Positions 1-64,000 of a stretch of 64,000 bases of DNA are shown here, in pieces; within the stretch, counting starts at the first letter, position 1, and every line of letters starts with the position of its first letter. Source of the stretch: Candidatus Nitronauta litoralis. GTDB lineage: Bacteria; Nitrospinota; Nitrospinia; Nitrospinales; Nitrospinaceae. The notes beneath the pieces are model-generated. The model ran no database searches. It had not been told where the DNA came from and saw only the letters and a list, made by a program, of their open reading frames with translations. The stretch covers positions 1,426,001 through 1,490,000 of the forward strand of contig CP048685.1 in the NCBI GenBank assembly GCA_015698285.1, read 5' to 3'. A program made the translations under genes and the position numbers.

Positions 1-794
1 ATAAACCCGGGGACATAATCTTCATAGGATTTTAGTTCAGAAGAATCCGGGTCAGGGATTTTGGGTTTGTTGTAAAGAGACTCTGCGTAGGCTGATGGTC
101 CGAGCCAGGCCATCTGCACTTGCATAGTTAAATTTCTCAATAGCCACGCCGTCGCAAGTTGAGGACCTGATCCACCACCGGTAAAAATTGAATTCCAGCC
201 AATATAAAGAGTGATGATTTCAGGTTCCAGTTTTCGAAATTCATCGAGGCGTGGCAAAAGATGGTGGGGGGCGATTCCTTCAAGGCCGGCATTGATCACT
301 TCCACCAATGGGCCCATCTCGTTTAATTCCTGTTCGATCACACGCGGATAGGTCATTCTGTCGAGAAGTGTGCCAAACGTGCAGGAATCTCCAAGTGAGA
401 GAATTCGAACTTTGGAATGTGCGCGATCAATTTCCGGTCCTTTAAAACCGTTCCGGTTAATTTGAAACATTCGGGCATTTTCATTCAACTGATACTTTTT
501 CGCGAGACGATTTAGAATTTTGACGGTTATGTGATAACCGTTTTTCTTTTTGGATTGGATCAACTGATTGAGATTCAGGGAGAGTCCTGGTTTGAGGAGC
601 AGCCTGCCGGGATTTGCAGGATCCTCTTGCTCATAAATATCCAGGCCTTGCAGGAGGGGAAGACCAATGGCCTGTTTTATGGGTTCGCGTGTCCAGAAAA
701 TTAACTGAGAAAATCCTTCGAGAATAATCAGGGAAGCGATAAAAGTGGTGCCAATAAAAACTAAGCTGCGATATTTGGGAATGGGGGTGTGCAT
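1..794 (-). CDS. SGNH/GDSL-type hydrolase family protein (partial, C-terminus outside window)
   Basis: An open frame runs from ATG at 794 to the window edge (264 codons, no stop). Residues about 7-30 form one hydrophobic N-terminal segment, so the protein is probably membrane-anchored or exported. The block I motif ILSLGDSCTFG holds the expected nucleophile Ser of SGNH hydrolases, and LYIGWNS downstream fits block III (Gly-x-Asn). The C-terminal Asp-x-x-His block lies beyond the window. Related proteins act on ester or acyl groups of polysaccharides or lipids, but the substrate cannot be told here. The gene reads away from the M23 peptidase gene at 934-1797 on the same strand. Confidence 0.75.
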   Translation of the reverse strand, partial: MHTPIPKYRSLVFIGTTFIASLIILEGFSQLIFWTREPIKQAIGLPLLQGLDIYEQEDPANPGRLLLKPGLSLNLNQLIQSKKKNGYHITVKILNRLAKKYQLNENARMFQINRNGFKGPEIDRAHSKVRILSLGDSCTFGTLLDRMTYPRVIEQELNEMGPLVEVINAGLEGIAPHHLLPRLDEFRKLEPEIITLYIGWNSIFTGGGSGPQLATAWLLRNLTMQVQMAWLGPSAYAESLYNKPKIPDPDSSELKSYEDYVPGF

Positions 795-933
795 TTTGAG
801 CCACCATCATATTTTATGGGCTCAGTATACACCTTTCATTGTATGGACTACTTGCCATAGGGTTAAAAACCAGCGAAAAAGGGGTATTTTCGTTTAAAGT
901 GGCTATTTTCAATGTCTTTAAGGGATTTTACTG

Positions 934-1797
934 TCATTCCCATGGGGGGTAGTGGGCCCAGAGTGATTTTTTCCTCCCCGGCAGACCGGAGCCGTCCCAG
1001 GGATCAACCACCGGGCCGTGCAGGTAGTAGCCGCCGGGTCCCCATACTTCAAAGTGCAGGTGAGGGCCGGTAGACCTTCCTGCACTGCCGACCTCTCCAA
1101 TTTTTTGACCCGCCTTGATCCGTTGTCCGGGCCTCACGGTAATGGAACCGCTTTTTAGATGATCGTATCGGGTTCCAAATACATCCTGCATTTGCGGGTG
1201 CAGAATGATGACCACATTGCCGCCGCCAAATACCCAGTAACAACTGCCAAACTGTTCGCCGCCGGTCTGGCAGTAGGGTCCGTACCCTGTTGATACATCG
1301 GTTCCATTGGGCACCGAGCAATCCGGGTGGGTGCGCGGACTGACACAGCGGTCGAAACGGTTGGGGTCATCGAAAACAAATTTAACAACGCCATCGGCAG
1401 CAGCGTAGACATCGACTCCGTCATCCATCTGGTCGAAATTGACGATGATGTCCGTGCCTTCGTGACCACGATACATGGGGCGCTCCCCGTAAGGGGTACG
1501 GCCATCGTTGTCGATATCCGGAAAACCAATCCGACAGTTTATTCCCGGAGTGCAGTCGATGGGCCAGGACAGTAAACGGGATTTCCAGAATTCGGGTTCC
1601 CCGTTCAGCGGATCATTCTGATTCGTGGGTACGGCGCGGTTGCGAAATTTTTCCGGCACTTTTTCGATGGAATCGACGATGTGCCATCGTCCACGATGAT
1701 CCTCCCATTTGTAAAGTATGGCGTGGGAAAGCAGGGGAGTTAATAACATTATCAACCCGACCACAATGCAAAAAAATAAAACCCGTTTAATTCCCAT
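934..1797 (-). CDS. M23 family metallopeptidase with DUF4124-like N-terminus
   Basis: A 287-residue exported protein. Residues 1-26 are a signal peptide. Residues 28-55 (LYKWEDHRGRWHIVDS) resemble the DUF4124 domain common on envelope proteins. The LytM/M23 domain occupies roughly 105-280, with zinc ligands expected at H112 and D116 (GHEGTD) and in HLHFE (H246, H248), and H213 in YDHL as a likely catalytic His. All key residues are present, so it is probably an active peptidoglycan endopeptidase of the periplasm. A Cys-rich insertion (about 150-187) may be disulfide-bonded. No obvious divisome partner is adjacent. Confidence 0.85.
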   Translation of the reverse strand: MGIKRVLFFCIVVGLIMLLTPLLSHAILYKWEDHRGRWHIVDSIEKVPEKFRNRAVPTNQNDPLNGEPEFWKSRLLSWPIDCTPGINCRIGFPDIDNDGRTPYGERPMYRGHEGTDIIVNFDQMDDGVDVYAAADGVVKFVFDDPNRFDRCVSPRTHPDCSVPNGTDVSTGYGPYCQTGGEQFGSCYWVFGGGNVVIILHPQMQDVFGTRYDHLKSGSITVRPGQRIKAGQKIGEVGSAGRSTGPHLHFEVWGPGGYYLHGPVVDPWDGSGLPGRKKSLWAHYPPWE

Positions 1798-1838
1798 TAG
1801 CCAATACGTCCCTGGTCACGCTGGATAAAAATGGACAT

Positions 1839-2690
1839 CTATATTTTAAGGGTCAAACTCAATGGGGCGTGATCGGAAAATTCATGGATCCACTTGTCCT
1901 GATCCTTTACAGAGCACAACTCCGCCCAGCCTCCCACGTGAACATCGGCACCTTGCCCTGCGTTCATGAACTGCAGGTGGTCTGCTGCAAAGACATGGTC
2001 GAGGTCTGCTGGTGCATACCTTGATTTTGATCCATTATTAAAAGTAGCCGTATGTGTTTTGCTGAGGTGCGTCATGCCGCGCCTTCGGAACCGATTGGCA
2101 ACGATCTTTATTTCGTGCGGCCCCGGAATATCAAATTGTTTGCCTTCATAGTTCATTCCCATGGTGTTCATATCACCCAGAATAATAAAATTGGATTGCT
2201 TTTGCCCACTGTGTTTGGCCAATTTGTCCAGAGATCTTTTCAGACTGAAGGCCTTGTCGAACATGGCATCGCGTAGTCCGAACCCTTCGGGGCTTGGCAT
2301 ACTCTTGAGATGTGTGAAAAGAATGGGAATGTGCTGATCATTCATTGTAACCGTCAGCAATGCGCCGGGCCGGAGGTTTGGATTGCTTCTTTTGAACTCA
2401 TTGCGTTGTGTGAAAAATGAAGTGATGCCGTGTTTTACACCGATGAGGAGTTCCTGGGTTTGCCTGCCTTCCGTAATACTGAAAGTGTAGCCGGATAAAA
2501 TCTTGGTCATTTTGGAATGAACATCCTTACCCTCAACTTCTGAAAGTCCAAAAACATCAGGTTTTTTATCTTTAATAAATTTACAGACCCGTTCGACACG
2601 GTTTTGCCGTTTCTGGCGGCTGTTTTTATCGATACCGCCACGACCGTTAAAATGTTCGAGGTTCCAGGATAAAATACTGAGCTTGCTCAT
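1839..2690 (-). CDS. Endonuclease/exonuclease/phosphatase (EEP) family protein
   Basis: A 283-residue protein with the EEP (DNase I-like) fold signatures: SWNLEHF near the N-terminus (N10), LSEVEG with the metal-binding Glu at about 51, LGDMN (D173, N175) and the C-terminal SDHAPLS (D273, H274). There is no signal peptide, so it is probably cytoplasmic. The family covers nucleases, phosphodiesterases and lipid phosphatases, and the substrate cannot be decided from sequence. A 41-bp gap separates it from the M23 gene downstream on the same strand; co-transcription is possible. Confidence 0.8.
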   Translation of the reverse strand: MSKLSILSWNLEHFNGRGGIDKNSRQKRQNRVERVCKFIKDKKPDVFGLSEVEGKDVHSKMTKILSGYTFSITEGRQTQELLIGVKHGITSFFTQRNEFKRSNPNLRPGALLTVTMNDQHIPILFTHLKSMPSPEGFGLRDAMFDKAFSLKRSLDKLAKHSGQKQSNFIILGDMNTMGMNYEGKQFDIPGPHEIKIVANRFRRRGMTHLSKTHTATFNNGSKSRYAPADLDHVFAADHLQFMNAGQGADVHVGGWAELCSVKDQDKWIHEFSDHAPLSLTLKI

Positions 2691-3149
2691 AAGGTTTCTC
2701 CAAATTAGACAAGTTAAAAAAAATTTGCTTTTGAAGTTTTTTAAAAGTGTATCCGACGATTTATTTTTTATAAAAAAAAGAGGATGGTCATTAACTGAAT
2801 AATTTTACCGTTGATATAGAAAAAGGGAAAGGAAATCGGAACGTATCAGAAAATATAAATTGGGGGTGATTGTAAAAGGCAGTTTCAAATTAAAGAGAGC
2901 TTTGCATAACCCAAAAAATTTTATTATACGTAACTTTTCGGTAGCTATTTATTTCTTTCCCCTTGAAAGGAGACCTTTGCATAACTCTAAAACCAAAAGC
3001 AAAGGCGAGATTCTTCGCGGAGTTTATCCTGAGCCAAGTCGAAGTGCTCAGAATGACAGTGCTTTGATTCTATATGTCACGCTGAGCCTGTCGAAGTGCG
3101 GCCTCCTTATTGTTTTCACTTAGAAAGCACATATCCAAAGGTCTCCTGA
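2691..3149. repeat. Intergenic dispersed repeats (459 bp)
   Basis: No gene is supported. The stretch holds two copies of a short motif reading gag(a)-x-CTTTGCATAAC (2895-2910 and 2969-2985). It also holds a copy of the family reading GGCGAGATTCTTC ... CTCAGAATGACA (3004-3060), and a related GTCACGCTGAGCCTGTCGAA string (3077-3096). A weak 87-codon frame at 2860-3123 runs straight through these repeats and is judged non-coding. The same families recur near 6.3, 13.5, 35.8, 36.8, 38.0 and 39.7 kb. Confidence 0.7.
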
Positions 3150-5195
3150 TTAAAGGGAGTCCTCATTTGGTAAAGAGCCATTGAGAAACTGTTTCACTTG
3201 ATTGATATCCTGGGTGCGTGAGCAATTGGGCAGTGAATCCAGAAACTGTTGCCCGTAGCCGCGCCGGGACATACGGGAGTCGAGTATCGAAACCACTCCT
3301 CGGTCGGTTCGCGTGCGGATCAACCGCCCAAACCCCTGACGTAGCTGAATGATCGCCCTTGGAATCTGAAAATGTTTGAAGGGATTGATCTGGCGTTTTT
3401 TCATGTCTTCCACACGCGCTTCTACAAGGGGGTCTGTGGGGACATCAAACGGCAGCTTGGTGATGACCACCGAACTCAAGGCATCGCCGGGAATGTCGAC
3501 ACCCTGCCAGAAAGAATTGGTGCCGAAGATCACGGACGGTTCCTGCTTGAACCGGTCCAGCATGCGTGAAGGAGACAGGTCTCCCTGTTTCAGCAACGGA
3601 TAGTGCGATAACTTTGGGTCGAGTATTTTGAAAACACGGTTAAGTAAATCGTAACTGGTAAACAGCAGGAAGGTTTTTCCGCCCGTGTTTTCGATCAGGG
3701 TCTCAATCCGCTCGGCCATCGTGTTGACGTAAAGATTGATCTCTTCATTGGGTTCCGGCAGATCTTTTGGCAGGTAAAGCATGGCCTGGTTCGGGTAGTC
3801 AAAAGGTGAATCCAGGATGGATTCCTCTTTAGGTTCGAATCCCAGTCGTTCTTTCACATAATCAAAATTACGGTTGGTTGAAAGCGTTGCCGATGTCATG
3901 ACCACGCGTTCGGTTTTATCGAACACCTGCTTTTGCATTTCCTCCTTGATATTGACCGGGACCCCTTTGAGTGTTGCCCGCGGGTATCGTTTGCGTTGCG
4001 CGATTTCCAGCCAGTACACGTAGTCCTCAAGATCCTGATTCAGCCAGGCCGTGAGGGTGTTGTTAAAGGCGAAACATCGTTCTGCTGCTGCCGTGGCCTC
4101 AAGTATATCTTCATCCGTGTCGAGTTCCGGCTCGATCGCCTTGAACATTTCGTACAGGTCTTTCAGGGGAAGAAACAGGGTGTTGTTGATCTGTGGTTTC
4201 TGATGGAAGCGCAGGGTGCGATCACCGCGCCCGAACTGGTCGAACAGGTTTTCGAAGAAGGCATCTACCGCCTGTCTCACCTTGATCACCTGTTTACGGA
4301 TTTCAACAGTTAAACGGTCGGGGAGGTGGGTGACGCGTCCGCGTTTGGTGCGTGGGTTGTACAACCGGTCCAGAAAATAATTGAGTGAGGCATTGGAAAC
4401 TTCAAGGCCAAGGAAGTTGGTGCCGACTTCTTCAAGATTCTGGGCTTCATCGAAGATCACCGCATCAAACCGGGGCAACACGGCACCGGAATTAGCCACA
4501 TTGGCGAAGAACAGGGAATGGTTCACCACGAGCAGGTGCGCGCTGTACCACCGCCGTCGCTCGCGAAAATAAAAACACTGTTGATAGGTTTCGCAGTTTT
4601 TCCCCTGGCACAAATCCTTTTGCCGCCCGACTTCCTCCCATACAGAGGGCAGCGGTTCAAAAGGGAGTTCACTTTTGATGCCATTTTTGGTAATCCGCGA
4701 CCAACTGAACAAGTCGTCGAGTTGCTCGTCTTCTTCAGAACGGTTGAACAATCCCGTTTGAGCGGCGCGTTTCATTCTGCGAAGGGACAGATAATTTTCG
4801 TTACCCAGACACAGGGCGTAACGAAACGGAATCGGCAAGGTTTCCCTGAGCAGGGGAATGTCGTGATTGAGAATTTGTTCCTGCAAGGTTTTGGTGTAGG
4901 TGGAGACCACGACCTTTTTATCGTTCGCGACAGCCCAGAGAATAGCCGGAACCAGATAGGCCAGGCTCTTGCCCGTCCCGGTCCCTGCCTCAACCATCAG
5001 GTGTTCCCCCTCCATCAGGGAACGCATGACGGATTCAGACATGGCCACCTGTTCCGAACGGCTTTCGAAATTGGACATGCGCTGGGCCAGGCGTCCGTCT
5101 TCTGCAAAATAGGATGTGACATCTTCGACTTTCATGAGGTGCAGAATACGGCGGATTGTTGCAGGGAACAAGGGACAACTGATGGGATTCTCCAA
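3150..5195 (-). CDS. dinG: DinG-family ATP-dependent DNA helicase (XPD-like, Fe-S)
   Basis: A 681-residue superfamily 2 helicase. Walker A is AGTGTGKS (about 70-77) and the DEAQ box about 249-252. Four Cys at about 129, 196, 201 and 207 match the Fe-S cluster of DinG/XPD helicases, the last three with the expected 5- and 6-residue spacing. The C-terminal half carries VVMTSATL, GTNSFWQGVDIPGD and QGFGRLIRTRTDRG (motif VI). It is expected to unwind DNA 5' to 3' and help resolve R-loops or replication conflicts. A second Met at 5135 (MKVEDV) may be the true start, because the first 20 residues are not typical of the family. Confidence 0.9.
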   Translation of the reverse strand: MENPISCPLFPATIRRILHLMKVEDVTSYFAEDGRLAQRMSNFESRSEQVAMSESVMRSLMEGEHLMVEAGTGTGKSLAYLVPAILWAVANDKKVVVSTYTKTLQEQILNHDIPLLRETLPIPFRYALCLGNENYLSLRRMKRAAQTGLFNRSEEDEQLDDLFSWSRITKNGIKSELPFEPLPSVWEEVGRQKDLCQGKNCETYQQCFYFRERRRWYSAHLLVVNHSLFFANVANSGAVLPRFDAVIFDEAQNLEEVGTNFLGLEVSNASLNYFLDRLYNPRTKRGRVTHLPDRLTVEIRKQVIKVRQAVDAFFENLFDQFGRGDRTLRFHQKPQINNTLFLPLKDLYEMFKAIEPELDTDEDILEATAAAERCFAFNNTLTAWLNQDLEDYVYWLEIAQRKRYPRATLKGVPVNIKEEMQKQVFDKTERVVMTSATLSTNRNFDYVKERLGFEPKEESILDSPFDYPNQAMLYLPKDLPEPNEEINLYVNTMAERIETLIENTGGKTFLLFTSYDLLNRVFKILDPKLSHYPLLKQGDLSPSRMLDRFKQEPSVIFGTNSFWQGVDIPGDALSSVVITKLPFDVPTDPLVEARVEDMKKRQINPFKHFQIPRAIIQLRQGFGRLIRTRTDRGVVSILDSRMSRRGYGQQFLDSLPNCSRTQDINQVKQFLNGSLPNEDSL

Positions 5196-5320
5196 AAACC
5201 AGCTGGCTCCGCCTGGAGTGCTTTTTAAATTTTTATCCTGGGAATTTTATCAACCTGCACCAGCTTGTTAATTTGTTTAAATTTATTGAAATTAAACTTC
5301 GCAATAAATCCCATAACTTA

Positions 5321-5349
5321 TTGTTTTTTAATATCTAATGCTGTATTCT
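5321..5349 (+). promoter_or_regulatory. Possible sigma70-type promoter for the SYLF gene
   Basis: TTGTTT (5321-5326) is separated by 17 bp from TATTCT (5344-5349), each matching four of six consensus positions, about 55 bp upstream of the chosen ATG at 5404. This is suggestive only. Confidence 0.3.
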
Positions 5350-5403
5350 AGGTAAAATACTAATCTGGGGGAGCTGTTCCCCGTAATGTCAAGGAGATGG
5401 GTC

Positions 5404-6282
5404 ATGCGCTTGTCCGCACTCACATTGTTATTCGTTTTGCTATTCACCTCCACTGCCTCCGCCTGGCACACGGAGAAGCACGAATTACTTAATGAGGCGG
5501 TCGAGGTCCTGAAGGATATGCAGGATGCCCCTGACGTGGCTATCCCTACTAAACTCCTCCAGAAAGCGAAAGCCATCGTGGTCATCCCGACTTTGCTGAA
5601 GGGCGGTTTCATGCTGGGTGCCCGCTATGGTGAAGGAATCGCCACAGTTCGAAATCCATATACCGGTAAATGGGGTCCGCCTTCTTTCATCACATCCGCT
5701 GGAGCCAGCTTTGGTTTTCAGGCAGGAGCCCAGGCCATCGATCTGGTTCTTCTGGTGATGTCCGAGCGCGGTATCAAGGGATTGTTGAAGGATAATTTTA
5801 CGCTCGGTGGCGACATCGCGCTTACTGCCGGCCCCGTCGGACGCTATGCCGAAGCAGGAGCAGACATCCTCATGCAGGGCGAAATCTATTCCTACTCGCG
5901 CAGTAAAGGTTTGTTTGGTGGCGTGTCCTTAAAAGGAACGGTTGTCCAGCCGAATGAAGACAAGAACCGGTCCTACTATGGAACTACAATGAATGCCGAC
6001 CAGATCCTGATGGGAGGCAAACTCAAACGCATTCCCAAAACTGCGATGGATTTTATTGGGTCGATGAACAAAGTCGCCCCGCCTTTTCAAAACCCGTACC
6101 AGGGTGAAAAACTGGCGCAAAACGAAGCACCCTCTCAGCCGATTCCTGCACAGGTTGCCAAACCTGCCAACCCGGTTCGTGCGCCACAAGCAGCGCCACC
6201 GGTGATGTCGCGTCGAGTTGAACCGTCGCACCCGAAACCGCCTGTTCAAGCCAAATCGAAAAAACAGGAACCTCTCTGGTAA
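5404..6282 (+). CDS. SYLF (Ysc84/DUF500) domain exported lipid-binding protein
   Basis: The start is placed at ATG 5404 because AAGGAG at 5391-5396 lies 7 bp upstream of it; an in-frame ATG at 5386 would precede that site. The 292-residue product has a signal peptide ending near SASAW. The SYLF domain follows, including AKAIVVIPTLLKGGFMLGA, GEGIATVRN, FITSAGASFGFQAGAQAIDLV and the end motif SRSKGLFGGVSLKG. SYLF domains bind acidic phospholipids in known members. The C-terminal 80 residues are Pro/Ala/Lys-rich and low in complexity. Flanking genes do not suggest a pathway. Confidence 0.85.
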   Translation: MRLSALTLLFVLLFTSTASAWHTEKHELLNEAVEVLKDMQDAPDVAIPTKLLQKAKAIVVIPTLLKGGFMLGARYGEGIATVRNPYTGKWGPPSFITSAGASFGFQAGAQAIDLVLLVMSERGIKGLLKDNFTLGGDIALTAGPVGRYAEAGADILMQGEIYSYSRSKGLFGGVSLKGTVVQPNEDKNRSYYGTTMNADQILMGGKLKRIPKTAMDFIGSMNKVAPPFQNPYQGEKLAQNEAPSQPIPAQVAKPANPVRAPQAAPPVMSRRVEPSHPKPPVQAKSKKQEPLW

Positions 6283-6616
6283 GAGAGCTTTGCATAATTC
6301 CTACAACAAAGGTCCAAGGCGAGATTCTTCTCTTCGCTCAGAATGACATTTCTTTGATTTAAAGTGTCGCATTCAAGAACGCGAATAATTATTCTTAAAA
6401 GACGTGACAGCGATTCTTGAAAACTTTACCTCTTATCCAATATTCCCCCTTCCACGAAGGGGGACGCGTAGCAGGGGGATTTGAGGCTTTGCAGTTACTA
6501 AAATGCCATTTAGCCATTCAGAATCTTTCGCCTTAGCTCAGAATAAACTCCACGAAGAATCTCGCCTTGGCTTTTATTTTTTGTATTTACGAAAGTTCTC
6601 TTTTTTAAAAGCCTGA
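6283..6616. repeat. Intergenic dispersed repeats (334 bp)
   Basis: The stretch begins right after the SYLF stop with AGAGCTTTGCATAA. It then has one GGCGAGATTCTTC...CTCAGAATGACA copy (6311-6350), a GGGGGACGCGTAGCAGGGGGATTTGAGG-type block (about 6460-6486, described in pieces) and an inverted copy ending in GAAGAATCTCGCC (about 6555-6567). No gene is seen. Confidence 0.65.
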
Positions 6617-6961
6617 TTGCAGCAATTGCCCTTGGGCGATGAAGGCATCATCCTCAGAATTCTGTTATTTAATTTCGGCATAAAACTCGGCCAGATCGGC
6701 GAGCTTTGTATCCTGTTGGCCCTCTTGTATAAATGGAGACGTGCCAAATCCTTTTTGCAGATCAGTTTCGCATCCAACCACGCCATCACTGCCGCAGGCG
6801 TGTTTTTTTTCCTGATGCAGATGCATGGCTACGAGCACACGATGAATCCCGATGAGTTTGGTTTCCCGGAAGAGAACCATTTTCATGCCCATGAAGCCAT
6901 GGACGTTGTCACACCCACCACTCCTCTCCCCGGCAGCGAATATCTGGTGGATCCTGAATAG
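6617..6961 (+). CDS. Hypothetical small membrane protein, possibly a 5'-truncated remnant
   Basis: The frame encodes up to 114 residues with one or two hydrophobic segments (ILRILLFNFG, ITAAGVFFFLMQM) and a polar, His-rich tail (HGYEHTMNPDEFGFPEENHFHAHEAMD). The only upstream initiators are TTG codons and no Shine-Dalgarno site is seen, while a dispersed repeat lies immediately upstream. The natural 5' end may therefore have been lost. I recognise no family. The tail looks protein-like, so I keep it at low confidence. Confidence 0.35.
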   Translation: MQQLPLGDEGIILRILLFNFGIKLGQIGELCILLALLYKWRRAKSFLQISFASNHAITAAGVFFFLMQMHGYEHTMNPDEFGFPEENHFHAHEAMDVVTPTTPLPGSEYLVDPE

Positions 6962-7016
6962 GTGGTTTTAATCAACATTTATAGGGTAAGTGATGACATT
7001 TTGTGCGATGGATATT

Positions 7017-8051
7017 TTAACTTTGCTTTGGGGTTATTTCAAAAACCCACAAGGGCAGGCCCTTGTTAAACGGTTCGTTAGGCAAAATTTTATCTAAGGA
7101 GGGTAAGCCTTTTAGTGAGGTCATTTTAGGAAGGTTGGATTGCCCCTCAGTTTGGAAAAAAAATATATTTGTATAGAGATCGCTTAAATAAGCAATAATT
7201 TGAAAAGGTTGATCCGTAATTTTTTCTTCAGGCACAGAAATATAATCCCACCCGACCAAATTACCGTTTGTAATTAAAAGTTCTTCTTTTGGTGATTTCC
7301 AAGTACCGAACCAGAACAAATAAAAAGCTAAACGCTCAATTTCTTTGTTCCTAATAATTCCCTCAGTAGAAACTAAATATATTCCAGTAATTTTGGCTGA
7401 AACTTTTTCATTTTTTCTGTTTATGTTTAAATTTTCTGGTTTTATTTTTATCCGAAATATTAAGGGACTTGTAGTTGCTACCGCCTTGTCGCCTAACTCA
7501 AACATATGATTTTTTTCGAAGGCTACAGACATTTCAAGTGTATATTTTCCCCGTTGAAGTTTAAAATCACCAAGATTGTTTAGACTCCATTTACCTAATT
7601 TTTTCCAGTAAATTGCAATTTTAATTGGAGAGCCGGTTATTTTTGAATAGGTTTTTATTTTTGAAATATAGCTTTTGGTAAAACTATACTGAAAGGTTTT
7701 TACATTTTTGTTTTGGGTTTTAGGAGAAAAGTTTTTAACCTCGATAAAGTATTTTTCCCCATTTTTTAATATTATTTTGAAATCAGGTATTTGAATATTG
7801 TCCGCTGAAAAATATTTTTCTTCGTCTAATTTTTGTATTAAGGCTACAGCTTTTAATTCTTTTACCATTTCAAAAAAAATATTCTCAGTCCTTTTTCCAT
7901 AAACAAACGTTGGACTATTTCTTATTTCGCGGGTTTCTTTTTCAAGTATGGAAGGAAGTTTTTTGATACCATTTTCCGTTGATAGGTCCAAATTGTGTTT
8001 CGTAGCAAATGAATCTAATTGTTCAATCAAAGAAAATATTTTTTTGGCCAT
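7017..8051 (-). CDS. PD-(D/E)XK nuclease-like protein, AT-rich orphan
   Basis: A 344-residue protein, strongly AT-rich compared with both neighbours. Residues 89-106 read as a PD-(D/E)XK core: IPD (P89-D90), 13 residues, then IEVK (E104, K106), with an upstream helix Glu (about E57 or E61). This is the active site of restriction-like endonucleases. The second half (about 150-340) has no recognisable motif. There is no signal peptide or membrane segment and no methyltransferase partner beside it. Its composition and isolation suggest horizontal transfer; a role in restriction or another defence is inferred only. Confidence 0.6.
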   Translation of the reverse strand: MAKKIFSLIEQLDSFATKHNLDLSTENGIKKLPSILEKETREIRNSPTFVYGKRTENIFFEMVKELKAVALIQKLDEEKYFSADNIQIPDFKIILKNGEKYFIEVKNFSPKTQNKNVKTFQYSFTKSYISKIKTYSKITGSPIKIAIYWKKLGKWSLNNLGDFKLQRGKYTLEMSVAFEKNHMFELGDKAVATTSPLIFRIKIKPENLNINRKNEKVSAKITGIYLVSTEGIIRNKEIERLAFYLFWFGTWKSPKEELLITNGNLVGWDYISVPEEKITDQPFQIIAYLSDLYTNIFFFQTEGQSNLPKMTSLKGLPSLDKILPNEPFNKGLPLWVFEITPKQS

Positions 8052-8088
8052 TATGAATACCCTGATATGTTGAGGCTAAGTATCTTCT

Positions 8089-9279
8089 CTAAACCGTCGT
8101 GATTTTTTCGCGGATGCGGGCGCTGATGAGGTCCAGCGTGATGACGACCAAGGCTATCGACCACAGCGCGGTTGCGGCTTTGTGGTATTGCAACAGGTTG
8201 ATCCATTGCTGCAGTAAAAACCCGATCCCGCCACCACCAACAAACCCGATGATGGTGGACATTCGGATATTGATGTCCCAGCGATAAAACATCAATGCCA
8301 GAAACTGCGGCACCACCTGCGGCACCACGCCATACAACACAACCTGCAGGGGTTTTGCCCCGGTGGCGGTAATTGCTTCCACCGGACCGGGATCAATCGA
8401 TTCGATTTGTTCCGAAAATAATTTACCCAGCGCTGCCGTTGAATGAACGGCCAGCGCTAAAACACCTGCAAACGGACCAATCCCCACCCACACGGCAAAC
8501 AAAATGGCCATAATCAGTGGTTCCACGGACCGCAGGATATTGAACAGGAAACGAACGCTGTAATATATTCCTCGCGGCAGTACTCCTGTCATCAAATTGC
8601 GCGCACCCATGAAACTGAGCGGTATCGCAAGAATCACAGCCAGCGTGGTTGCCATCAATCCAAGAAAAATCGTCTCGACAATTTTCTCAAGCGTGAGCTG
8701 CAACGTCTTGCTCACCGCCCAGCCTCCACTGGACCAGGCCAGCACCAGCCGTACTTTCTGGTTTTCACTGCGTGCAATCGGCGGGACAGTGACCACACTT
8801 TCGAAATGGCCCTGTCCATCGGTCGTGATTTCTTCCAGGGGGAACTCCTGGTTGACCGAGTTGATCCAGAACAATTGCCCCTTACTGTTCGCTTTCAATC
8901 CACTCCCTTGCACAGAGACCGCATCACCCACCGCTCCTCTTGGAGGCGAAAGCCTGAGGACTTCAGTTGTTTCCTCAGGTATGGGATCAGACGGTGCGCC
9001 GAACCCGAACGCCATGTCCCGCTCGAGGTGGAAGGGAACTTCCCATTGTTTCGAACTGGTTTTGGCTACGAGGATTTCGGGCTGTAGCAGGGCGATCACC
9101 AGTGGGCGGACCAGATGCGCATCTTTTAACAGGGCAGATGGATTGATCTCTGTTACCCGCCAGCCGTAAGAAAAAACAAAAAGGGCGATCAACAGCCAGA
9201 TTAAAAATTTGGTTGTGGTGTAAAAGGGACGAATGCGGGGAAGAGGGTCAGTCGATGAGGAAACGGAATCCTTTTCCAT
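8089..9279 (-). CDS. PhnE-like ABC transporter permease with periplasmic TIG/Ig-like insertion
   Basis: A 396-residue protein. Residues 1-45 carry an N-terminal transmembrane segment. Then comes a long periplasmic part in which about 105-195 (LSPPRGAVGDAVSVQGSGL onward) looks like an IPT/TIG Ig-like domain. Residues about 200-390 are the permease domain (ETIFLGLMATTLAVILAIP, then EAITATGAKPLQVVLYGVVPQVVPQFLA, an EAA-type loop), typical of phosphonate/phosphate-type PhnE. No ATPase or binding-protein gene of this system is adjacent, so partners must be encoded elsewhere. The substrate is uncertain. Confidence 0.75.
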   Translation of the reverse strand: MEKDSVSSSTDPLPRIRPFYTTTKFLIWLLIALFVFSYGWRVTEINPSALLKDAHLVRPLVIALLQPEILVAKTSSKQWEVPFHLERDMAFGFGAPSDPIPEETTEVLRLSPPRGAVGDAVSVQGSGLKANSKGQLFWINSVNQEFPLEEITTDGQGHFESVVTVPPIARSENQKVRLVLAWSSGGWAVSKTLQLTLEKIVETIFLGLMATTLAVILAIPLSFMGARNLMTGVLPRGIYYSVRFLFNILRSVEPLIMAILFAVWVGIGPFAGVLALAVHSTAALGKLFSEQIESIDPGPVEAITATGAKPLQVVLYGVVPQVVPQFLALMFYRWDINIRMSTIIGFVGGGGIGFLLQQWINLLQYHKAATALWSIALVVITLDLISARIREKITTV

Positions 9280-9391
9280 GGCAGATTAAAGAGCAGTGTG
9301 CGGTGGTGTTGGTTGGCTGATAGAAATCATTTTAAAGTCCGCTCAAATTGTGGTGTCTGCACACTAGCGGTTAGCCTGTCATGGCTGGTGA

Positions 9392-9847
9392 TCACATTTT
9401 TAAATGCATGGCCGTAATCCACAACATGCCGAGTCCCATGAACAATACGGTGCTGTTCAACTTCACTGACAGGGAATGCAGGGATTTAAACTTTGCCTCA
9501 AGAGCTTCATCCTCTCCACCAGCCGCCTTTATTTTTTCTTTTAATTGGCGGGCCTGGGGATTGACCACCTGTCCGGCGTAAAGCGAACAGACCAGCATGA
9601 TGGCCAGGAAAAACCAGTTCGGATTCAGGGAACCTCTCTGGAGAATAAACAGGCAGATAAACATGAGAATGCCGCAGACGTACTGAAGTTTGTAATACCG
9701 GGGGAAAATGGCACTGATGAGTTCGCCGGCCTGGGGTCGCTCTAATTGTTTGAACACGACGGGAGCTGTGAAGAACGAAAAGAAAATAATCGAACCAATC
9801 CACATCACTAACGAGAGCAGGTAAATAAACTGGGCGAAAGTGGTCAT
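9392..9847 (-). CDS. DUF4149-like four-helix membrane protein
   Basis: A 151-residue protein with four hydrophobic segments at about 5-30, 52-70, 77-95 and 128-150. The opening FIYLLSLVMWIGSIIFFSFFTAPVVF, seen here in parts, is typical of DUF4149 (TMEM205-like) proteins, whose biochemical role is unknown. The start lies 6 bp after the pyrF stop on the same strand, so it is probably co-transcribed with pyrF. Confidence 0.7.
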   Translation of the reverse strand: MTTFAQFIYLLSLVMWIGSIIFFSFFTAPVVFKQLERPQAGELISAIFPRYYKLQYVCGILMFICLFILQRGSLNPNWFFLAIMLVCSLYAGQVVNPQARQLKEKIKAAGGEDEALEAKFKSLHSLSVKLNSTVLFMGLGMLWITAMHLKM

Positions 9848-9853
9848 CGAAAT

Positions 9854-10582
9854 TTAGCTCGCAGGTGTGTTGGCTTCGGCGATTTCATCGACAATCCGGC
9901 AGGCAGCCTCTTTCGGGTCGTCCGCATCGCGGATGGGGCGGCCTACAACGATCATGTCGGCTCCGCTGGATATGGCTTGTGCCGGGGTCGTGATACGGCT
10001 CTGGTCGTCTTTTGAAATATGGACCCAATCAGGCCTGATGCCTGGAACCACGGCAATGATTTTATTCTGCACGGCGCTTTTAACATGGGATACTTCCTGC
10101 CCGGAACAAACAACACCGTGGCACCCTGCGGATTGAGCCTGCCTGGCGCGGTCCAGCACGAGGTTGGCAAGTTGCATATCCTTGATCGAAGGATCCTGAC
10201 CGGAAACATCAACCGAGCCTGAACTGGTCAATACGGTCACTGCCAGCAATTTTAGAGAACTGCCGGTTGCGCCATGGGCCGCGGCGCGTAACATGTCGAG
10301 GCCGCTTCCACAATGCACCGTGAGGTATTGAACGTTGTGCTTGGTAGCCGATTTCACGGCGGACCGAACCGTCGCGGGGATGTCATGCAGTTTGAGGTCG
10401 AGAAATATGTCGATATCGGAATGGTCGCGAATGGCTTTCAACACTGCAGGCCCTTCACTCACGAACAATTGCAGGCCAACCTTGAAACATCCCACCGCTC
10501 CATTGAGCAATTTCGCATAGCGCACCGCTTCGTTCAGGTCGGGCACGTCCAGAGCAAAAATCAAACGATCCTTTGGTTCCAT
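9854..10582 (-). CDS. pyrF: Orotidine 5'-phosphate decarboxylase
   Basis: A 242-residue TIM-barrel enzyme that converts OMP to UMP in pyrimidine synthesis. FALDVPD opens the barrel. The catalytic array DLKLHDIPATV (the D-x-K-x-x-D set) is intact, and VVGRPIRDADDP is the phosphate-binding end motif. The length is normal for group 1 enzymes. The ATP-grasp and Nudix genes lie just upstream on the same strand and the DUF4149 gene lies just downstream. Confidence 0.95.
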   Translation of the reverse strand: MEPKDRLIFALDVPDLNEAVRYAKLLNGAVGCFKVGLQLFVSEGPAVLKAIRDHSDIDIFLDLKLHDIPATVRSAVKSATKHNVQYLTVHCGSGLDMLRAAAHGATGSSLKLLAVTVLTSSGSVDVSGQDPSIKDMQLANLVLDRARQAQSAGCHGVVCSGQEVSHVKSAVQNKIIAVVPGIRPDWVHISKDDQSRITTPAQAISSGADMIVVGRPIRDADDPKEAACRIVDEIAEANTPAS

Positions 10583-10648
10583 AAGATGTGTTCCGGGGAT
10601 TTGTATGCTGCCACTATAGGATGGCTTGTCAGGTTTGTAAAGCGCGAG

Positions 10649-11599
10649 TCACAGAATGAGGTGGCCGGGATAGCGCACCATGATCGACCCATCGCGGACG
10701 CTGTATTCTCCGGCTGAATCGGGGACTCCGGAGAGCTCACCGTGGATCAACGCCGGGATGTCTGCCCCAGCAAGGATGGAATGCACGTATCCACTCCCAA
10801 AACGCAGGTTGATATCGGTCAGCCAGAAACGTCCTTCATCGTCGAGGATGCCTTGAAGGGTAGCCGGGCCGGTCAGTGACAGGGTATCGCCCAGTGCACG
10901 TGCGACCTCAATGATTTTTGGAAGCAGAACGATTCTGCTTTTCATCACTTCTCCGCCCCGCACCGTCAGACGTTCACGCGGGGATATCAAACGGGGTATC
11001 CCTTTGCGATTCGCAAACCAGTCGATACTGAATTCGGTTCCTTCGATAAACTTTTGAAAAACATGTTGCGGAAATTTCTGTCGGAAATATTCGAGATCCT
11101 CCGCAGACTCCACCCGATGAACATTCTGGCTGCCTTCGCCATGGCGTGGTTTTGTGATCAAGGGAAAAGGAATATCATCCGGGAGGGCATCGGCCAGGAA
11201 AGTGGGGGGAACATTTAATGAAGCTTCCTGAAAACGTTCCGCCATTTCGAATTTGTCGTGACAGACGGCAACCGTTTCAGCAGGAGGCATATAGCTGATG
11301 TAATCTCCTAGTACCTTTCGATTGGTGTCAAGAAAATCCACCGCCTTGTTGGTCAGTGGAAAAATAACGCTCACCGCTTCCCGTTTGCACAAATCGCGTA
11401 ATTCATCCAGGCAGGTGGAATCGGAAAATTCAGGTAGCGTGAAAGACTCAGTCAGCACCTGCAAGGCACCGGCCTGTTCGTCGCTGTCGGCACCGAGCAG
11501 TCGGCCCGGAAGTTGACGTTTGGACCAGGAATCCTGAAACGCACGCATCAAGGTAACGCGCCAGTGCGGAGCCAGAAACAATATATTGATTTCGTTCAT
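10649..11599 (-). CDS. ATP-grasp domain protein (carbamoyl-phosphate-synthase-like)
   Basis: The start is placed at ATG 11599 (MNEINILFLAPHWRV). It has AAGGGC just upstream and avoids a long overlap with the Nudix gene ending at 11608; the frame is open further upstream. The product has 316 residues: an N-terminal nucleotide-binding-like domain, then an ATP-grasp fold with PLITKPRHGEGSQNV (lysine loop), FIEGTEFSIDWFANRKG and WLTDINLRFGSGYV (metal-binding Glu/Asn-like positions altered to D-x-N). Such enzymes ligate a carboxylate to an amine; the substrates are unknown. Confidence 0.75.
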   Translation of the reverse strand: MNEINILFLAPHWRVTLMRAFQDSWSKRQLPGRLLGADSDEQAGALQVLTESFTLPEFSDSTCLDELRDLCKREAVSVIFPLTNKAVDFLDTNRKVLGDYISYMPPAETVAVCHDKFEMAERFQEASLNVPPTFLADALPDDIPFPLITKPRHGEGSQNVHRVESAEDLEYFRQKFPQHVFQKFIEGTEFSIDWFANRKGIPRLISPRERLTVRGGEVMKSRIVLLPKIIEVARALGDTLSLTGPATLQGILDDEGRFWLTDINLRFGSGYVHSILAGADIPALIHGELSGVPDSAGEYSVRDGSIMVRYPGHLIL

Positions 11600-11607
11600 A
11601 GTTGCCC

Positions 11608-12156
11608 TTAAATGTATCCTGAGATGTGACGCAGGATGCGGGCCGTTGCGCCCCATATCCGGTGTTCCCGGAACCAGCACTCCCACATATCCTGTTCAGG
11701 TCTGAAACCGACATCGCGTTGCATGGTCGAGAACAAAGGCGCGAGCGGGGCTTCAATTATTTCATCGACCTCCCCGGGGTTGGGCTTGAGTCTTGGCAGT
11801 GAAACCTGGAACGTGAGAAAGGGTGACACATTAAACTCGGTCAGGGTGAAAACCGTTGGCAGACGCCCGACCACATTCTCCTCTTGCAACTCCAGCCCGA
11901 CCTCCTCATGGGTTTCGCGCAAAGCCGTGTTCAGCAAAGACTCGTCGGCATTTTCATAAACGCCACCGGGGAAGGAAATTTCTCCAGCGTGGGACCGCAG
12001 GTTCCCCGAACGGCGGATCAACAGCACGTGTGGTTTACCGCTCTTATGAAACAGGGTGACCAGCACCGCCGCCAGTTGCGGGTGGGGAGTGACCGAATTC
12101 TCGATTTCCACCGGATGCTCGGAAACCAGGCGCGACATGATGAGCTCAAGGTTCAT
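11608..12156 (-). CDS. NudL-type Nudix hydrolase (CoA pyrophosphatase family)
   Basis: A 182-residue Nudix protein. The Nudix box starts at GGVYENADES and ends with RETHEEVGL (G-x5-E-x7-RE-x2-EE-x-G pattern intact). LRSHAGEISFPGG directly before it is the UPF0035 signature of CoA/acyl-CoA diphosphatases. It likely hydrolyses CoA or related nucleotide diphosphates in the cytoplasm. Its stop lies 8 bp from the start of the ATP-grasp gene, so the two are probably coupled. Confidence 0.85.
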   Translation of the reverse strand: MNLELIMSRLVSEHPVEIENSVTPHPQLAAVLVTLFHKSGKPHVLLIRRSGNLRSHAGEISFPGGVYENADESLLNTALRETHEEVGLELQEENVVGRLPTVFTLTEFNVSPFLTFQVSLPRLKPNPGEVDEIIEAPLAPLFSTMQRDVGFRPEQDMWECWFREHRIWGATARILRHISGYI

Positions 12157-12313
12157 AAAAGGACATCACAAAAAATATTACTGGCCAGTGCCTGCGCATG
12201 GCCAAGAAAACAGGTGCGGGCCAGGTGCAGGCGTGGAGCCTGTTCTGAACTTGTAAGAGGGCTCGCCAAACCACCACCTCTTTTAAAATTAACAGAGGGT
12301 CTATGAATACCGA

Positions 12314-12664
12314 TCAACCCCAGGTGGAAGTGAATTCGCTTTCGTCGAACCCGACCGTGATGCGGTCGCCGTCTACCGTGATGGGACGCTTGATCAGCCG
12401 ACCGTTGCCTGCCAGCAGGTCGATCGCCTGGGCCTCGGTCATCGTTTTGATCTTGTCCTTCATGTTCAGTTCCTTGTATTGCACGCCACTGGTGTTGAAC
12501 AGCTTTTTCATGCCACGGGTCTTCATCGCCTTTTTCAAAACTGTCTTGGGCGGCGGTGTTTCCGTGATGTCGATATCCTGGAATTTCACGCCCGTGCCTT
12601 CGAGAACTTTCTTCGCCTTGCGGCAAGTGCCGCACTTATTGTAACCGTAGAACTTTATACTCAT
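12314..12664 (-). CDS. Spx/MgsR/ArsC-like thioredoxin-fold protein
   Basis: A 116-residue ArsC-family protein. It starts SIKFYGYNKCGTCRKA with a CxxC pair (C11, C14), ends in the family pattern GRLIKRPI, and lacks other arsenate-reductase context. CxxC at this site is more typical of the Spx/MgsR/YffB group than of true arsenate reductases. The cellular substrate is unknown. Its ATG overlaps the stop of the upstream gene in an ATGA arrangement (12661-12664), implying translational coupling. Confidence 0.8.
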   Translation of the reverse strand: MSIKFYGYNKCGTCRKAKKVLEGTGVKFQDIDITETPPPKTVLKKAMKTRGMKKLFNTSGVQYKELNMKDKIKTMTEAQAIDLLAGNGRLIKRPITVDGDRITVGFDESEFTSTWG

Positions 12665-13224
12665 GGAATTCCTCGGTAGAAATTTAACCAGTCGACGACA
12701 ATCGCGAGGAAGATGAACACCCCTGCGACCATGAACGCATTAAAGATCGTGCGACTGTGTTCATAATATTGTGAAGCATAGGGGGCATCCGGTCCGGTTT
12801 TTTTGGGATCCTTCACCGACCATTTTTTGGAGTACAAGGGGTCCCATTGCCAATAGTCCAATTGAGGTAATTGGCCCAGTTGACCTTTTTCCGGTTCAGC
12901 TTGTCTCAATTTCAGCATGGCTTCTATTTTTTCTCGAACATCCAGGCTTTCCATAAAATGCTGACTGATCCGGTAGGTGGCCACGCTGGCGTTACGACTC
13001 ACCATCACCAACAGGCCGCTGGCAAGAGTCAGGCCCACGTAGACCATATGATTTTTATCGGCCCGGCCCACCGCCAGGAAGATGGCACCGAAAAAAGCCA
13101 GAATAATGGTAGTGAAAAAATGGACCCGGGTCTGGAACAGGGTCCGGTAATGCTGCTCATCCTCAATGGAAACCTCGTACTGTTTGAGCAGGATACACTC
13201 TTCACGACTGAAATTTTCATCCAT
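12661..13224 (-). CDS. Hypothetical membrane protein
   Basis: A 187-residue protein I do not recognise with certainty. It has a cytoplasmic-looking acidic N-terminus, two close transmembrane segments at about 33-70 (VHFFTTIILAFFGAIFLAVG, MVYVGLTLASGLLVMV), a charged soluble middle (about 75-155) rich in Tyr/Trp/Lys, and a third transmembrane segment near 163-180. It is the first gene of the pair with the Spx/ArsC-like protein, overlapping it by 4 bp. Confidence 0.7.
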   Translation of the reverse strand: MDENFSREECILLKQYEVSIEDEQHYRTLFQTRVHFFTTIILAFFGAIFLAVGRADKNHMVYVGLTLASGLLVMVSRNASVATYRISQHFMESLDVREKIEAMLKLRQAEPEKGQLGQLPQLDYWQWDPLYSKKWSVKDPKKTGPDAPYASQYYEHSRTIFNAFMVAGVFIFLAIVVDWLNFYRGIP

Positions 13225-14045
13225 GGGAATCCCTTTTCGCGGTCACCATTTTTCCCAAAACGGAATTGATTATATATTAAAAAACTGGATAGGGGACAGG
13301 TGGAAAAAGGCTTTCCCAATGCCACACCTCCCTTTAAACAACTAAAAGAAAATCCCCCAGCCCTCCTTTGACTGCGCTCAAGACAGACTCTTTATAAGGG
13401 GGATTTAATATTCCCTCTTTTAAAGAGGGACGCGAAGCAGGGAGATTGTAACGCTTCGTTTGCGCAAGGTGGTTATTTTTACCAAATCTCCACAGCCGCA
13501 TTCTCAACAAGCTCAAGACAGGCTTTAAGCTCAGTGTGGCATTATTTAATAAAGCAAAGGCGAGATTCTTCAGTGGCGTTCAGAATGACATCCAAAATTT
13601 GCCGTTTTTTAAAGACCAGAATGTCCCTGGCGTGGGGTTTTCAAGGTCCTCAGGCGAGATGAGCATCCACTGCCCCCTTCCCTTCGGCAAACTCAGGACA
13701 GCCTCTAAGCTCAGGGTGACAGCGGAAAAGCTGACTTCAAAACCCCCACTGCTAACCCACAAGGTTTGCATCCCGCAGAAATTTCGTGGCCCGAGCACGG
13801 AGGATTTGTAATTTTTTTGTTGGCCGGCCGCAGTGTTTTTGTCATCTGTGGGGTTAGCGCCTTATTAATCAATTAGTAGTGGGTTTTGCCGCCTCGTATA
13901 CCCCAGATAGCCCTATATATAGTGGTACGTTCTCATAAATCCACAACACATGGTATAATTTGCTTTACTTGGGATTGCGGTTGCGATAATCTCGCAAGAG
14001 CTACCTGAGCGCGTTTTTCACCCTCCATCACACCGAGTTAACCTT
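13225..14045. repeat. Repeat-filled intergenic region upstream of smc (821 bp)
   Basis: It contains a block of GGGGGATTTAATATTCCCTC / AAAGAGGGACGCGAAGCAGG type (13398-13445), fragments of the AAGCTCAGGACAGGCT family (13510-13535, 13690-13715), a GGCGAGATTCTTC...TTCAGAATGACA copy (13558-13590), and then AT-rich sequence leading to smc. A 91-codon frame at 13536-13811 crosses the repeats and is rejected as a gene. The smc promoter candidate lies at 13930-13959. Confidence 0.65.
13930..13959 (+). promoter_or_regulatory. Possible smc promoter
   Basis: A perfect TATAAT (13954-13959) is preceded by an 18-bp spacer and TTCTCA (13930-13935, four of six positions), about 87 bp upstream of the smc start codon. 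The -10 is good and the -35 is weak. Confidence 0.4.
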
Positions 14046-17000
14046 ATGATTTTAAAGAACCTGGAGCTGGCAGGCTTCAAATCCTTCGTCGACGGCACCC
14101 ATCTCGATTTCACCCAGGGCTTCACCGCTGTGGTTGGGCCCAATGGTTGCGGCAAGAGCAATATTTCGGACGCCATTCGCTGGGTCATTGGTGAGCAGAG
14201 TTCCAAGCAGTTGCGCGGCACCCGCGTGGCCGATCTGATTTTCAATGGAACCGCCCACCGCAAACCGGTCAATCGGGCTGAAGTGACGATGACCCTTTCG
14301 GATGTGCCGGAAGGATTGCGGATTGCCACCATTCCCAACGCTTCTGAAGAAATCAAGGTAACGCGCTGCTACCATCGCTCGGGTGAGAGTGAGTTCTACA
14401 TCAATAATGTTCCGTGCCGACTGAAAGACATCACCGACCTGTTTCTCGACGTGGGTATCAGCCCCAAGGTACTGACGGTTATCGAGCAGAACCACGTTCA
14501 GGACATCGTCACATCCAAGCCGGAAGACCGGCGTATCTGGATTGAAGAGGCGGCGGGCGTTCTCAAGTTCAAGGTGCGAAAAAACGAAGCCCTGCGCAAA
14601 CTCGACACCGCGGGCCAGAATCTCGACCGCATTTCAGATATCGTGCAGGAGTTGGAGCGGCAGGTGGAATCGCTCAAACGCCAGGCTTCCAAGGCCGAAC
14701 GCTATAAGCAATTCCACATTGAGATGAAGGATCTTTCCCTGCGCCTGTTCTCGCAGAAGATCCGCCGGTTCCAGAAAGAACTGGAAGAAATTGGTGTAGA
14801 GGTAGAGCAGAAAACTGAAACCAAAACGGTCAAACAGGCCAGGCTGTCGGAACTGGAAACTCGCATTGAACAACTCAAGTTCGACATCGATACTCTTGTT
14901 GGCGAACTCAACGCCAAAAAAGAAACACGACATGAATTGTCCGAGGCTATTGGAAAGAACGAACACCGCATCGAATTAAAGAAGCAGCAGATCGAGCAGG
15001 CCCGAACGGATATTGAATCGGGCAAGCGCGAGATCACTGAGATGTTGACGGAGATTGAGGTGCATGAGCAGGAAACGATTGCCCAGCGCAACGAACTGAC
15101 TGCCATTGGCGAGCAGATCAACGAACGGGAAACACAACTGGAGTCGCGTACCCAGGAGCAATCGGCGCAAAAAGAAAAACTTCAAGTGACGGAAGTGCAG
15201 CTAAAAGAAGTGGAGAAGAAAGTTCTCGACCTCTGGCACCGGACATCGCAAAAGAAAAATGAAGTGACGGCACTGGTCACGCGGCAGGAAAACCTGGAAA
15301 GCCGTGAGGCCAGCCTTGAGAAAGAGGAGAGTGACACCCGTCTTTTGAATGAAGATGCCATAAGTCAGGAAGGTGAGGCGCGTATTTCCAACCAGAGTAA
15401 GGAAGCTGCGTTTGATCAATTAAAGCAACAGCATGAAGCGGCACAACAGCGGTTGGTTGAAGAAAAAGAAATCGCCAAGGAAAAGCGCAACCAGGCGATG
15501 CAATCCAAAGAAGCGTATATGGGCAAGCAGTCGTTGTTCACTTCGCTGACGGAACTCAGGAAAAAATTCGAGGGTTTTGGTGAAGGTGTCCAATCGTTAA
15601 TGGGCAATGGCAACGGCGACCGCATGCAGGGATTGCGCGAAGTGCTGGGCAATGTGCTCAAGGCGCCGGCAGAGTACGAGTCGGCCGTTGAAGCGGTTCT
15701 GGGTAACCGGCTCAACAGCGTGATCGTCGATTCCTACAACGACAGTGCCGAAGCGATTCGCTATCTCAGTGAAAACAAATCGGGGCGTGGCACGTTCATT
15801 CCGATGAATCCAAAATCCGCACCGAAACCACCGGTGTATCTCAACGGGCATTCGGGCGTGATCGGCAAGGCACGGGATTTTGTCCAGACCACTGACGATT
15901 ATAGTGGGGTCATTGATCATCTGCTGGGCGATGTGGTGATCGTACGTGATTTTGATACGGCATTGCATTTGTACGGGCAGGAACAGTTTCAGGGAACGGT
16001 GGTCACGCTTGAAGGTGAAGTGATCGATTCCCTTGGCATCGTCAGTGGGGGGGTGACTGAGGAAACTGGCGAAGGGCCGCTGGCACGAAACCGTGAAATG
16101 GAGTTGCTGTCCAAAGAGGTCGAGGTGCTGCAGGCCGAAATGTTGCAGGCCGAGGAAGAGGTTGTTGGGCAGGATGAGCGGATGGCGCAGGCGGAATCGG
16201 CGGTGGAATCTCTGACGATAGAAACCCAGCAGGCTCGAATTGAACTCGCGCACAGCCAGAAAGACCTGGAAAGTTTTCAGCAGGAAAATGTGCGTCTCCA
16301 AAAGAAGCTCGAGACACTCGCGTTTGAGCGGAAGTCTGCAGCGCAGGAGCGGGAGGAGTTGACAGCGCGACATACGGAATTACTTCGCGAACTGGAGCAG
16401 GAGGAATCCGACAAGCAGCAGTATGAAACCCGCGTGGCAGAACTCAAAACGGAATCAGAACAGCATCGCCAGAAGCTGGAAGAAATAAACTCCAGTATTC
16501 ATGAGGTGCAGGTGTGGGTGACCTCACTCACAGGAAAGCGTGAAACGGTTCTGAACGAGATCAAACGCCTGCAACAGCAACAGGAAAATCTGAAACACCG
16601 GATACGACAACGCGAAGGTGAACAGGGGCTCAATCGCGACAAGATAGAAGACTGCGAAAAAATCATCGCCGAAGCGGAAGAGACCATTCTGACCCAGGCC
16701 CGTGATAAAGACACGTTGTCAGAAGATATTGTGCAGGGAGAAGACGAGCTGCATGGGCAGGAAGAGTCACTTGCCGCGCAGGAAAAAGAAACCCGCACGT
16801 TGCACCAGGAAGTTCAGGAACTCAGCGAATCAATTTTTAAAATTGAATCCAAACGCTCTGAGATCCAGTTGCAGACGACCCACCTGGAAGAAAAAGCATT
16901 TGAGGATTTTTCCGTCAACCGCGAAGAATTGATGCACGGCACGTTTGAAGAGGTCGATGAAAACCCGGCCTCAAAGCGCATCGCAGAGCTGAAGGAAAAA

Positions 17001-17606
17001 ATCAGGAAGCTGGGAGATGTGAACCTGGCGGCTTTGTCAGATTTTCAGGTGGCTAACGAGCGCTATCTGTTTTTGCACGAGCAGGAACAGGATCTGACAA
17101 GATCGATCCAGACCCTGCATGAGACAATCGAAAAAATTGACGAGACCACGCGGCAATTGTTTCTGGATACATTCAATAAAGTGAACGAACATTTCAAGCA
17201 TCTGTTCTCGCGCCTGTTCCAGGGCGGTAAAGCTGAGTTGTCTCTCGATAACCCGGATAATCCATTGGAATCCGGTGTGGACATCACGGCGAGCCCTGCC
17301 GGCAAGTCCATGCACAACATCACCCTCCTCTCCGGCGGCGAAAAAACCATGACCGCCATTGCCCTCATCTTTGCCTTGCTCAAAGTAAGGCCCAGCCCCT
17401 TCTGCCTGCTTGACGAGATCGACGCTCCGCTGGACGAAGCCAACGTGGTGCGTTTCCAGGAAATGTTGCAGGAATTTTCAGGCGATACGCAGTTTATTAT
17501 CATCACTCACAACCAGAAGACCATGGGTTTTGCTGATACGTTGTACGGAGTGACGATGGAAGAACACGGCGTTTCGAAAGTCGTCTCCGTCCATTTAAAC
17601 AACTAA
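14046..17606 (+). CDS. smc: Chromosome segregation protein SMC
   Basis: A 1186-residue SMC ATPase, the normal length. Walker A GPNGCGKS is at 31-38 and the Q-loop region follows (VIGEQSSKQLRG). Long coiled coils run at about 170-500 and 680-1010. The hinge lies about 505-680 (GFGEGVQSLMG ... GIVSGGV). The signature LLSGGEKTM is at about 1094-1102 and Walker B CLLDEID near 1117. It dimerises through the hinge and organises chromosomes with ScpA/ScpB, which are not in this window. A monocistronic unit is likely: repeats lie upstream and a convergent gene downstream. Confidence 0.97.
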   Translation: MILKNLELAGFKSFVDGTHLDFTQGFTAVVGPNGCGKSNISDAIRWVIGEQSSKQLRGTRVADLIFNGTAHRKPVNRAEVTMTLSDVPEGLRIATIPNASEEIKVTRCYHRSGESEFYINNVPCRLKDITDLFLDVGISPKVLTVIEQNHVQDIVTSKPEDRRIWIEEAAGVLKFKVRKNEALRKLDTAGQNLDRISDIVQELERQVESLKRQASKAERYKQFHIEMKDLSLRLFSQKIRRFQKELEEIGVEVEQKTETKTVKQARLSELETRIEQLKFDIDTLVGELNAKKETRHELSEAIGKNEHRIELKKQQIEQARTDIESGKREITEMLTEIEVHEQETIAQRNELTAIGEQINERETQLESRTQEQSAQKEKLQVTEVQLKEVEKKVLDLWHRTSQKKNEVTALVTRQENLESREASLEKEESDTRLLNEDAISQEGEARISNQSKEAAFDQLKQQHEAAQQRLVEEKEIAKEKRNQAMQSKEAYMGKQSLFTSLTELRKKFEGFGEGVQSLMGNGNGDRMQGLREVLGNVLKAPAEYESAVEAVLGNRLNSVIVDSYNDSAEAIRYLSENKSGRGTFIPMNPKSAPKPPVYLNGHSGVIGKARDFVQTTDDYSGVIDHLLGDVVIVRDFDTALHLYGQEQFQGTVVTLEGEVIDSLGIVSGGVTEETGEGPLARNREMELLSKEVEVLQAEMLQAEEEVVGQDERMAQAESAVESLTIETQQARIELAHSQKDLESFQQENVRLQKKLETLAFERKSAAQEREELTARHTELLRELEQEESDKQQYETRVAELKTESEQHRQKLEEINSSIHEVQVWVTSLTGKRETVLNEIKRLQQQQENLKHRIRQREGEQGLNRDKIEDCEKIIAEAEETILTQARDKDTLSEDIVQGEDELHGQEESLAAQEKETRTLHQEVQELSESIFKIESKRSEIQLQTTHLEEKAFEDFSVNREELMHGTFEEVDENPASKRIAELKEKIRKLGDVNLAALSDFQVANERYLFLHEQEQDLTRSIQTLHETIEKIDETTRQLFLDTFNKVNEHFKHLFSRLFQGGKAELSLDNPDNPLESGVDITASPAGKSMHNITLLSGGEKTMTAIALIFALLKVRPSPFCLLDEIDAPLDEANVVRFQEMLQEFSGDTQFIIITHNQKTMGFADTLYGVTMEEHGVSKVVSVHLNN

Positions 17607-17701
17607 AATATTAAAGCCGGGAAAGTGTAAGCAGAGCGCTGGCAGGTTGTCCCTTTCTGGTGGAACTGTTAGAACGCCTCCTTCTGCTATTGGTTGTCTT
17701 A

Positions 17702-18508
17702 TTATCTCAGTTTTACAATGATTCTATGGTGTAGTTTCTGAACCGGGCGTGCATTGTGGTCAATAAATTTTTTGAAATATTTTAGCTGAGATTCTGAAAA
17801 CTCAACAGGCTCTTCAAGGACCAACCAGGTTACATTTTCAGTGCAGGGGGGAGTGGTCAAGGATCCAATATAATGGGAGTATTCCCTGGATTGAGGAAGA
17901 AGGTTGTTTGCCGAAATCATTTGATGTTCATAAACTATTTCCTTGTCAATTTTGGTTGGAATCCGGTCCCAAATTGTTTGTACCCATGGATTAAATTTTC
18001 CAGCCTCTACCAGGACCGCAATAATGACGTATTCATTGTCCTGTGTTTTATGGACAAGATGAATTTCCATGGGAAATTTCTTGCCATTGACCAGATGTTC
18101 ACTGGGATGATGAAAATGAAACTGAATCAATTCGAAAATTTCATCACCCAATACGATAAAGCTTCCGGGTTGATATTTTACCTGGATGGTGTGTGTGTTA
18201 TTTGTGATTTGTATTGGGGACACTGAGTAATCGATATTTAATCTGGAAAGGTGCAATCCCTGAACATTGCGCAAATCGACTGGTGACTGATGAACGCCTT
18301 CCCGGCACATCAGATGTTTTTCATGATCCTGCTCCATTTCTCCCCAATGCTCGGGTCCTGTTCCCCCTTCATATCCCCATGGTTGGTGTAAAAAGCTTTC
18401 TTCCCTTGCCTGTGTAAAAAGAGGAGGGGGCATGGTGATGGACAACAGCAAAACCAGAATGACTACGGGGTATATAATTTTGAACTTGGTATAGCCTGTC
18501 ATGAACAT
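17702..18508 (-). CDS. Periplasmic alpha-carbonic anhydrase
   Basis: A 268-residue alpha-class enzyme that interconverts CO2 and bicarbonate. An N-terminal hydrophobic segment (about 12-34) is a signal peptide. The three zinc His are at about H131, H133 (FHFH) and H150 (MEIHLVH), and LTTPPCTENVTW is the conserved substrate-pocket segment. HWG (about 54-56) and HQSPVDL are also standard. Two Cys (about C68 and the one in TPPC) could form the usual disulfide. The gene lies 42 bp downstream of the protoglobin-PsiE gene on the same strand, at the end of the NirK/hemoglobin cluster. Confidence 0.93.
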   Translation of the reverse strand: MFMTGYTKFKIIYPVVILVLLLSITMPPPLFTQAREESFLHQPWGYEGGTGPEHWGEMEQDHEKHLMCREGVHQSPVDLRNVQGLHLSRLNIDYSVSPIQITNNTHTIQVKYQPGSFIVLGDEIFELIQFHFHHPSEHLVNGKKFPMEIHLVHKTQDNEYVIIAVLVEAGKFNPWVQTIWDRIPTKIDKEIVYEHQMISANNLLPQSREYSHYIGSLTTPPCTENVTWLVLEEPVEFSESQLKYFKKFIDHNARPVQKLHHRIIVKLR

Positions 18509-18550
18509 AAAGCCTCCCGAATAAATATTGAAACCGGTTTGAATCGGGAA

Positions 18551-19471
18551 TCAATTTCCTTTCAGGTCTTGTTTTTGAATAATCAGTCTATAAGAAACTC
18601 CGAGACAAAGAACCAGCGCGCCATACATAAGAACGTCGAACGTCTTTTCTGGAGAAAGGGAAAATATCAACACCTTTCGGATCAAAGCGGCAATGGCGAG
18701 TGCGATAAAAGCCTCCAGGGCAAAGCTTCCCCCTCGAAGATGTTTCATTTCTTCCTGAATTAATTCGATGGCGGCCCACAATATCAACAGACTCCCTAAA
18801 ACGGTTAGGATTCCCTGTTCGATGGGAATATTGGTTGCAAATAAAAGGTACACATCGTAAACAAACAGCCCAATTGAAAATAGTGCTACCAGGACCAAAG
18901 CTCCTGCAAGAATAAAATTAAAATACTCACTGATTTTTTTTAGAGACCTGAGCAAGGTTTTTTCAATATTGGATAGAGATAAAAATCTTCCTATTTCTTC
19001 TTCCCTGTATGAGCTGGTCAGGACATCCAGATTGATATCGAGTATTTTTTCAACGGCTTTTTGTTTTTCTATTAAACCGGGTTCGTTTCCAAATGTTTTT
19101 TGAATTTTCTCCAAGGTAAAAACCCGGACAAAATTAAATGCTGCATTCACATAATGAGTTGGAAGTCCCAGCTTGACGTGAATTTCCCCTATCTTATAGA
19201 GCTTGGAGAAATACCGAATATCGTATTCACCTATAAAAAGATCCAGATACCATTCAGAAATTTTTCCGCGGTGACGTTTTATAACCTCTTTATTCTTCAA
19301 AAATTCTGAAGTCTTCCCAAAGCCCCAAATGAATTCGTAAAATCCTTCAATAAATTCATCTACATGAGATTCCATGGTGGGTTTCAACTGGAACAGCCGA
19401 TTTTCGTCTTCTTCTGTAAAACGATAGTGCGCTTTCAAAGCGAAATAGCTTGTTTCTATGGAATGTTCCAT
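18551..19471 (-). CDS. Protoglobin-like sensor domain fused to a PsiE-like membrane domain
   Basis: A 306-residue two-part protein. Residues about 1-165 match the protoglobin/globin-coupled-sensor fold; the region KIGEIHVKLGLPTHYVNAAF supplies the proximal heme His (about H98) and the typical Gly-Leu-Pro turn. Residues about 183-300 have four hydrophobic helices with ELIQEEMKHLRGGSFALEAF and IALAIAALIRKVLI, strongly like PsiE (phosphate-starvation-inducible E). It is probably a heme-based O2/NO/redox sensor tethered to the membrane, with an output that is not known. It sits between nirK and the carbonic anhydrase gene, which suggests gas sensing. Confidence 0.75.
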   Translation of the reverse strand: MEHSIETSYFALKAHYRFTEEDENRLFQLKPTMESHVDEFIEGFYEFIWGFGKTSEFLKNKEVIKRHRGKISEWYLDLFIGEYDIRYFSKLYKIGEIHVKLGLPTHYVNAAFNFVRVFTLEKIQKTFGNEPGLIEKQKAVEKILDINLDVLTSSYREEEIGRFLSLSNIEKTLLRSLKKISEYFNFILAGALVLVALFSIGLFVYDVYLLFATNIPIEQGILTVLGSLLILWAAIELIQEEMKHLRGGSFALEAFIALAIAALIRKVLIFSLSPEKTFDVLMYGALVLCLGVSYRLIIQKQDLKGN

Positions 19472-19516
19472 TTAATCTTCCCCGTTTTTCTGAAATATCT
19501 GAGTCGTTTTTTTAAG

Positions 19517-19548
19517 TGCCCGGCGGGAAATCAAATCCCCGCCAGGCA
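19517..19548 (-). other. Stable hairpin downstream of nirK
   Basis: The arms TGCCCGGCGGG (19517-19527) and CCCGCCAGGCA (19538-19548) pair over 11 positions with one G-T, leaving a 10-nt loop, 20 nt past the nirK stop. In the nirK transcript the stem is followed by an A-run, not a U-run, so it is not a canonical intrinsic terminator. An RNA-stabilising or processing stem is possible. Confidence 0.5.
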
Positions 19549-19567
19549 TTTCAAAATTGATAGCTCC

Positions 19568-20566
19568 CTATTTAGTGCTTTTTCCTTCCTTGAATATTGA
19601 ACTATCCTTTTTCCCTTCGACTACCAGGTGGCCTATTGAGCCTTTAGCCACACGGAAAATACTGTGATCTACCAGAACATAGGTTCCGGGATTGTCCACC
19701 TTGAATTCAACTATCGTTGCACCAGCGGAAGGGACCAGAGTGGTCTGGATGTTTTTGTTAACCAATCCTCCAATGCTTCCTTCGTGATAGACTTTATCGA
19801 AAATTTCACCGATTATATGAAAAGAAGAGATGCCATTGGGTCCGATGTTTCCGAAGAAAATACGGACAGTTTCACCCGCCCTGGCTTTCAGCGCATTTTG
19901 TTCCAACAAAGCTCCTTCCCGACCATTAAAAAGTACATAGGTTGGATGTTCCTCAAGCCCCTTCATCAGATCAAAGGCAGCCACACCATTTTCAGGATCC
20001 GATGCAAAAAATTCACTTTCGAAAACATAATATTCCCGGTCGACTTTGGGCAACCCACCTGCCGGCTCAACCAGAATCAATCCATACATTCCATTGGCAA
20101 TGTGGTCTACGATTGAACCTGCTGCACAATGATAAATATAGAGTCCGGCGTTAAGAGCTTTCCAAGTGAAGGTTTTGGTTTCGCCCGGGTTTACCGTATT
20201 GACAGCGGCTCCACCACCTGGCCCATTGACTGCGTGAATATCAATATTATGTGGCTGGGTGTTTTCATTGGCATTAGACAAATTAAATTCCACAACATCC
20301 CCCACCCTGACTCTCGCCATTGGCCCTGGAACCGTTCCATTGAAACTCCAGAATTCATACTGAACGTCCTCAGCAAGGGGGCCCTTAAATTCCTTGGCTT
20401 CAAACTTTACCGTCACGGTTTGAGGTGAGCGATTTCCCACGGGAGCGGGAACTTCTGGCGCAGTACTCAGGCTAGCCGCAATTCCAGCCCATACATTTGA
20501 AACGGGATTTAAAAGAATCAGAGAAAATAACAAGAACAAGATCTTTTGGTTTATTTTTGTGTTCAT
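19568..20566 (-). CDS. nirK: Copper-containing nitrite reductase (NO-forming)
   Basis: A 332-residue two-domain cupredoxin with a signal peptide (about 1-28), expected in the periplasm, reducing nitrite to NO. Type 1 copper ligands are H106, C147, H155 and M160 (QPHNIDIH, YHCA, HIANGM). Type 2 ligands are H111, H146 and H301 (LVDHS). The catalytic Asp (D109) and the His of SSFHIIGE (H250) are also present, so it should be active. The linker AAGSIVDH is shorter than the loop of classic denitrifier enzymes. It shares its strand and neighbourhood with a truncated hemoglobin, as expected for NO handling. Confidence 0.94.
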   Translation of the reverse strand: MNTKINQKILFLLFSLILLNPVSNVWAGIAASLSTAPEVPAPVGNRSPQTVTVKFEAKEFKGPLAEDVQYEFWSFNGTVPGPMARVRVGDVVEFNLSNANENTQPHNIDIHAVNGPGGGAAVNTVNPGETKTFTWKALNAGLYIYHCAAGSIVDHIANGMYGLILVEPAGGLPKVDREYYVFESEFFASDPENGVAAFDLMKGLEEHPTYVLFNGREGALLEQNALKARAGETVRIFFGNIGPNGISSFHIIGEIFDKVYHEGSIGGLVNKNIQTTLVPSAGATIVEFKVDNPGTYVLVDHSIFRVAKGSIGHLVVEGKKDSSIFKEGKSTK

Positions 20567-20681
20567 GGTTTCATTCCTTTTGAAATCGATTTAATGACAG
20601 TCAATCTGCTTTTTTCCTGAAAAAATTTGGTTTGTTTTTTCTCCTTTATTAATAATCAGCTTAATGGCAATAATGAAAGCT

Positions 20682-21074
20682 TCAAGACGCTATTCCCATT
20701 TTTCGTTGAAAAATTTTTGCAATAGTTTTTGCCGATTCTTTTGCCTGGTTTGCTTTTTCCCCTTCGAAATACTGGTCTACGGTTTTTAAAAATAGCTGCA
20801 ACCAGGTTTGGAAATGCTGGGCTTCAATAGGCAACACCACATGTTTTTGAAAAGGATTTCCTGAGTACTCCCCAGTTCCGAAAAGCAGACTTTCCCAGAA
20901 CAGATACATTTTTGGCAGGTGTTCCGACCAATCGTTTATGGTTTGATCAAATACCGGAGCGAGGATTTCATTTTGTTGAACCCGCGTGTAAAAGGCGTCG
21001 ACCAGAACCTTGATGTTTTCTGGAGAGTCGAGATCTTCCCGTTTGCTGTTACTGATTGAAATTCTAGATTCCAT
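20682..21074 (-). CDS. Group III truncated hemoglobin
   Basis: A 130-residue globin. LVDAFYTRVQQNEILAPVF and LPKMYLFWESLLFGTGEYSG are typical of group III (P-type) truncated hemoglobins. The likely proximal heme ligand is H87 in AQHFQTWLQLF, and H78 (FQKHVVLP) is conserved in the group. Group III members are linked to NO and nitrosative stress in other bacteria. It is the first gene leftward from a strong promoter shared with the divergent Rrf2 regulator, with nirK next (115 bp gap). Confidence 0.9.
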   Translation of the reverse strand: MESRISISNSKREDLDSPENIKVLVDAFYTRVQQNEILAPVFDQTINDWSEHLPKMYLFWESLLFGTGEYSGNPFQKHVVLPIEAQHFQTWLQLFLKTVDQYFEGEKANQAKESAKTIAKIFQRKMGIAS

Positions 21075-21090
21075 AATATTTTCCTTAATG

Positions 21091-21114
21091 AGGATAAAAA
21101 GAGGTTTTTATCCT
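21091..21114. promoter_or_regulatory. Operator-like palindrome I (hemoglobin leader)
   Basis: AGGATAAAAA (21091-21100), a 4-bp spacer and TTTTTATCCT (21105-21114) form a perfect 10/4/10 inverted repeat. It lies just downstream of the expected transcription start of the hemoglobin gene and 17 bp before its ATG. The right half repeats at 21159 and 21213. It is a probable Rrf2-family operator by context. Confidence 0.55.
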
Positions 21115-21125
21115 TAATTAATTCT

Positions 21126-21154
21126 AATATACGTCCCTCTATTAAAGATGTCAA
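21126..21154 (-). promoter_or_regulatory. Strong sigma70-like promoter for the hemoglobin gene
   Basis: Read leftward, TTGACA (21154-21149) is followed by a 17-bp spacer and TATATT (21131-21126). That gives a perfect -35 and a five-of-six -10 with ideal spacing. The initiation site is expected near 21119. The -35 is embedded in the inverted repeat at 21144-21161, so a bound regulator would block RNA polymerase. Confidence 0.65.
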
Positions 21155-21167
21155 TATCTTTTTATCC
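21144..21167. promoter_or_regulatory. Operator-like site II over both divergent promoters
   Basis: AAAGATGTCAATATCTTT (21144-21161) is a perfect 6/6/6 inverted repeat, running into TTTTTATCC (21159-21167). It covers the -35 of the hemoglobin promoter and abuts the -35 of the regulator promoter. A degenerate copy of the whole block (TATTATAGATATCCATAGC then TTTTTATCC) recurs exactly 54 bp downstream. Confidence 0.6.
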
Positions 21168-21171
21168 TTAA

Positions 21172-21199
21172 TTGACTATATATCGGGTTTTGGTATTAT
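21172..21199 (+). promoter_or_regulatory. Promoter of the Rrf2 regulator gene
   Basis: TTGACT (21172-21177), a 16-bp spacer and TATTAT (21194-21199) lie 34 bp before the regulator ATG at 21234; both boxes match five of six positions. It is divergent from, and interleaved with, the operator sites of the hemoglobin promoter. Confidence 0.55.
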
Positions 21200-21212
21200 A
21201 GATATCCATAGC

Positions 21213-21221
21213 TTTTTATCC
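21213..21221. promoter_or_regulatory. Third TTTTTATCC half-site, overlapping the regulator leader
   Basis: TTTTTATCC recurs at 21213-21221, 54 bp from the copy at 21159 and 108 bp from the copy at 21105. It directly abuts the ribosome-binding site CGGAG (21221-21225) of the Rrf2 gene, consistent with autoregulation. Confidence 0.45.
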
Positions 21222-21233
21222 GGAGAATGATCC

Positions 21234-21656
21234 ATGATTTCCCAGACTGCAGAATATGCCCTGAGAGCCGTAGTCTCACTGGCACAAAACTCTGATAAAC
21301 CCATGACAACTGCCGAGATTGCAGTAGCGACCAAGGTCCCGGAATTTTATCTTTCCAAGGTGTTACATGCTTTGGCGAAAAAAGAAGTGGTTTATTCCAA
21401 ACGAGGAGTCAACGGAGGCTATCATTTAAGCTCTCCAGCAGAACAGACTCAGCTATTGACCGTCATCAATGCTGTGGACCCGATAAAGCAAATTCAAAAG
21501 TGTCCTTTGAAACTAGGGGCTCATTCCAAAAACTTATGCGCCCTTCACAAAAAAATCAACTATTCAATTAAACTGATGGAAGATGTTTACCGAAGTACTA
21601 CCATCCAAACAATTCTGGAAGAACCCTCTAAAAGCATCCCGTTGCGAGAATCGTGA
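21234..21656 (+). CDS. Rrf2-family transcriptional regulator (NsrR/RirA-like)
   Basis: A 140-residue Rrf2 protein. MISQTAEYALRAVVSLAQ opens a winged helix-turn-helix, with the recognition region about 24-50 and the wing SKRGVNGGYHLS. Two Cys (C90, C102, in KCPLKLG and NLCALH) sit where Rrf2 proteins bind Fe-S clusters, but the usual third Cys is missing, so a different ligand or a redox switch is possible. The nearby hemoglobin and nirK genes suggest NO or redox sensing and repression, as for NsrR. This is inferred from context. Confidence 0.85.
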   Translation: MISQTAEYALRAVVSLAQNSDKPMTTAEIAVATKVPEFYLSKVLHALAKKEVVYSKRGVNGGYHLSSPAEQTQLLTVINAVDPIKQIQKCPLKLGAHSKNLCALHKKINYSIKLMEDVYRSTTIQTILEEPSKSIPLRES

Positions 21657-21743
21657 CTGTTGTCCAGACCAATGGCAGCTTATAAGATTTAAGGGATTAG
21701 CTGAAAATGTCGGCAGGTTTTGAGAAGCTTGTTGTAATGGAAA

Positions 21744-22667
21744 TCAGGAGGAGGGCGTCTGGGCAACCGCGCGGGTTTTGTCGAGCTCGTCCAGTTTCTT
21801 GCGTTCTTCCTCGGCGAGGTGTTCGAACATATCCTTCAGCATGCGATGAACGTAGGCGTTGTCCGGTTCAATGCCCAGTGCCTGCCAGTAACGATCAGCC
21901 GCCTGACGGTGGTACCCAAGGCCTTTATAGAGGTCGCCCAGCCGGATAAACACTTCAATCCGGTCAGATTCCAGCACAGCAACCCGCTCCAGCATATCGA
22001 TGGCTGCCAGATGATCATCATGTTTTAAATAATGATCTGCCAGTAGTTCGAGGTAAGGAGGTTTTTCGTCGTCCAGTTCCACGGCTTTAATAAGAGAGTC
22101 CTGGGCGGCATTGTGTCGTCCCATTGTGATTTCAAGGCGGCCTTTACGAAAATGGGTTGCCGCATGCTTCTCATCAATAGCGAGAGCATCGCGGTAGGCC
22201 TGCATGGCTTTTGCATGTTTCCCGGACTCTTCAAGGTAATGGCCGAGTACACTTAAGGGATTGGGGTCATCCGGGTTTTTTTCCGCAGCCTGACGCAATT
22301 GGTTGATAGCCTCTTCCGTTTTTCCTTTGGCATACAAAATGGTGGCGAGGTTGATGCGGCTGTTTGTGTCTTCATGGTCTTTCAAGACGAGCTGGTATTG
22401 CTCAGCCGCCTGGTCGTATTTCTCCTGGTCCTGATAAGCGACAGCAAGGTTATAACGCGCGAAGTGGTTTGAAGGGTCTTCCGACAAGGCGAGTTTGTAG
22501 AAACGAATCGCGTCGGCAATTTTTCCTTCGTCATAAGCTTCAACACCGCGATTGAAGTTGCTCTCAATCGGTGGCGGAATGACGATGCAGGCGGTGGTGT
22601 TTAAGGCCAGCAGGCTGATAGCAAGAGCCCGGCTCAAAACCCGTTTTAAATGTAATCCCCGTTTCAT
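21744..22667 (-). CDS. TPR-repeat outer-membrane-type lipoprotein
   Basis: A 307-residue lipoprotein. The signal sequence ends at the lipobox LNTTAC (Cys about 27). The rest is a run of about seven tetratricopeptide repeats (such as AIRFYKLALSEDPSNHFARY, AYRDALAIDEKHAATHFRKG, AADRYWQALGIEPDNAYVH), ending in a charged tail. It starts directly after the mlaD-like stop and is the last gene of the Mla-type operon. It may be an adaptor of the lipid transport system, although E. coli Mla has no such subunit. Confidence 0.8.
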   Translation of the reverse strand: MKRGLHLKRVLSRALAISLLALNTTACIVIPPPIESNFNRGVEAYDEGKIADAIRFYKLALSEDPSNHFARYNLAVAYQDQEKYDQAAEQYQLVLKDHEDTNSRINLATILYAKGKTEEAINQLRQAAEKNPDDPNPLSVLGHYLEESGKHAKAMQAYRDALAIDEKHAATHFRKGRLEITMGRHNAAQDSLIKAVELDDEKPPYLELLADHYLKHDDHLAAIDMLERVAVLESDRIEVFIRLGDLYKGLGYHRQAADRYWQALGIEPDNAYVHRMLKDMFEHLAEEERKKLDELDKTRAVAQTPSS

Positions 22668-23789
22668 TTAATCCTCTACCTTGTCGAGTCGTTTCATCCG
22701 CAGATGGTCTTTGCGGTCAGCTTTTGCCTTTTCAGGCGCGATGGGGGGCAACTCGTCTGATTTTCTCACCAGTTTCCATGGATTGCGTTTTAAGTCTTCT
22801 GTAAAACCTTTCAAATTTTCGGTAGTGGTCTTGAGATTCTTCAGCATCAGTAACAGGTTGCGCCGGTTTTCGACAAGAATGGCGTTGCTCTGTTGCATGG
22901 TCTGGTCAAAATTGACTGCTGCGGACCGGATGTTGGAAGACAGTTCAGGTGAATCTGATTCCAATGTTTTGATGAGATTAGTCAGTGCCGGGCGGCTGTC
23001 TGCCATGAACAGTTCAAGGTCACGCGTGAGGTTGTCAGTCTGGTCGATGATGCTTTCGACATTGGTCTGTTTTTTGTCGAGAATCCGGTTGGTCTTGGCC
23101 GTGATCTCTTTTGTGTTTTTAAGAGTCTCCCTGAAATCTCCGCCAGTCTGTTCCAGCGTTTCAGCAAGTTCCCCTGTGATACGTTCGACATTTTTAAACG
23201 CTTTTTTCGTAGATATGCGGTTATCCATGATCACCATGTCCGCATGACGAATGGTGTTGCGCAACTCTTCGAGAGTTTGCCGTGAATCGTCGATGAGTCC
23301 CTCGGTAAGATCAGTGAATCGTACTACCTGTGCAACGACTTCCGTGACCATGTCCCCTACTTCGTCGAACTCAAAAGAAGCCAGGCCAACCAGAGGTTCC
23401 TGGGGCCCGAGGGGTTTACCGGACCGGGTTCCAGGCCGGATATCTACATAAAAAGCTCCCATGAGTCCTTCTGTTTTGATACTGGCGCGGGAATCCTTTT
23501 TGATCCGAATCTTCGGATCGATTTCGGTAACAACGGCAATATTATCTTTGCCTTCATCCGCAGACAGTTTTGACAGGCCGATGGATTGAACCCTTCCGAC
23601 GTCAAGTCCGGCATATCGCACGGTGGCACCCACCTGGAGTCCGCTTGTGTAGTCAAAAATAATCGTGAGATTTTTTCTTTCATCCAGCAGATGTTTAACG
23701 TCTCCCAGCATAAAGATGAAACCACCCAGCGTGATTATTCCGAGAACGATGAAAAAACCGGCTTTGACTTCTTTTGATTTATATTCCAT
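22668..23789 (-). CDS. mlaD: MlaD-like MCE-domain lipid transport protein
   Basis: A 373-residue MCE protein. One N-terminal membrane anchor (AGFFIVLGIITLGGFIFMLG) precedes the MCE domain (about 38-115, with YTSGLQVGATVRYAGLDVGRV). A long helical region follows (about 140-345), as in tube-forming MCE proteins, larger than E. coli MlaD. It should form a hexamer on the periplasmic side of the MlaE/MlaF transporter and carry phospholipids between membranes. It lies 4 bp downstream of the ATPase gene. Confidence 0.88.
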   Translation of the reverse strand: MEYKSKEVKAGFFIVLGIITLGGFIFMLGDVKHLLDERKNLTIIFDYTSGLQVGATVRYAGLDVGRVQSIGLSKLSADEGKDNIAVVTEIDPKIRIKKDSRASIKTEGLMGAFYVDIRPGTRSGKPLGPQEPLVGLASFEFDEVGDMVTEVVAQVVRFTDLTEGLIDDSRQTLEELRNTIRHADMVIMDNRISTKKAFKNVERITGELAETLEQTGGDFRETLKNTKEITAKTNRILDKKQTNVESIIDQTDNLTRDLELFMADSRPALTNLIKTLESDSPELSSNIRSAAVNFDQTMQQSNAILVENRRNLLLMLKNLKTTTENLKGFTEDLKRNPWKLVRKSDELPPIAPEKAKADRKDHLRMKRLDKVED

Positions 23790-23793
23790 AAGG

Positions 23794-24699
23794 TTATAGG
23801 AAGTTCATTTGTTTGAGTTCTTCACCCAAATCCACCTGGGATTTGCTGAAAGGAATCGGCCCGTCGGGGCTGCCGTTAATAAATTGTTGTACTCTGGGGT
23901 CTTCACTGTTTCTTATTTCCTCGGGAGACCCTTCAAAAATTATTTTTCCTTTAAACAACATGATGATTTTGTCAGAAATCCTCATGGCTGAAGGAAGCTC
24001 ATGTGTGACCACTACTGCTGTAATCCCCATTTTCTTGGTCAGGTCGACAATAAGTTTGTCTATCACCCCAATGGAAATGGGGTCAAGCCCTGCAGAAGGT
24101 TCATCATAAAATACGATTTTCGGATCAAGCGCTATGGCACGAGCCAGTGCGATACGTTTGATCATGCCTCCTGAAAGTTGCGCAGGTTTAAGATGTTCAC
24201 AACCGCGCAGCCCTACCATTTCAAGTTTCAACTTCACCATGATCTTGATGGTAGTTTCATTCAGGTCGGTGTGTTCCCTTAATGGAAGAGCGACATTGTC
24301 TTCAACCGACATCGATTGGAACAGCGCCCCGCTCTGAAACATAAACCCAAATTTCTTTCGTACTGAGTCCATCTGTTTCTGGTTGTACCCCGTGATGTCT
24401 TCCCCGTCGACGAAAATTTTTCCAGTATCAGGTTTGTACGCCCCGATCATGTGCTTGAGAACCGTACTTTTGCCGCTGCCGGAGCCTCCCATGATGGATG
24501 TTACCTGTCCTTTTTCAAAAGTGGCATTAAACCCTTCCAGTACCACCATGCGCTGGTCGCCTTCCCCGAAAGACTTGGAAACATCGCGCAGTTCCATCAT
24601 GATTTCCGGTTTCCTTGCCGGTTTTTCCTCAGGTTTCCTGTCCGGCGGTTCTACTTCATCCGGATTGAAATACATTAAATTTTTATCGCCTTCTGTCAT
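23794..24699 (-). CDS. mlaF: MlaF-like ABC transporter ATP-binding protein
   Basis: The start is set at ATG 24699 (MTEGDKNLMYF), 4 bp after the mlaE stop; the frame is open upstream but that part overlaps mlaE. The 301-residue ATPase has Walker A GGSGSGKS, signature LSGGMIKRIALARA, Walker B IVFYDEPSAGLDP and the H-loop VVTHE. It has an acidic/proline N-terminal extension of about 35 residues and the C-terminal extension typical of MlaF. It drives phospholipid movement with MlaE and MlaD. Confidence 0.9.
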   Translation of the reverse strand: MTEGDKNLMYFNPDEVEPPDRKPEEKPARKPEIMMELRDVSKSFGEGDQRMVVLEGFNATFEKGQVTSIMGGSGSGKSTVLKHMIGAYKPDTGKIFVDGEDITGYNQKQMDSVRKKFGFMFQSGALFQSMSVEDNVALPLREHTDLNETTIKIMVKLKLEMVGLRGCEHLKPAQLSGGMIKRIALARAIALDPKIVFYDEPSAGLDPISIGVIDKLIVDLTKKMGITAVVVTHELPSAMRISDKIIMLFKGKIIFEGSPEEIRNSEDPRVQQFINGSPDGPIPFSKSQVDLGEELKQMNFL

Positions 24700-24703
24700 A
24701 TCC

Positions 24704-25522
24704 CTACGTGATGAAGAAAAACAGTGTGGTGAATAATAGGTCTGCAATAATGATGAGGACCATGGAGACAACTACAGCGGACCGCGTATTTTGACCGACT
24801 TTTTCCGCACCGCCTTCAATAATAAACGCCATGTAGCTGCCAACCATCACAATGATGATAGCAAACACGCCACTCTTGATGAGTCCCGTAACAACATCTT
24901 TCAGCTTCATCGATTCGATAGAGTTGTCGATGTAGGGCACCGGGTCGATGCCAAGTGTTGTGACACCGATTAAAAAGCCGCCGAGCATGCCCATGAAATC
25001 GGCCATCACAGTCAACACCGGTAGCATGATGAGAATGGCGATCAACCTTGGGGCAATGAGAAACTTGATCGGATTGAGTGCCATGGTCTCAAGAGCCAGG
25101 ATTTCATCGGCCACTTTCATGGTGCCCATTTCTGCTGTGAAAGAGGCACCCACCCTTCCTGCCATAACAATCGCAGTCATCAGGGGCCCGAGTTCGCGGG
25201 TCATCGCGACTCCGACGAGAGCCCCCGTAAAGTTCAATGCACCAAAACGAGCTAATTGGTAGGCGGTCTGGAAGGCGAGAATAACACCAATTAAAAAAGC
25301 GACCAGAAACACAATGGTCGTTGACTTGATACCGACCTCTTCCATCTGGATCCAGATCGGTCCCCACTTGTTGGATTTGCCTCTCAGTGGTTCAATGAAA
25401 GTGACGTACAGGGATTCGCGCGTGAGGTAATAGAGTCCGCTGACCTCGCGAAAAAAATCGAGAAAAAAATCATTGAGCTGGAAACTTTTCCGCCCAATAA
25501 AGCCGAAAAAATTGCGGACCAA
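24704..25522 (-). CDS. mlaE: MlaE-like ABC permease
   Basis: A 272-residue integral membrane protein with five to six helices. The family signatures GALVGVAMTRELGPLMTAI, VAGRVGASFTAEMGTMKVA-like and the EALETM-like coupling segment (ILALETMALNPIKFLIAPR) are present. It is the transmembrane core of the Mla-type phospholipid transporter and comes before the ATPase and MCE genes. A 90-bp gap separates it from the STAS gene upstream. Confidence 0.9.
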   Translation of the reverse strand: MVRNFFGFIGRKSFQLNDFFLDFFREVSGLYYLTRESLYVTFIEPLRGKSNKWGPIWIQMEEVGIKSTTIVFLVAFLIGVILAFQTAYQLARFGALNFTGALVGVAMTRELGPLMTAIVMAGRVGASFTAEMGTMKVADEILALETMALNPIKFLIAPRLIAILIMLPVLTVMADFMGMLGGFLIGVTTLGIDPVPYIDNSIESMKLKDVVTGLIKSGVFAIIIVMVGSYMAFIIEGGAEKVGQNTRSAVVVSMVLIIIADLLFTTLFFFIT

Positions 25523-25612
25523 GGGTAACCCCCGCTTATATGTAATGGAAAAAAGAAGGACGAACGGTTGAACACTTCTGGATACGTTCAGCCGTTGGTT
25601 CTGCCTTTTTCT

Positions 25613-25960
25613 CTAAACTCCCTGAGTTGCTTCTTCGAGAGTGCCAAACACTTCGAACACCTGCAGAAGCCGGGCGATTTCGAATATATCTTTCACTGTC
25701 GGTGTGAGTCCAACCAGACGAAACTTTTTTTCACTTGAGTGACTCCACTGCAATCCTTCCACCAAAGTCGCAATACCGGAACTGTCGATATAAGGCACTT
25801 CTGAAAGGTCGACAATAATTGCCTTGGTACCTCCACCAAAATGTTGGGTTAACACTTCGCGAACATCAGGCGAAGAATTCATGTCCATGTAGCCTTTTAA
25901 TGAAAGGCTGACAATACCATTGTTATTTGCTTTTGCAATTTCAATTCCCTGACTTGCCAC
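25613..25960 (-). CDS. STAS-domain anti-anti-sigma-type protein
   Basis: A 115-residue STAS protein. VDLSEVPYIDSSGIATLVEG contains the IDSSG motif whose Ser is the phosphorylation target in SpoIIAA/RsbV proteins. It begins 1 bp after the RsbW-like kinase gene, the classic partner pair. It precedes mlaE, and STAS protein MlaB is a subunit of the E. coli Mla transporter, so it could act in either setting; the conserved Ser and the paired kinase favour partner switching. Confidence 0.85.
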   Translation of the reverse strand: MASQGIEIAKANNNGIVSLSLKGYMDMNSSPDVREVLTQHFGGGTKAIIVDLSEVPYIDSSGIATLVEGLQWSHSSEKKFRLVGLTPTVKDIFEIARLLQVFEVFGTLEEATQGV

Positions 25961-25961
25961 G

Positions 25962-26405
25962 TCAATTCTCCTGAGAGGTGGCTTTCGACGTTGAAAAGCT
26001 CAGTTTCTTCGTCATGGTTAGCAGGGTGCCACAATCGCGGTCGGTGCAGTAGTGGACGTTGTCCATAATGGAATTAATAAACAGGGTCCCCAGGCCGCCC
26101 GGTCGGATTTTATCAAGATCCCGCGGTTGGAACGATTTAGTATCACATTGTTTACCAAAATCCTGCACTTCGACAGAAAACTCATCATTTTCAAGACGAA
26201 ACGTGATTTCAATGGGGCAATCCTGTTTGCCATCGTAACTGTATTTAATGATGTTAGAGCAGGCTTCGTCCACACACAGGACCACTTTGTAGATCAGGTC
26301 CGGGGGGACTTCCTTATAACTGAGGAAATGCTCGATGACTTTGCGAGTGAGACTCAAATACTTGGCATCACTGGGGATGATTAGTTTTACGGGTTTGGAG
26401 TCCAT
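25962..26405 (-). CDS. RsbW/SpoIIAB-like serine kinase (anti-sigma type ATPase)
   Basis: A 147-residue GHKL ATPase-fold protein. The N box is VDEACSNIIKYSY, the G1-type motif VQDFGKQCD and the G2-type motif RPGGLGTLFI, all as in RsbW-type kinases. It would bind ATP and phosphorylate the downstream STAS protein on its DSSG serine. It is the first gene of the operon leading into mlaEFD. No sigma factor gene is seen in the window. Confidence 0.85.
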   Translation of the reverse strand: MDSKPVKLIIPSDAKYLSLTRKVIEHFLSYKEVPPDLIYKVVLCVDEACSNIIKYSYDGKQDCPIEITFRLENDEFSVEVQDFGKQCDTKSFQPRDLDKIRPGGLGTLFINSIMDNVHYCTDRDCGTLLTMTKKLSFSTSKATSQEN

Positions 26406-26739
26406 AGGCTAACTAATTGGAATTTTAATTATTAAAGGGAATCTAAGTCAGGCGGTCCTGTGCTCCCCCTTCCACCTGTAATTGATCTTAATAATATAAC
26501 ACATTCTTTTTTAAGGGGAAATACCGAATTTGGACCCTTGGGGACCGGGAAATTTCACCTTGGAATAGCTTGATTTTCCATTATCTGAAGGAATAACTCA
26601 GCTTTGGCGGAAGGTTTATTGGCAAGTTGGGGAATCCATGCAAAGCATTGGGTTCCTGCACCAATCTGGCAACAGTTTTGAGAAGCTGCCCTGTTCCGTT
26701 ATTCTTATTTACCAACCCACTGTAATTAAGGAGATCAAT
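26406..26739. other. Intergenic region without a recognised feature (334 bp)
   Basis: This is divergent spacing between the RsbW-like gene (leftward) and the small lipoprotein gene (rightward). It presumably holds both promoters. I see AT-rich stretches (about 26485-26525) but no clear pair of promoter boxes, no repeat family and no RNA gene. Confidence 0.4.
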
Positions 26740-26940
26740 ATGAAATCATCGATATGGCTGGCTGCGGGACTTCTGGCATTTTCAATGGTTGCCACGGGGT
26801 GTGAAAAACAGGAAAAAGAAGCCGAGGAACGGGGAAAAATCCCGAAAAAAACAATTAAGAAGGCTGAGGAAACCGTGAACAAGGCCGTCCAATCTCTGGA
26901 AAATTCTCTCGAGAAAGCTGGAGATGAGTTGGATAACTAA
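26740..26940 (+). CDS. Small helical lipoprotein
   Basis: The start is ATG 26740, 6 bp after AAGGAG (26728-26733). The 66-residue product has a signal peptide with lipobox VATGC (Cys 21), followed by a highly charged Lys/Glu-rich segment with heptad-like spacing (ETVNKAVQSLENSLEKAGDEL), probably a single amphipathic helix or small coiled coil. I do not recognise the family; small lipoproteins of this type often have structural or stress roles. Confidence 0.7.
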   Translation: MKSSIWLAAGLLAFSMVATGCEKQEKEAEERGKIPKKTIKKAEETVNKAVQSLENSLEKAGDELDN

Positions 26941-27942
26941 ACAGGTTCATCAATTGCAGTGCAGGCTTTCTTCAAATGGATACTGGACCAGGCGGCTCTA
27001 AATAAAAAGAAGGATTGGCCATTATGTGAGTAAACACGATAGTCGTCCGTTTCTCACCTCCCTGGTAGATGGAATGCTTTTGGAGGGATCCGAAAGATTG
27101 AAGTTTAAACTGGATGATAAAATAATTCATGATAAGAATTTGCGCGGTTCCTTTTTGGCCTCGAATTCTATTTAGTCTTTTTCAGGTCCAAAAACTTGTC
27201 TCTGGTTTAGGAAAGTCCTTGAGCGCAGGCGAGAAACAAGAGTGATTGGTGATTTTTCCGCGCACAACAGTTTGCCGGTCTTCAAAAATTGCTGTTGAAG
27301 CTATTCTGGGTTCCGAAGCTAATATTTCGTATTTCAGGTAATAGTTAACAAGCGCCAAGTTTAAATCCTATCAGGTTACGGGTAGGACTTTTTTTACAGC
27401 CTGGTAAAAGCCACTGTCGTTCCTCTCTATTAAAATAAGAAAAGGTTTGAAAAAGGCTGTTTTGTCGGCGAGGTTTTTTTTCCGGGAGGGGGCGGGGAAA
27501 GAAAAAGAATTCGTCCTTTAGAGTATTTTCAAAACCATTTATAAAAATTAAGAAATTCACTGGTTATAAACTGAATACTGTTTAAAATCCCAACCCCGTT
27601 TTTTCCACCTTGTTTCATTCATTTCAAACCTTTTCCTGTTTTTTTTTGCGGATGATTTCATGTATGATTCCCGGGAAACAATCAAAAATAAAAACTGGAG
27701 ATGGTCTGGGAGCTCTGGCAGAAATGCATTTTTGGTTGTTGTTAAAAAAAAATTTTGATCCCTTTCTTTTTCTCTGAATTTAAAGAAAATGTTTCGAATT
27801 ATTTAACTGGCCTTGTTTTTTTAACAGAGAGCTTAAGGACTGGGAATTAACGGCTGGACTGGAAATGATGACGGTTGACAAACTGCTGGCAAATACCTGA
27901 AACTAAACGCTTCTTAACATAAGACGAAATGATGAGGTTAGA
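26941..27942. other. Long intergenic region with no supported gene (1002 bp)
   Basis: All six frames are short. A 71-codon leftward frame at 27345-27560 has no start context or protein-like composition. The region is AT-rich with many homopolymer runs (for example near 27470-27510 and 27740-27790). None of the dispersed repeat families found elsewhere is evident. It may hold decayed sequence, an RNA gene that I cannot recognise, or a long leader for the sugar-nucleotide genes at 27943. Confidence 0.4.
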
Positions 27943-28647
27943 ATGAAAGTTATTATTTTGAGCGGAGGGAAAGGGATCCGGGCTTTCCCTTTTACGGAAT
28001 ATCTTCCAAAGCCAATGCTCCCGCTCGGGGGTTCACCTATAGTGGCTCATGTCATCAACAGCTTTATCAGACAGGGCTTCAACGAATTTATTCTGGCTGC
28101 AGGGTATCGTAAGGCGGAGCTAGAGGATTATTTTTATAAAAAAGACCTCGGGGCAAAAATCGATATCGTCAATACGGGCGAAGAAACGGATACCGGCGGA
28201 AGGGTTCTGGCCTGCAAGGATCTGGTAGGCGACTCTTTCATGGTGACCTATGCAGATGGATTGTGTGATGTTCCGTTGGATAAACTGGTGGAGTTCCACA
28301 AAGGGAATAAGGGGGTAGGCACCATTACCTCGGTGCCCATGTACAGCCCTTATGGTGTTCTGGATGTTGCTGAGGATGGACGTGTACTCAAATTCCGCGA
28401 GAAACCTCGTATCAAGGGAACCTGGATCAACGCCGGGTTTATCGTTTTTGACAAAACTGTTTTCGATCACTGGCAGGGAGAGAACCTGGAGAAGGAAGTG
28501 TTTCCTAATCTTCTTGAAAAAGGTCTCGCTTATACCTATCGCCACGATGGATTTTTTAAATCGGCGGACAATTATAAAGACATCCTGGAATTTGAAGAAT
28601 TGATGCAGGATGGTGCGCTGCCCTGGCTTGTAAAGGAGAAATGCTGA
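27943..28647 (+). CDS. Sugar nucleotidyltransferase, glucose-1-phosphate cytidylyltransferase-like
   Basis: A 234-residue NTP-transferase. It opens KVIILSGGKGIRAFPFTEYLPKPMLPLGG (given here as the GGKG...PKPM signature). The metal/sugar site YADG and the segment FREKPRIKGTWINAGFIVF resemble RfbF-type cytidylyltransferases. The next gene looks like a CDP-glucose 4,6-dehydratase, which supports CTP plus glucose-1-phosphate as substrates, but a thymidylyl- or other nucleotidyltransferase cannot be excluded. Its stop overlaps the next start by 1 bp. Confidence 0.75.
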   Translation: MKVIILSGGKGIRAFPFTEYLPKPMLPLGGSPIVAHVINSFIRQGFNEFILAAGYRKAELEDYFYKKDLGAKIDIVNTGEETDTGGRVLACKDLVGDSFMVTYADGLCDVPLDKLVEFHKGNKGVGTITSVPMYSPYGVLDVAEDGRVLKFREKPRIKGTWINAGFIVFDKTVFDHWQGENLEKEVFPNLLEKGLAYTYRHDGFFKSADNYKDILEFEELMQDGALPWLVKEKC

Positions 28648-29612
28648 TGTCTTTCTGGGAAGGGCGCAAAGTCCTGGTTACCGGATGTACGGGTTTTCTT
28701 GGTTGGTGGTTGACCTCTGAACTGGTTCGCCATAAAGCGGAAGTGACCGGGTTGGTACGCGACCTGACACCGCAGGCTCCATTTTTTGCCAAGGGCATGG
28801 ACAAAAAAATTAACATGGTCCGTGGGACGATCGAAGATTACGACACCGTTGAACGGGCGATTAACGAATATGAAATCGATACCGTGTTCCACCTGGCGGC
28901 GCAAGCGATAGTGGGTGTTGCCAATCGCAACCCGATGTCCACTTTTGAGGCCAACATCAAGGGAACCTGGATTGTGATGGAAGCCTGTCGACAGAATAAA
29001 CTGGTGTCGCGTGTTGTGGTTGCCTCCAGTGACAAGGCGTATGGAAACCATGAAGTGCTTCCTTACAATGAAGACTTTGCCTTGCAGGGTAGCCATCCTT
29101 ATGACGTTTCAAAAAGCTGTGCCGACCTCATTGCGTTGACTTACCACAACACCTACGGAACACCGGTGTGTGTCACCCGCTGCGGAAACCTGTTCGGTCC
29201 GGGAGATATGAACTTTAATCGCATTATTCCGGGCACCATGCAGTCCATCATGAAAAACCAGAACCCGGTTATTCGAAGCGACGGTTCCCCCATGCGTGAT
29301 TATGTGTTCGTTCTTGATATTGCGCGTGCCTATATGATGCTGGCTGAGCACATGGACGATAAATCAATCCACGGGACAGCGTTCAATTTTGGAACTGGAG
29401 AACCGGTTTCTGTTTTGGAACTCACTGAAAAGATCCTCAAGGTTGCAGGGCGTGAAGACCTCAAACCTGATGTGCAGAATAGTGCGCATGGGGAAATCCT
29501 GCATCAATATCTTTCCTCCACCAAAGCCCGTGAGGTTTTAGGATGGGAACCTGCCGCTTCACTTTCCGACCGTCTCCAGGAAACATTTGATTGGTATCGA
29601 GAGAACGCATAA
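28647..29612 (+). CDS. SDR epimerase/dehydratase, CDP-glucose 4,6-dehydratase-like
   Basis: The start is ATG 28647 (MSFWEGRKVLVTG), which has AAGGAG 9 bp upstream; an ATG at 28641 is too close to that site. It encodes 321 residues of an extended short-chain dehydrogenase: the NAD-binding motif TGCTGFLG, HLAAQA, and the active-site tyrosine/lysine in PYDVSK. FWEGRKV and HPYDVSKSCADLI resemble RfbG. It would turn CDP-glucose into the 4-keto-6-deoxy sugar for surface polysaccharide. Confidence 0.75.
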   Translation: MSFWEGRKVLVTGCTGFLGWWLTSELVRHKAEVTGLVRDLTPQAPFFAKGMDKKINMVRGTIEDYDTVERAINEYEIDTVFHLAAQAIVGVANRNPMSTFEANIKGTWIVMEACRQNKLVSRVVVASSDKAYGNHEVLPYNEDFALQGSHPYDVSKSCADLIALTYHNTYGTPVCVTRCGNLFGPGDMNFNRIIPGTMQSIMKNQNPVIRSDGSPMRDYVFVLDIARAYMMLAEHMDDKSIHGTAFNFGTGEPVSVLELTEKILKVAGREDLKPDVQNSAHGEILHQYLSSTKAREVLGWEPAASLSDRLQETFDWYRENA

Positions 29613-29779
29613 CTGATTTACCGGGTTTTTTAAAAAAGTAATAGAGACTAAGGAAGGGTAAAACAAACGCCTTTTGCTTTGATTATCGTTCTTTTTTTTC
29701 TAACTTTTGATCCGGATAAATGAATTAATAAAATATCAAATGACTTTGTAGAGGGATATCTGTAAGGGATAGTTTCATT

Positions 29780-30946
29780 ATGAAGGTTTTGCATGCTTAC
29801 AACAGGCACAGAGGTATCGGTGGTTCTGACAATGCCTGGGATGAAACCATCCGAATTTCGCGTGAAGGCGGATTGGAGATAGGGGAGTTTTCCCGAAACA
29901 GTCGCGATATTGTCCCCAATATACTTGGTAAAGCCCAGGCCTTTTTCTCGGGACTTTATTCAAAAAGTGCGGTTGAGGATTTTGATCGGCACCTGGATTC
30001 TTTCAAACCTGACGTGGTTCACGCTCACGAGCTTTATCCCCTTATTTCTCCGTGGATTTTAAAACGATGCGCTGAAAGAAAAATCCCGGCTGTTTTTACC
30101 TGTTACGACTATCGAATGACCTGTGCCGTTGTCACTCATTTTCATAAAGGAAAGCTGTGCCTCCGCTGTAAAAATGGAAAAGAGTGGTGGGCTGTTTTAA
30201 AAAACTGCCGGAGTAACGTTTTCGAAAGCCTGGCCTATGCACTTCGAAATCGCGTTGCGAGGACAAACCGTTTATTCATTGATAATGTTTCACAGTTCAT
30301 CGTTTTGTCTGACTTTCCGAAACAGTGGTTAATCAATGAAGTGGGGATAGCTCCAGAGCGGGTCAGTGTTAACCCCTGTTCCTTAAAGCTTCCGGAAGAA
30401 ACTGGAGATCCCGCCAAAGGGGATTATGTGGCGTTTGCGGGAAGATTTGCATCAGAGAAAGGAGTTGACTTGCTTGTTGAGGCTGCACGAAAAGCAAAGG
30501 TCCCGGTAAAACTTGCGGGAGATGCTGACACTCACCCGGCAATCAAAGAAGGTGATTCGGTCGAATGCTTAATGATCCGAGGTAAGGAGGAGTTATCGAA
30601 GTTTTACCGGAATGCCAGAATGGTGGTGGTTCCCAGTATCTGGTATGAAACGTTTGGATTGGTTGCTGCCGAGGCAATGAGCTATGGCATACCGGTGGTG
30701 GCTTCCCGTTTTGGGGCTTTAATGAGTACCGTGAAGGATGGTGTGTCCGGACTTCTTTTTGAAATGAACAATGCAGATGATCTTGCAGAAAAAATCACTA
30801 CAATATGGAACGATCCTGACCTCGCTAAAAAACTGGGAGAGGGCGGAAGGCGGGAAGTGAAAGAACGTTTCGATCCTTCTCTCCAGTTTTCCCAATTGGT
30901 TGAGGTATATGAAAAGGCGATAGCCAGCCCGATCCACAAGAACTAA
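29780..30946 (+). CDS. GT-B glycosyltransferase, family 4 type
   Basis: A 388-residue glycosyltransferase. The N-terminal half contains VVHAHELYPLISPW and a Cys cluster (FTCYDYRMTC, LCLRCKNG). The C-terminal half has FAGRFASEKGVDLLVEAA and the nucleotide-sugar motif YETFGLVAAEAMSYGIPVV (E-x7-E). There is no membrane segment, so it acts at the cytoplasmic face. It follows the CDP-sugar genes by 167 bp and may use their product in O-antigen or capsule synthesis, but acceptor and donor are unknown. Confidence 0.8.
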   Translation: MKVLHAYNRHRGIGGSDNAWDETIRISREGGLEIGEFSRNSRDIVPNILGKAQAFFSGLYSKSAVEDFDRHLDSFKPDVVHAHELYPLISPWILKRCAERKIPAVFTCYDYRMTCAVVTHFHKGKLCLRCKNGKEWWAVLKNCRSNVFESLAYALRNRVARTNRLFIDNVSQFIVLSDFPKQWLINEVGIAPERVSVNPCSLKLPEETGDPAKGDYVAFAGRFASEKGVDLLVEAARKAKVPVKLAGDADTHPAIKEGDSVECLMIRGKEELSKFYRNARMVVVPSIWYETFGLVAAEAMSYGIPVVASRFGALMSTVKDGVSGLLFEMNNADDLAEKITTIWNDPDLAKKLGEGGRREVKERFDPSLQFSQLVEVYEKAIASPIHKN

Positions 30947-31119
30947 CTATCAACCTCATTTCGTTATTCAACTTCAGTTCCTGCACAGTAATTAGATCAC
31001 AAACATTAATATCAGCTTTTGCCTGAATGACAGGCTCTGGGTTTTTTTGATTTTTTATCGCAATAACTTTGAAGCGACTCCCTGGATAAAATTTACTAAA
31101 TTAGTATCGAGTCCCGGCC

Positions 31120-31656
31120 GTGCTGTTTAAAATTGTTTCAGCAGAAAATTTGTGGTGGTTGTATCTTGTTTTTGTTGCGGGTGCCCTCGCGATGGCCCTG
31201 GGATATGTCTCCATGGCACGGCAGGCCAAAGATCCATCAGCATCCAAAAAGTGGTTGTTAAAAATTAGATTTATTCTGCCACTATGCACCATAGGGATGC
31301 TGCTGGCGACCTGGTTGGTCTACAAACAGGAAACGGCGACTCTGGAAATCAGGAAAGATTCTTTGTTGATTCATGCAGGGTGGTATAGCCAGGAGATTCC
31401 CAAATCCCGACTAAGGCTGGATGAAGCACGATTCATAAATTTGAAAGAAGAACATCAGCTTCAACCCGTGATAAGGACCAATGGAACCGGGGCACCGGGT
31501 CTGAGCGCAGGTTGGTTCAGGTTGAGGAATGGCGACAAGGCGTTTCTGCTGGTAACCCGAAAAAACAATGTGCTCTATCTTCCAACACAGGATTACATTC
31601 TGTTGCTAAGCCTCAAGGAACCTGTGAAATTTTTGGATGCCTTGATATTAAATTAA
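31120..31656 (+). CDS. Membrane protein with bacterial PH-like domain
   Basis: A 178-residue protein with two transmembrane segments (about 12-33 and 50-66) followed by a beta-rich region (about 72-170), including IRKDSLLIHAGWYSQEIP and GWFRLRNGDKAFLLVTRKNN, that resembles bacterial PH-domain proteins. The function is unknown. It converges on and overlaps by 4 bp the stop of the permease gene on the other strand. Confidence 0.6.
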   Translation: MLFKIVSAENLWWLYLVFVAGALAMALGYVSMARQAKDPSASKKWLLKIRFILPLCTIGMLLATWLVYKQETATLEIRKDSLLIHAGWYSQEIPKSRLRLDEARFINLKEEHQLQPVIRTNGTGAPGLSAGWFRLRNGDKAFLLVTRKNNVLYLPTQDYILLLSLKEPVKFLDALILN

Positions 31657-32402
31657 TAACGATTGTACCGTTTCTCAATCTTGCTTAGGAGGCGCGACAT
31701 GATGAGGGTGAGGAACAGATAAAGCAGTGCTATATAGGTATACGTTTCAAAATAATTGAAGTGGCGGATGGCGTATTCATTGCCGACCCGCAGGATATCT
31801 GTTATCGCCAGCACCGAAACCAGGCTGGTGTCTTTCAACATCCCCAGTGTCTGATTACCGACAGCGGGTACAATCGTTCGTAACGCCTGCGGCATGACGA
31901 TCTGCATCAGGGCCTGTTTCTCGGTCATCCCCAGACTGCGCGCGGCTTCGGCCTGTTCTTTTGGAATGGCCTGAACTCCGGCGCGAAACACGTCCGCCAT
32001 ATACGCCCCGTAACAAAAACCAAATCCCAATACCGCCGCCACCAGCGCGGGCACGCGGACAAACTCGCCCAGCGCATAATAGATATAGAACAGCAATACC
32101 AGCAGCGGGATGCCGCGCAAGGTTTCCGTGTATAAGGAAACGATCAAACGAACATCAGGACGGGACGACAGCATGCCGACCCCCGCGATAAAGCCGACCA
32201 GTATGGCGGCGGCACTGCTCATCAGGGTGATGAGCAGTGTATAAACAATTCCTTTTGGGAGTAATGAGGCCAGCGCGAGATAGCCTCCGCCTTCACTGGG
32301 TGTGAACGATTCCTGCGCCGGTAAAATGACCAGAAAAATTAAACTGATCCCAACCAGAATATTCCAGGCCCATTTGGAAGCTTGTGGAGTACCGTTGTTC
32401 AT
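31653..32402 (-). CDS. Polar amino acid-type ABC permease
   Basis: A 249-residue permease of the HisM/GlnP class. The family segment TLLITLMSSAAAILVGFIAG and the coupling loop AEAARSLGMTEKQALMQIVMPQALR are present, with five or six helices. It is the last gene of a three-gene importer, and its start overlaps the binding-protein stop by 4 bp (32399-32402). It is probably a homodimer because only one permease gene is present. Confidence 0.88.
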   Translation of the reverse strand: MNNGTPQASKWAWNILVGISLIFLVILPAQESFTPSEGGGYLALASLLPKGIVYTLLITLMSSAAAILVGFIAGVGMLSSRPDVRLIVSLYTETLRGIPLLVLLFYIYYALGEFVRVPALVAAVLGFGFCYGAYMADVFRAGVQAIPKEQAEAARSLGMTEKQALMQIVMPQALRTIVPAVGNQTLGMLKDTSLVSVLAITDILRVGNEYAIRHFNYFETYTYIALLYLFLTLIMSRLLSKIEKRYNRY

Positions 32403-33181
32403 TTAAGCTCCGGTACCGAAGCCGCAAGCCCCAGTTCCCACTTTTCGTGCAGCCGCTCAATGGTTCCATTCTTTATGAGAGTCTTGATAGCTTTGTCCAA
32501 CGTTGTCTTTAGCTCTTTATTATCCGGCGCCATGATGATTCCGTAATATTCTTCGGTCAGCACTTCCTCAACCATTTTTATCTTCTGAAAAATTTCGTTG
32601 TCGTGGTTTTTGTAATACAAAGTCCCGGTGCTTTCGCCCAGTACAGCATCGATCTCTCCTTTAATCATATCCGCTACTGCATGGTTGTATTTTTCATACG
32701 CGATCTTTTCTATCTCCGGGTGCTTCTCTAAAAAGAAATAAGAAGTGGTGCCACGTTGTGCACCGACTTTCATTTTTCCTTCTTTTAGATCCTGCAGGCT
32801 TTTAATTCGCTCGTCGTCCCGACGAACCACAATCGCCAGGCCGCTCCTGAGATAGGGAGTGGAAAAGGCCATGTTCTTTTTTCGTTCTTCCAGGATGGTG
32901 ATGGAGCTGATGGACATGTCGAATTTGTGTGTAACGACTCCGCTGATGATGCCCGCCCAGGCAACGTTGATGGTTTCATATTCAAACCCGGCAGTTTTGG
33001 CGATCGCATCCAACAGTTCGATTTCAAATCCCTCCAACTTGTTCTGATCGTTCACGTAGGCCATGGGAATCAATGTGGCATCAATCCCTACCTTATATTT
33101 TGGTGTCTGGTTGGTATCGGCGCAGGCTGACAGCATGAACATGACAAAAATAATACTGAGACCTCTGCAAAAAAATTTCAT
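32399..33181 (-). CDS. Periplasmic solute-binding lipoprotein (family 3)
   Basis: A 260-residue family 3 binding protein. The lipobox MLSAC (Cys 20) anchors it. KYKVGIDATLIPMAYVNDQNKLEGFEIELLDAIA (here as the start PMAY and GFEIELLDAI) and MSISSITILEERKKNMAFSTPY-type motifs (MSISSITI, FSTPY) mark the ligand-binding fold. It delivers an amino acid or a related compound; the ligand cannot be read off. Its start overlaps the ATPase stop by 4 bp. Confidence 0.88.
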   Translation of the reverse strand: MKFFCRGLSIIFVMFMLSACADTNQTPKYKVGIDATLIPMAYVNDQNKLEGFEIELLDAIAKTAGFEYETINVAWAGIISGVVTHKFDMSISSITILEERKKNMAFSTPYLRSGLAIVVRRDDERIKSLQDLKEGKMKVGAQRGTTSYFFLEKHPEIEKIAYEKYNHAVADMIKGEIDAVLGESTGTLYYKNHDNEIFQKIKMVEEVLTEEYYGIIMAPDNKELKTTLDKAIKTLIKNGTIERLHEKWELGLAASVPELK

Positions 33182-34263
33182 TCAGGCTCCGGGGGAAACA
33201 GATGAAGGGAAGACGGTTCAAGGTAAACTTTAATATTTTCCTGCTCTTTATCAAAGGAGGATGGCGACTGATACCCTGTTTCGACTTTCAGAAAATTTCC
33301 AGATTGCATTTTGACGCGGAACATCAGGCGGGAACCGAGTACGGTTCGTTCCAGCAGGTCGCAATCGACAAGGTTCGTGGTTTCGGCTACGGAATCATTC
33401 TTGTTCACAAAGCGGATGCGCTCCGGGCGGATATAACCGATGCAGGGTTTGCCTTTCGACAATGGCATTGCGGATTCACCATATAAGGTGTCACCTTCTT
33501 TAGTGCGTACCCGCACACGATTACTTTTAATATCTTGAACCACAGCTTCGAAGGCGTTGGTGTCGCCCAGGAAACGCACGACAAACGGGGTGGCGGGGGA
33601 TTCGCACAGAGTATCGGGTGTGCCGACCTGTTCCAGCCGTCCCCCGTTTAAAACACCGACGCGGTGTGCCAGCCGGAACGCTTCCTGCCGATCATGCGTG
33701 ACAAACACAAAGGTGGTGCCGAAGGTTTTTTGAATATCGACCAGTTCGTCGCCGAGATCCTGCCGCAGGTTTTCGTCGATAGCTGACAACGGTTCATCCA
33801 GCAACAAAACTTTTGGTCTGTTGATGAGTGCCCGCGCAAGCGCCACACGTTGCGACTCCCCACCGCTCAGTTGGTTGGGCCAGGCACTGCGTTTTGCCGT
33901 CAGGCGCAGGATTTCCAGAAGTTCTCCGATGCGCTTTCTGGTTTCAGATTCTTTAAGTTGCGCAATCCGGGGACCGACCGCGATGTTGTCGTAAACATTC
34001 ATATGGGGGAACAGGGCATGCCGTTGGAAAATGAAGCCTACCGGACGTTTCTCTACCGGTCGGCTATCCAGAATTTCGCCGCCCAGGCTCACCGAACCCT
34101 GATCTGCCGTTTCAAATCCCGCGATCAACCGGAGGAGGGTGGTTTTTCCACAACCACTTGGCCCGAGCAGGACAAACCGTTCTCCCTCTTGAATATCGAG
34201 GGAAAGTCCGTCCAGAACGGTCTGGCTCTGAAATGATTTTTTGATGTCTTTGAGCTGTAGCAT
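33178..34263 (-). CDS. ABC importer ATPase with C-terminal TOBE-type domain
   Basis: A 361-residue ATPase. Walker A is GPSGCGKT, signature LSGGESQRVALARA, Walker B VLLLDEPLSAID and the H-loop FVTHD. About 120 extra C-terminal residues (VQDIKSNRVRVRTKEG, IGYIRPERIRF) form a TOBE-like regulatory domain. This is the PotA/CysA/FbpC type, whereas the downstream binding protein and permease are of the amino acid type, whose usual ATPase is about 250 residues and lacks TOBE. It is the first gene of the importer, with 4-bp overlaps throughout. Confidence 0.88.
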   Translation of the reverse strand: MLQLKDIKKSFQSQTVLDGLSLDIQEGERFVLLGPSGCGKTTLLRLIAGFETADQGSVSLGGEILDSRPVEKRPVGFIFQRHALFPHMNVYDNIAVGPRIAQLKESETRKRIGELLEILRLTAKRSAWPNQLSGGESQRVALARALINRPKVLLLDEPLSAIDENLRQDLGDELVDIQKTFGTTFVFVTHDRQEAFRLAHRVGVLNGGRLEQVGTPDTLCESPATPFVVRFLGDTNAFEAVVQDIKSNRVRVRTKEGDTLYGESAMPLSKGKPCIGYIRPERIRFVNKNDSVAETTNLVDCDLLERTVLGSRLMFRVKMQSGNFLKVETGYQSPSSFDKEQENIKVYLEPSSLHLFPPEPE

Positions 34264-34375
34264 GCCTCTCCTCAGTAAACACCTTGCATGTTGAGAGCAT
34301 TTTATATAAATTTCGGGTCAGACTACATCGAATAATGGGATAGCCTCAAACAACCCCTCATCTTTTGGATCGAAT

Positions 34376-35632
34376 ATGAAAATATTGATTGTCGGCGGTG
34401 GCGGCCGGGAGCATGCCCTTGCCTGGAAAATCGCACAAAGCCCACGGGTTACGAAGATCTATTGTGCTCCGGGCAACGCCGGCACAGCGTCAATTGCAGA
34501 AAACGTCGACATCGGTGCCGAAGACCTCAACAGTCTGCTTGACTTCGCCCAGGTGGAAAGTATCGACCTCACCGTGGTCGGACCCGAAGTCCCGCTGGTC
34601 GAGGGCATTGTAGACAAGTTTGAACAGCACGACCTGCGTATATTCGGTCCGTCGGCGCTTGCTGCCAAACTGGAAGGCAGTAAAATCTTCAGCAAGAACC
34701 TGATGCAGAAATACAATATCCCGACAGCCGAGTTTCGTTCGTTCTCGGATGCCGACCACGCGATCCGTTATGTGGAAGATCGCGGACCGGTGGTGGTGAA
34801 AGCCGACGGACTTGCGGCGGGCAAAGGGGTCATCCTGTGCGAAAACGCAAAGGAAGCGCGCACCGCCATTCAACAGATCATGAAAGACCGTGCTTTCGGT
34901 GATGCCGGTGGAAAGATTGTCATCGAAGAATGGTTGCGCGGCAAAGAAGTTTCACTGCTGGCACTCACTGATGGCAAAACGGTTTTGCCACTTGAAGGTG
35001 CGGAGGACCATAAAGCGGTGTTCGATGGGGACGTGGGGCCCAACACCGGCGGCATGGGCGCTTATTCACCGTCTCCCATTTTTACCGAAGAATTAAAACA
35101 GCAGGTATTGAATGACATCATGAATCCAACGGTTCAGGCGATGGAAAATGAAGGTGCGCCTTATAAAGGTGTGCTGTACGCCGGACTGATGATCACCGAC
35201 GATGGACCGAAGACTCTGGAATTCAACGCCCGAATGGGCGATCCGGAAACCCAACCGCTGATGGCGCGGATGGAAAGCGACCTGGTTCCGCTACTGGAAG
35301 CGTGTATCGACGGCACGCTCGATCAGCAGAAGATCGAATGGTCAACGCAGGCCTCGGTGTGTGTGGTGATGGCATCCGGTGGTTACCCCGGTTCTTATAA
35401 AAAAGGAATTCCTATTGAAGGATTAGCGGAAGCAGATTCGCTCGAGGGGGTCACGGTGTTCCACGCAGGAACCAGGAGGGATGGCGACCAGGTGGTGACG
35501 AACGGCGGGCGTGTACTGGGCGTAACGTCGCTGGGTACAGATGTATCGACTGCCATTGCCAATGCTTACTCTGCAGTCGACAAAATCAAATGGCCGGAAG
35601 TGCACTACAGGAAAGATATTGGTCGGCGCTGA
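34376..35632 (+). CDS. purD: Phosphoribosylamine--glycine ligase
   Basis: A 418-residue GAR synthetase catalysing the ATP-dependent joining of phosphoribosylamine and glycine in purine synthesis. MKILIVGGGGREHALAW opens the N-terminal domain. The ATP-grasp domain has VKADGLAAGKGV and GPNTGGMGAYSP, and LEFNARMGDPETQ is the signature metal/substrate region. Length and motifs are standard. No other pur genes are adjacent, and repeats follow downstream. Confidence 0.96.
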   Translation: MKILIVGGGGREHALAWKIAQSPRVTKIYCAPGNAGTASIAENVDIGAEDLNSLLDFAQVESIDLTVVGPEVPLVEGIVDKFEQHDLRIFGPSALAAKLEGSKIFSKNLMQKYNIPTAEFRSFSDADHAIRYVEDRGPVVVKADGLAAGKGVILCENAKEARTAIQQIMKDRAFGDAGGKIVIEEWLRGKEVSLLALTDGKTVLPLEGAEDHKAVFDGDVGPNTGGMGAYSPSPIFTEELKQQVLNDIMNPTVQAMENEGAPYKGVLYAGLMITDDGPKTLEFNARMGDPETQPLMARMESDLVPLLEACIDGTLDQQKIEWSTQASVCVVMASGGYPGSYKKGIPIEGLAEADSLEGVTVFHAGTRRDGDQVVTNGGRVLGVTSLGTDVSTAIANAYSAVDKIKWPEVHYRKDIGRR

Positions 35633-36297
35633 GCCTGCCCTAAGCCAGGTCAAAGTGGGTCAGCAAACACTCTCACTTCGCAAAGGGGGCCTGGGGGCTT
35701 CTTCCTCCAGTGGGGGTAAGGGGAAAGTTGGAAGGTTGTCATGATTCACCTCTCCCATACCCTCCCCTTGCAAGGGGAGGGAAAAGAAAAACTATCCTGA
35801 AATTCCAATGCGAGATTCTTCACTTCGCTACGCTTCGTTCAGAATGACAGGCTGGCATTAGTTTAGTTTAAATCAACGTTGTTCACTGAAGTAGCCTTCC
35901 CAAAACACGCAGCACCTTCGTTTGTCATTCTGAGGAGCCACCAGGCGACGAAGAATCTCGCCTTTGTTTTTGATTTCAGGTCTGGTGTTATTCCCGCTTC
36001 ATAGAAGGCGGCTGGGGAGATTTGGTTAAAATAACCACCTTGCGCAAACGGAGCGTTACAATCTCCCTGCTTCGCGTCCCTCTTTACAAGAGGGAATATT
36101 ATATACACCCTAAACGTATTTGGTATCTGCGTAGCGAAAACTTGTAAGGTATACAGGACGGGAAGAAAACAGCAAGCCTATTGCAATGTGCTCGGGAAAT
36201 TGGCTTGCTCAACCCAATACTTCAGTAATCCGCCATCTACGAAGGAAGGTTTACGTGTCGCCAACCGGAAGGTTTTTTGTTGCCCGTGCGGCGAGCA
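35633..36297. repeat. Repeat-filled intergenic region (665 bp)
   Basis: It holds a GGGGGCTTCTTCCTCCAGTG / GGAAGGTTGTCATG block (35680-35745) that recurs at 38185-38230, and a perfect 22-bp palindrome with arms CCCTCCCCTTG/CAAGGGGAGGG (35760-35781). Two GAGATTCTTC/TCAGAATGACA units follow in opposite orientations (35811-35850 and 35924-35975), then an AATCTCCCTGCTTCGCGTCC block (36060-36095). The two opposed units could fold into a large cruciform. No gene is supported. Confidence 0.7.
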
Positions 36298-36684
36298 CTA
36301 GTCGAGTTGGGGTTCTTTGCTTTCGTCTTCTTCGACATCTTCCATCTGCTTGTCGAACAGTTTTTGCGACAGGAACCACGATCCCCAGGACAGCAGGACA
36401 ATCGTGCCCAGGCCGAATCCGACCGAGAGCGGGAAGTTCTGCGTTTTTTCGAGGCCGCGGATGAACAGGAACATGCCCAGCGGCAGGGCCATGATGAATC
36501 CGAAACAGGTGAGCAGCATCGAACTGCGCGCGTAATATTTGGGGCGTACATCGACGTTGAGTTCCGGCAGGTATTTTTTGTTTTCCTCATTCGCCATGTC
36601 CAGCAGCTCAATCTGACCATCGCATTTGGGACAGAATTTCCCTCCCCAGAAGGCGTTTTTACATTGCAGACAGAATTTGACCAT
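36298..36684 (-). CDS. Zinc-ribbon two-helix membrane protein
   Basis: A 128-residue protein. Residues 1-25 hold a zinc ribbon (FCLQC ... KFCPKC, two CxxC pairs). Two transmembrane segments follow (about 57-75 and 87-106), and the C-terminus is very acidic (EDVEEDESKEPQLD). The family is not recognised. No operon partner is seen, since repeats lie on both sides. Confidence 0.65.
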   Translation of the reverse strand: MVKFCLQCKNAFWGGKFCPKCDGQIELLDMANEENKKYLPELNVDVRPKYYARSSMLLTCFGFIMALPLGMFLFIRGLEKTQNFPLSVGFGLGTIVLLSWGSWFLSQKLFDKQMEDVEEDESKEPQLD

Positions 36685-36968
36685 GGCGGTTTAACCTTGT
36701 ATTCAATATTGAACGGATTTCCAGTATATTACCCTATCTCCCGCAAGGGACAAAGGGGAGCTTTGCATAACTCCAGAAAAACTCCAAATTTGCTCTCATT
36801 GTTCTTCCCCTCCATAAAAAAGGAGGGGATACAGGGGAGGTTGTATTCATGACCCCTCCCTAACCCTCCCCTTTCAAGGTGAGGGAATAAGGCAACCAAC
36901 GATGATTTCCTGTATGGAATTTATTTAGGTATATGCAATGCTCTCGGGACAAAGGGGAAAGGAAACCA
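36685..36968. repeat. Dispersed repeats upstream of the isoaspartyl peptidase gene
   Basis: GGGGAGCTTTGCATAACTCC (36754-36773) is followed by a block of AAAAAGGAGGGGATACAGGG / GAGGTTGTATTCATGACCCC type and CCCTCCCCTTTCAAGGTGAGGG-like degenerate palindrome (36820-36890, in parts). No gene is seen. Confidence 0.55.
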
Positions 36969-37766
36969 ATGGCAGAACCCTATTACAAGATACTGACGCA
37001 CGGCGGGGCGGGCTCCGACGAGGCCCATAAGGACGGCGCGGAAACCGCCTGCCAGAAAGTGCTGGAACACCTGCAGCAGGGAACGGCCGTGCTGGATGCC
37101 GCCTGCCAGGGCGTGGTCTGTCTGGAAGATGACGGACGCTTTAACGCCGGAGTGGGATCCCACAAACGCGCCAACGGGGCTGTGCAGATGGACGCCTCGT
37201 GCATGGACGGCTCCGGCGCATTCGGTGCCGTCGCCGCGATGGAAGGATTCAAGAATCCCGTGCTGGCCGCGCGGTTGCTGGCCGGCGCACCCGAAACCTT
37301 ATTGGCAGGGACCGGGGCGGCAGCCTTCGCCAAAGAAAAAGAACTCGAACCCTTCCCCGGCAGCGCAGAGGTGGAAGCGTCCGACTATAAAGGAACCGAC
37401 ACCGTCGGGTGCGTCGCGTTCGACGGCAAACAATACGCCGCCGCACTCAGCACCGGGGGAACCGGCGGGTCGTCCGCCGGGCGCGTGGGAGATGTTCCGC
37501 TGATCGGGTGCGGTCTGTATGCAGGGCCCTACGGAGCCGTCGCCGCCACCGGTAAAGGCGAAGCGATTGCGCGCAACATGACCGCCTTCCGCGCGTACCA
37601 GATGATGGAAGAAGGGATGGGACCGCAGTTTGTGCTGGAAGAAGTGCTCGACTGGTTCGAAGAAGACGAAGACATCGGCCTGCTGCTGATCAATCGGAAA
37701 AGCAGCGCCGGGGGTAGCAACCGCAGCATGGCCTGGGCCGAATTCACAATAGGTGAGCCGGAATAA
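36969..37766 (+). CDS. Isoaspartyl peptidase / L-asparaginase (Ntn-hydrolase)
   Basis: The start at ATG 36969 (MAEPYYKILTHGGAGS) has AAAGGA just upstream; the open frame begins 12 codons earlier. The 265-residue precursor has the N-terminal HGGAG motif and the autocleavage/nucleophile site GTDTVGCVAFDG (Thr about 145), then ALSTGGTGG for substrate binding. It is shorter than typical plant-type asparaginases (about 300-320), mainly in the linker before the nucleophile. It should cleave isoaspartyl dipeptides or asparagine in the cytoplasm. The gene is notably GC-rich. Confidence 0.87.
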   Translation: MAEPYYKILTHGGAGSDEAHKDGAETACQKVLEHLQQGTAVLDAACQGVVCLEDDGRFNAGVGSHKRANGAVQMDASCMDGSGAFGAVAAMEGFKNPVLAARLLAGAPETLLAGTGAAAFAKEKELEPFPGSAEVEASDYKGTDTVGCVAFDGKQYAAALSTGGTGGSSAGRVGDVPLIGCGLYAGPYGAVAATGKGEAIARNMTAFRAYQMMEEGMGPQFVLEEVLDWFEEDEDIGLLLINRKSSAGGSNRSMAWAEFTIGEPE

Positions 37767-38236
37767 CCATCAGGCTTGGGGCCAGCACCTCCCCGGAGGG
37801 GCGATAAATATTCCCTCTTTTTAAAGAGGGAAGGCGAAGCCAGGGTGATTTCTGGATCTTAAGCCTTTAGTCTGTCCTGAGCTTAAAGCCTGTCCTGGGC
37901 TTAGAGTTTATCCTGAGCTTAGAGTTTATCCTGAGCTTGCCGAAGGAAAGGGAAGGGGGACGCGAAGCAGGGGGCTTTTTCCCGTTAGCCGACCGCGAGG
38001 TCTTGTAGCTTTAAGTTGGGCCGGACCATTTCATGAGCGCATCGCATCGTGGGATGGCAGAGAACCTTGTTTAAACTGTCATTCTGAACGAAGTGAAGAA
38101 TCTCGCCTTTGCTTTTGGTTTTGCGGGTTAGCCTTTTTTCAGCCGTGCGCCAGCACTTCCCCCTTCGCAAAGGGGGCCAGGGGGCTTCTTCCTCCAGTGG
38201 GGATAAAGAGGAAATTGGAAGGTTGTTATGGATTAC
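37767..38236. repeat. Repeat-filled region left of the IS3 element (470 bp)
   Basis: Components in order: an AAAGAGGGAAGGCGAAGCCA block (about 37822), a four-copy 18-bp tandem repeat (37875-37946), an inverted-repeat arm (37964-38002 and 38134-38156) matched at 45.2 kb, a GTCATTCTGAACGAAGTGAA/GAATCTCGCC unit (38080-38109), and a GGGGGCTTCTTCCTCCAGTG block (38183-38202) interrupted by the IS3 element. No gene is seen. Confidence 0.7.
37875..37946. repeat. 18-bp tandem repeat, four copies
   Basis: Four successive 18-bp units begin at 37875, 37893, 37911 and 37929, each starting TCCTG(A/G)GCTT. The second and third are nearly identical (TCCTGRGCTTAGAGTTTA) and the last diverges to TCCTGAGCTTGCCGAAGG. 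Single relatives of this unit occur near 13.4, 13.7 and 45.3 kb, so this is a local expansion of a dispersed element. Confidence 0.8.
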
Positions 38237-38267
38237 CTGAACTTCCCCTGAATTAGTGGACAGTTAA

Positions 38268-39131
38268 TTAAGAGGCGAAGGCCCTATTCTCAAACTCGAC
38301 CGGGCTTTGGTAACCGAGGTATGAGTGACGGCGTTGCCGATTATAAAACACTTCGATGTATTCAAAAATATCCGCCTGGGCTTCCTGACGGGTTTTGTAT
38401 CTCCGGTTATGAGTGAGTTCCACTTTGAGAGTACGGAAAAAGCTCTCAGCTACGGCATTATCCCAGCAGTCTCCTTTACGGCTCATACTGCACTCGATTC
38501 CATGAGCCTTCAGCAGACTTTGAAAGTCGTTGCAGGCGTACTGGACTCCTCGATCAGAATGATGAACCAACCCGGGTTTCAAGGTGCCGTTGTTGATCGC
38601 CATATTCAAAGCCCTCATTACCAACCAACGGGTTATCGAACGATCCATAGCCCAGCCGATCACTTTGCGGTGGAATAAATCCAACGTCACCGCCAGATAC
38701 AACCAGCCTTCCCGAGTCGGGATATATGTGATATCAGATACCCAGCATTGACCGGGGCCGGAAACATTAAACTTCCGCTTGAGTTTGTTCTGAGCTACCG
38801 GGTGATTATGTCTGGAGTCCGTCGTCACCCTGTACTTTCTTTTGTGTTTAGAAACCATCTGATTCAGACGCATCAGACGAGCCACACGGTGTTTGCCTAT
38901 GACGTGTCCCTTGTCTTTTAAATCCGCATGAACACGGGGACTTCCATAAGTCTGGCGGCTCTTTTTATAAACCTTCTTGATCTCATCTACCCACCGGCGA
39001 TTCTCACGGCTCCTCAGGCTCTCGGGGCGATTCAGCCAGGCATAGAACCCACTTCTGCCCACTCCCAGCACCCGGCACATCTGGTTCACTGGAAATGCTT
39101 CTCGATGGTCCCGTATAAACCCGTACCTCAT
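38268..39131 (-). CDS. IS3-family transposase OrfB (DDE integrase domain)
   Basis: A 287-residue rve-type catalytic subunit. The HTH_21-like N-terminus is followed by the DDE triad: WVSDITYI (D), [11 protein letters not shown] (D) and [13 protein letters not shown] (E). All are intact, so the transposase may be active. Its ATG overlaps the orfA stop by 4 bp, and its frame is open upstream to an A7 run in orfA, permitting an OrfAB fusion by -1 frameshifting. Confidence 0.93.
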
Positions 39132-39421
39132 TGGGAATCCTTCGAAAAGATGACTGCCGCTTTTTTTAATATGTCTCGCTCCATTCGAAGCTGCGCGTTC
39201 TCTTTTCTCAACTGCTTCAATTCCTCTTCAGGAGTCAGCTTCTCCTGAACGGTAATGGCTTGCTCCTGCTCATATTCCTGCTTCCAACGACCAAGAAGGG
39301 AAGCACGAATACCAAGATCGCGAGATACCTGCGCTATGCTACTATTCCCCTCAAGAACCAAACCAACCGCTTCCAACTTGAATTCCTTACTGAAACTACG
39401 ACGCTTCCTCACCATTGACAC
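39128..39421 (-). CDS. IS3-family transposase OrfA (helix-turn-helix)
   Basis: A 97-residue OrfA with an N-terminal helix-turn-helix ([28 protein letters not shown], here in outline SKEFKLEAV ... VSRDLGI) and a leucine-zipper-like tail ([21 protein letters not shown]). Near its end the coding strand reads TTAAAAAAAGCGG (39170-39158), a slippery A-run typical of IS3 programmed -1 frameshifting. Confidence 0.92.
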
Positions 39422-39480
39422 ACCTCCAATATGCTTTATACATATTACTCGATGTGTCCACTTTTTCAGGGGAAGTTCAG

Positions 39481-39896
39481 TTGGTTTCTAAGTCTTTAGC
39501 CAATAAATTCTCCCCCCTCCTTAACAAAGGAGGGGGTGCGGGGGAGGTTGTATTTAAAACCCCTCCCTCACCACCCTCCCCTTGCAAGGGGAGGGAAAAA
39601 GACAACTCAAATGAATTCCTGTTTTAAAAAAACAGGAGTTTTGCAAAGATCTCCTTTAAAAGGAGAGCTTTGCATAACCCGGAAAATAGATTTTCCTGGC
39701 TCTGCTGGTATAAATGGTCAAAAACCCGTCATCGCGAGCGACCAGGGGGAGCGCGGCCACGGTATTTTTCCAAAGCTCTAGTGCCCCGGAGGGGGGGCAT
39801 CCTATAGGCATCACCGCCTTGAGGTTTGGGAACTGGTGAATAAGGAATTGATTTTAAGGCGGGAAACTGGTTAAATCTGGACAAATAGACACAAAT
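39481..39896. repeat. Repeat-filled region between IS3 and tRNA-Thr (416 bp)
   Basis: It contains a CCCTCCTTAACAAAGGAGGG hairpin (about 39513-39532), a second perfect CCCTCCCCTTG/CAAGGGGAGGG palindrome (39574-39595), GGAGAGCTTTGCATAACCC (39661-39679) and a GTCATCGCGAGCGACCAGGG unit (39728-39747) of a family also seen inverted near 45.45 kb. No gene is seen. Confidence 0.65.
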
Positions 39897-39969
<73 letters not shown>

Positions 39970-39982
39970 CTTTAATTTCAAG

Positions 39983-40014
39983 GCCTAGGGGAAGCCTCCT
40001 AGGCTATTTTTATT
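39983..40014 (+). terminator. Intrinsic terminator of tRNA-Thr
   Basis: The stem GCCTAGG (39983-39989) / CCTAGGC (39998-40004) has an 8-nt loop and is followed at once by TATTTTTATT (40005-40014), 14 nt past the tRNA end. Confidence 0.8.
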
Positions 40015-40311
40015 AACGCGGCCTGGATTAAGAAAAATATTTAATTGAAATTCCCTTTAGTTCTAATTACCGATAAAGATATAATTCAAATTCGGAATTA
40101 ATGAACTAAGTCAGGTTAGGATTAAATTTGTATTTGAAATTAAGATTTTGGCGCGTTGGACAAAAAATCTAAACGTGCTTTTCAAACTTTATAATTTGCT
40201 TAGGAAATAGGGAATATTTGATAAAGAATTTGGTTTAGATATTGAGAGAGCTTTAAAAATTAAAAATAATTAGGAAAAAATTACGCAGTAGAAGAGGTTA
40301 GAGAGATTTTA
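40015..40311. other. AT-rich leader upstream of the SIR2 gene (297 bp)
   Basis: Very AT-rich sequence with no frame of useful length. It has the composition of the cassette to its right and differs from the sequence left of the tRNA, so the compositional boundary of the island lies at or just after the tRNA. It probably holds the cassette promoter; no clear box pair is assigned. Confidence 0.45.
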
Positions 40312-41241
40312 ATGAGCAAACCACCTGATTTACGTCAAATTTTCGATCCGCCAGATGAAATAATTCAAGCGGGTCTAGATGGTAATCTTGTATTTTTTGT
40401 GGGAGCCGGGGCTTCAATGCTGCTTGGATTTCCATCTTGGAAAGGGTTAGCAAATCAGGCGCTAGATGACCTAAGAAAAAATGGATTGTTGAATTATTCA
40501 GAGTTAGAGCAATTAAAATCCCTAGACCCCAAGCAACAACTCTCCATCGCAAATTTGATTGCTAAAGATAACAAAACTAATTTAGACCTAGCAAAGCATC
40601 TCACTGGTAAAAATGAAGGGGATAGTATTTATAAGGCCATAAATAACGTTGGATGTTCCTGTGTAACAACCAATTATGACGAACTATTATCACCGCGCTT
40701 TAAAGAAATTAAGGATGGTTCGACTACAGCGAAGATACCGAATAGAGTCGCTGAAAGGGATAAGTTTTTTACCAAGTTACTAAATGAACCTGGAACCGTG
40801 GTTCATTTACATGGAGTAGTCAGTAAGCCAGAAACTATGATAGTTTCGACAAAAGATTATCTGGAACATTATGACAACGCACAGGTTAAGGAGTTTCTTG
40901 GCGAGCTGTTTGAAAAAAAAACTGTATTGTTTCTTGGTTATGGTTTAGAGGAAGCAGAGATTCTTGAGCACATCTTAAGAAGAGGTTCAGTTAAACAAAC
41001 CAGCGAAAGAAGACGATTTGCTTTGCAAGGGTTTTTCAATGGCCAAAAACCACTTTTTGAAAACCTTCATAATTATTATGAGCAGTCATTTGGAGTACAT
41101 TTATTGGGGTTTATTCGAGATCATGAAAACTATAAGCAGCTAGAAGGTATTATAAAACTCTGGGCGAATCAGATTGAAATAAAAAAACCACCTCTAGTAA
41201 GTGACGGCGACTTTTTGCATGAGGTTCTAGATGGCAACTGA
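40312..41241 (+). CDS. SIR2-domain protein (predicted NADase/deacylase fold), cassette gene 1
   Basis: A 309-residue SIR2-like protein. NLVFFVGAGASMLLGFPSW (GAGAS about 31-35) is the NAD-binding glycine motif, TTNYDELL (about 119-126) supplies the conserved Asn/Asp, VVHLHGVV holds the catalytic-type His (about 167), and VLFLGYGLEEAEI (about 205-217) is the second NAD-binding segment. There is no zinc-binding Cys set, so it belongs with defence SIR2 proteins that deplete NAD rather than classic deacetylases. It overlaps the next gene by 11 bp (41231-41241), implying co-translation and probably a complex. It is strongly AT-rich. Confidence 0.85.
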   Translation: MSKPPDLRQIFDPPDEIIQAGLDGNLVFFVGAGASMLLGFPSWKGLANQALDDLRKNGLLNYSELEQLKSLDPKQQLSIANLIAKDNKTNLDLAKHLTGKNEGDSIYKAINNVGCSCVTTNYDELLSPRFKEIKDGSTTAKIPNRVAERDKFFTKLLNEPGTVVHLHGVVSKPETMIVSTKDYLEHYDNAQVKEFLGELFEKKTVLFLGYGLEEAEILEHILRRGSVKQTSERRRFALQGFFNGQKPLFENLHNYYEQSFGVHLLGFIRDHENYKQLEGIIKLWANQIEIKKPPLVSDGDFLHEVLDGN

Positions 41242-44062
41242 TTTATCAGTGAGAGAAAAAGAACTTCTACAAAGAGTTGATGAAAAAGAAGAGCTTCGCC
41301 CAATTTTCTTTAAAAAAGTTAAAGGTTTGAAATGGTTTGATGCTCTTGCCGCAAGAGGCTATTTCACTCCCGAAAAAAACCCAAAGCCTGTGCCTAGTAA
41401 GAGAGAGGGGTATATTAATATTCCACATTGGCCGGTCAGTGATTATTTAGTAAAAACTGCTCCAGAATTGTCCATAGAGGAAAACCAAGAATATGCAAAA
41501 AAATATCTCAGACTAATTATAGATGTTTCCAATTTTGCCAAAGAGAAAAAATATAGTAACTACAATACATGGTGGAGATTTGCAGAAATAGTCAGCTATT
41601 TGCCTCTCGAGATAATTGACATTGAATTAATAAACTCTATTGACTATTGGATGGAGGATGAGTTTGAGAATGATTTAGTCGCCAAAGAATTAGGTGAGGA
41701 ATGGCTTCCCAATTTATTAGAATCAAATGATAACCATTCATTGTGGTTATCAGAAAAAGTTCTCGAGGTTATTTATAAAGTAAAATTTTTTGACCGTGAT
41801 GACTTTGGGGTAAACAAACGTGAGTCACGCTTGAGATTTGGATACTACTATGCCCAAAAAATTACGAAAAATGTGGCAACTATATCAGGAATCAAATTGG
41901 GTAGAATTGCTATCAAGATATTTCAAGACCAATTGAAAAATATATTTCGTGCAATGAACAATGATTTGTGGTCATCAATTTGGCAGCCAGCCATTGAAAC
42001 TCATGAGCAAAATAAATACAGAGAAGATGCTAAAAATATTTTAATTCAAGCTTATCGTGATTCACTAATAGGCTACATAAAAAACGACCCTGCCGAAGCA
42101 CATAGTTTTGTGAATGAGATGCTCCGATCGGAATTTCAGACAATTCATAGAATAGCGCTATTTGCAATTTGCGAAAACTTCAACAATTTTAGAAATGCGA
42201 TTGATGGAATATTAGATGAAAAATATTTTAATAGTAATTATCGCCATGAAATGTGGAACTTATTAAATCATAATTATCAACACTTCACTCAATCACAAAA
42301 AGAAAAAACCCGTGAAATTATTTTAGGTATTTCAAGAGAAGAGGATGATGGGAAATATCATGAAGGTGCAACAGCTTACAGTAAAGCTATTTGGTTGGCC
42401 GCAATTAGAGGGCATGGGAAGACAGAAGCTCGCCTATATGGAGAAAATGTAAAAATTGCAAAGTCAGAACCGGAGCACCCAAGTTTTTCTAGTTATATGT
42501 CCTCTGGTAGCCGTGAATGGGAATCACCGTTTTCTATTGAGGATTTGCAGGTCTTAACTATTGAGAACCTTATAAAGGAATTAGAAAATTTCAAAGAAAC
42601 TGACCAGTTTGGCGGACCAAGTCTAGAGGGTTTAGTAAAAACTTTTAAGGAGCTGATTAAAACAGAGCCACTAAAATTTTATCTGCAATTAAATAAATTT
42701 AAAAACATTGGCCTTGCATATAAACGTGAAATTATTGAAGCATATGGGGAATTATGGGTAGAAAAAACTAATTTGCCTTGGGATGGCATATGGAATGAAT
42801 TGTTAGAGTTTTGTTCTTTTATTATTTCTCAAGATGATTTTTGGAGCACTGAAAATGACAAAAGTGATAGCCCTCAAAAAGCAAATAGGCATTGGGTTGT
42901 AAGCAGCATTGGAAGGCTTTTAGAATCCGGCACTCAATTAAATGAGCACGCTTTCAACCAGAAATATTTAAGTAAAGCAGAAGAGATACTTGTATGCCTT
43001 TTAGAAAAAGAAGGAGGTAGCCAATTTGACCAAAATAGCGATGCAGTTTCTATATCTATAAATAGTCCTCGTGGTCACTGCCTTCAAGCACTAATTAACT
43101 TAACTCTTTATGCTTGTCGTCTTTCTGACCAGAAAAATAACAAGGACCATTCTGAAATATGGAAACAATTTCAAAAGTACTATGATCAGGAGCTAGACCG
43201 CTCTGACTCAGGATTGCATGAGTACGAATTCACAACTCTAGTGACCAATTACCTCCCAAATTTTCTTTATATGTCAAAAGATTGGGTGTTAGTTAACCTA
43301 TCAAGAATATTTGATTCAAGTAAATATTTGAAGTGGTTATGTGCAATGCAAGGGTATGCATATGTGGGTACCATTTTTCCAGAGATTTTCCAATATTTAA
43401 AAGAAAATGACCATCTCTTGAAAGTTTTAGACGACGAAAATATCGAAGACCAATTAAAAGAGAAAGCAGTTCAGAATATTGTAATTTCTTATATTAAAGG
43501 TTATGAGGGTATTGAGGACGATAACAGTCTAATAAAAACTCTTATTTCAAGGAATAAAATTGATGAAATAAAGTGTTTAATCTGGTTTATTTGGACATTA
43601 CGAAAAAAGGATGATGAAAATTTAACAAATAAAGTCTATGAAATTTGGCCAATGATTTTACAGAACATAGATTTTTCTACCAAAGAAGGCAAAAGATTAG
43701 CCTCATACCTATCTCAGTGGGCAGGTTTTGTTGTCAAGGTAGATAAAATTAAACTCAATTTGCTTCTTGCGGTTGCTCCTTATTCTGATGAAGAATACAA
43801 CTCTTATCAGTTTTTAGAAAGTATTGCGGAAATAAGCCAGGTACAGCCATTTGATGCTCATTTGATCTGGATGGCAATGTTAAAAACCTCAACACCTGAT
43901 TACCCGGAGAGGGCCATCCGTCAGATACTGAAAAACTTAATTAAAGAAGGAAATGAAGGTTTTCGAAAAGCACGAGAAGCTGTAAGCGAGTACATAAAAA
44001 TTGGTAATGATCGCCCGTCTCTTTGGCTAAAAGAAATTAAGGAAGAGATAGGAACTCTTTAA
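41231..44062 (+). CDS. Large helical partner protein of the SIR2 cassette, gene 2
   Basis: A 943-residue protein that I do not recognise. It appears all-helical, with many Leu/Ile/Lys/Glu-rich helices suggesting a HEAT/ARM- or TPR-like solenoid (for example KYLRLIIDVSNFAKEKKY, KAREAVSEYIKIGN). No transmembrane segment, Walker A (RGHGKTEAR does not fit) or nuclease motif is seen. The N-terminus FFKKVKGLKWFDALAARGYF looks like a conserved docking segment. Its start lies inside the SIR2 gene with GAGG (41221-41224) upstream. By analogy with defence SIR2 systems it could be the phage sensor or the scaffold that controls the NADase; this is inference. Confidence 0.7.
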   Translation: MATDLSVREKELLQRVDEKEELRPIFFKKVKGLKWFDALAARGYFTPEKNPKPVPSKREGYINIPHWPVSDYLVKTAPELSIEENQEYAKKYLRLIIDVSNFAKEKKYSNYNTWWRFAEIVSYLPLEIIDIELINSIDYWMEDEFENDLVAKELGEEWLPNLLESNDNHSLWLSEKVLEVIYKVKFFDRDDFGVNKRESRLRFGYYYAQKITKNVATISGIKLGRIAIKIFQDQLKNIFRAMNNDLWSSIWQPAIETHEQNKYREDAKNILIQAYRDSLIGYIKNDPAEAHSFVNEMLRSEFQTIHRIALFAICENFNNFRNAIDGILDEKYFNSNYRHEMWNLLNHNYQHFTQSQKEKTREIILGISREEDDGKYHEGATAYSKAIWLAAIRGHGKTEARLYGENVKIAKSEPEHPSFSSYMSSGSREWESPFSIEDLQVLTIENLIKELENFKETDQFGGPSLEGLVKTFKELIKTEPLKFYLQLNKFKNIGLAYKREIIEAYGELWVEKTNLPWDGIWNELLEFCSFIISQDDFWSTENDKSDSPQKANRHWVVSSIGRLLESGTQLNEHAFNQKYLSKAEEILVCLLEKEGGSQFDQNSDAVSISINSPRGHCLQALINLTLYACRLSDQKNNKDHSEIWKQFQKYYDQELDRSDSGLHEYEFTTLVTNYLPNFLYMSKDWVLVNLSRIFDSSKYLKWLCAMQGYAYVGTIFPEIFQYLKENDHLLKVLDDENIEDQLKEKAVQNIVISYIKGYEGIEDDNSLIKTLISRNKIDEIKCLIWFIWTLRKKDDENLTNKVYEIWPMILQNIDFSTKEGKRLASYLSQWAGFVVKVDKIKLNLLLAVAPYSDEEYNSYQFLESIAEISQVQPFDAHLIWMAMLKTSTPDYPERAIRQILKNLIKEGNEGFRKAREAVSEYIKIGNDRPSLWLKEIKEEIGTL

Positions 44063-44099
44063 ATACTATTTCGGGAAAATGAAGTGTAAGCATAGAGAG

Positions 44100-44117
44100 G
44101 CCAAGTCTTTACTTGGC
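44100..44117. repeat. REP-like hairpin after the SIR2 cassette
   Basis: A perfect 7/4/7 stem-loop GCCAAGT-CTTT-ACTTGGC, 38 bp past the gene 2 stop. The sequence that follows (to about 44150) resembles that following a second hairpin at 45123-45140 in the same orientation. The pair bounds a 1-kb block holding the McrA-like gene and the transposase remnant. Confidence 0.6.
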
Positions 44118-44213
44118 TGAAGATTGAGTTGGTCTTTTTCCAATGCTTCTTGTAGGCCTTGTATGCCTTGAAGTATTTTCGGTTTAGTAAACGCCCTTCT
44201 GGTATATTGAAAA

Positions 44214-44522
44214 ATGAAAAAAGAAAAACTATGGACTGATGAAGAGCATTCAGCAGCTATTGAAGCATATTTAAGAATGTTACATTTTGAGAAAGAAAAT
44301 ATTCCATACAGTAAGGCAAATATAAGAAGAGATCTTCTAAGTGGCCCTTTGCAAAACCGTTCAAAAGGATCAATAGAATTTCGAATGCAGAATATTTCAG
44401 CCGTTTTAAATAACCAAGGAAAAACTTGGATACCCGGGTATAAACCGGCTAAAAATGTTGGGAGAATAGTTGAAAGAAAAATTGCTGATATTATATTGAA
44501 GATTGAGGGAAAAGGGAAATGA
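44214..44522 (+). CDS. Stand-alone McrA/HNH-associated N-terminal domain protein
   Basis: A 102-residue protein. WTDEEHSAAIEAYLRML and SKGSIEFRMQNISAVLNN followed by WIPGYKPAKNVG match the N-terminal domain found on many HNH and McrA-type (modified-DNA) restriction endonucleases. Here the frame stops directly after this domain, with no HNH or SRA part downstream, so it is either a truncated remnant or an independent DNA-recognition module. It is AT-rich like the SIR2 cassette, 150 bp downstream of it on the same strand. Confidence 0.65.
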   Translation: MKKEKLWTDEEHSAAIEAYLRMLHFEKENIPYSKANIRRDLLSGPLQNRSKGSIEFRMQNISAVLNNQGKTWIPGYKPAKNVGRIVERKIADIILKIEGKGK

Positions 44523-44706
44523 GCTCAATCGCCTAAAAGGTGTACAAAGCTAGTATTTGCCGAACAGAGGCCCTTGTTGGGTAGGGGTTTTAAGCGGCTA
44601 TTTATTTAAACGCGAATTCAACTCATAAGTGCAATTTTCATGGTAGTGTCAAGAAAGTTTCGCACATTGGTTTTAGGAAAGTCCTCGATCAGGTCTGCAT
44701 TTGTTG

Positions 44707-44759
44707 GACCTGTGGGGGCTGTCGGGAAACGCGAAGCGTTTTCCACAACTCCACAGGTC
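44707..44759. repeat. Two-tier hairpin at the IS256-remnant end
   Basis: The outer arms GACCTGTGG (44707-44715) and CCACAGGTC (44751-44759) enclose inner arms GGGAAACGC (44724-44732) and GCGTTTTCC (44736-44744, one G-T). The structure lies 5 bp beyond the transposase stop and is probably the 3' stem of the insertion sequence. Confidence 0.6.
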
Positions 44760-44764
44760 ATTGT

Positions 44765-45127
44765 TCATGCCGCCTGGTTCTGCTCCATCTCCTTAAGTGG
44801 GTCCATGCTGATATATCTTCTGATACCCCACCTGGTTCCGGCAACGTGCCTGAGTCTGGCCGCCGCCAGCATCAAGGCCGATTGCCCATCTGGGAAACAA
44901 CCGACCACTCGCGTCCGTCGCCGTATCTCACGCAGGATACGTTCCAGTGGATTATTCGTCCGAATGTTCCGCCAGTGCTCTCTCGGAAACGCGTAGTAAG
45001 ACAACGTCTCATGCGCTCCGTCTCTCACTTTCTCCGATGCCTTCGACAACTTCATGCTGAGAAGTTTGCCCGCCACCGATTCGATCTTCTCAATTGCCGC
45101 CTGCCGGTCTTCCTGTAAAGGGGTCAA
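44765..45127 (-). pseudogene. IS256/Mutator-type transposase, C-terminal remnant
   Basis: About 120 codons match the C-terminus of IS256-family transposases: FPREHWRNIRTNNPLERI, EIRRRTRVVGCFPDG and AARLRHVAGTRWG. A full transposase is about 400 residues; the N-terminal two thirds with the first two catalytic Asp are missing and the frame begins at a REP-like hairpin (45123). The left end probably extends to about 44643 (GTGTCAAGAAAGTTTCGCAC). It is not functional on its own. Confidence 0.85.
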
Positions 45128-45140
45128 GTCTTTAATTGAC
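45123..45140. repeat. Second REP-like hairpin
   Basis: GTCAAGTCTTTAATTGAC forms an imperfect stem (five outer pairs, one mismatch, one inner pair). It is related in position and sequence (CAAGTCTTTA core) to the hairpin at 44100-44117, and its right flank (TTGATTGACCTTTTCCCAAT) resembles the flank there. Confidence 0.5.
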
Positions 45141-45495
45141 TACAATCTTGATTGACCTTTTCCCAATTCTTTTTCTGTGGCGGGGGTGCTGGCGCACGCT
45201 GAAAACAAAAATCACCGTGGCTTCGGACCTTGCGGTCGGCTAAAGGGAAAAAGGCAAAAAGCCCCCTGCTTCGCTTCCCCCTTCGGAGAAGGGGGAATAT
45301 TTATCGCCAACTTCGCTTCCCTTCGACAGGCTCAGGATAAACTCTAAGCTCAGGACAGGCTCAGAAGGGGGGGATAGGGCGGACTCCTGTACGCTGCAGC
45401 GACAGGTTATTTATTCCGTGCGTTTCCTGGATGGATTGCTACGTCGCGGTCGCTTCTCGCAATGACGTCGGAGGAAGGCTACCGGCCTCATGGTT
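45141..45495. repeat. Repeat block right of the accessory island (355 bp)
   Basis: It carries the inverted copy of the 37964-38156 element (45186-45205, 45226-45247, 45256-45272), then CTTCGCTTCCCCCTTCGGAG, CAGGCTCAGGATAAACTCTA-type strings (45328-45365) and an inverted GTCATTGCGAG-type unit (45430-45466). No gene is seen. Confidence 0.7.
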
Positions 45496-45906
45496 TCACC
45501 CTAATAAAGCGAAGGTATCCAGGATCATCAGGACTCCAACTACAAAGGTCCCGATGCCGGCCATGACGGTGCCGCCTGCGGCGAGGTCTTTTATTTTTCC
45601 TATTCGGGGATCGTATTCAGGGTTGAGGTAGTCTGCTAATTGTTCGATCGAGGTGTTGAAAAATTCCATGGTCAGGCAAAGGGTGGAACCAAAGAGGCAC
45701 AGTCCCCACCAGAATATTGCAGGTTGCAGCAGGGCCAGTGTTGCCAGCATGGCCAGCGCGCCCCATAGCTGGTTCTGAATACTTTTTTCCGTTTTCGCGG
45801 TGCTAATGATTGCGCGAATCCCGTCCCTGATTTTTTCCCAGACATTCCGGTTGTTGTTCCTGGTAAATTTTACCTTAAGGGATGAAGCGGGTTTCCTGAC
45901 ATTCAT
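45496..45906 (-). CDS. dgkA: Diacylglycerol kinase
   Basis: A 136-residue DgkA-type membrane kinase. The signature EFFNTSIEQLADYL followed by RIGKIKDLAAGGTV holds the catalytic Glu/Asn and Lys-Asp. Three transmembrane helices lie at about 48-64, 66-86 and 112-132. It phosphorylates diacylglycerol or undecaprenol in the inner membrane. It is divergent from the flippase-like gene at 46037. Confidence 0.92.
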   Translation of the reverse strand: MNVRKPASSLKVKFTRNNNRNVWEKIRDGIRAIISTAKTEKSIQNQLWGALAMLATLALLQPAIFWWGLCLFGSTLCLTMEFFNTSIEQLADYLNPEYDPRIGKIKDLAAGGTVMAGIGTFVVGVLMILDTFALLG

Positions 45907-46036
45907 ATATTTTCGCCCTGGATATGGTTGCCCAACATTTTGAATAACATTTGCCCATTATAGGGTTATATTGGCAAACGAACTCCGAATCGAATCAGTC
46001 TCGGGATTATTCATTTTTATTTGATTTCTATACAGT

Positions 46037-47029
46037 ATGCCGGATTTTACAATAAGTAAACAGGGGGCAGGAATTCTTTTTGTTGGACTCGTCTCGGTAA
46101 TCCTTCTTATTGTCTGGCAGGGCGTGGGCTCTGTAGTAGATATTATTAGTCAGGTTGGTTGGGGACTACTATGGTTGCTTCCCCTGTTTTTATGTGTGCT
46201 GCTATTGATGACACGGGCCTGGCAGGAATTGTTTGTCGATGCCAATTCCCCCCCTTTTTCAAAATTATTGTTCTTCAACTGGATTGGAAACTCGATCAAT
46301 TGGCTATTGCCGGTTGCCCAGCTGGGTGGCGATTTCGTCAAGGCCTGGTGGCTGGCGCGGACCCAGGTTGCTTCAGGTAGCTGGTCTGCTGCATCGGTGA
46401 TCGTTGATAAAACCATTCAGGCTCTGGTTCAGGCTACGGTCGCGCTGATCGGTGTTGCGCTGCTTGCAAGCCATTCAGGTAATAATGAAATTGTATTTGC
46501 AGGCTTGGCTTTCGCTATTTTGTTGTCGGGTGGGATCTATATTTTTTACCGGCTTCAACGGTCCAGTCTTTTTTCCAAAACATCCCGCCTGGCAGGAAGC
46601 TGGAAGAAAAAAGCAGCACATCTCTCGGGTGGTGCGGAACATCTGGATGTAACGATAGAAACCATTTATCAGAATCGAAAGGCGATCCTGTCCTCTTACC
46701 TCTGGCGACTGGTTTCGCGTTTGATTCTCGCTACGGAAATCTGGCTGGCGTTAGGGATGCTCGGCATATCGGTGGGTGCGGTGGAAGCGCTTCTTCTGGA
46801 ATGCCTGGGGCAGACAGTACGCGCGGCGGCTTTTATGATTCCCGGTGCCTATGGGGTTCAGGAGGGAGGGTACATGACCCTGGGCCTGGCCATCGGTCTC
46901 CCCCTGGAGGTTTCTCTTTCTTTGTCCCTGATTAAAAGGCTGCGGGAGCTCATGGTGGGTGTTCCGGCGCTGGTTGTCTGGCAATGGATGGAAGCCCGTT
47001 CCCTGGCAAAAGTCGATTTACCCTCCTAA
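46037..47029 (+). CDS. Flippase-like (UPF0104/HpnL-type) membrane protein
   Basis: A 330-residue protein with about eight transmembrane helices. The conserved core LLPVAQLGGDFVKAWWLAR and the C-terminal PGAYGVQEGGYMTLGLAIGLP match the lysylphosphatidylglycerol-synthase TM/HpnL family (GG-D and PG-x-G-x-QE motifs). Such proteins are thought to flip lipids; HpnL members are linked to hopanoid transport. No hopanoid gene is adjacent, so the substrate is open. Confidence 0.8.
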   Translation: MPDFTISKQGAGILFVGLVSVILLIVWQGVGSVVDIISQVGWGLLWLLPLFLCVLLLMTRAWQELFVDANSPPFSKLLFFNWIGNSINWLLPVAQLGGDFVKAWWLARTQVASGSWSAASVIVDKTIQALVQATVALIGVALLASHSGNNEIVFAGLAFAILLSGGIYIFYRLQRSSLFSKTSRLAGSWKKKAAHLSGGAEHLDVTIETIYQNRKAILSSYLWRLVSRLILATEIWLALGMLGISVGAVEALLLECLGQTVRAAAFMIPGAYGVQEGGYMTLGLAIGLPLEVSLSLSLIKRLRELMVGVPALVVWQWMEARSLAKVDLPS

Positions 47030-47367
47030 TTAAGACGCTCTTCCTTCCTTTCCGCTGACTCAAAAACCAGCCTTCAAGCCTTCTCTGTATTCCTCCCTTC
47101 AGTAGGGAAGTGCCTGCCGTACCGCCAACGTAAAGACCAAAATTCTAAAGCTCAGGGTGGCAAACGTGATCTCCGGTAAGCGGGACAAGCCTCCCGTGTC
47201 CCTCTATTTTCCAATTTCAGTATTCAATCCTGCCCAAAAACGGGATTTGGTTGGCTGTTTTTGTCTGGAAACCCCTGTAAAAGCCCTGCAGGCCAAAAAA
47301 ATTCAGATTTTAACCCCCTTAAAAACAATAACTTAAATATTTTCTAAAAAATGTCTAAGAAATAACC
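47030..47367. other. Intergenic region with repeat fragments (338 bp)
   Basis: It contains short relatives of the dispersed families (CTCCCTTCAGTAGGGAAGTG near 47092; AAGCTCAGGGTGGC near 47150), then AT-rich sequence entering the promoter at 47368. No gene is seen. Confidence 0.45.
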
Positions 47368-47395
47368 TTGACATATTTATAATATTGTCTAATAT
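47368..47395 (+). promoter_or_regulatory. Promoter of the duplicated-domain periplasmic protein gene
   Basis: TTGACA (47368-47373), a 16-bp spacer and TAATAT (47390-47395) form a good sigma70-like pair, about 81 bp upstream of the ATG. A direct repeat AATATTG-TCT-AATATTG (47381-47397) overlaps the -10, and GTCTA/TAGAC (47387-47406) is a small inverted repeat; either could bind a regulator. Confidence 0.55.
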
Positions 47396-47475
47396 TGAAT
47401 ATAGACAGTAATGAAACATCAATGAGCTTTGACATGAAACACCCAAAACAAAAACTCGACAAGGAGGCACCCAAA

Positions 47476-48165
47476 ATGAAAAACCAAACAATCACATCCG
47501 CCCTTTCAGCTCTCGCACTGGCAACCCTTTTCAGCACCGGCACGGCTTTGGCTCACTCGCAGCACGATCACAGCTCGTTGCCCATCGGTTGGACTTTCGA
47601 TTCCAAAGTGATGAGCAAGATCGAAAAGAATATGAATATGGGACAAACCAAAATTGGCATGAATTCCCTGGAACAAAAAATGCTCGCCGGTTATGGAATC
47701 GGCGTTGGCAATTCCTTCAATACACGCATTGGAAATCAAACAATAAAAGTGACGCGCACGAACTCTGGAATCCGATTAGGCAATCCCGTTAAGCAATATG
47801 CAGACGGTACGCAGGAAAATCTTCCGCTGCATCGGAATGCACAAATGGTCCGTTCTTCTTTCACAGAGAACCATCCCGGTCACGACCATCAGCACCTCGC
47901 ATTGTCCTGGGTCTTCAATCCTGCTATCGAAGGCAAGATCCATGACAACCGGGTATTGAACGGTTCATCCGGCGCTATTGGCCTCTCTACCAAAGAACAG
48001 AAAACTCTGGATCGTTATGGCATCAAGGTTGGCAACTCTTTCAACGCAAATGTAGACGGTATGACTTACACCGTTAAGCGGACTTCTATGGGTCTCAGCT
48101 TATTGAAATATGTTGAAGGTCGAACCGTTGCCTCCGTCGAGGGAGCAAATAATGATGCGTATTAA
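47476..48165 (+). CDS. Periplasmic protein with a duplicated ~70-residue domain
   Basis: The start is ATG 47476, 9 bp after AAGGAGG (47460-47466); the frame is open 27 codons further upstream. The 229-residue product has a signal peptide ending at TALAHS, then His-rich HSQHDHSS. Two homologous units follow (about 37-100 and 132-200), each with W-x-F, KI, IG, EQK-x-L-x2-YGI-x-VGNSF, V-x-RT and GL. A second His-rich patch (HPGHDHQH) precedes unit 2. I do not recognise the family; the paired His patches suggest metal binding. A cytochrome c gene follows 135 bp downstream. Confidence 0.75.
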   Translation: MKNQTITSALSALALATLFSTGTALAHSQHDHSSLPIGWTFDSKVMSKIEKNMNMGQTKIGMNSLEQKMLAGYGIGVGNSFNTRIGNQTIKVTRTNSGIRLGNPVKQYADGTQENLPLHRNAQMVRSSFTENHPGHDHQHLALSWVFNPAIEGKIHDNRVLNGSSGAIGLSTKEQKTLDRYGIKVGNSFNANVDGMTYTVKRTSMGLSLLKYVEGRTVASVEGANNDAY

Positions 48166-48177
48166 GGGGCGGACCGG

Positions 48178-48220
48178 TTTCCCGGCAAACTCTTTCTCAC
48201 TTGAGAAGAATGCCGGGGAA
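48178..48220 (+). other. Long imperfect hairpin between the periplasmic protein and cytochrome genes
   Basis: TTTCCCGGCA (48178-48187) pairs with TGCCGGGGAA (48211-48220), and inside TTCTC/GAGAA (about 48194-48206) pair again. The U-run that would make it an intrinsic terminator is weak (CGTTGTTTATT). It may act as a terminator or an RNA-stability stem. Confidence 0.5.
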
Positions 48221-48300
48221 TCGGATCGTTGTTTATTAAATAAACGTAACCCGTAAATTTTTGTATCCAAATTAAATTTTAAAACACAGGGGAAACCAGA

Positions 48301-48687
48301 ATGAAATCAGGAGCAAAATTCAATTCAGTTGCAGTAGCCATGATTGTCTCCCTTGCCCTGACCGGTTGCGAAAGCATCCAACCGAACGGCACGGTACCCC
48401 AGGAATACAAATCCGGGCAGGCCGTCTTTCATAAAATTTGCGCAAACTGCCATGGTCCCGATGCGGATGGAAGCATAAAGAGGGCCCCCGCGTTGACCCA
48501 GTCCATTTATTTTAAAGGTAACTTCGATGATAGAAAAATACGACGGACCATTTTGAAAGGAAGCCCATCTGGAGCAATGCCGAGTCAGAAAAACCGTGTC
48601 GAGAAAAGTGAAGTTAAGGAGATCGTCAAATACTTAAGGTATCTACAGAAAGAGAAAAGAGGAGAAGACCAAACCATGTCCGGTTAA
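48301..48687 (+). CDS. Lipoprotein c-type cytochrome (monoheme)
   Basis: A 128-residue protein. The lipobox LTGC (Cys 23) anchors it to a membrane. CANCH (C47-H51) is the single heme-attachment site, and SGAMPSQ provides the axial Met. The length fits a class I cytochrome domain. It is probably a small periplasmic electron carrier; it may serve the NirK or another respiratory chain, but no partner is adjacent. Confidence 0.87.
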   Translation: MKSGAKFNSVAVAMIVSLALTGCESIQPNGTVPQEYKSGQAVFHKICANCHGPDADGSIKRAPALTQSIYFKGNFDDRKIRRTILKGSPSGAMPSQKNRVEKSEVKEIVKYLRYLQKEKRGEDQTMSG

Positions 48688-48779
48688 AAACTGGCCGGGA
48701 AACAGCCTGCAAGGGACAAATTTGAAAAAGTAAACAGACGAAAAATATAAACAGCAAATGTAAATATTGGAGGCTCATC

Positions 48780-50153
48780 ATGAAAGTTTTAGTGACAGGT
48801 GCTACCGGATTCGTAGGAAACGTTTTACTCAAAGAACTGGATAAAAACGGTCATGAAGTGGTGGTCATAACCCGGAACCAAAAGGCTGCACGGGTTAAAT
48901 TACCTGTCATTGCCGAGGTCCATGAATGCGACCTCAATAACAAGATACCTTCTTCTTCTTTCTTCGATGGTGTTCAGGCGGTGATTCATCTGGCGGGGGA
49001 AAATATTGCGGGAGGACGCTGGACCAGATCCCGTAAGGAAAAGATTTTAAATTCACGAAAAAATGCGACCGGCAATCTGGTTCAGGCTCTCAGTTATTTA
49101 AAAGAAAAACCGGAAGTTCTGGTTTCGGCCTCGGCGGTTGGGGTCTACGGTAATTGTTCAGATGAATGGCTCACTGAGGATTCGCCTGGAGGACTCGACT
49201 TCCTGGCCAATGTATGCAGGTCCTGGGAGGAACAAACCCAAGAGGCTAAATTGGCAGGAATCCGCACAGTGAATTACCGGTTGGGTGTGGTGTTGGGCTT
49301 TGGTGGTGGAGCAATGGAAAAAATGTGGGCTCCTTTTAAACTGGGATTTGGTGGACGCCTCGGCTCCGGTCAGCAGTGGATGAGTTGGATTCACGTTGAG
49401 GATGCGGCCCGTGCAATGGTGCACGCGATTGAACATCCTGAGTTGTCCGGAATTTACAATGCAGTCAGCCCCAACCCGGTGACCAATATGACGTTCACCA
49501 GGAAACTTGAAAAAGCTATGGATCAGAAGGCGCCATTTCCTGTCCCGGCATTTGCCTTAAAAGTTCTGGTAGGAGAGATGTCGCAAATACTGTTGGATAG
49601 CCAGCGTGTTTCTTCACAGAAGTTGTGCGATACCGGTTTCAAATTTGAGTTTCCCAACCTGACCCACGCGTTACGAGAAATTTGTGGGCACGCGAATCAT
49701 GAAATCTGTTTCGCGCAATGGGTTCCTTCCTCAAATACCAAAACCTTGTCCTTTTTTGAGCATCCTGAAAATGTTGAAAAGGTCACTCCTCCTTCCATGA
49801 ATTTGAAAGTAGGAAAGATTTCCGAAAAGGGTTTGCGTGAGGGAACCAGAATTCCTTTAAGCTTCTCAATTTTCAATTTGCCAATAAAATGGGTGACGAA
49901 AGTGAAAGAATGGAATCCGGGCAGGGGGTTTTCTGATACACAAGTCACAGGCCCGTTTTCATTTTGGAACCACATCCATGAATTTGAAAGCACGCAGGGA
50001 GGAACACTCATCCGTGACCGAATTCAATATCAGTTACCGTTTGGGCCTTTGGGGGATATGGTGGCAGGTTCCTTGATTAGAAAGAGACTCGAGATGGTAT
50101 TAAATTACCGGATCGAAAAGATTGAGAAACATTTTCAACAACAGCCTTCTTGA
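48780..50153 (+). CDS. TIGR01777-type epimerase fused to an SRPBCC (ligand-binding) domain
   Basis: A 457-residue fusion. Residues 1-295 are an SDR39U1/TIGR01777 nucleotide-sugar-epimerase-like domain (VTGATGFVG, HLAGENIAGGRW, SASAVGVYG, WMSWIHVEDAARAM). Residues about 308-455 are an SRPBCC fold of the kind seen as a separate SRPBCC protein near such genes (FFEHPENVEKVTPP, FWNHIHEFES, RIQYQLPFGPLG). Such fusions occur in some bacteria. GGAGG lies 10 bp before the ATG. The substrate is unknown. Confidence 0.85.
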   Translation: MKVLVTGATGFVGNVLLKELDKNGHEVVVITRNQKAARVKLPVIAEVHECDLNNKIPSSSFFDGVQAVIHLAGENIAGGRWTRSRKEKILNSRKNATGNLVQALSYLKEKPEVLVSASAVGVYGNCSDEWLTEDSPGGLDFLANVCRSWEEQTQEAKLAGIRTVNYRLGVVLGFGGGAMEKMWAPFKLGFGGRLGSGQQWMSWIHVEDAARAMVHAIEHPELSGIYNAVSPNPVTNMTFTRKLEKAMDQKAPFPVPAFALKVLVGEMSQILLDSQRVSSQKLCDTGFKFEFPNLTHALREICGHANHEICFAQWVPSSNTKTLSFFEHPENVEKVTPPSMNLKVGKISEKGLREGTRIPLSFSIFNLPIKWVTKVKEWNPGRGFSDTQVTGPFSFWNHIHEFESTQGGTLIRDRIQYQLPFGPLGDMVAGSLIRKRLEMVLNYRIEKIEKHFQQQPS

Positions 50154-50493
50154 ATATTAACTGAAACTTTTGGGAACAATGTCCGTTGCCAATTGAAGTA
50201 TTGGCAACGGACTTTGTTTATAGTAATGAACTTCCCTTTCAGCAGGAATGCCTCCCTCTCAAACTTTTGATTCTGAAAACCAATCCAGGCCTTGTTCCAA
50301 TCCCGCCTTTGAAGAAAGGAGTATAATGGGATAAGTGGTTAAAAATTTTTTGGACAGTGCTGCTGGAAAATTTTTGCGGCTGGAAATATACCCTGATCTG
50401 GATCAAAAGATACTCGATTTTTTGACCCCTTCTGCTCCTGGATTCGGGTGAAGGTTGTTTGCATTTTAATTCTATCTGTTTTTTGAGGCACCT
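50154..50493. other. Intergenic region (340 bp)
   Basis: No gene is supported. CCGTTGCCAATTGAAGTATT / GGCAACGG forms an inverted repeat (CGTTGCCAAT at 50185-50194 against ATTGGCAACG at 50202-50211), 30 bp past the epimerase stop. It is followed by GACTTTGTTTATAG, so it could be a terminator-like stem. A leftward 89-codon frame at 50239-50508 is not protein-like. Confidence 0.45.
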
Positions 50494-53235
50494 GTGGTTA
50501 CTGACCAACTCAATAGAGCCGGAAAAAAAACCGATAAAGATGTTCCTGTTCCCGATGTCTCCTGGTACGGCTTAAGCGAAGATCTTTGCTATTCAAAACT
50601 CGATTCCTCTCCAACGGGGATCACCCGGGAAGAAGCGGCCCGTCGCCTGAAATCTGTGGGTCCCAACCGGCTGCCCCAGTCGCATCCTCCTTCAAAATTT
50701 GAAATCCTTGTCCGTCAATTCCAAAGTCCGTTTGTATATATTCTGGCAATCGCCGCATTGGTATCGATTGCTATTGGAGAATGGGTTGACGCTGGTTTTA
50801 TTTTTGGAGTCCTTTGTCTGAATGCCGTTATCGGTGGTTTTCAGGAATGGAAGGCAGAGAAAAGCGCACAGGCGTTGCAAAAACTTTTGCAAACCCGGGC
50901 AACCGTTGAGCGAGAGGGACGCGTTTTCGAAATTTCTGCGGAAGATGTGGTTCCAGGGGATCTGGTCTGGTTGGAATCCGGTAATCGTGTTCCTGCAGAT
51001 GTTCGTTTGTTAATGACGCATAGTCTGGAGGCGGACGAATCTCTACTCACCGGGGAATCACTCGCAGTCCAGAAAGACGCCCAATGGTTGGAGGATAAAC
51101 CGGTGCCCGTTGCCAACCGGCTGAATATGGGGCATGCAGGCTCCATCATTGTTCGCGGGCGCGCCAAGGGTCTGGTGGTGGCGACGGGGATGTTGACGGA
51201 AGTCGGCCACGTTGCCAAAGCAATGCTTGGAACGGGTCAGGGTAAACCACCCTTGATGGTCCGCATGGAAAAGTTCAGCAAGAAGCTGGCCTGGGTGGTC
51301 ATGGTAGTCATCCTGTTGGTCGGCATCCTGGGTGTTATGACCCAGGGGCATTCGGTAATGGATATGCTCATGTTCGCGGTCGCGCTTGCTGTTGCCGTGA
51401 TTCCGGAAGGACTTCCGGTTGCCTTGACGGTAGCGCTTGCGATTGGTACCAATCGCATGGCACGTCGGGGCGTTATCATTAGAAGACTGGCGGCTGTTGA
51501 AGGGCTGGGAAGTTGCACCCTGATCGCCAGCGACAAAACGGGGACGTTGACCTGCAACGAATTGACGGTGCGCGAGATTCGTCTTCCTGACTCAAAAACT
51601 CTCAGGGTCTCCGGTCAGGGGTTTACACCGGAAGGCGTTCTGCATGAGGGAACGCACCACGTTAAACCGGATCAGCTCTCTCCGGAACTGAAATCCCTGG
51701 TGCAGGCCGCCGTATTAAATAATGAAGGCGATTTGCGTCACTCCAATGACGATTGGATTTATCGCGGCGATCCCACAGACATCGCCCTGTTATCCCTGGG
51801 AATGAAGCTCAATCTGCAACGTGACCTTTTGTTGGACGAATTTCCCCAGATCAACCAGATTCCTTTTGAACCCGAATACCGCTACTCGGCTACATTTCAT
51901 CGGGATAAAGAAGGCCAGGTTCATGTATTCGTCAAGGGATCACCTGAAAAAGTCCTTTCCATGTGCCGGGAAGTTTCGGAAGATGCCCGCCAGCGTCATT
52001 TTCAAAGTGCAGAGGAAATGGCAGGACAGGGTTTCCGTGTTCTGGCACTGGCGAAAGGGAATCCCGCAACTCCCCCGGATGAAGCTCATGCTCCTTCGGA
52101 ACCTGCGGATCTTACTTTTCTCGGTTTCGTTGGGATGATCGATCCCTTGAGGAGCGGGGTTCGTGAAGCTGTTAATGACTGCCGAAATGCAGGCATCGAG
52201 GTCGCCATCATTACCGGGGATCATCCTGTTACGGCTCTCGCTATAGCAAACGATCTGGGTTTGAATATGACACCGGACCAGGTAATTACCGGTGACGAAC
52301 TGGAAAAAAAATCCACTGAAGAGTTGCAGGAAATTGCCAGAACCGTGCGGTTGTTTGCACGGGTTGCGCCCAATCAAAAACTGGAACTGGTCCAGGCAAT
52401 GCAAAAGGCCGGGCACTTCGTTGCCGTCACCGGTGATGGTGTGAACGATGCACCGGCTCTGAGAACAGCCAATATCGGAACCGCCATGGGCAAATCAGGA
52501 ACCGATGTGGCGAGGGAAGCGGCTGAACTCGTGATCAGTGACGACAACTTTGCGACAATCGTCGGCGGGATAGAGGAAGGTCGTGTTGCTTACAGTAATA
52601 TTCGAAAAATAATTTTCATGTTGATCTCAACCGGTGCGGCCGAAGTCGTGTTCGTGTGTCTGGCTCTGCTATCGGGTTTGCCACTTCCCCTGACGCCTGT
52701 TCAGCTTCTTTGGCTGAACCTGGTAACTCAGGGGATTCAGGATGTGGGTATGGGGTTTGAACCAAAAGAAGGGGATGAACTCCAGAAAAGCCCGCGCAAT
52801 CCGGACGAACCTATTTTCGATTCCCTGATGATTGAACGGTCCGTGATCGTTGCTTTATGGATGGGAATAACAGGTTTCCTTTTATTTAACACTCTGATAG
52901 CCCAGGGAATAGAATTGCAATCGGCCCGAAACGTCTTGTTACTTTTGATAGTCCTGTTCATAAATATTCATATGGCCAACTGTCGGTCAGAAACGAAATC
53001 GGCATTCAAGATTCCCTTGATGCAAAACCCAGTGTTGGCGATTGGAGTTGCAGGCGCATTTTTGCTCCATCTGGTATCCATGCACCTCCCGGTGGCGCAA
53101 AGGGTATTAAAAACAGAGCCCGTCAGCGCTGGGATGTGGTTGACTGTTGTCGCATTGGCCGGAACGATCCTGATTTTGATGGAAGCTCATAAAAAATGGT
53201 GGAACTACCGCCAGAAAATCAAACAGTCCAGTTAG
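50494..53235 (+). CDS. P2-type cation-transporting P-type ATPase with altered M6 motif
   Basis: A 913-residue pump with GTG start (GAGG 5 bp upstream). The phosphorylation Asp is in SDKTGTLT (D347), TGES (actuator) and the hinge TGDGVNDAPAL are intact. M4 has PEGLP, as in SERCA/PacL and Na/K pumps. M6 reads LNLVTQGIQDVG where Ca2+ and Na+/K+ pumps have N-x-x-TD: Gln replaces the conserved ion-binding Asp. The transported ion is therefore uncertain. The N-terminus has the cation-ATPase-N domain (about 25-95). Confidence 0.92.
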   Translation: MVTDQLNRAGKKTDKDVPVPDVSWYGLSEDLCYSKLDSSPTGITREEAARRLKSVGPNRLPQSHPPSKFEILVRQFQSPFVYILAIAALVSIAIGEWVDAGFIFGVLCLNAVIGGFQEWKAEKSAQALQKLLQTRATVEREGRVFEISAEDVVPGDLVWLESGNRVPADVRLLMTHSLEADESLLTGESLAVQKDAQWLEDKPVPVANRLNMGHAGSIIVRGRAKGLVVATGMLTEVGHVAKAMLGTGQGKPPLMVRMEKFSKKLAWVVMVVILLVGILGVMTQGHSVMDMLMFAVALAVAVIPEGLPVALTVALAIGTNRMARRGVIIRRLAAVEGLGSCTLIASDKTGTLTCNELTVREIRLPDSKTLRVSGQGFTPEGVLHEGTHHVKPDQLSPELKSLVQAAVLNNEGDLRHSNDDWIYRGDPTDIALLSLGMKLNLQRDLLLDEFPQINQIPFEPEYRYSATFHRDKEGQVHVFVKGSPEKVLSMCREVSEDARQRHFQSAEEMAGQGFRVLALAKGNPATPPDEAHAPSEPADLTFLGFVGMIDPLRSGVREAVNDCRNAGIEVAIITGDHPVTALAIANDLGLNMTPDQVITGDELEKKSTEELQEIARTVRLFARVAPNQKLELVQAMQKAGHFVAVTGDGVNDAPALRTANIGTAMGKSGTDVAREAAELVISDDNFATIVGGIEEGRVAYSNIRKIIFMLISTGAAEVVFVCLALLSGLPLPLTPVQLLWLNLVTQGIQDVGMGFEPKEGDELQKSPRNPDEPIFDSLMIERSVIVALWMGITGFLLFNTLIAQGIELQSARNVLLLLIVLFINIHMANCRSETKSAFKIPLMQNPVLAIGVAGAFLLHLVSMHLPVAQRVLKTEPVSAGMWLTVVALAGTILILMEAHKKWWNYRQKIKQSS

Positions 53236-53391
53236 TGCAGGTTATTTGCGCTCCTGGGATATGATGAGAATCCGCTTGTATTTGGAATCGATTAGTCAGT
53301 TGCGGATGAATACCCGGGGGGCGTAAAATCAGGATGAGAGATCAGCTTTATTTTCCGGCATGAATCACTTGACCGGGTTGGAGCGTTATCC

Positions 53392-54534
53392 ATGGAAACA
53401 GCCCATATATTGGAACGGGAAGGTTTAAACTCCCTTTTATCTGCGCTGGCTCAGGCAGGGTATCAGGTCGTGGGGCCTACCCTGGGTGAAGGGGCGATAG
53501 TTTACGGCCCGATTAAAACCCTCAACGATTTTCCAGTCGGCTGGACAGAAGAACAAGAGGGCGGAACCTACCGTTTAAAAAAACGAGAGGACGACGCACT
53601 ATTTGGCTACACAGTGGGTCCCCAATCCTGGAAGCATTACCTGTTTCCTCCCAGACGCCGGCTTTGGACTGGAACCGCTAACGGTACGGACTTTCAGATC
53701 CATCAGGAAAAGGTCGAACCCCCCTCGTATGCTTTCTTTGGAGTCCGTTCCTGTGAGCTTCAGGCTATCCAGGTACAGGATCGGGTTTTTATTCAGGATG
53801 AATTCGTCAACACCGATTATGAACTCCGGCGCGACAATACCTTTATTGTTGTCGTTCAATGCGGACAGGCTGCAGCAACCTGTTTTTGTGATTCCATGAA
53901 TTCAGGGCCGCGAGCGGAGAAAGGATTCGATCTGGCGTTAACGGAAGTGCTTGAAAACGACCAGCACTATTTTGTACTGGAAACAGGAAGCTCAAAAGGA
54001 GAGAAAGTCCTTGAGCAAATACCCACTCGTCTGGCTGATCCGTCCCAGGTTTCATTAGCAGAGCAACAAACCGAACGAGCAAAAGAACAAATGGGACGTT
54101 CGCTCGACACCAGGGATATCAAACAGCTGTTGTATGAAAACCTTGAGCACCCGCGTTGGGATCAGGTAGCGGACCGATGTCTCACTTGTGCAAACTGTAC
54201 GATGGTGTGTCCCACGTGTTTTTGTTCCACTGTGGAAGACATTACCGATGTCACAGGAGAGCACACGGAACGTTGGCAACGATGGGACTCCTGTTTCACA
54301 ATGGACTTTTCGAATCTTCATGGAGGGAGTGTTCGCACTTCAACCAAATCACGTTATCGCCAGTGGATGACTCATAAACTGGCAAGCTGGATTGATCAAT
54401 TTGATTCATCCGGTTGTGTTGGATGCGGACGCTGTATCACCTGGTGTCCGGTAGGCATCGATCTCACTGAAGAAGTCCGCGCCATTCGCGAGACCGAAAC
54501 ACTGCCCTCAGGCAGTTCATCAGAAAGTCGGTAA
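53392..54534 (+). CDS. hyhB: Group 3b [NiFe] hydrogenase beta subunit (4Fe-4S electron transfer)
   Basis: A 380-residue HydB/HyhB-type iron-sulfur protein. Residues about 250-355 carry two ferredoxin-like Cys sets ([16 protein letters not shown] and [14 protein letters not shown]) for 4Fe-4S clusters. The N-terminal half carries [17 protein letters not shown] and further Cys ([11 protein letters not shown]). It passes electrons between the flavin subunit and the hydrogenase dimer. It is the first gene of the hydrogenase operon, with a 3-bp gap to the next gene. Confidence 0.92.
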
Positions 54535-54537
54535 CTC

Positions 54538-55005
54538 ATGAAATCTCTTGAATCCATACTTGCGAATCATCCGTTTTTTGAGGACCTCAAAAAGGAATTT
54601 CTTGAACTGATCACCGGGTGCGCTTCCAACGTTTGCTTTAAAGCAGGAGAATTCATTCACCGCCAGCATGCGGACGCTGATCGATTTTATGTGATCCGTC
54701 AGGGAAAAGTGGCTCTGGAGTTGTGTCCCCCCGGTCGAAACCCTATTACGTTGCAGACAGTCAATGAAGGGGAAATCCTGGGATGGGCCTGGCTGGTCCC
54801 ACCCTACCATTGGCATTGTGATGCACAAGCTGTTGAGTTGACGCGGGCCATTGCGCTCGATGGAAAATGTCTGCGAAAGAAATGCCAGGAGGATCATGAT
54901 TTTGGTTTTGAGTTGTTGAGCCGTATTCTTCCTATATTGGGCCAACGAATGGAGGCAACCCAGATCCAGTTACTGGATATTTACGGCAGCCAGCAGAAAA
55001 ACTGA
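54538..55005 (+). CDS. Cyclic-nucleotide-binding domain protein of the hydrogenase operon
   Basis: A 155-residue Crp-like cNMP-binding domain ([33 protein letters not shown]) without a helix-turn-helix, so DNA binding is unlikely. Such cNMP-only proteins are known in the middle of group 3b hydrogenase operons. It may modulate the enzyme complex. Gaps are 3 bp upstream and 1 bp downstream. Confidence 0.85.
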
Positions 55006-55006
55006 T

Positions 55007-55843
55007 ATGAACCCTATCAACTCAGACCCGGTTGTTCCCGAACTTCTCAAGATCCACCGGGTAATCCGCGAAGCTGAGGACACTTTTACCCTTGATCTAT
55101 TGCCACCGGACAAGACCCAATCGGAATACTCTCCCGGGCAGTTCAATATGTTGTACGCTTTTGGCGTTGGCGATGTTCCGATTTCGATTAGCGGCCGTTC
55201 TTCTCAATCCGGTGGCTGGTTGCACACCATACGTGAAGTGGGAACCGTCACCCGTGCATTGCATCGTTTGAAAAAAGGCCAAACCATTGGGGTGAGGGGG
55301 CCTTTTGGCAAAGGCTGGCCTGTAGATCTGGCTAAAGGAAAAGATGTGGTTATTCTGGCGGGCGGTATTGGGCTGGCGCCGCTTCGTCCTGTCCTTGAAC
55401 AAATCCAGTCCCATCGCGATCACTATGGAAACGTATCATTATTGTATGGCGCAAGAATGCCCGATGGGCTTCTGTTTTCCCAGGATCGCGAAACCTGGCG
55501 TGGACGAAATGGGATCCAGGTAAAGGTGACTGTTGATACAGGGGATCGGGACTGGAGAGGCAATGTTGGAGTGGTCACGCATCTAATCGACCGGGTCAAG
55601 TTTGATTCGCTGCAAACGATTGCCATGGTATGCGGGCCGGAAGTCATGATGCGTTATTCCGTACGCGAACTTCAACGGTTTGGTGTGCCCACAAATCAAA
55701 TATTTATTTCGATGGAACGCAATATGAAATGTGCGGTAGGGTTTTGCGGTCACTGCCAGTTTGGTCCCTCTTTTATTTGCAAAGATGGACCGGTCTTTGA
55801 TTATCCATCTATACAGCCCTTTCTTGAAGTACGGGAACTATAG
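55007..55843 (+). CDS. hyhG: Group 3b hydrogenase gamma subunit (FAD/NAD(P)H reductase)
   Basis: A 278-residue ferredoxin-reductase-like protein. An FAD-binding beta-barrel (about 10-100, with [20 protein letters not shown]) precedes the NAD(P)-binding domain ([17 protein letters not shown]). The C-terminal [17 protein letters not shown] holds four Cys for a 2Fe-2S cluster. It couples NADP(H) to the iron-sulfur chain. Its stop shares a base with the GTG of the small-subunit frame. Confidence 0.93.
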
Positions 55844-55845
55844 TG

Positions 55846-56614
55846 ATGATGAAAAAGAAAAAACCAAAAATTGCCGTCTGGAAATTCGCCTCCTGTGATG
55901 GATGTCAATTGAGCCTGCTCGATTGTGAAGATGAGCTGCTGACAGTTGCGGATGAGATTGAAATCGCCAATTTCCCTGAAGCTTCCAGAAGAGTTCTTAA
56001 AGGTCCATACGATCTTTCTCTGGTTGAAGGGTCTATCACCACTCCCCATGATGAAGAGAGAATTCACCAGGTAAGGCGTTCGTCAAAATACCTGATTACG
56101 ATCGGGGCTTGTGCGACGGCAGGAGGTATACAGGCGTTAAGAAACTTTAAAGATGTTAACGAGTTTATTTCAATCGTGTATGCAAACCCGACCTATATCG
56201 ATACCCTGGAAACATCAACTCCAATTTCATCGCATGTACCAGTTGACTTTGAATTGCGCGGATGCCCCATCAATAAAATGCAATTAGTGGAGGTGATCAG
56301 CGCATTTCTGAAAGACAGGAAACCTGTCACCCCACCGCATAGTACCTGCATTGAATGCAAGCTAAAGGGAAATGTGTGTGTCATGGTGGCCCAGGGAACG
56401 ATGTGTCTGGGACCCGTCACCCATGCAGGCTGCGATGCCATTTGCCCTTCCTACAATCGCGGCTGTTACGGATGTTTCGGTCCTAAGGAAACCCCGAACA
56501 CCGCTTCCCTGGGTGATTGGCTGGGAGAACAGGGTACTGGCGATCCAGAAATATTACGCGTTTTCCGCGGATTCAACGCGTACGCTCCTTCTTTTCGAAA
56601 AGAAAGCGAACGGC

Positions 56615-56640
<26 letters not shown>
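55846..56640 (+). CDS. hyhS: Group 3b [NiFe] hydrogenase small (delta) subunit
   Basis: A 264-residue small subunit. [14 protein letters not shown] binds the proximal cluster, with further Cys in [10 protein letters not shown] and the C-terminal Cys-rich [11 protein letters not shown] ... RGCYGCFGP. There is no Tat signal, so it is cytoplasmic. Successive GTG/ATG/ATG codons (55843, 55846, 55849) are possible starts; I take 55846. It overlaps the large-subunit start by 26 bp. Confidence 0.93.
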
Positions 56641-57910
<1,270 letters not shown>

Positions 57911-57956
57911 TTTAAAAAAAACTAAAAAGGACTCTTTGAATCAATTAACCAACCAC

Positions 57957-58415
57957 ATGACACAAGGGATATTCATTGTAGGTGTTGGCAATCAATACAG
58001 GCACGACGATGGTGCGGGGCTTGAAGTGGTTCGTCGAATTAAAAAGTTAAGAGAAGATATAGAGTGCGTCGAGCAGTCGGGAGAAGGGGTTCAGTTGATG
58101 GACACATGGAAGGAACGCAACCATGTAATTTTGATCGATGCGGTATCTTCTTCAAAGGCTCCAGGTACATTGCATTGTATTAATGCGAACAAGGAACCGC
58201 TTCCAAAAAACTGGTTCTCCTGTTCCACGCATAATTTCGGGGTCGCCGAAGCGGTGGAAATGTCAAATGTCATGGATACACTTCCGGTTACTCTTCAGAT
58301 TTTTGGAATCGAAGGTAATTGTTTTGATCCCGGTGAGGGCCTCACTCCTGAAGTGGAACAGGCGGTGAACCGGGTAGTGGAACAGATTCAATCTATTGTC
58401 GATGGGGAGCAATAA
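57957..58415 (+). CDS. Hydrogenase maturation protease (HyaD/HycI family)
   Basis: The 152-residue product starts at MTQGIFIVGVGNQYRHDDGAG (ATG 57957); a TTG at 57936 with AAAAGGA upstream is an alternative start. GVGNQYRHDDGAGLEVV holds the first conserved Asp, and LIDAVSSSKAPG and STHNFGVAEAVEM the other metal-binding residues. It removes the C-terminal peptide of HyhL once nickel is in place. It sits between hyhL and the hypA-like gene. Confidence 0.9.
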   Translation: MTQGIFIVGVGNQYRHDDGAGLEVVRRIKKLREDIECVEQSGEGVQLMDTWKERNHVILIDAVSSSKAPGTLHCINANKEPLPKNWFSCSTHNFGVAEAVEMSNVMDTLPVTLQIFGIEGNCFDPGEGLTPEVEQAVNRVVEQIQSIVDGEQ

Positions 58416-58423
58416 AGCGAAAG

Positions 58424-58687
58424 ATGCATGAGCAATCGTTGATGAAAGATTTAATGGAGAAAATTACATCTGTTTCCGCAAATGAACAGAACAAGCCCGT
58501 TGATGCGGTGACGGTTCGCCTGGGAGCTTTGTCTCACATTTCAGCTGATCATTTCCGGGAACATTTTGCTGAAGCATCCCGTGGCACCATAGCTGAAAAT
58601 GCCAATTTAAAGATTATTGTCTTAGACGACATCAATGACCCTTTAGCGCAGGAAATCATACTGGAAAGTATCGAAATTGCTGAATAG
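58424..58687 (+). CDS. HypA-like protein lacking the zinc-binding region
   Basis: An 87-residue protein. MHEQSLMKDLMEKI (with the Ni-binding N-terminal Met-His-Glu) and VTVRLGALSHISADHFREHF match HypA nickel chaperones. HypA is normally about 113 residues with two CxxC pairs; this protein has no Cys at all and ends IAE after DDINDPLAQEIILESIEI. The stop is at 58687, so the zinc ribbon is absent rather than frameshifted away. Confidence 0.8.
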   Translation: MHEQSLMKDLMEKITSVSANEQNKPVDAVTVRLGALSHISADHFREHFAEASRGTIAENANLKIIVLDDINDPLAQEIILESIEIAE

Positions 58688-61040
58688 CGACACCATGACC
58701 CCAGTTTCCCTTAAAAGCCATAGGTCGCAACCCAAACCAAAGCTGGTTCCAGTCAGGAGAATGAGGCTGAAGCTAAGCGGCCTTTTGCAAGGTGTGGGTT
58801 TTCGTCCTTTTATCTTTGGACTGGCCGAGGCCCACTCTTTAAAAGGTTGGGTCCAAAATACCCGGGAAGGCATTGCCATTGAAATTGAAGGAAGTGAGAA
58901 AAGCCTTGGCGATTTTTTAAACTCACTAAAGGAAAATCCGCCTCCGCATTCAAAGATAGATGAAATCGAAACCTGTCTGCTGCCTTCTATCAATTATTCC
59001 ACTTTTATTATTAAGGAAAGTGACCCTTCTGGAACAGGCAACTCCCAACTAATACCCGATATTGCAACTTGCCCTGATTGTGTTGGTGAGATATTCGATT
59101 CCAGCGACCCTCGTTATCTTTATCCCTTCACGAACTGCACAAAATGTGGCCCTCGTTACACGGTGACCGAATCAATCCCTTTTGATCGGGCGTGCACCTC
59201 CATGAAACAGTTTTCGATGTGTTCGCTTTGCGAGTGGGAATACACCGATCCCGAAAATCGCCGTTTCCATGCACAAACCAACTGTTGTCCGGAATGCGGA
59301 CCGCAATTAAAAATTATAAATTCAGCAGGCGAGTCGCTGGGTGATAAACATAAAGCGCTCCAAATGGCTGTGGAATTTTTAATTCAGGGGAAAGTGATTG
59401 CCGTCAAGGGAATCGGCGGGTTTCATCTCATGGCACAGGCCACAACAGACGCGGCTGTTCTTCTTTTAAGAAAGAGAAAGCATAGAGATGAAAAGCCTTT
59501 TGCCGTACTTTATCCATCAATGGACGCGATTCAAAACGATTGTGAAGTTTCCAGCCATGAAGAGGAGTTATTAAAATCATTTCAAGGGCCAATTGTATTA
59601 TTAAAGCGAAAAGGAGATCCGGTTATTTCGAAACAGGTTGCCCCAGAAAATCCTTATTTAGGCGTCATGCTTCCTTCAAACCCCTTGCATCATGTTTTGT
59701 CTCATTTTATGGATACCCCAATCGTGTGCACCAGCGGTAACCTCTCCGAAGAAAAAATTTGTACCAATGAGCAGGAAGCAATAAAAACCCTGGGGGGGAT
59801 CGCAGACTTTTTTCTGACCCACGATCGGCCTATCCTTCGACATGCTGATGATTCCATCACGAGGGTTTTACTGGGACATACCCAGGTTCTTCGGCGAGCA
59901 CGTGGGTATTCGCCAACTCCGATCGCCTGTAATGGGGGTCTCAAAAAGGGTCTTGCTTTGGGAGGGCACAATAAGAATACCATCGCCTGGATGGAAGGGA
60001 ACAAAGTTATTGTCAGCCCCCACTTTGGGGATCTGGAGGCCGCCTCTACGCGAGCTGCGTTTACAGCGACCGTCAATTCCACATTGAAAACAATTTCTTC
60101 ACCTGTGGAATTTATCGCCCATGATGCCCATCCCGATTATGTTTCAACCCTGCATGCGAGTACTCTAAAAGCACCTACAATTCCGATTCAGCATCATGTC
60201 GCGCACGTATTTTCCTGTATGGAAGACAATCAACTGCAACCACCTTTTCTGGCTCTTGGCTGGGATGGTTCCGGTTTTGGATTAGACAATACGATTTGGG
60301 GTGGGGAGTTTTTTCATGTTACAGAAAAACAAATTAAACGCTTTGGTTCTTTTAAAACATTCAAACTCCCAGGAGGTAGCCAGGCGGTAAAAGAACCCCG
60401 CAGGAGTGCTCTTGGTGTTTTATATGAAATTTTGGGAGGGGAATCGATTCATCATCCCCTGATTCAACGTGCGTTTGAACCACGGGAATTGAAAAATTTA
60501 AGTTCACTTCTTAAAAATAACCTGAATTGTCCCATCACATCCAGTTGCGGGCGTTTGTTCGATGCCGTAGCATCCCTTTCCGATTTGCGACAGGTTGTTT
60601 CCTATGAAGGTCAATCGGCAATGTTATTGGAATTTGCAAGTGGAACCCCCTCTTCTAAAAAGATGTATCCAATAAAAATATTGGATGGAAAGTACACTCC
60701 AAAGAACCGGTTTGCACCCCGGGTTGTTATTGACTGGAGCGGAATGATGGAAGAATTATTAGAGGATTGCACGAGTGGGGTTCCCCCTGGAGTTGTCTCA
60801 GGAAAATTTCATAATACCCTGGCTGAAGCCGTGGTACTTGTTGCGAAACAGGCGGAAGAAGATAATGTCCTGCTGACGGGCGGGTGTTTTCAAAACAGAG
60901 TGTTGACTGAGCTTGCCGTCGAAAAACTGCGTGAATCAGGATTTAATCCATACTGGCAAAGGGGCTTTCCACCCAATGATGGCGGATTATCCTTGGGGCA
61001 GTTGGTTGCGGCAAGTCGGCCGGATAAGGGGATGCTCTGA
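58677..61040 (+). CDS. hypF: Carbamoyltransferase HypF
   Basis: A 787-residue HypF. The acylphosphatase domain (SGLLQGVGFRPFIFGLA) is followed by two zinc fingers (CPDC ... CTKC, CSLC ... CPEC), a YrdC-like domain (about 205-385, GIGGFHLMAQAT) and a Kae1-like domain (HHVAHVFSCMEDN, LGWDGSGFG, LTGGCFQNRVL). It makes the carbamoyl group for the CN ligand with HypE. The start may be TTG 58677 or ATG 58695; both overlap or abut the hypA-like stop. The last base of its stop is the A of the hypC ATG. Confidence 0.95.
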   Translation: MLNSDTMTPVSLKSHRSQPKPKLVPVRRMRLKLSGLLQGVGFRPFIFGLAEAHSLKGWVQNTREGIAIEIEGSEKSLGDFLNSLKENPPPHSKIDEIETCLLPSINYSTFIIKESDPSGTGNSQLIPDIATCPDCVGEIFDSSDPRYLYPFTNCTKCGPRYTVTESIPFDRACTSMKQFSMCSLCEWEYTDPENRRFHAQTNCCPECGPQLKIINSAGESLGDKHKALQMAVEFLIQGKVIAVKGIGGFHLMAQATTDAAVLLLRKRKHRDEKPFAVLYPSMDAIQNDCEVSSHEEELLKSFQGPIVLLKRKGDPVISKQVAPENPYLGVMLPSNPLHHVLSHFMDTPIVCTSGNLSEEKICTNEQEAIKTLGGIADFFLTHDRPILRHADDSITRVLLGHTQVLRRARGYSPTPIACNGGLKKGLALGGHNKNTIAWMEGNKVIVSPHFGDLEAASTRAAFTATVNSTLKTISSPVEFIAHDAHPDYVSTLHASTLKAPTIPIQHHVAHVFSCMEDNQLQPPFLALGWDGSGFGLDNTIWGGEFFHVTEKQIKRFGSFKTFKLPGGSQAVKEPRRSALGVLYEILGGESIHHPLIQRAFEPRELKNLSSLLKNNLNCPITSSCGRLFDAVASLSDLRQVVSYEGQSAMLLEFASGTPSSKKMYPIKILDGKYTPKNRFAPRVVIDWSGMMEELLEDCTSGVPPGVVSGKFHNTLAEAVVLVAKQAEEDNVLLTGGCFQNRVLTELAVEKLRESGFNPYWQRGFPPNDGGLSLGQLVAASRPDKGML

Positions 61041-61276
61041 TGTGTCTGGCTATCCCTGGGAAAATTCTCGGCATCTCAGGAGAAAATTCCATCATGCCAA
61101 TGGGAAAAGTCAGCTTTGGTGGTGTCGTGCGGGAAGTGAACCTGGCTTATGTGCCTGAGGCAAAGCAAGGGGACTATGTAATTGTACATGTTGGTTTCGC
61201 TATCAGCATCCTCAATGAAAAAGAAGCTCAGTTGGTTTTGAATACTTTGGACGAAATTGACCCTGAAACAAGATAA
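61040..61276 (+). CDS. hypC: Hydrogenase assembly chaperone HypC
   Basis: A 78-residue HypC/HybG chaperone. MCLAIPGKIL holds the essential N-terminal Cys2, and YVIVHVGFAISILNEKEA is the conserved core. It binds Fe(CN)2CO with HypD. The start overlaps the hypF stop by 1 bp, and hypD starts 9 bp after it. Confidence 0.95.
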   Translation: MCLAIPGKILGISGENSIMPMGKVSFGGVVREVNLAYVPEAKQGDYVIVHVGFAISILNEKEAQLVLNTLDEIDPETR

Positions 61277-61285
61277 CTATCGATT

Positions 61286-62377
61286 ATGAAATATATAGAC
61301 GAATACCGAGACCGGGGGTCCATTGAAAAATGTTCCCAACGTATTGCAGAAGCGGTAACGGGGCCCTGGACGATCATGGAAATTTGCGGAGGGCAAACCC
61401 GCTCTATTGCAAAACACGGTCTGGAATCATTGTTGCCCTCGGAAATTACTTTATTACATGGCCCTGGTTGTCCAGTATGTGTAACGCCGCAATCCATTCT
61501 GGATCACGCCATGGAAATTGCATCAAACCCGGAAGTTGTTTTTTGCACCTTTGGGGACATGATGCGCGTGCCGGGTACAAATACGGACCTTGCTCATATT
61601 AAGGCGGAAGGGGGCGATGTCCGCATCATCCAGTCTCCTATGGAAGCCTTAAATCTGGCGCGTGAGAACGCGGATAAAGAAGTGGTCTTCCTGGCAATTG
61701 GTTTTGAAACCACAGCGCCCGCCAATGCAATGGCTTTGTATCAGTCAAAACAACAGGGAATCAAAAATATTTCTTTTCTGGTGTCACAGGTTCTTGTCCC
61801 GCCAGCGATGGAGAGCATTTTAAATTCGCCTCATTCCAAAGTTCAGGGATTCCTTGCTGCGGGTCATGTCTGCACCATCATGGGTTTCGAAGAATACGAA
61901 CCGATTGCACAACGATACCAGGTGCCGATTGTGGTGACGGGGTTTGAGCCTCTGGATATACTGATGGGAATTGACATGGTTGTCCGCCAATTGGAAGAGG
62001 GTCGTCACGAAGTCGAAAATCAGTACTCACGATCGGTACAAAGAGAAGGAAACCTCGCGGCTCAAAAAATCCTGAATGAAGTGTTTGAAGTCATCCCAAA
62101 ACAATGGAGAGGCGTTGGAGAAATTCCATCAAGCGGCCTGGGATTGAAAAGTGTCTATAGACATCTAAACGCTGCATTGCGATTTCCTCAAAAAATTATT
62201 TATGAACCCTTGAGCACAAACTGCATCAGCGGGCAAGTGTTGCAAGGTCTGAAAAAACCAAACGAATGTGAAGCTTTTGGTAAAGAATGTACTCCCGACT
62301 CTCCTTTGGGAGCGACTATGGTTTCATCCGAAGGGGCTTGTGCTGCTTATTTTCACTACCAAAACTTTCAGGCATGA
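61286..62377 (+). CDS. hypD: Hydrogenase maturation protein HypD
   Basis: A 363-residue Fe-S protein. [28 protein letters not shown] and [13 protein letters not shown] carry the conserved Cys and redox motifs, and the C-terminal Cys set ([23 protein letters not shown]) binds the 4Fe-4S cluster. It is the scaffold for Fe(CN)2CO assembly with HypC. It overlaps hypE by 4 bp (ATGA at 62374-62377). Confidence 0.95.
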
Positions 62378-63444
62378 AACCTCCTCCGCAAAATTCGGAT
62401 TCTACACCGGGAGAAAGTTGTCCCGCACCCTTGGCCTCCGACGATAAAATTCTGTTGGCGCATGGGGGTGGAGGCCGGTTAATGCATCAATTGATCGAAT
62501 CAATTTTCCGACCGGCTTTTCAAAACCCCGAATTGGAAACCCACCACGATGGTGCAGTACTCGACTTTCCCTCTGACAAGCTTGTGATGACTACTGACTC
62601 CTATGTGGTGCAACCGTTGATTTTCCCGGGTGGAGACATCGGCTCTCTGGCGGTGAACGGGACGGTAAACGACCTTGCCATGTGCGGTGCACGACCGCTC
62701 TATCTTTCCGTCGGGTTTATCCTGGAAGAAGGACTTCCCGTCTCGACCCTGCGAACCATTGCAAATTCAATGAAAATTTCGGCGCAGGAGTCTGGTGTTC
62801 ACATTGTGACCGGCGACACCAAGGTGGTGGCAAAGGGAAACGGCGACGGAATTTTTTTAAATACAACTGGAGTGGGCGCGGCTCATCCATTTTTGCGTTC
62901 GCACCCAGATCAGATTCAACCCGGCGATGCTATATTAATTAGTGGAGACATTGCCCGGCATGGAATTGCTGTTCTGGCTGCACGAGAAAACCTGGAATTT
63001 GATCCACCCCTTCAAAGTGACTGCGCATCGTTATCTTCGTTAGTTCAAAAACTAATTAAAGCTAAAATTCAAATCCGCTGTCTTCGGGATTTAACTCGGG
63101 GAGGACTTGCTACTGGATTGATTGAGATGGCCGGTTCTTCAAAATTAAAATTTACGATAGATGAAAACAGAATTGTAGTGCATGAACCAGTCCAGGGCGC
63201 ATGTGAACTGTTGGGATTTGACCCGCTCTACATTGCCAATGAGGGGTGTTTTGTGGTGGTTGTTGCTCCGGATGATGCAAAACGTGCAGTGGAAATTTTG
63301 CGTAAGGAACAAAACAGCAGCGTCCCCGATATTATTGGAAAGGTTGAAAAGGCGACTTCTCCACATGTGGTTTTAAAAACGAGCGTTGGGTCCACGCGGG
63401 TCCTGGATATGTTAAGTGGTGACCAACTACCGAGAATTTGCTAA
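62374..63444 (+). CDS. hypE: Hydrogenase maturation protein HypE
   Basis: The start is ATG 62374 in an ATGA overlap with hypD; the frame is open earlier. The 356-residue AIR-synthase-like protein has [24 protein letters not shown] and DLTRGGLAT. It ends in PRIC, whose C-terminal Cys is the carrier of the thiocarboxamide/thiocyanate. It receives the carbamoyl group from HypF and supplies the CN ligands. It is the last hyp gene here; hypB is absent from the window. Confidence 0.95.
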
Positions 63445-63547
63445 TGGAAGTCACCAATCCGATTCCAGATTTACCTCTTCCTTATTTCCTTTAGTGGTAA
63501 ACTATATTTAGACTTAAAGATTATTTTTGAAAATTCCGGGAAATGCC

Positions 63548-64000
63548 ATGAAAGCCTTGACCCTGAATATATCGCGAAGTGAATGGGAAACCTCCTCGGG
63601 AATGACATTCGAAGATGTTGAACCTCCAACTCTTAATGAAGCGGAAAACCCGGAAGATTCCGGGAAAGTGCTCATCAAGCCTATATACACAGGGTTTTGT
63701 GGATCCGATAAAGGGCTCTGGTTTCGCAAGTCGTTTAAGGAAGCCCTTTTTAATTCTCTCGAAGCTGAAGGACAATCCAGGCGAATCTGCGGTCACGAAC
63801 TGCTGGGAGAAATAGTAGAGACCGGGTCTTATGTCAAACGATATTACGGGTATCACCCCGGCGACATTGTTTCTACCGAATCACATATTTTTTGCGGCAA
63901 GTGTCACCAATGTAAAATTGGTGAGGCGCATGTCTGTTCCGATCACAAGATCATAGGTATTTCAACTGACGGTTGCTTCGCTGATTTGGTCAAACTTCCT
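63548..64000 (+). CDS. Zinc-dependent medium-chain alcohol dehydrogenase (partial)
   Basis: The ATG at 63548 begins a frame that runs open to the window end (151 codons). IYTGFCGSDKGLW (catalytic zinc Cys), ICGHELLGEIVETGS and HIFCGKCHQCKIGEAHVC (structural zinc, four Cys) are typical of the GroES-like domain of MDR dehydrogenases. The nucleotide-binding half lies beyond the window. It is about 100 bp past hypE on the same strand and is probably unrelated to hydrogenase maturation. Confidence 0.85.
   Translation, partial: MKALTLNISRSEWETSSGMTFEDVEPPTLNEAENPEDSGKVLIKPIYTGFCGSDKGLWFRKSFKEALFNSLEAEGQSRRICGHELLGEIVETGSYVKRYYGYHPGDIVSTESHIFCGKCHQCKIGEAHVCSDHKIIGISTDGCFADLVKLP

Follow-up and report, generated by a model that had tools for sequence, protein, structure and literature searches.

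A probable two-gene form of the DSR1 anti-phage defence family in Candidatus Nitronauta litoralis

Two overlapping genes of Candidatus Nitronauta litoralis very probably encode a split version of the anti-phage defence protein DSR1, in which a large helical solenoid would act as sensor and regulator and a separate SIR2 protein as effector. Translation of the two would be coupled, and their products probably form a complex. The pair lies in the window, a stretch of 64,000 nucleotides. Its first gene encodes a SIR2 NADase-like putative effector of 309 aa (40312-41241, forward strand), while the second encodes the large solenoid of 943 aa, a putative phage sensor and regulator of the SIR2 protein (41231-44062, forward strand). 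The genes share 11 bp (41231-41241, forward strand), and these positions, lengths and overlap are exactly as first reported. A GAGG motif resembling a ribosome-binding site is located 6 nt upstream of the solenoid gene's ATG at 41231, and the same kind of junction is also seen in relatives.

The identity of the pair follows from the PADLOC Dsr1 profile PDLC04166 (1227 positions). The SIR2 protein matches positions 7-286 (1.5e-53) and the 943-aa protein positions 309-1199 (2.4e-126). These matches are consecutive, in order and almost gapless, so the two genes cover DSR1 end to end. The preliminary description, which suggested a comparison with PADLOC, had proposed an undescribed defence system; the match of both halves to the Dsr1 profile contradicts this. 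The case that it gave as refuting this, an already named system, holds in part. DSR1 is a known system, described as a single gene (PMC10973363), but a two-gene form, described or tested by experiment, was not found in the open literature, a scope that leaves aside subscription papers and preprints and makes a prior description possible. What appears to be new is therefore the two-gene form, as one not found described, and not DSR1 itself.

The relationship to characterised DSR1 is nevertheless distant. Against the NCBIfam Dsr1 model (NF041818), the SIR2 protein scores 29.9 bits (1.2e-07) and the 943-aa protein 50 bits (9.8e-14), and neither passes the equivalog cut-off of 1400 bits. A fused SIR2-solenoid protein from another genome (G246) also fails with 51.4 bits, so the cut-off excludes the whole subfamily to which it and the window proteins belong. 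With scores this far below the cut-off, the window pair and the G246 protein are, by sequence comparison, a distant DSR1 subfamily, far from characterised DSR1.

The SIR2 protein retains the NAD-site motifs noted earlier, namely GAGAS (31-35), TTNYD (119-123), HLHG (165-168) and GYG (209-211). Its sole significant Pfam match is SIR2_2 (PF13289, 3.1e-19), and all 12 SIR2s compared keep the catalytic Asn and His. N121 of TTNYD and H167 of HLHG align with N133 and H171, the catalytic residues of DSR2 (PMC11087589). In a profile comparison this half aligns with DSR2 over its full length (5.1e-28), and it can be described as DSR2-like, as other SIR2_2 NADases are. The preliminary description had compared the pair to DSR2 cut in two. 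Though the SIR2 half aligns with DSR2, the solenoid rules this out: two solenoid profiles (A6 and A4) matched no DSR2 chain even with E values up to 10 allowed, and the protein that is split is DSR1.

The 943-aa protein shows no domain at useful score in a Pfam search, and its structure model is almost wholly helical at low confidence (pLDDT 65, pTM 0.40). This agrees with the earlier view of an all-helical protein without recognisable catalytic motifs. Foldseek returned only generic HEAT/karyopherin matches (TM < 0.3) for this model, and the solenoid profiles gave no relevant match to solved structures by sequence. For the SIR2 protein (pLDDT 55) Foldseek placed DSR2 and ThsA first, on a weak model. 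Both models are weak; the AlphaFold alignments took in two sequences, the window's and that of one Vibrio relative (L020), and were hence shallow.

In DSR2, recognition of a phage component and control over NAD+ hydrolysis fall to the C-terminal part (PMC10973363, PMC11087589), and the B. subtilis protein is activated by a phage tail tube protein (PMC11087589). By analogy, the large protein is most likely a phage sensor that would control a separately made NADase. The two genes would be translated in a coupled way, and their products would probably form a complex equivalent to single-chain DSR1. Binding of a phage component to the solenoid would then release the SIR2 active site (N121, H167), and the released SIR2 would hydrolyse NAD+ and thereby stop the infection. 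The sequence data show the co-linear match to Dsr1, the recurrence of the pair, the intact active site, the purifying selection in Vibrio and the variety of solenoid partners. Assembly of the two proteins, recognition of phage, loss of NAD+ and protection are the steps that we infer here, and the sensor/effector model put forward earlier remains plausible.

The two-gene arrangement recurs in unrelated bacteria. Searches with the Dsr1 profile and a solenoid alignment were used to gather relatives; a genome-contig search with a single window protein as query gave no match. Separate SIR2-then-solenoid genes were found in seven lineages, comprising the window, Vibrio (L014, L020), G002, G399, G422, G523 and G554, a conservation of the pair that bears out its proposed co-occurrence. 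For example, the pair on Vibrio coralliilyticus plasmid pOCN014 is 51% and 36% identical to that of the window and overlaps by 8 bp, and an uncultured Vibrio also carries such a pair. G002, from the same class as the host, has a 4-bp overlap, as do G399 and G422, while G523 has an overlap of 8 bp and G554 a 3-bp gap. Fused SIR2-solenoid genes occur in G246, G220 and also G086, where the contig end truncates the gene. No close relatives of the pair were found in viral contigs, and phage records gave no match.

In the solenoid tree (23 rows), the window groups with Vibrio (100/100) and then with G422 (98/96), all of them split. The SIR2 tree gives the same order, with Vibrio (100/99) followed by G422 (93/94). 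Because both trees agree, the two genes seem to have moved as a unit within this clade. Outside it, split forms are mixed in with fused ones, which points to repeated fission or fusion. Between the two Vibrio copies, dN/dS is 0.07 for the SIR2 gene and 0.29 for the large gene, approximate values that rest on few differences; both genes are under purifying selection in Vibrio.

Genes beside the relatives include a type I methyltransferase (G002), type IIG enzymes (G086, G345), DISARM-type DrmMI (G149, G594) and HerA (Vibrio). The preliminary description had pointed to gene neighbourhoods, and relatives indeed often adjoin restriction or DISARM genes. On pOCN014 (L014), the neighbours of the Vibrio pair are a HerA-type ATPase (6232-8040, reverse strand, 9.4e-181) and a SLATT-domain protein (9291-9860, reverse strand).

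Related solenoids are also found with other partners. A helical protein of 226-250 aa and of no known family precedes them in G342, G149, G274, G586 and G594, and a similar helical domain is fused to the solenoid in G431, G425, G507, G561 and G660 (hhalign E = 3.4e-06 for G431). In G345 and G624, a TIR-solenoid fusion is preceded by a separate SIR2 gene. The solenoid tree places G344, a helical fusion, beside the SIR2-fused G246 (100/100), and the SIR2-split G554 within the helical clade (91/89). This variety of partners (SIR2, helical, TIR with SIR2) suggests a sensor that can change its partner. A broader reading, compatible with the split-DSR1 explanation and standing at roughly even chances, takes the solenoid as a general receptor that serves a wider two-component class, in which DSR1 is the single-chain SIR2 form. 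Its supports are the helical partners, separate or fused, the TIR fusions beside SIR2 genes and the tree positions of G344 and G554; against it, no function is known for the helical domain, whose homology is non-significant in G344 and partial in G274, and whose role as an effector is taken from gene position. Put more fully, and with the odds just as evenly poised, the DSR1-type solenoid could be a portable phage receptor, a separate sensor subunit that has undergone repeated fission, fusion and effector exchange. Its effector, which it is an equal toss-up to suppose so interchangeable, would be SIR2, an undescribed helical domain or TIR plus SIR2, carried in an overlapping gene of its own or fused.

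Several observations concern these partners themselves. Helical proteins of ~227 aa, at 8337-9023 in L037 (reverse strand), 6254-6934 in L038, 2524-3207 in L075 (reverse strand) and 5481-6170 in L076, share the conserved motifs 'RFV.HG.REIRN.LP' and 'TTE.F' and are encoded just before DSR1-type solenoids. They found no match in Pfam, PADLOC or the PDB and are possibly a new effector family, a candidate whose 'effector' label comes from gene position. An identity as HEPN proteins was considered but is not claimed, as the RNxxxH-like stretch present in L038 and L075 lacks its His in L037. A helical-solenoid gene of G535 (L068, 4676-8038) is broken into two ORFs and is apparently a decayed copy. 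The TIR-solenoid fusion with a SIR2 gene before it occurs in two genera of one family (L040, 6749-11222; L100, 5494-9979, reverse strand), placing two NAD-consuming domains within one putative system.

Could the pair instead resemble a toxin-antitoxin module, in which SIR2 would be an NADase that is always active and the large protein would chiefly inhibit it, without phage sensing? Two overlapping genes in an operon that begins with a small toxic enzyme would fit, yet antitoxins are usually far smaller than a solenoid of 943 aa, and the protein to which the homology points, DSR1, serves in defence. The large gene evolves faster in Vibrio, as a sensor would be expected to, and restriction and DISARM genes surround the relatives, all of which makes this alternative unlikely. 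Less probable still is that a frameshift, through mutation or sequencing error, broke one DSR1 gene in the window genome. The halves do meet on the Dsr1 profile with hardly any positions missing, the outcome expected of a single-base indel, and fused relatives exist. However, the split recurs in seven lineages, in which the genes overlap by 4, 8 or 11 bp or lie 3 bp apart. The two reading frames are therefore related differently from case to case, and one frameshift does not account for them all. The solenoid gene also has its own ATG, with GAGG before it, and the nearest tree relatives (36% identity) are likewise split; a frameshift or pseudogene was therefore rejected. The least probable reading, a Thoeris-like or SIR2-HerA-like system whose large protein makes a signal or is a motor, draws on the resemblance of the SIR2 protein to ThsA (2e-17) and LmuA (7.5e-17) in PADLOC, but both scores are far below that of Dsr1, and the absence of any SLOG, TIR, helicase or ATPase domain from either window protein refutes it for this pair.

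A split DSR1 thus remains the preferred reading, and comparison with known systems shows where it stands. Like the pair, DSR1 has an N-terminal SIR2_2 NADase followed by a helical solenoid of ~900 aa (profile co-linear over 7-1199 of 1227), but it is one polypeptide, whereas the window has two ORFs with an 11-bp overlap, split also in six other lineages. DSR2 shares the combination of SIR2 and helical solenoid and the conserved catalytic Asn and His, but it is a single chain whose solenoid has no detectable sequence similarity (PDB 8K98, 8WKX and others). SIR2-HerA (Nezha), SPARSA and Kongming (KomC) likewise encode the SIR2 NADase apart from its regulator, while in Thoeris ThsA it is fused to its sensor. 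Their partners differ, however. That of SIR2-HerA is a HerA ATPase, and the window partner has no ATPase domain; that of SPARSA is a short Argonaute with APAZ, neither of which was found in the window proteins; those of Kongming are nucleotide enzymes, unlike the unrelated helical solenoid of the window. Thoeris pairs a SLOG-containing ThsA with the TIR protein ThsB, and no SLOG or TIR was found in the window proteins. Avs5 (SIR2-STAND) has a SIR2_2 effector with GAGxS and TTNxD motifs (PMC12931631), which the pair shares, but it is one chain with a STAND ATPase, and the pair has no ATPase domain.

With a naturally split DSR1, sensor and effector could each be produced, altered and combined on their own. 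This would open to direct test the way in which the solenoid keeps SIR2 inactive and its ability to drive another effector. Software that looks for DSR1 as a single long protein may overlook two-gene forms or label them wrongly. The recurrence of the solenoid with a helical partner also raises the possibility of an effector family absent from Pfam and PADLOC, and the solenoid itself is without a solved relative by sequence.

The pair sits in a low-GC island, with 34-35% GC against about 45-52% around it and a GC3 of 0.29-0.31, compared with 0.42-0.72 for those neighbouring genes that were measured. The strong AT-richness and horizontal acquisition proposed in the preliminary description are borne out, as is the location after a tRNA gene, a tRNA-Thr (CGT) at 39897-39970 (forward strand) on the island's left border. 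The window holds no repeat of the 3' end of this tRNA and hence no trace of integration at the tRNA site, and that route was rejected. Between tRNA and cassette lies a terminator-like hairpin (39982-40005, forward strand), and upstream of the SIR2 gene a weak sigma-70-like promoter match (40242-40270, forward strand), although such sites do not exceed the chance number in this region.

Of the nearby transposase remnants described earlier, the one on the right is indeed a fragment, of a Mutator-family transposase (44765-45127, reverse strand; Transposase_mut 1.9e-18, positions 283-369 of 379). On the left is instead an IS3-type insertion element (38237-39481, reverse strand; rve, HTH_21, HTH_Tnp_1), which flanks the island and is outside the system. 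Two further 100%-identical copies make three in the genome, so it has probably been active recently. The pair's own neighbours are mostly housekeeping genes, plus one truncated candidate defence gene. An ORF of 102 aa (44214-44522, forward strand) is PDC-S36-like, matching positions 1-91 of a 280-position profile (6e-26), and is probably truncated, with no continuation downstream in any frame.

The pair is absent from two same-genus genomes. In one of these (G011), another gene, not the cassette, follows tRNA-Thr; the sister-species site was compared in part, since the contigs end soon after. Elsewhere in the window, a second AT-rich patch (31% GC at 7001-8000) holds a 344-aa ORF (7017-8051, reverse strand; GC3 0.27) with no Pfam match. 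An 18-bp tandem repeat lies at 37869-37938, and the segment 36900-40020 contains short repeats of 40-140 bp that occur dozens of times across the genome and two same-genus relatives.
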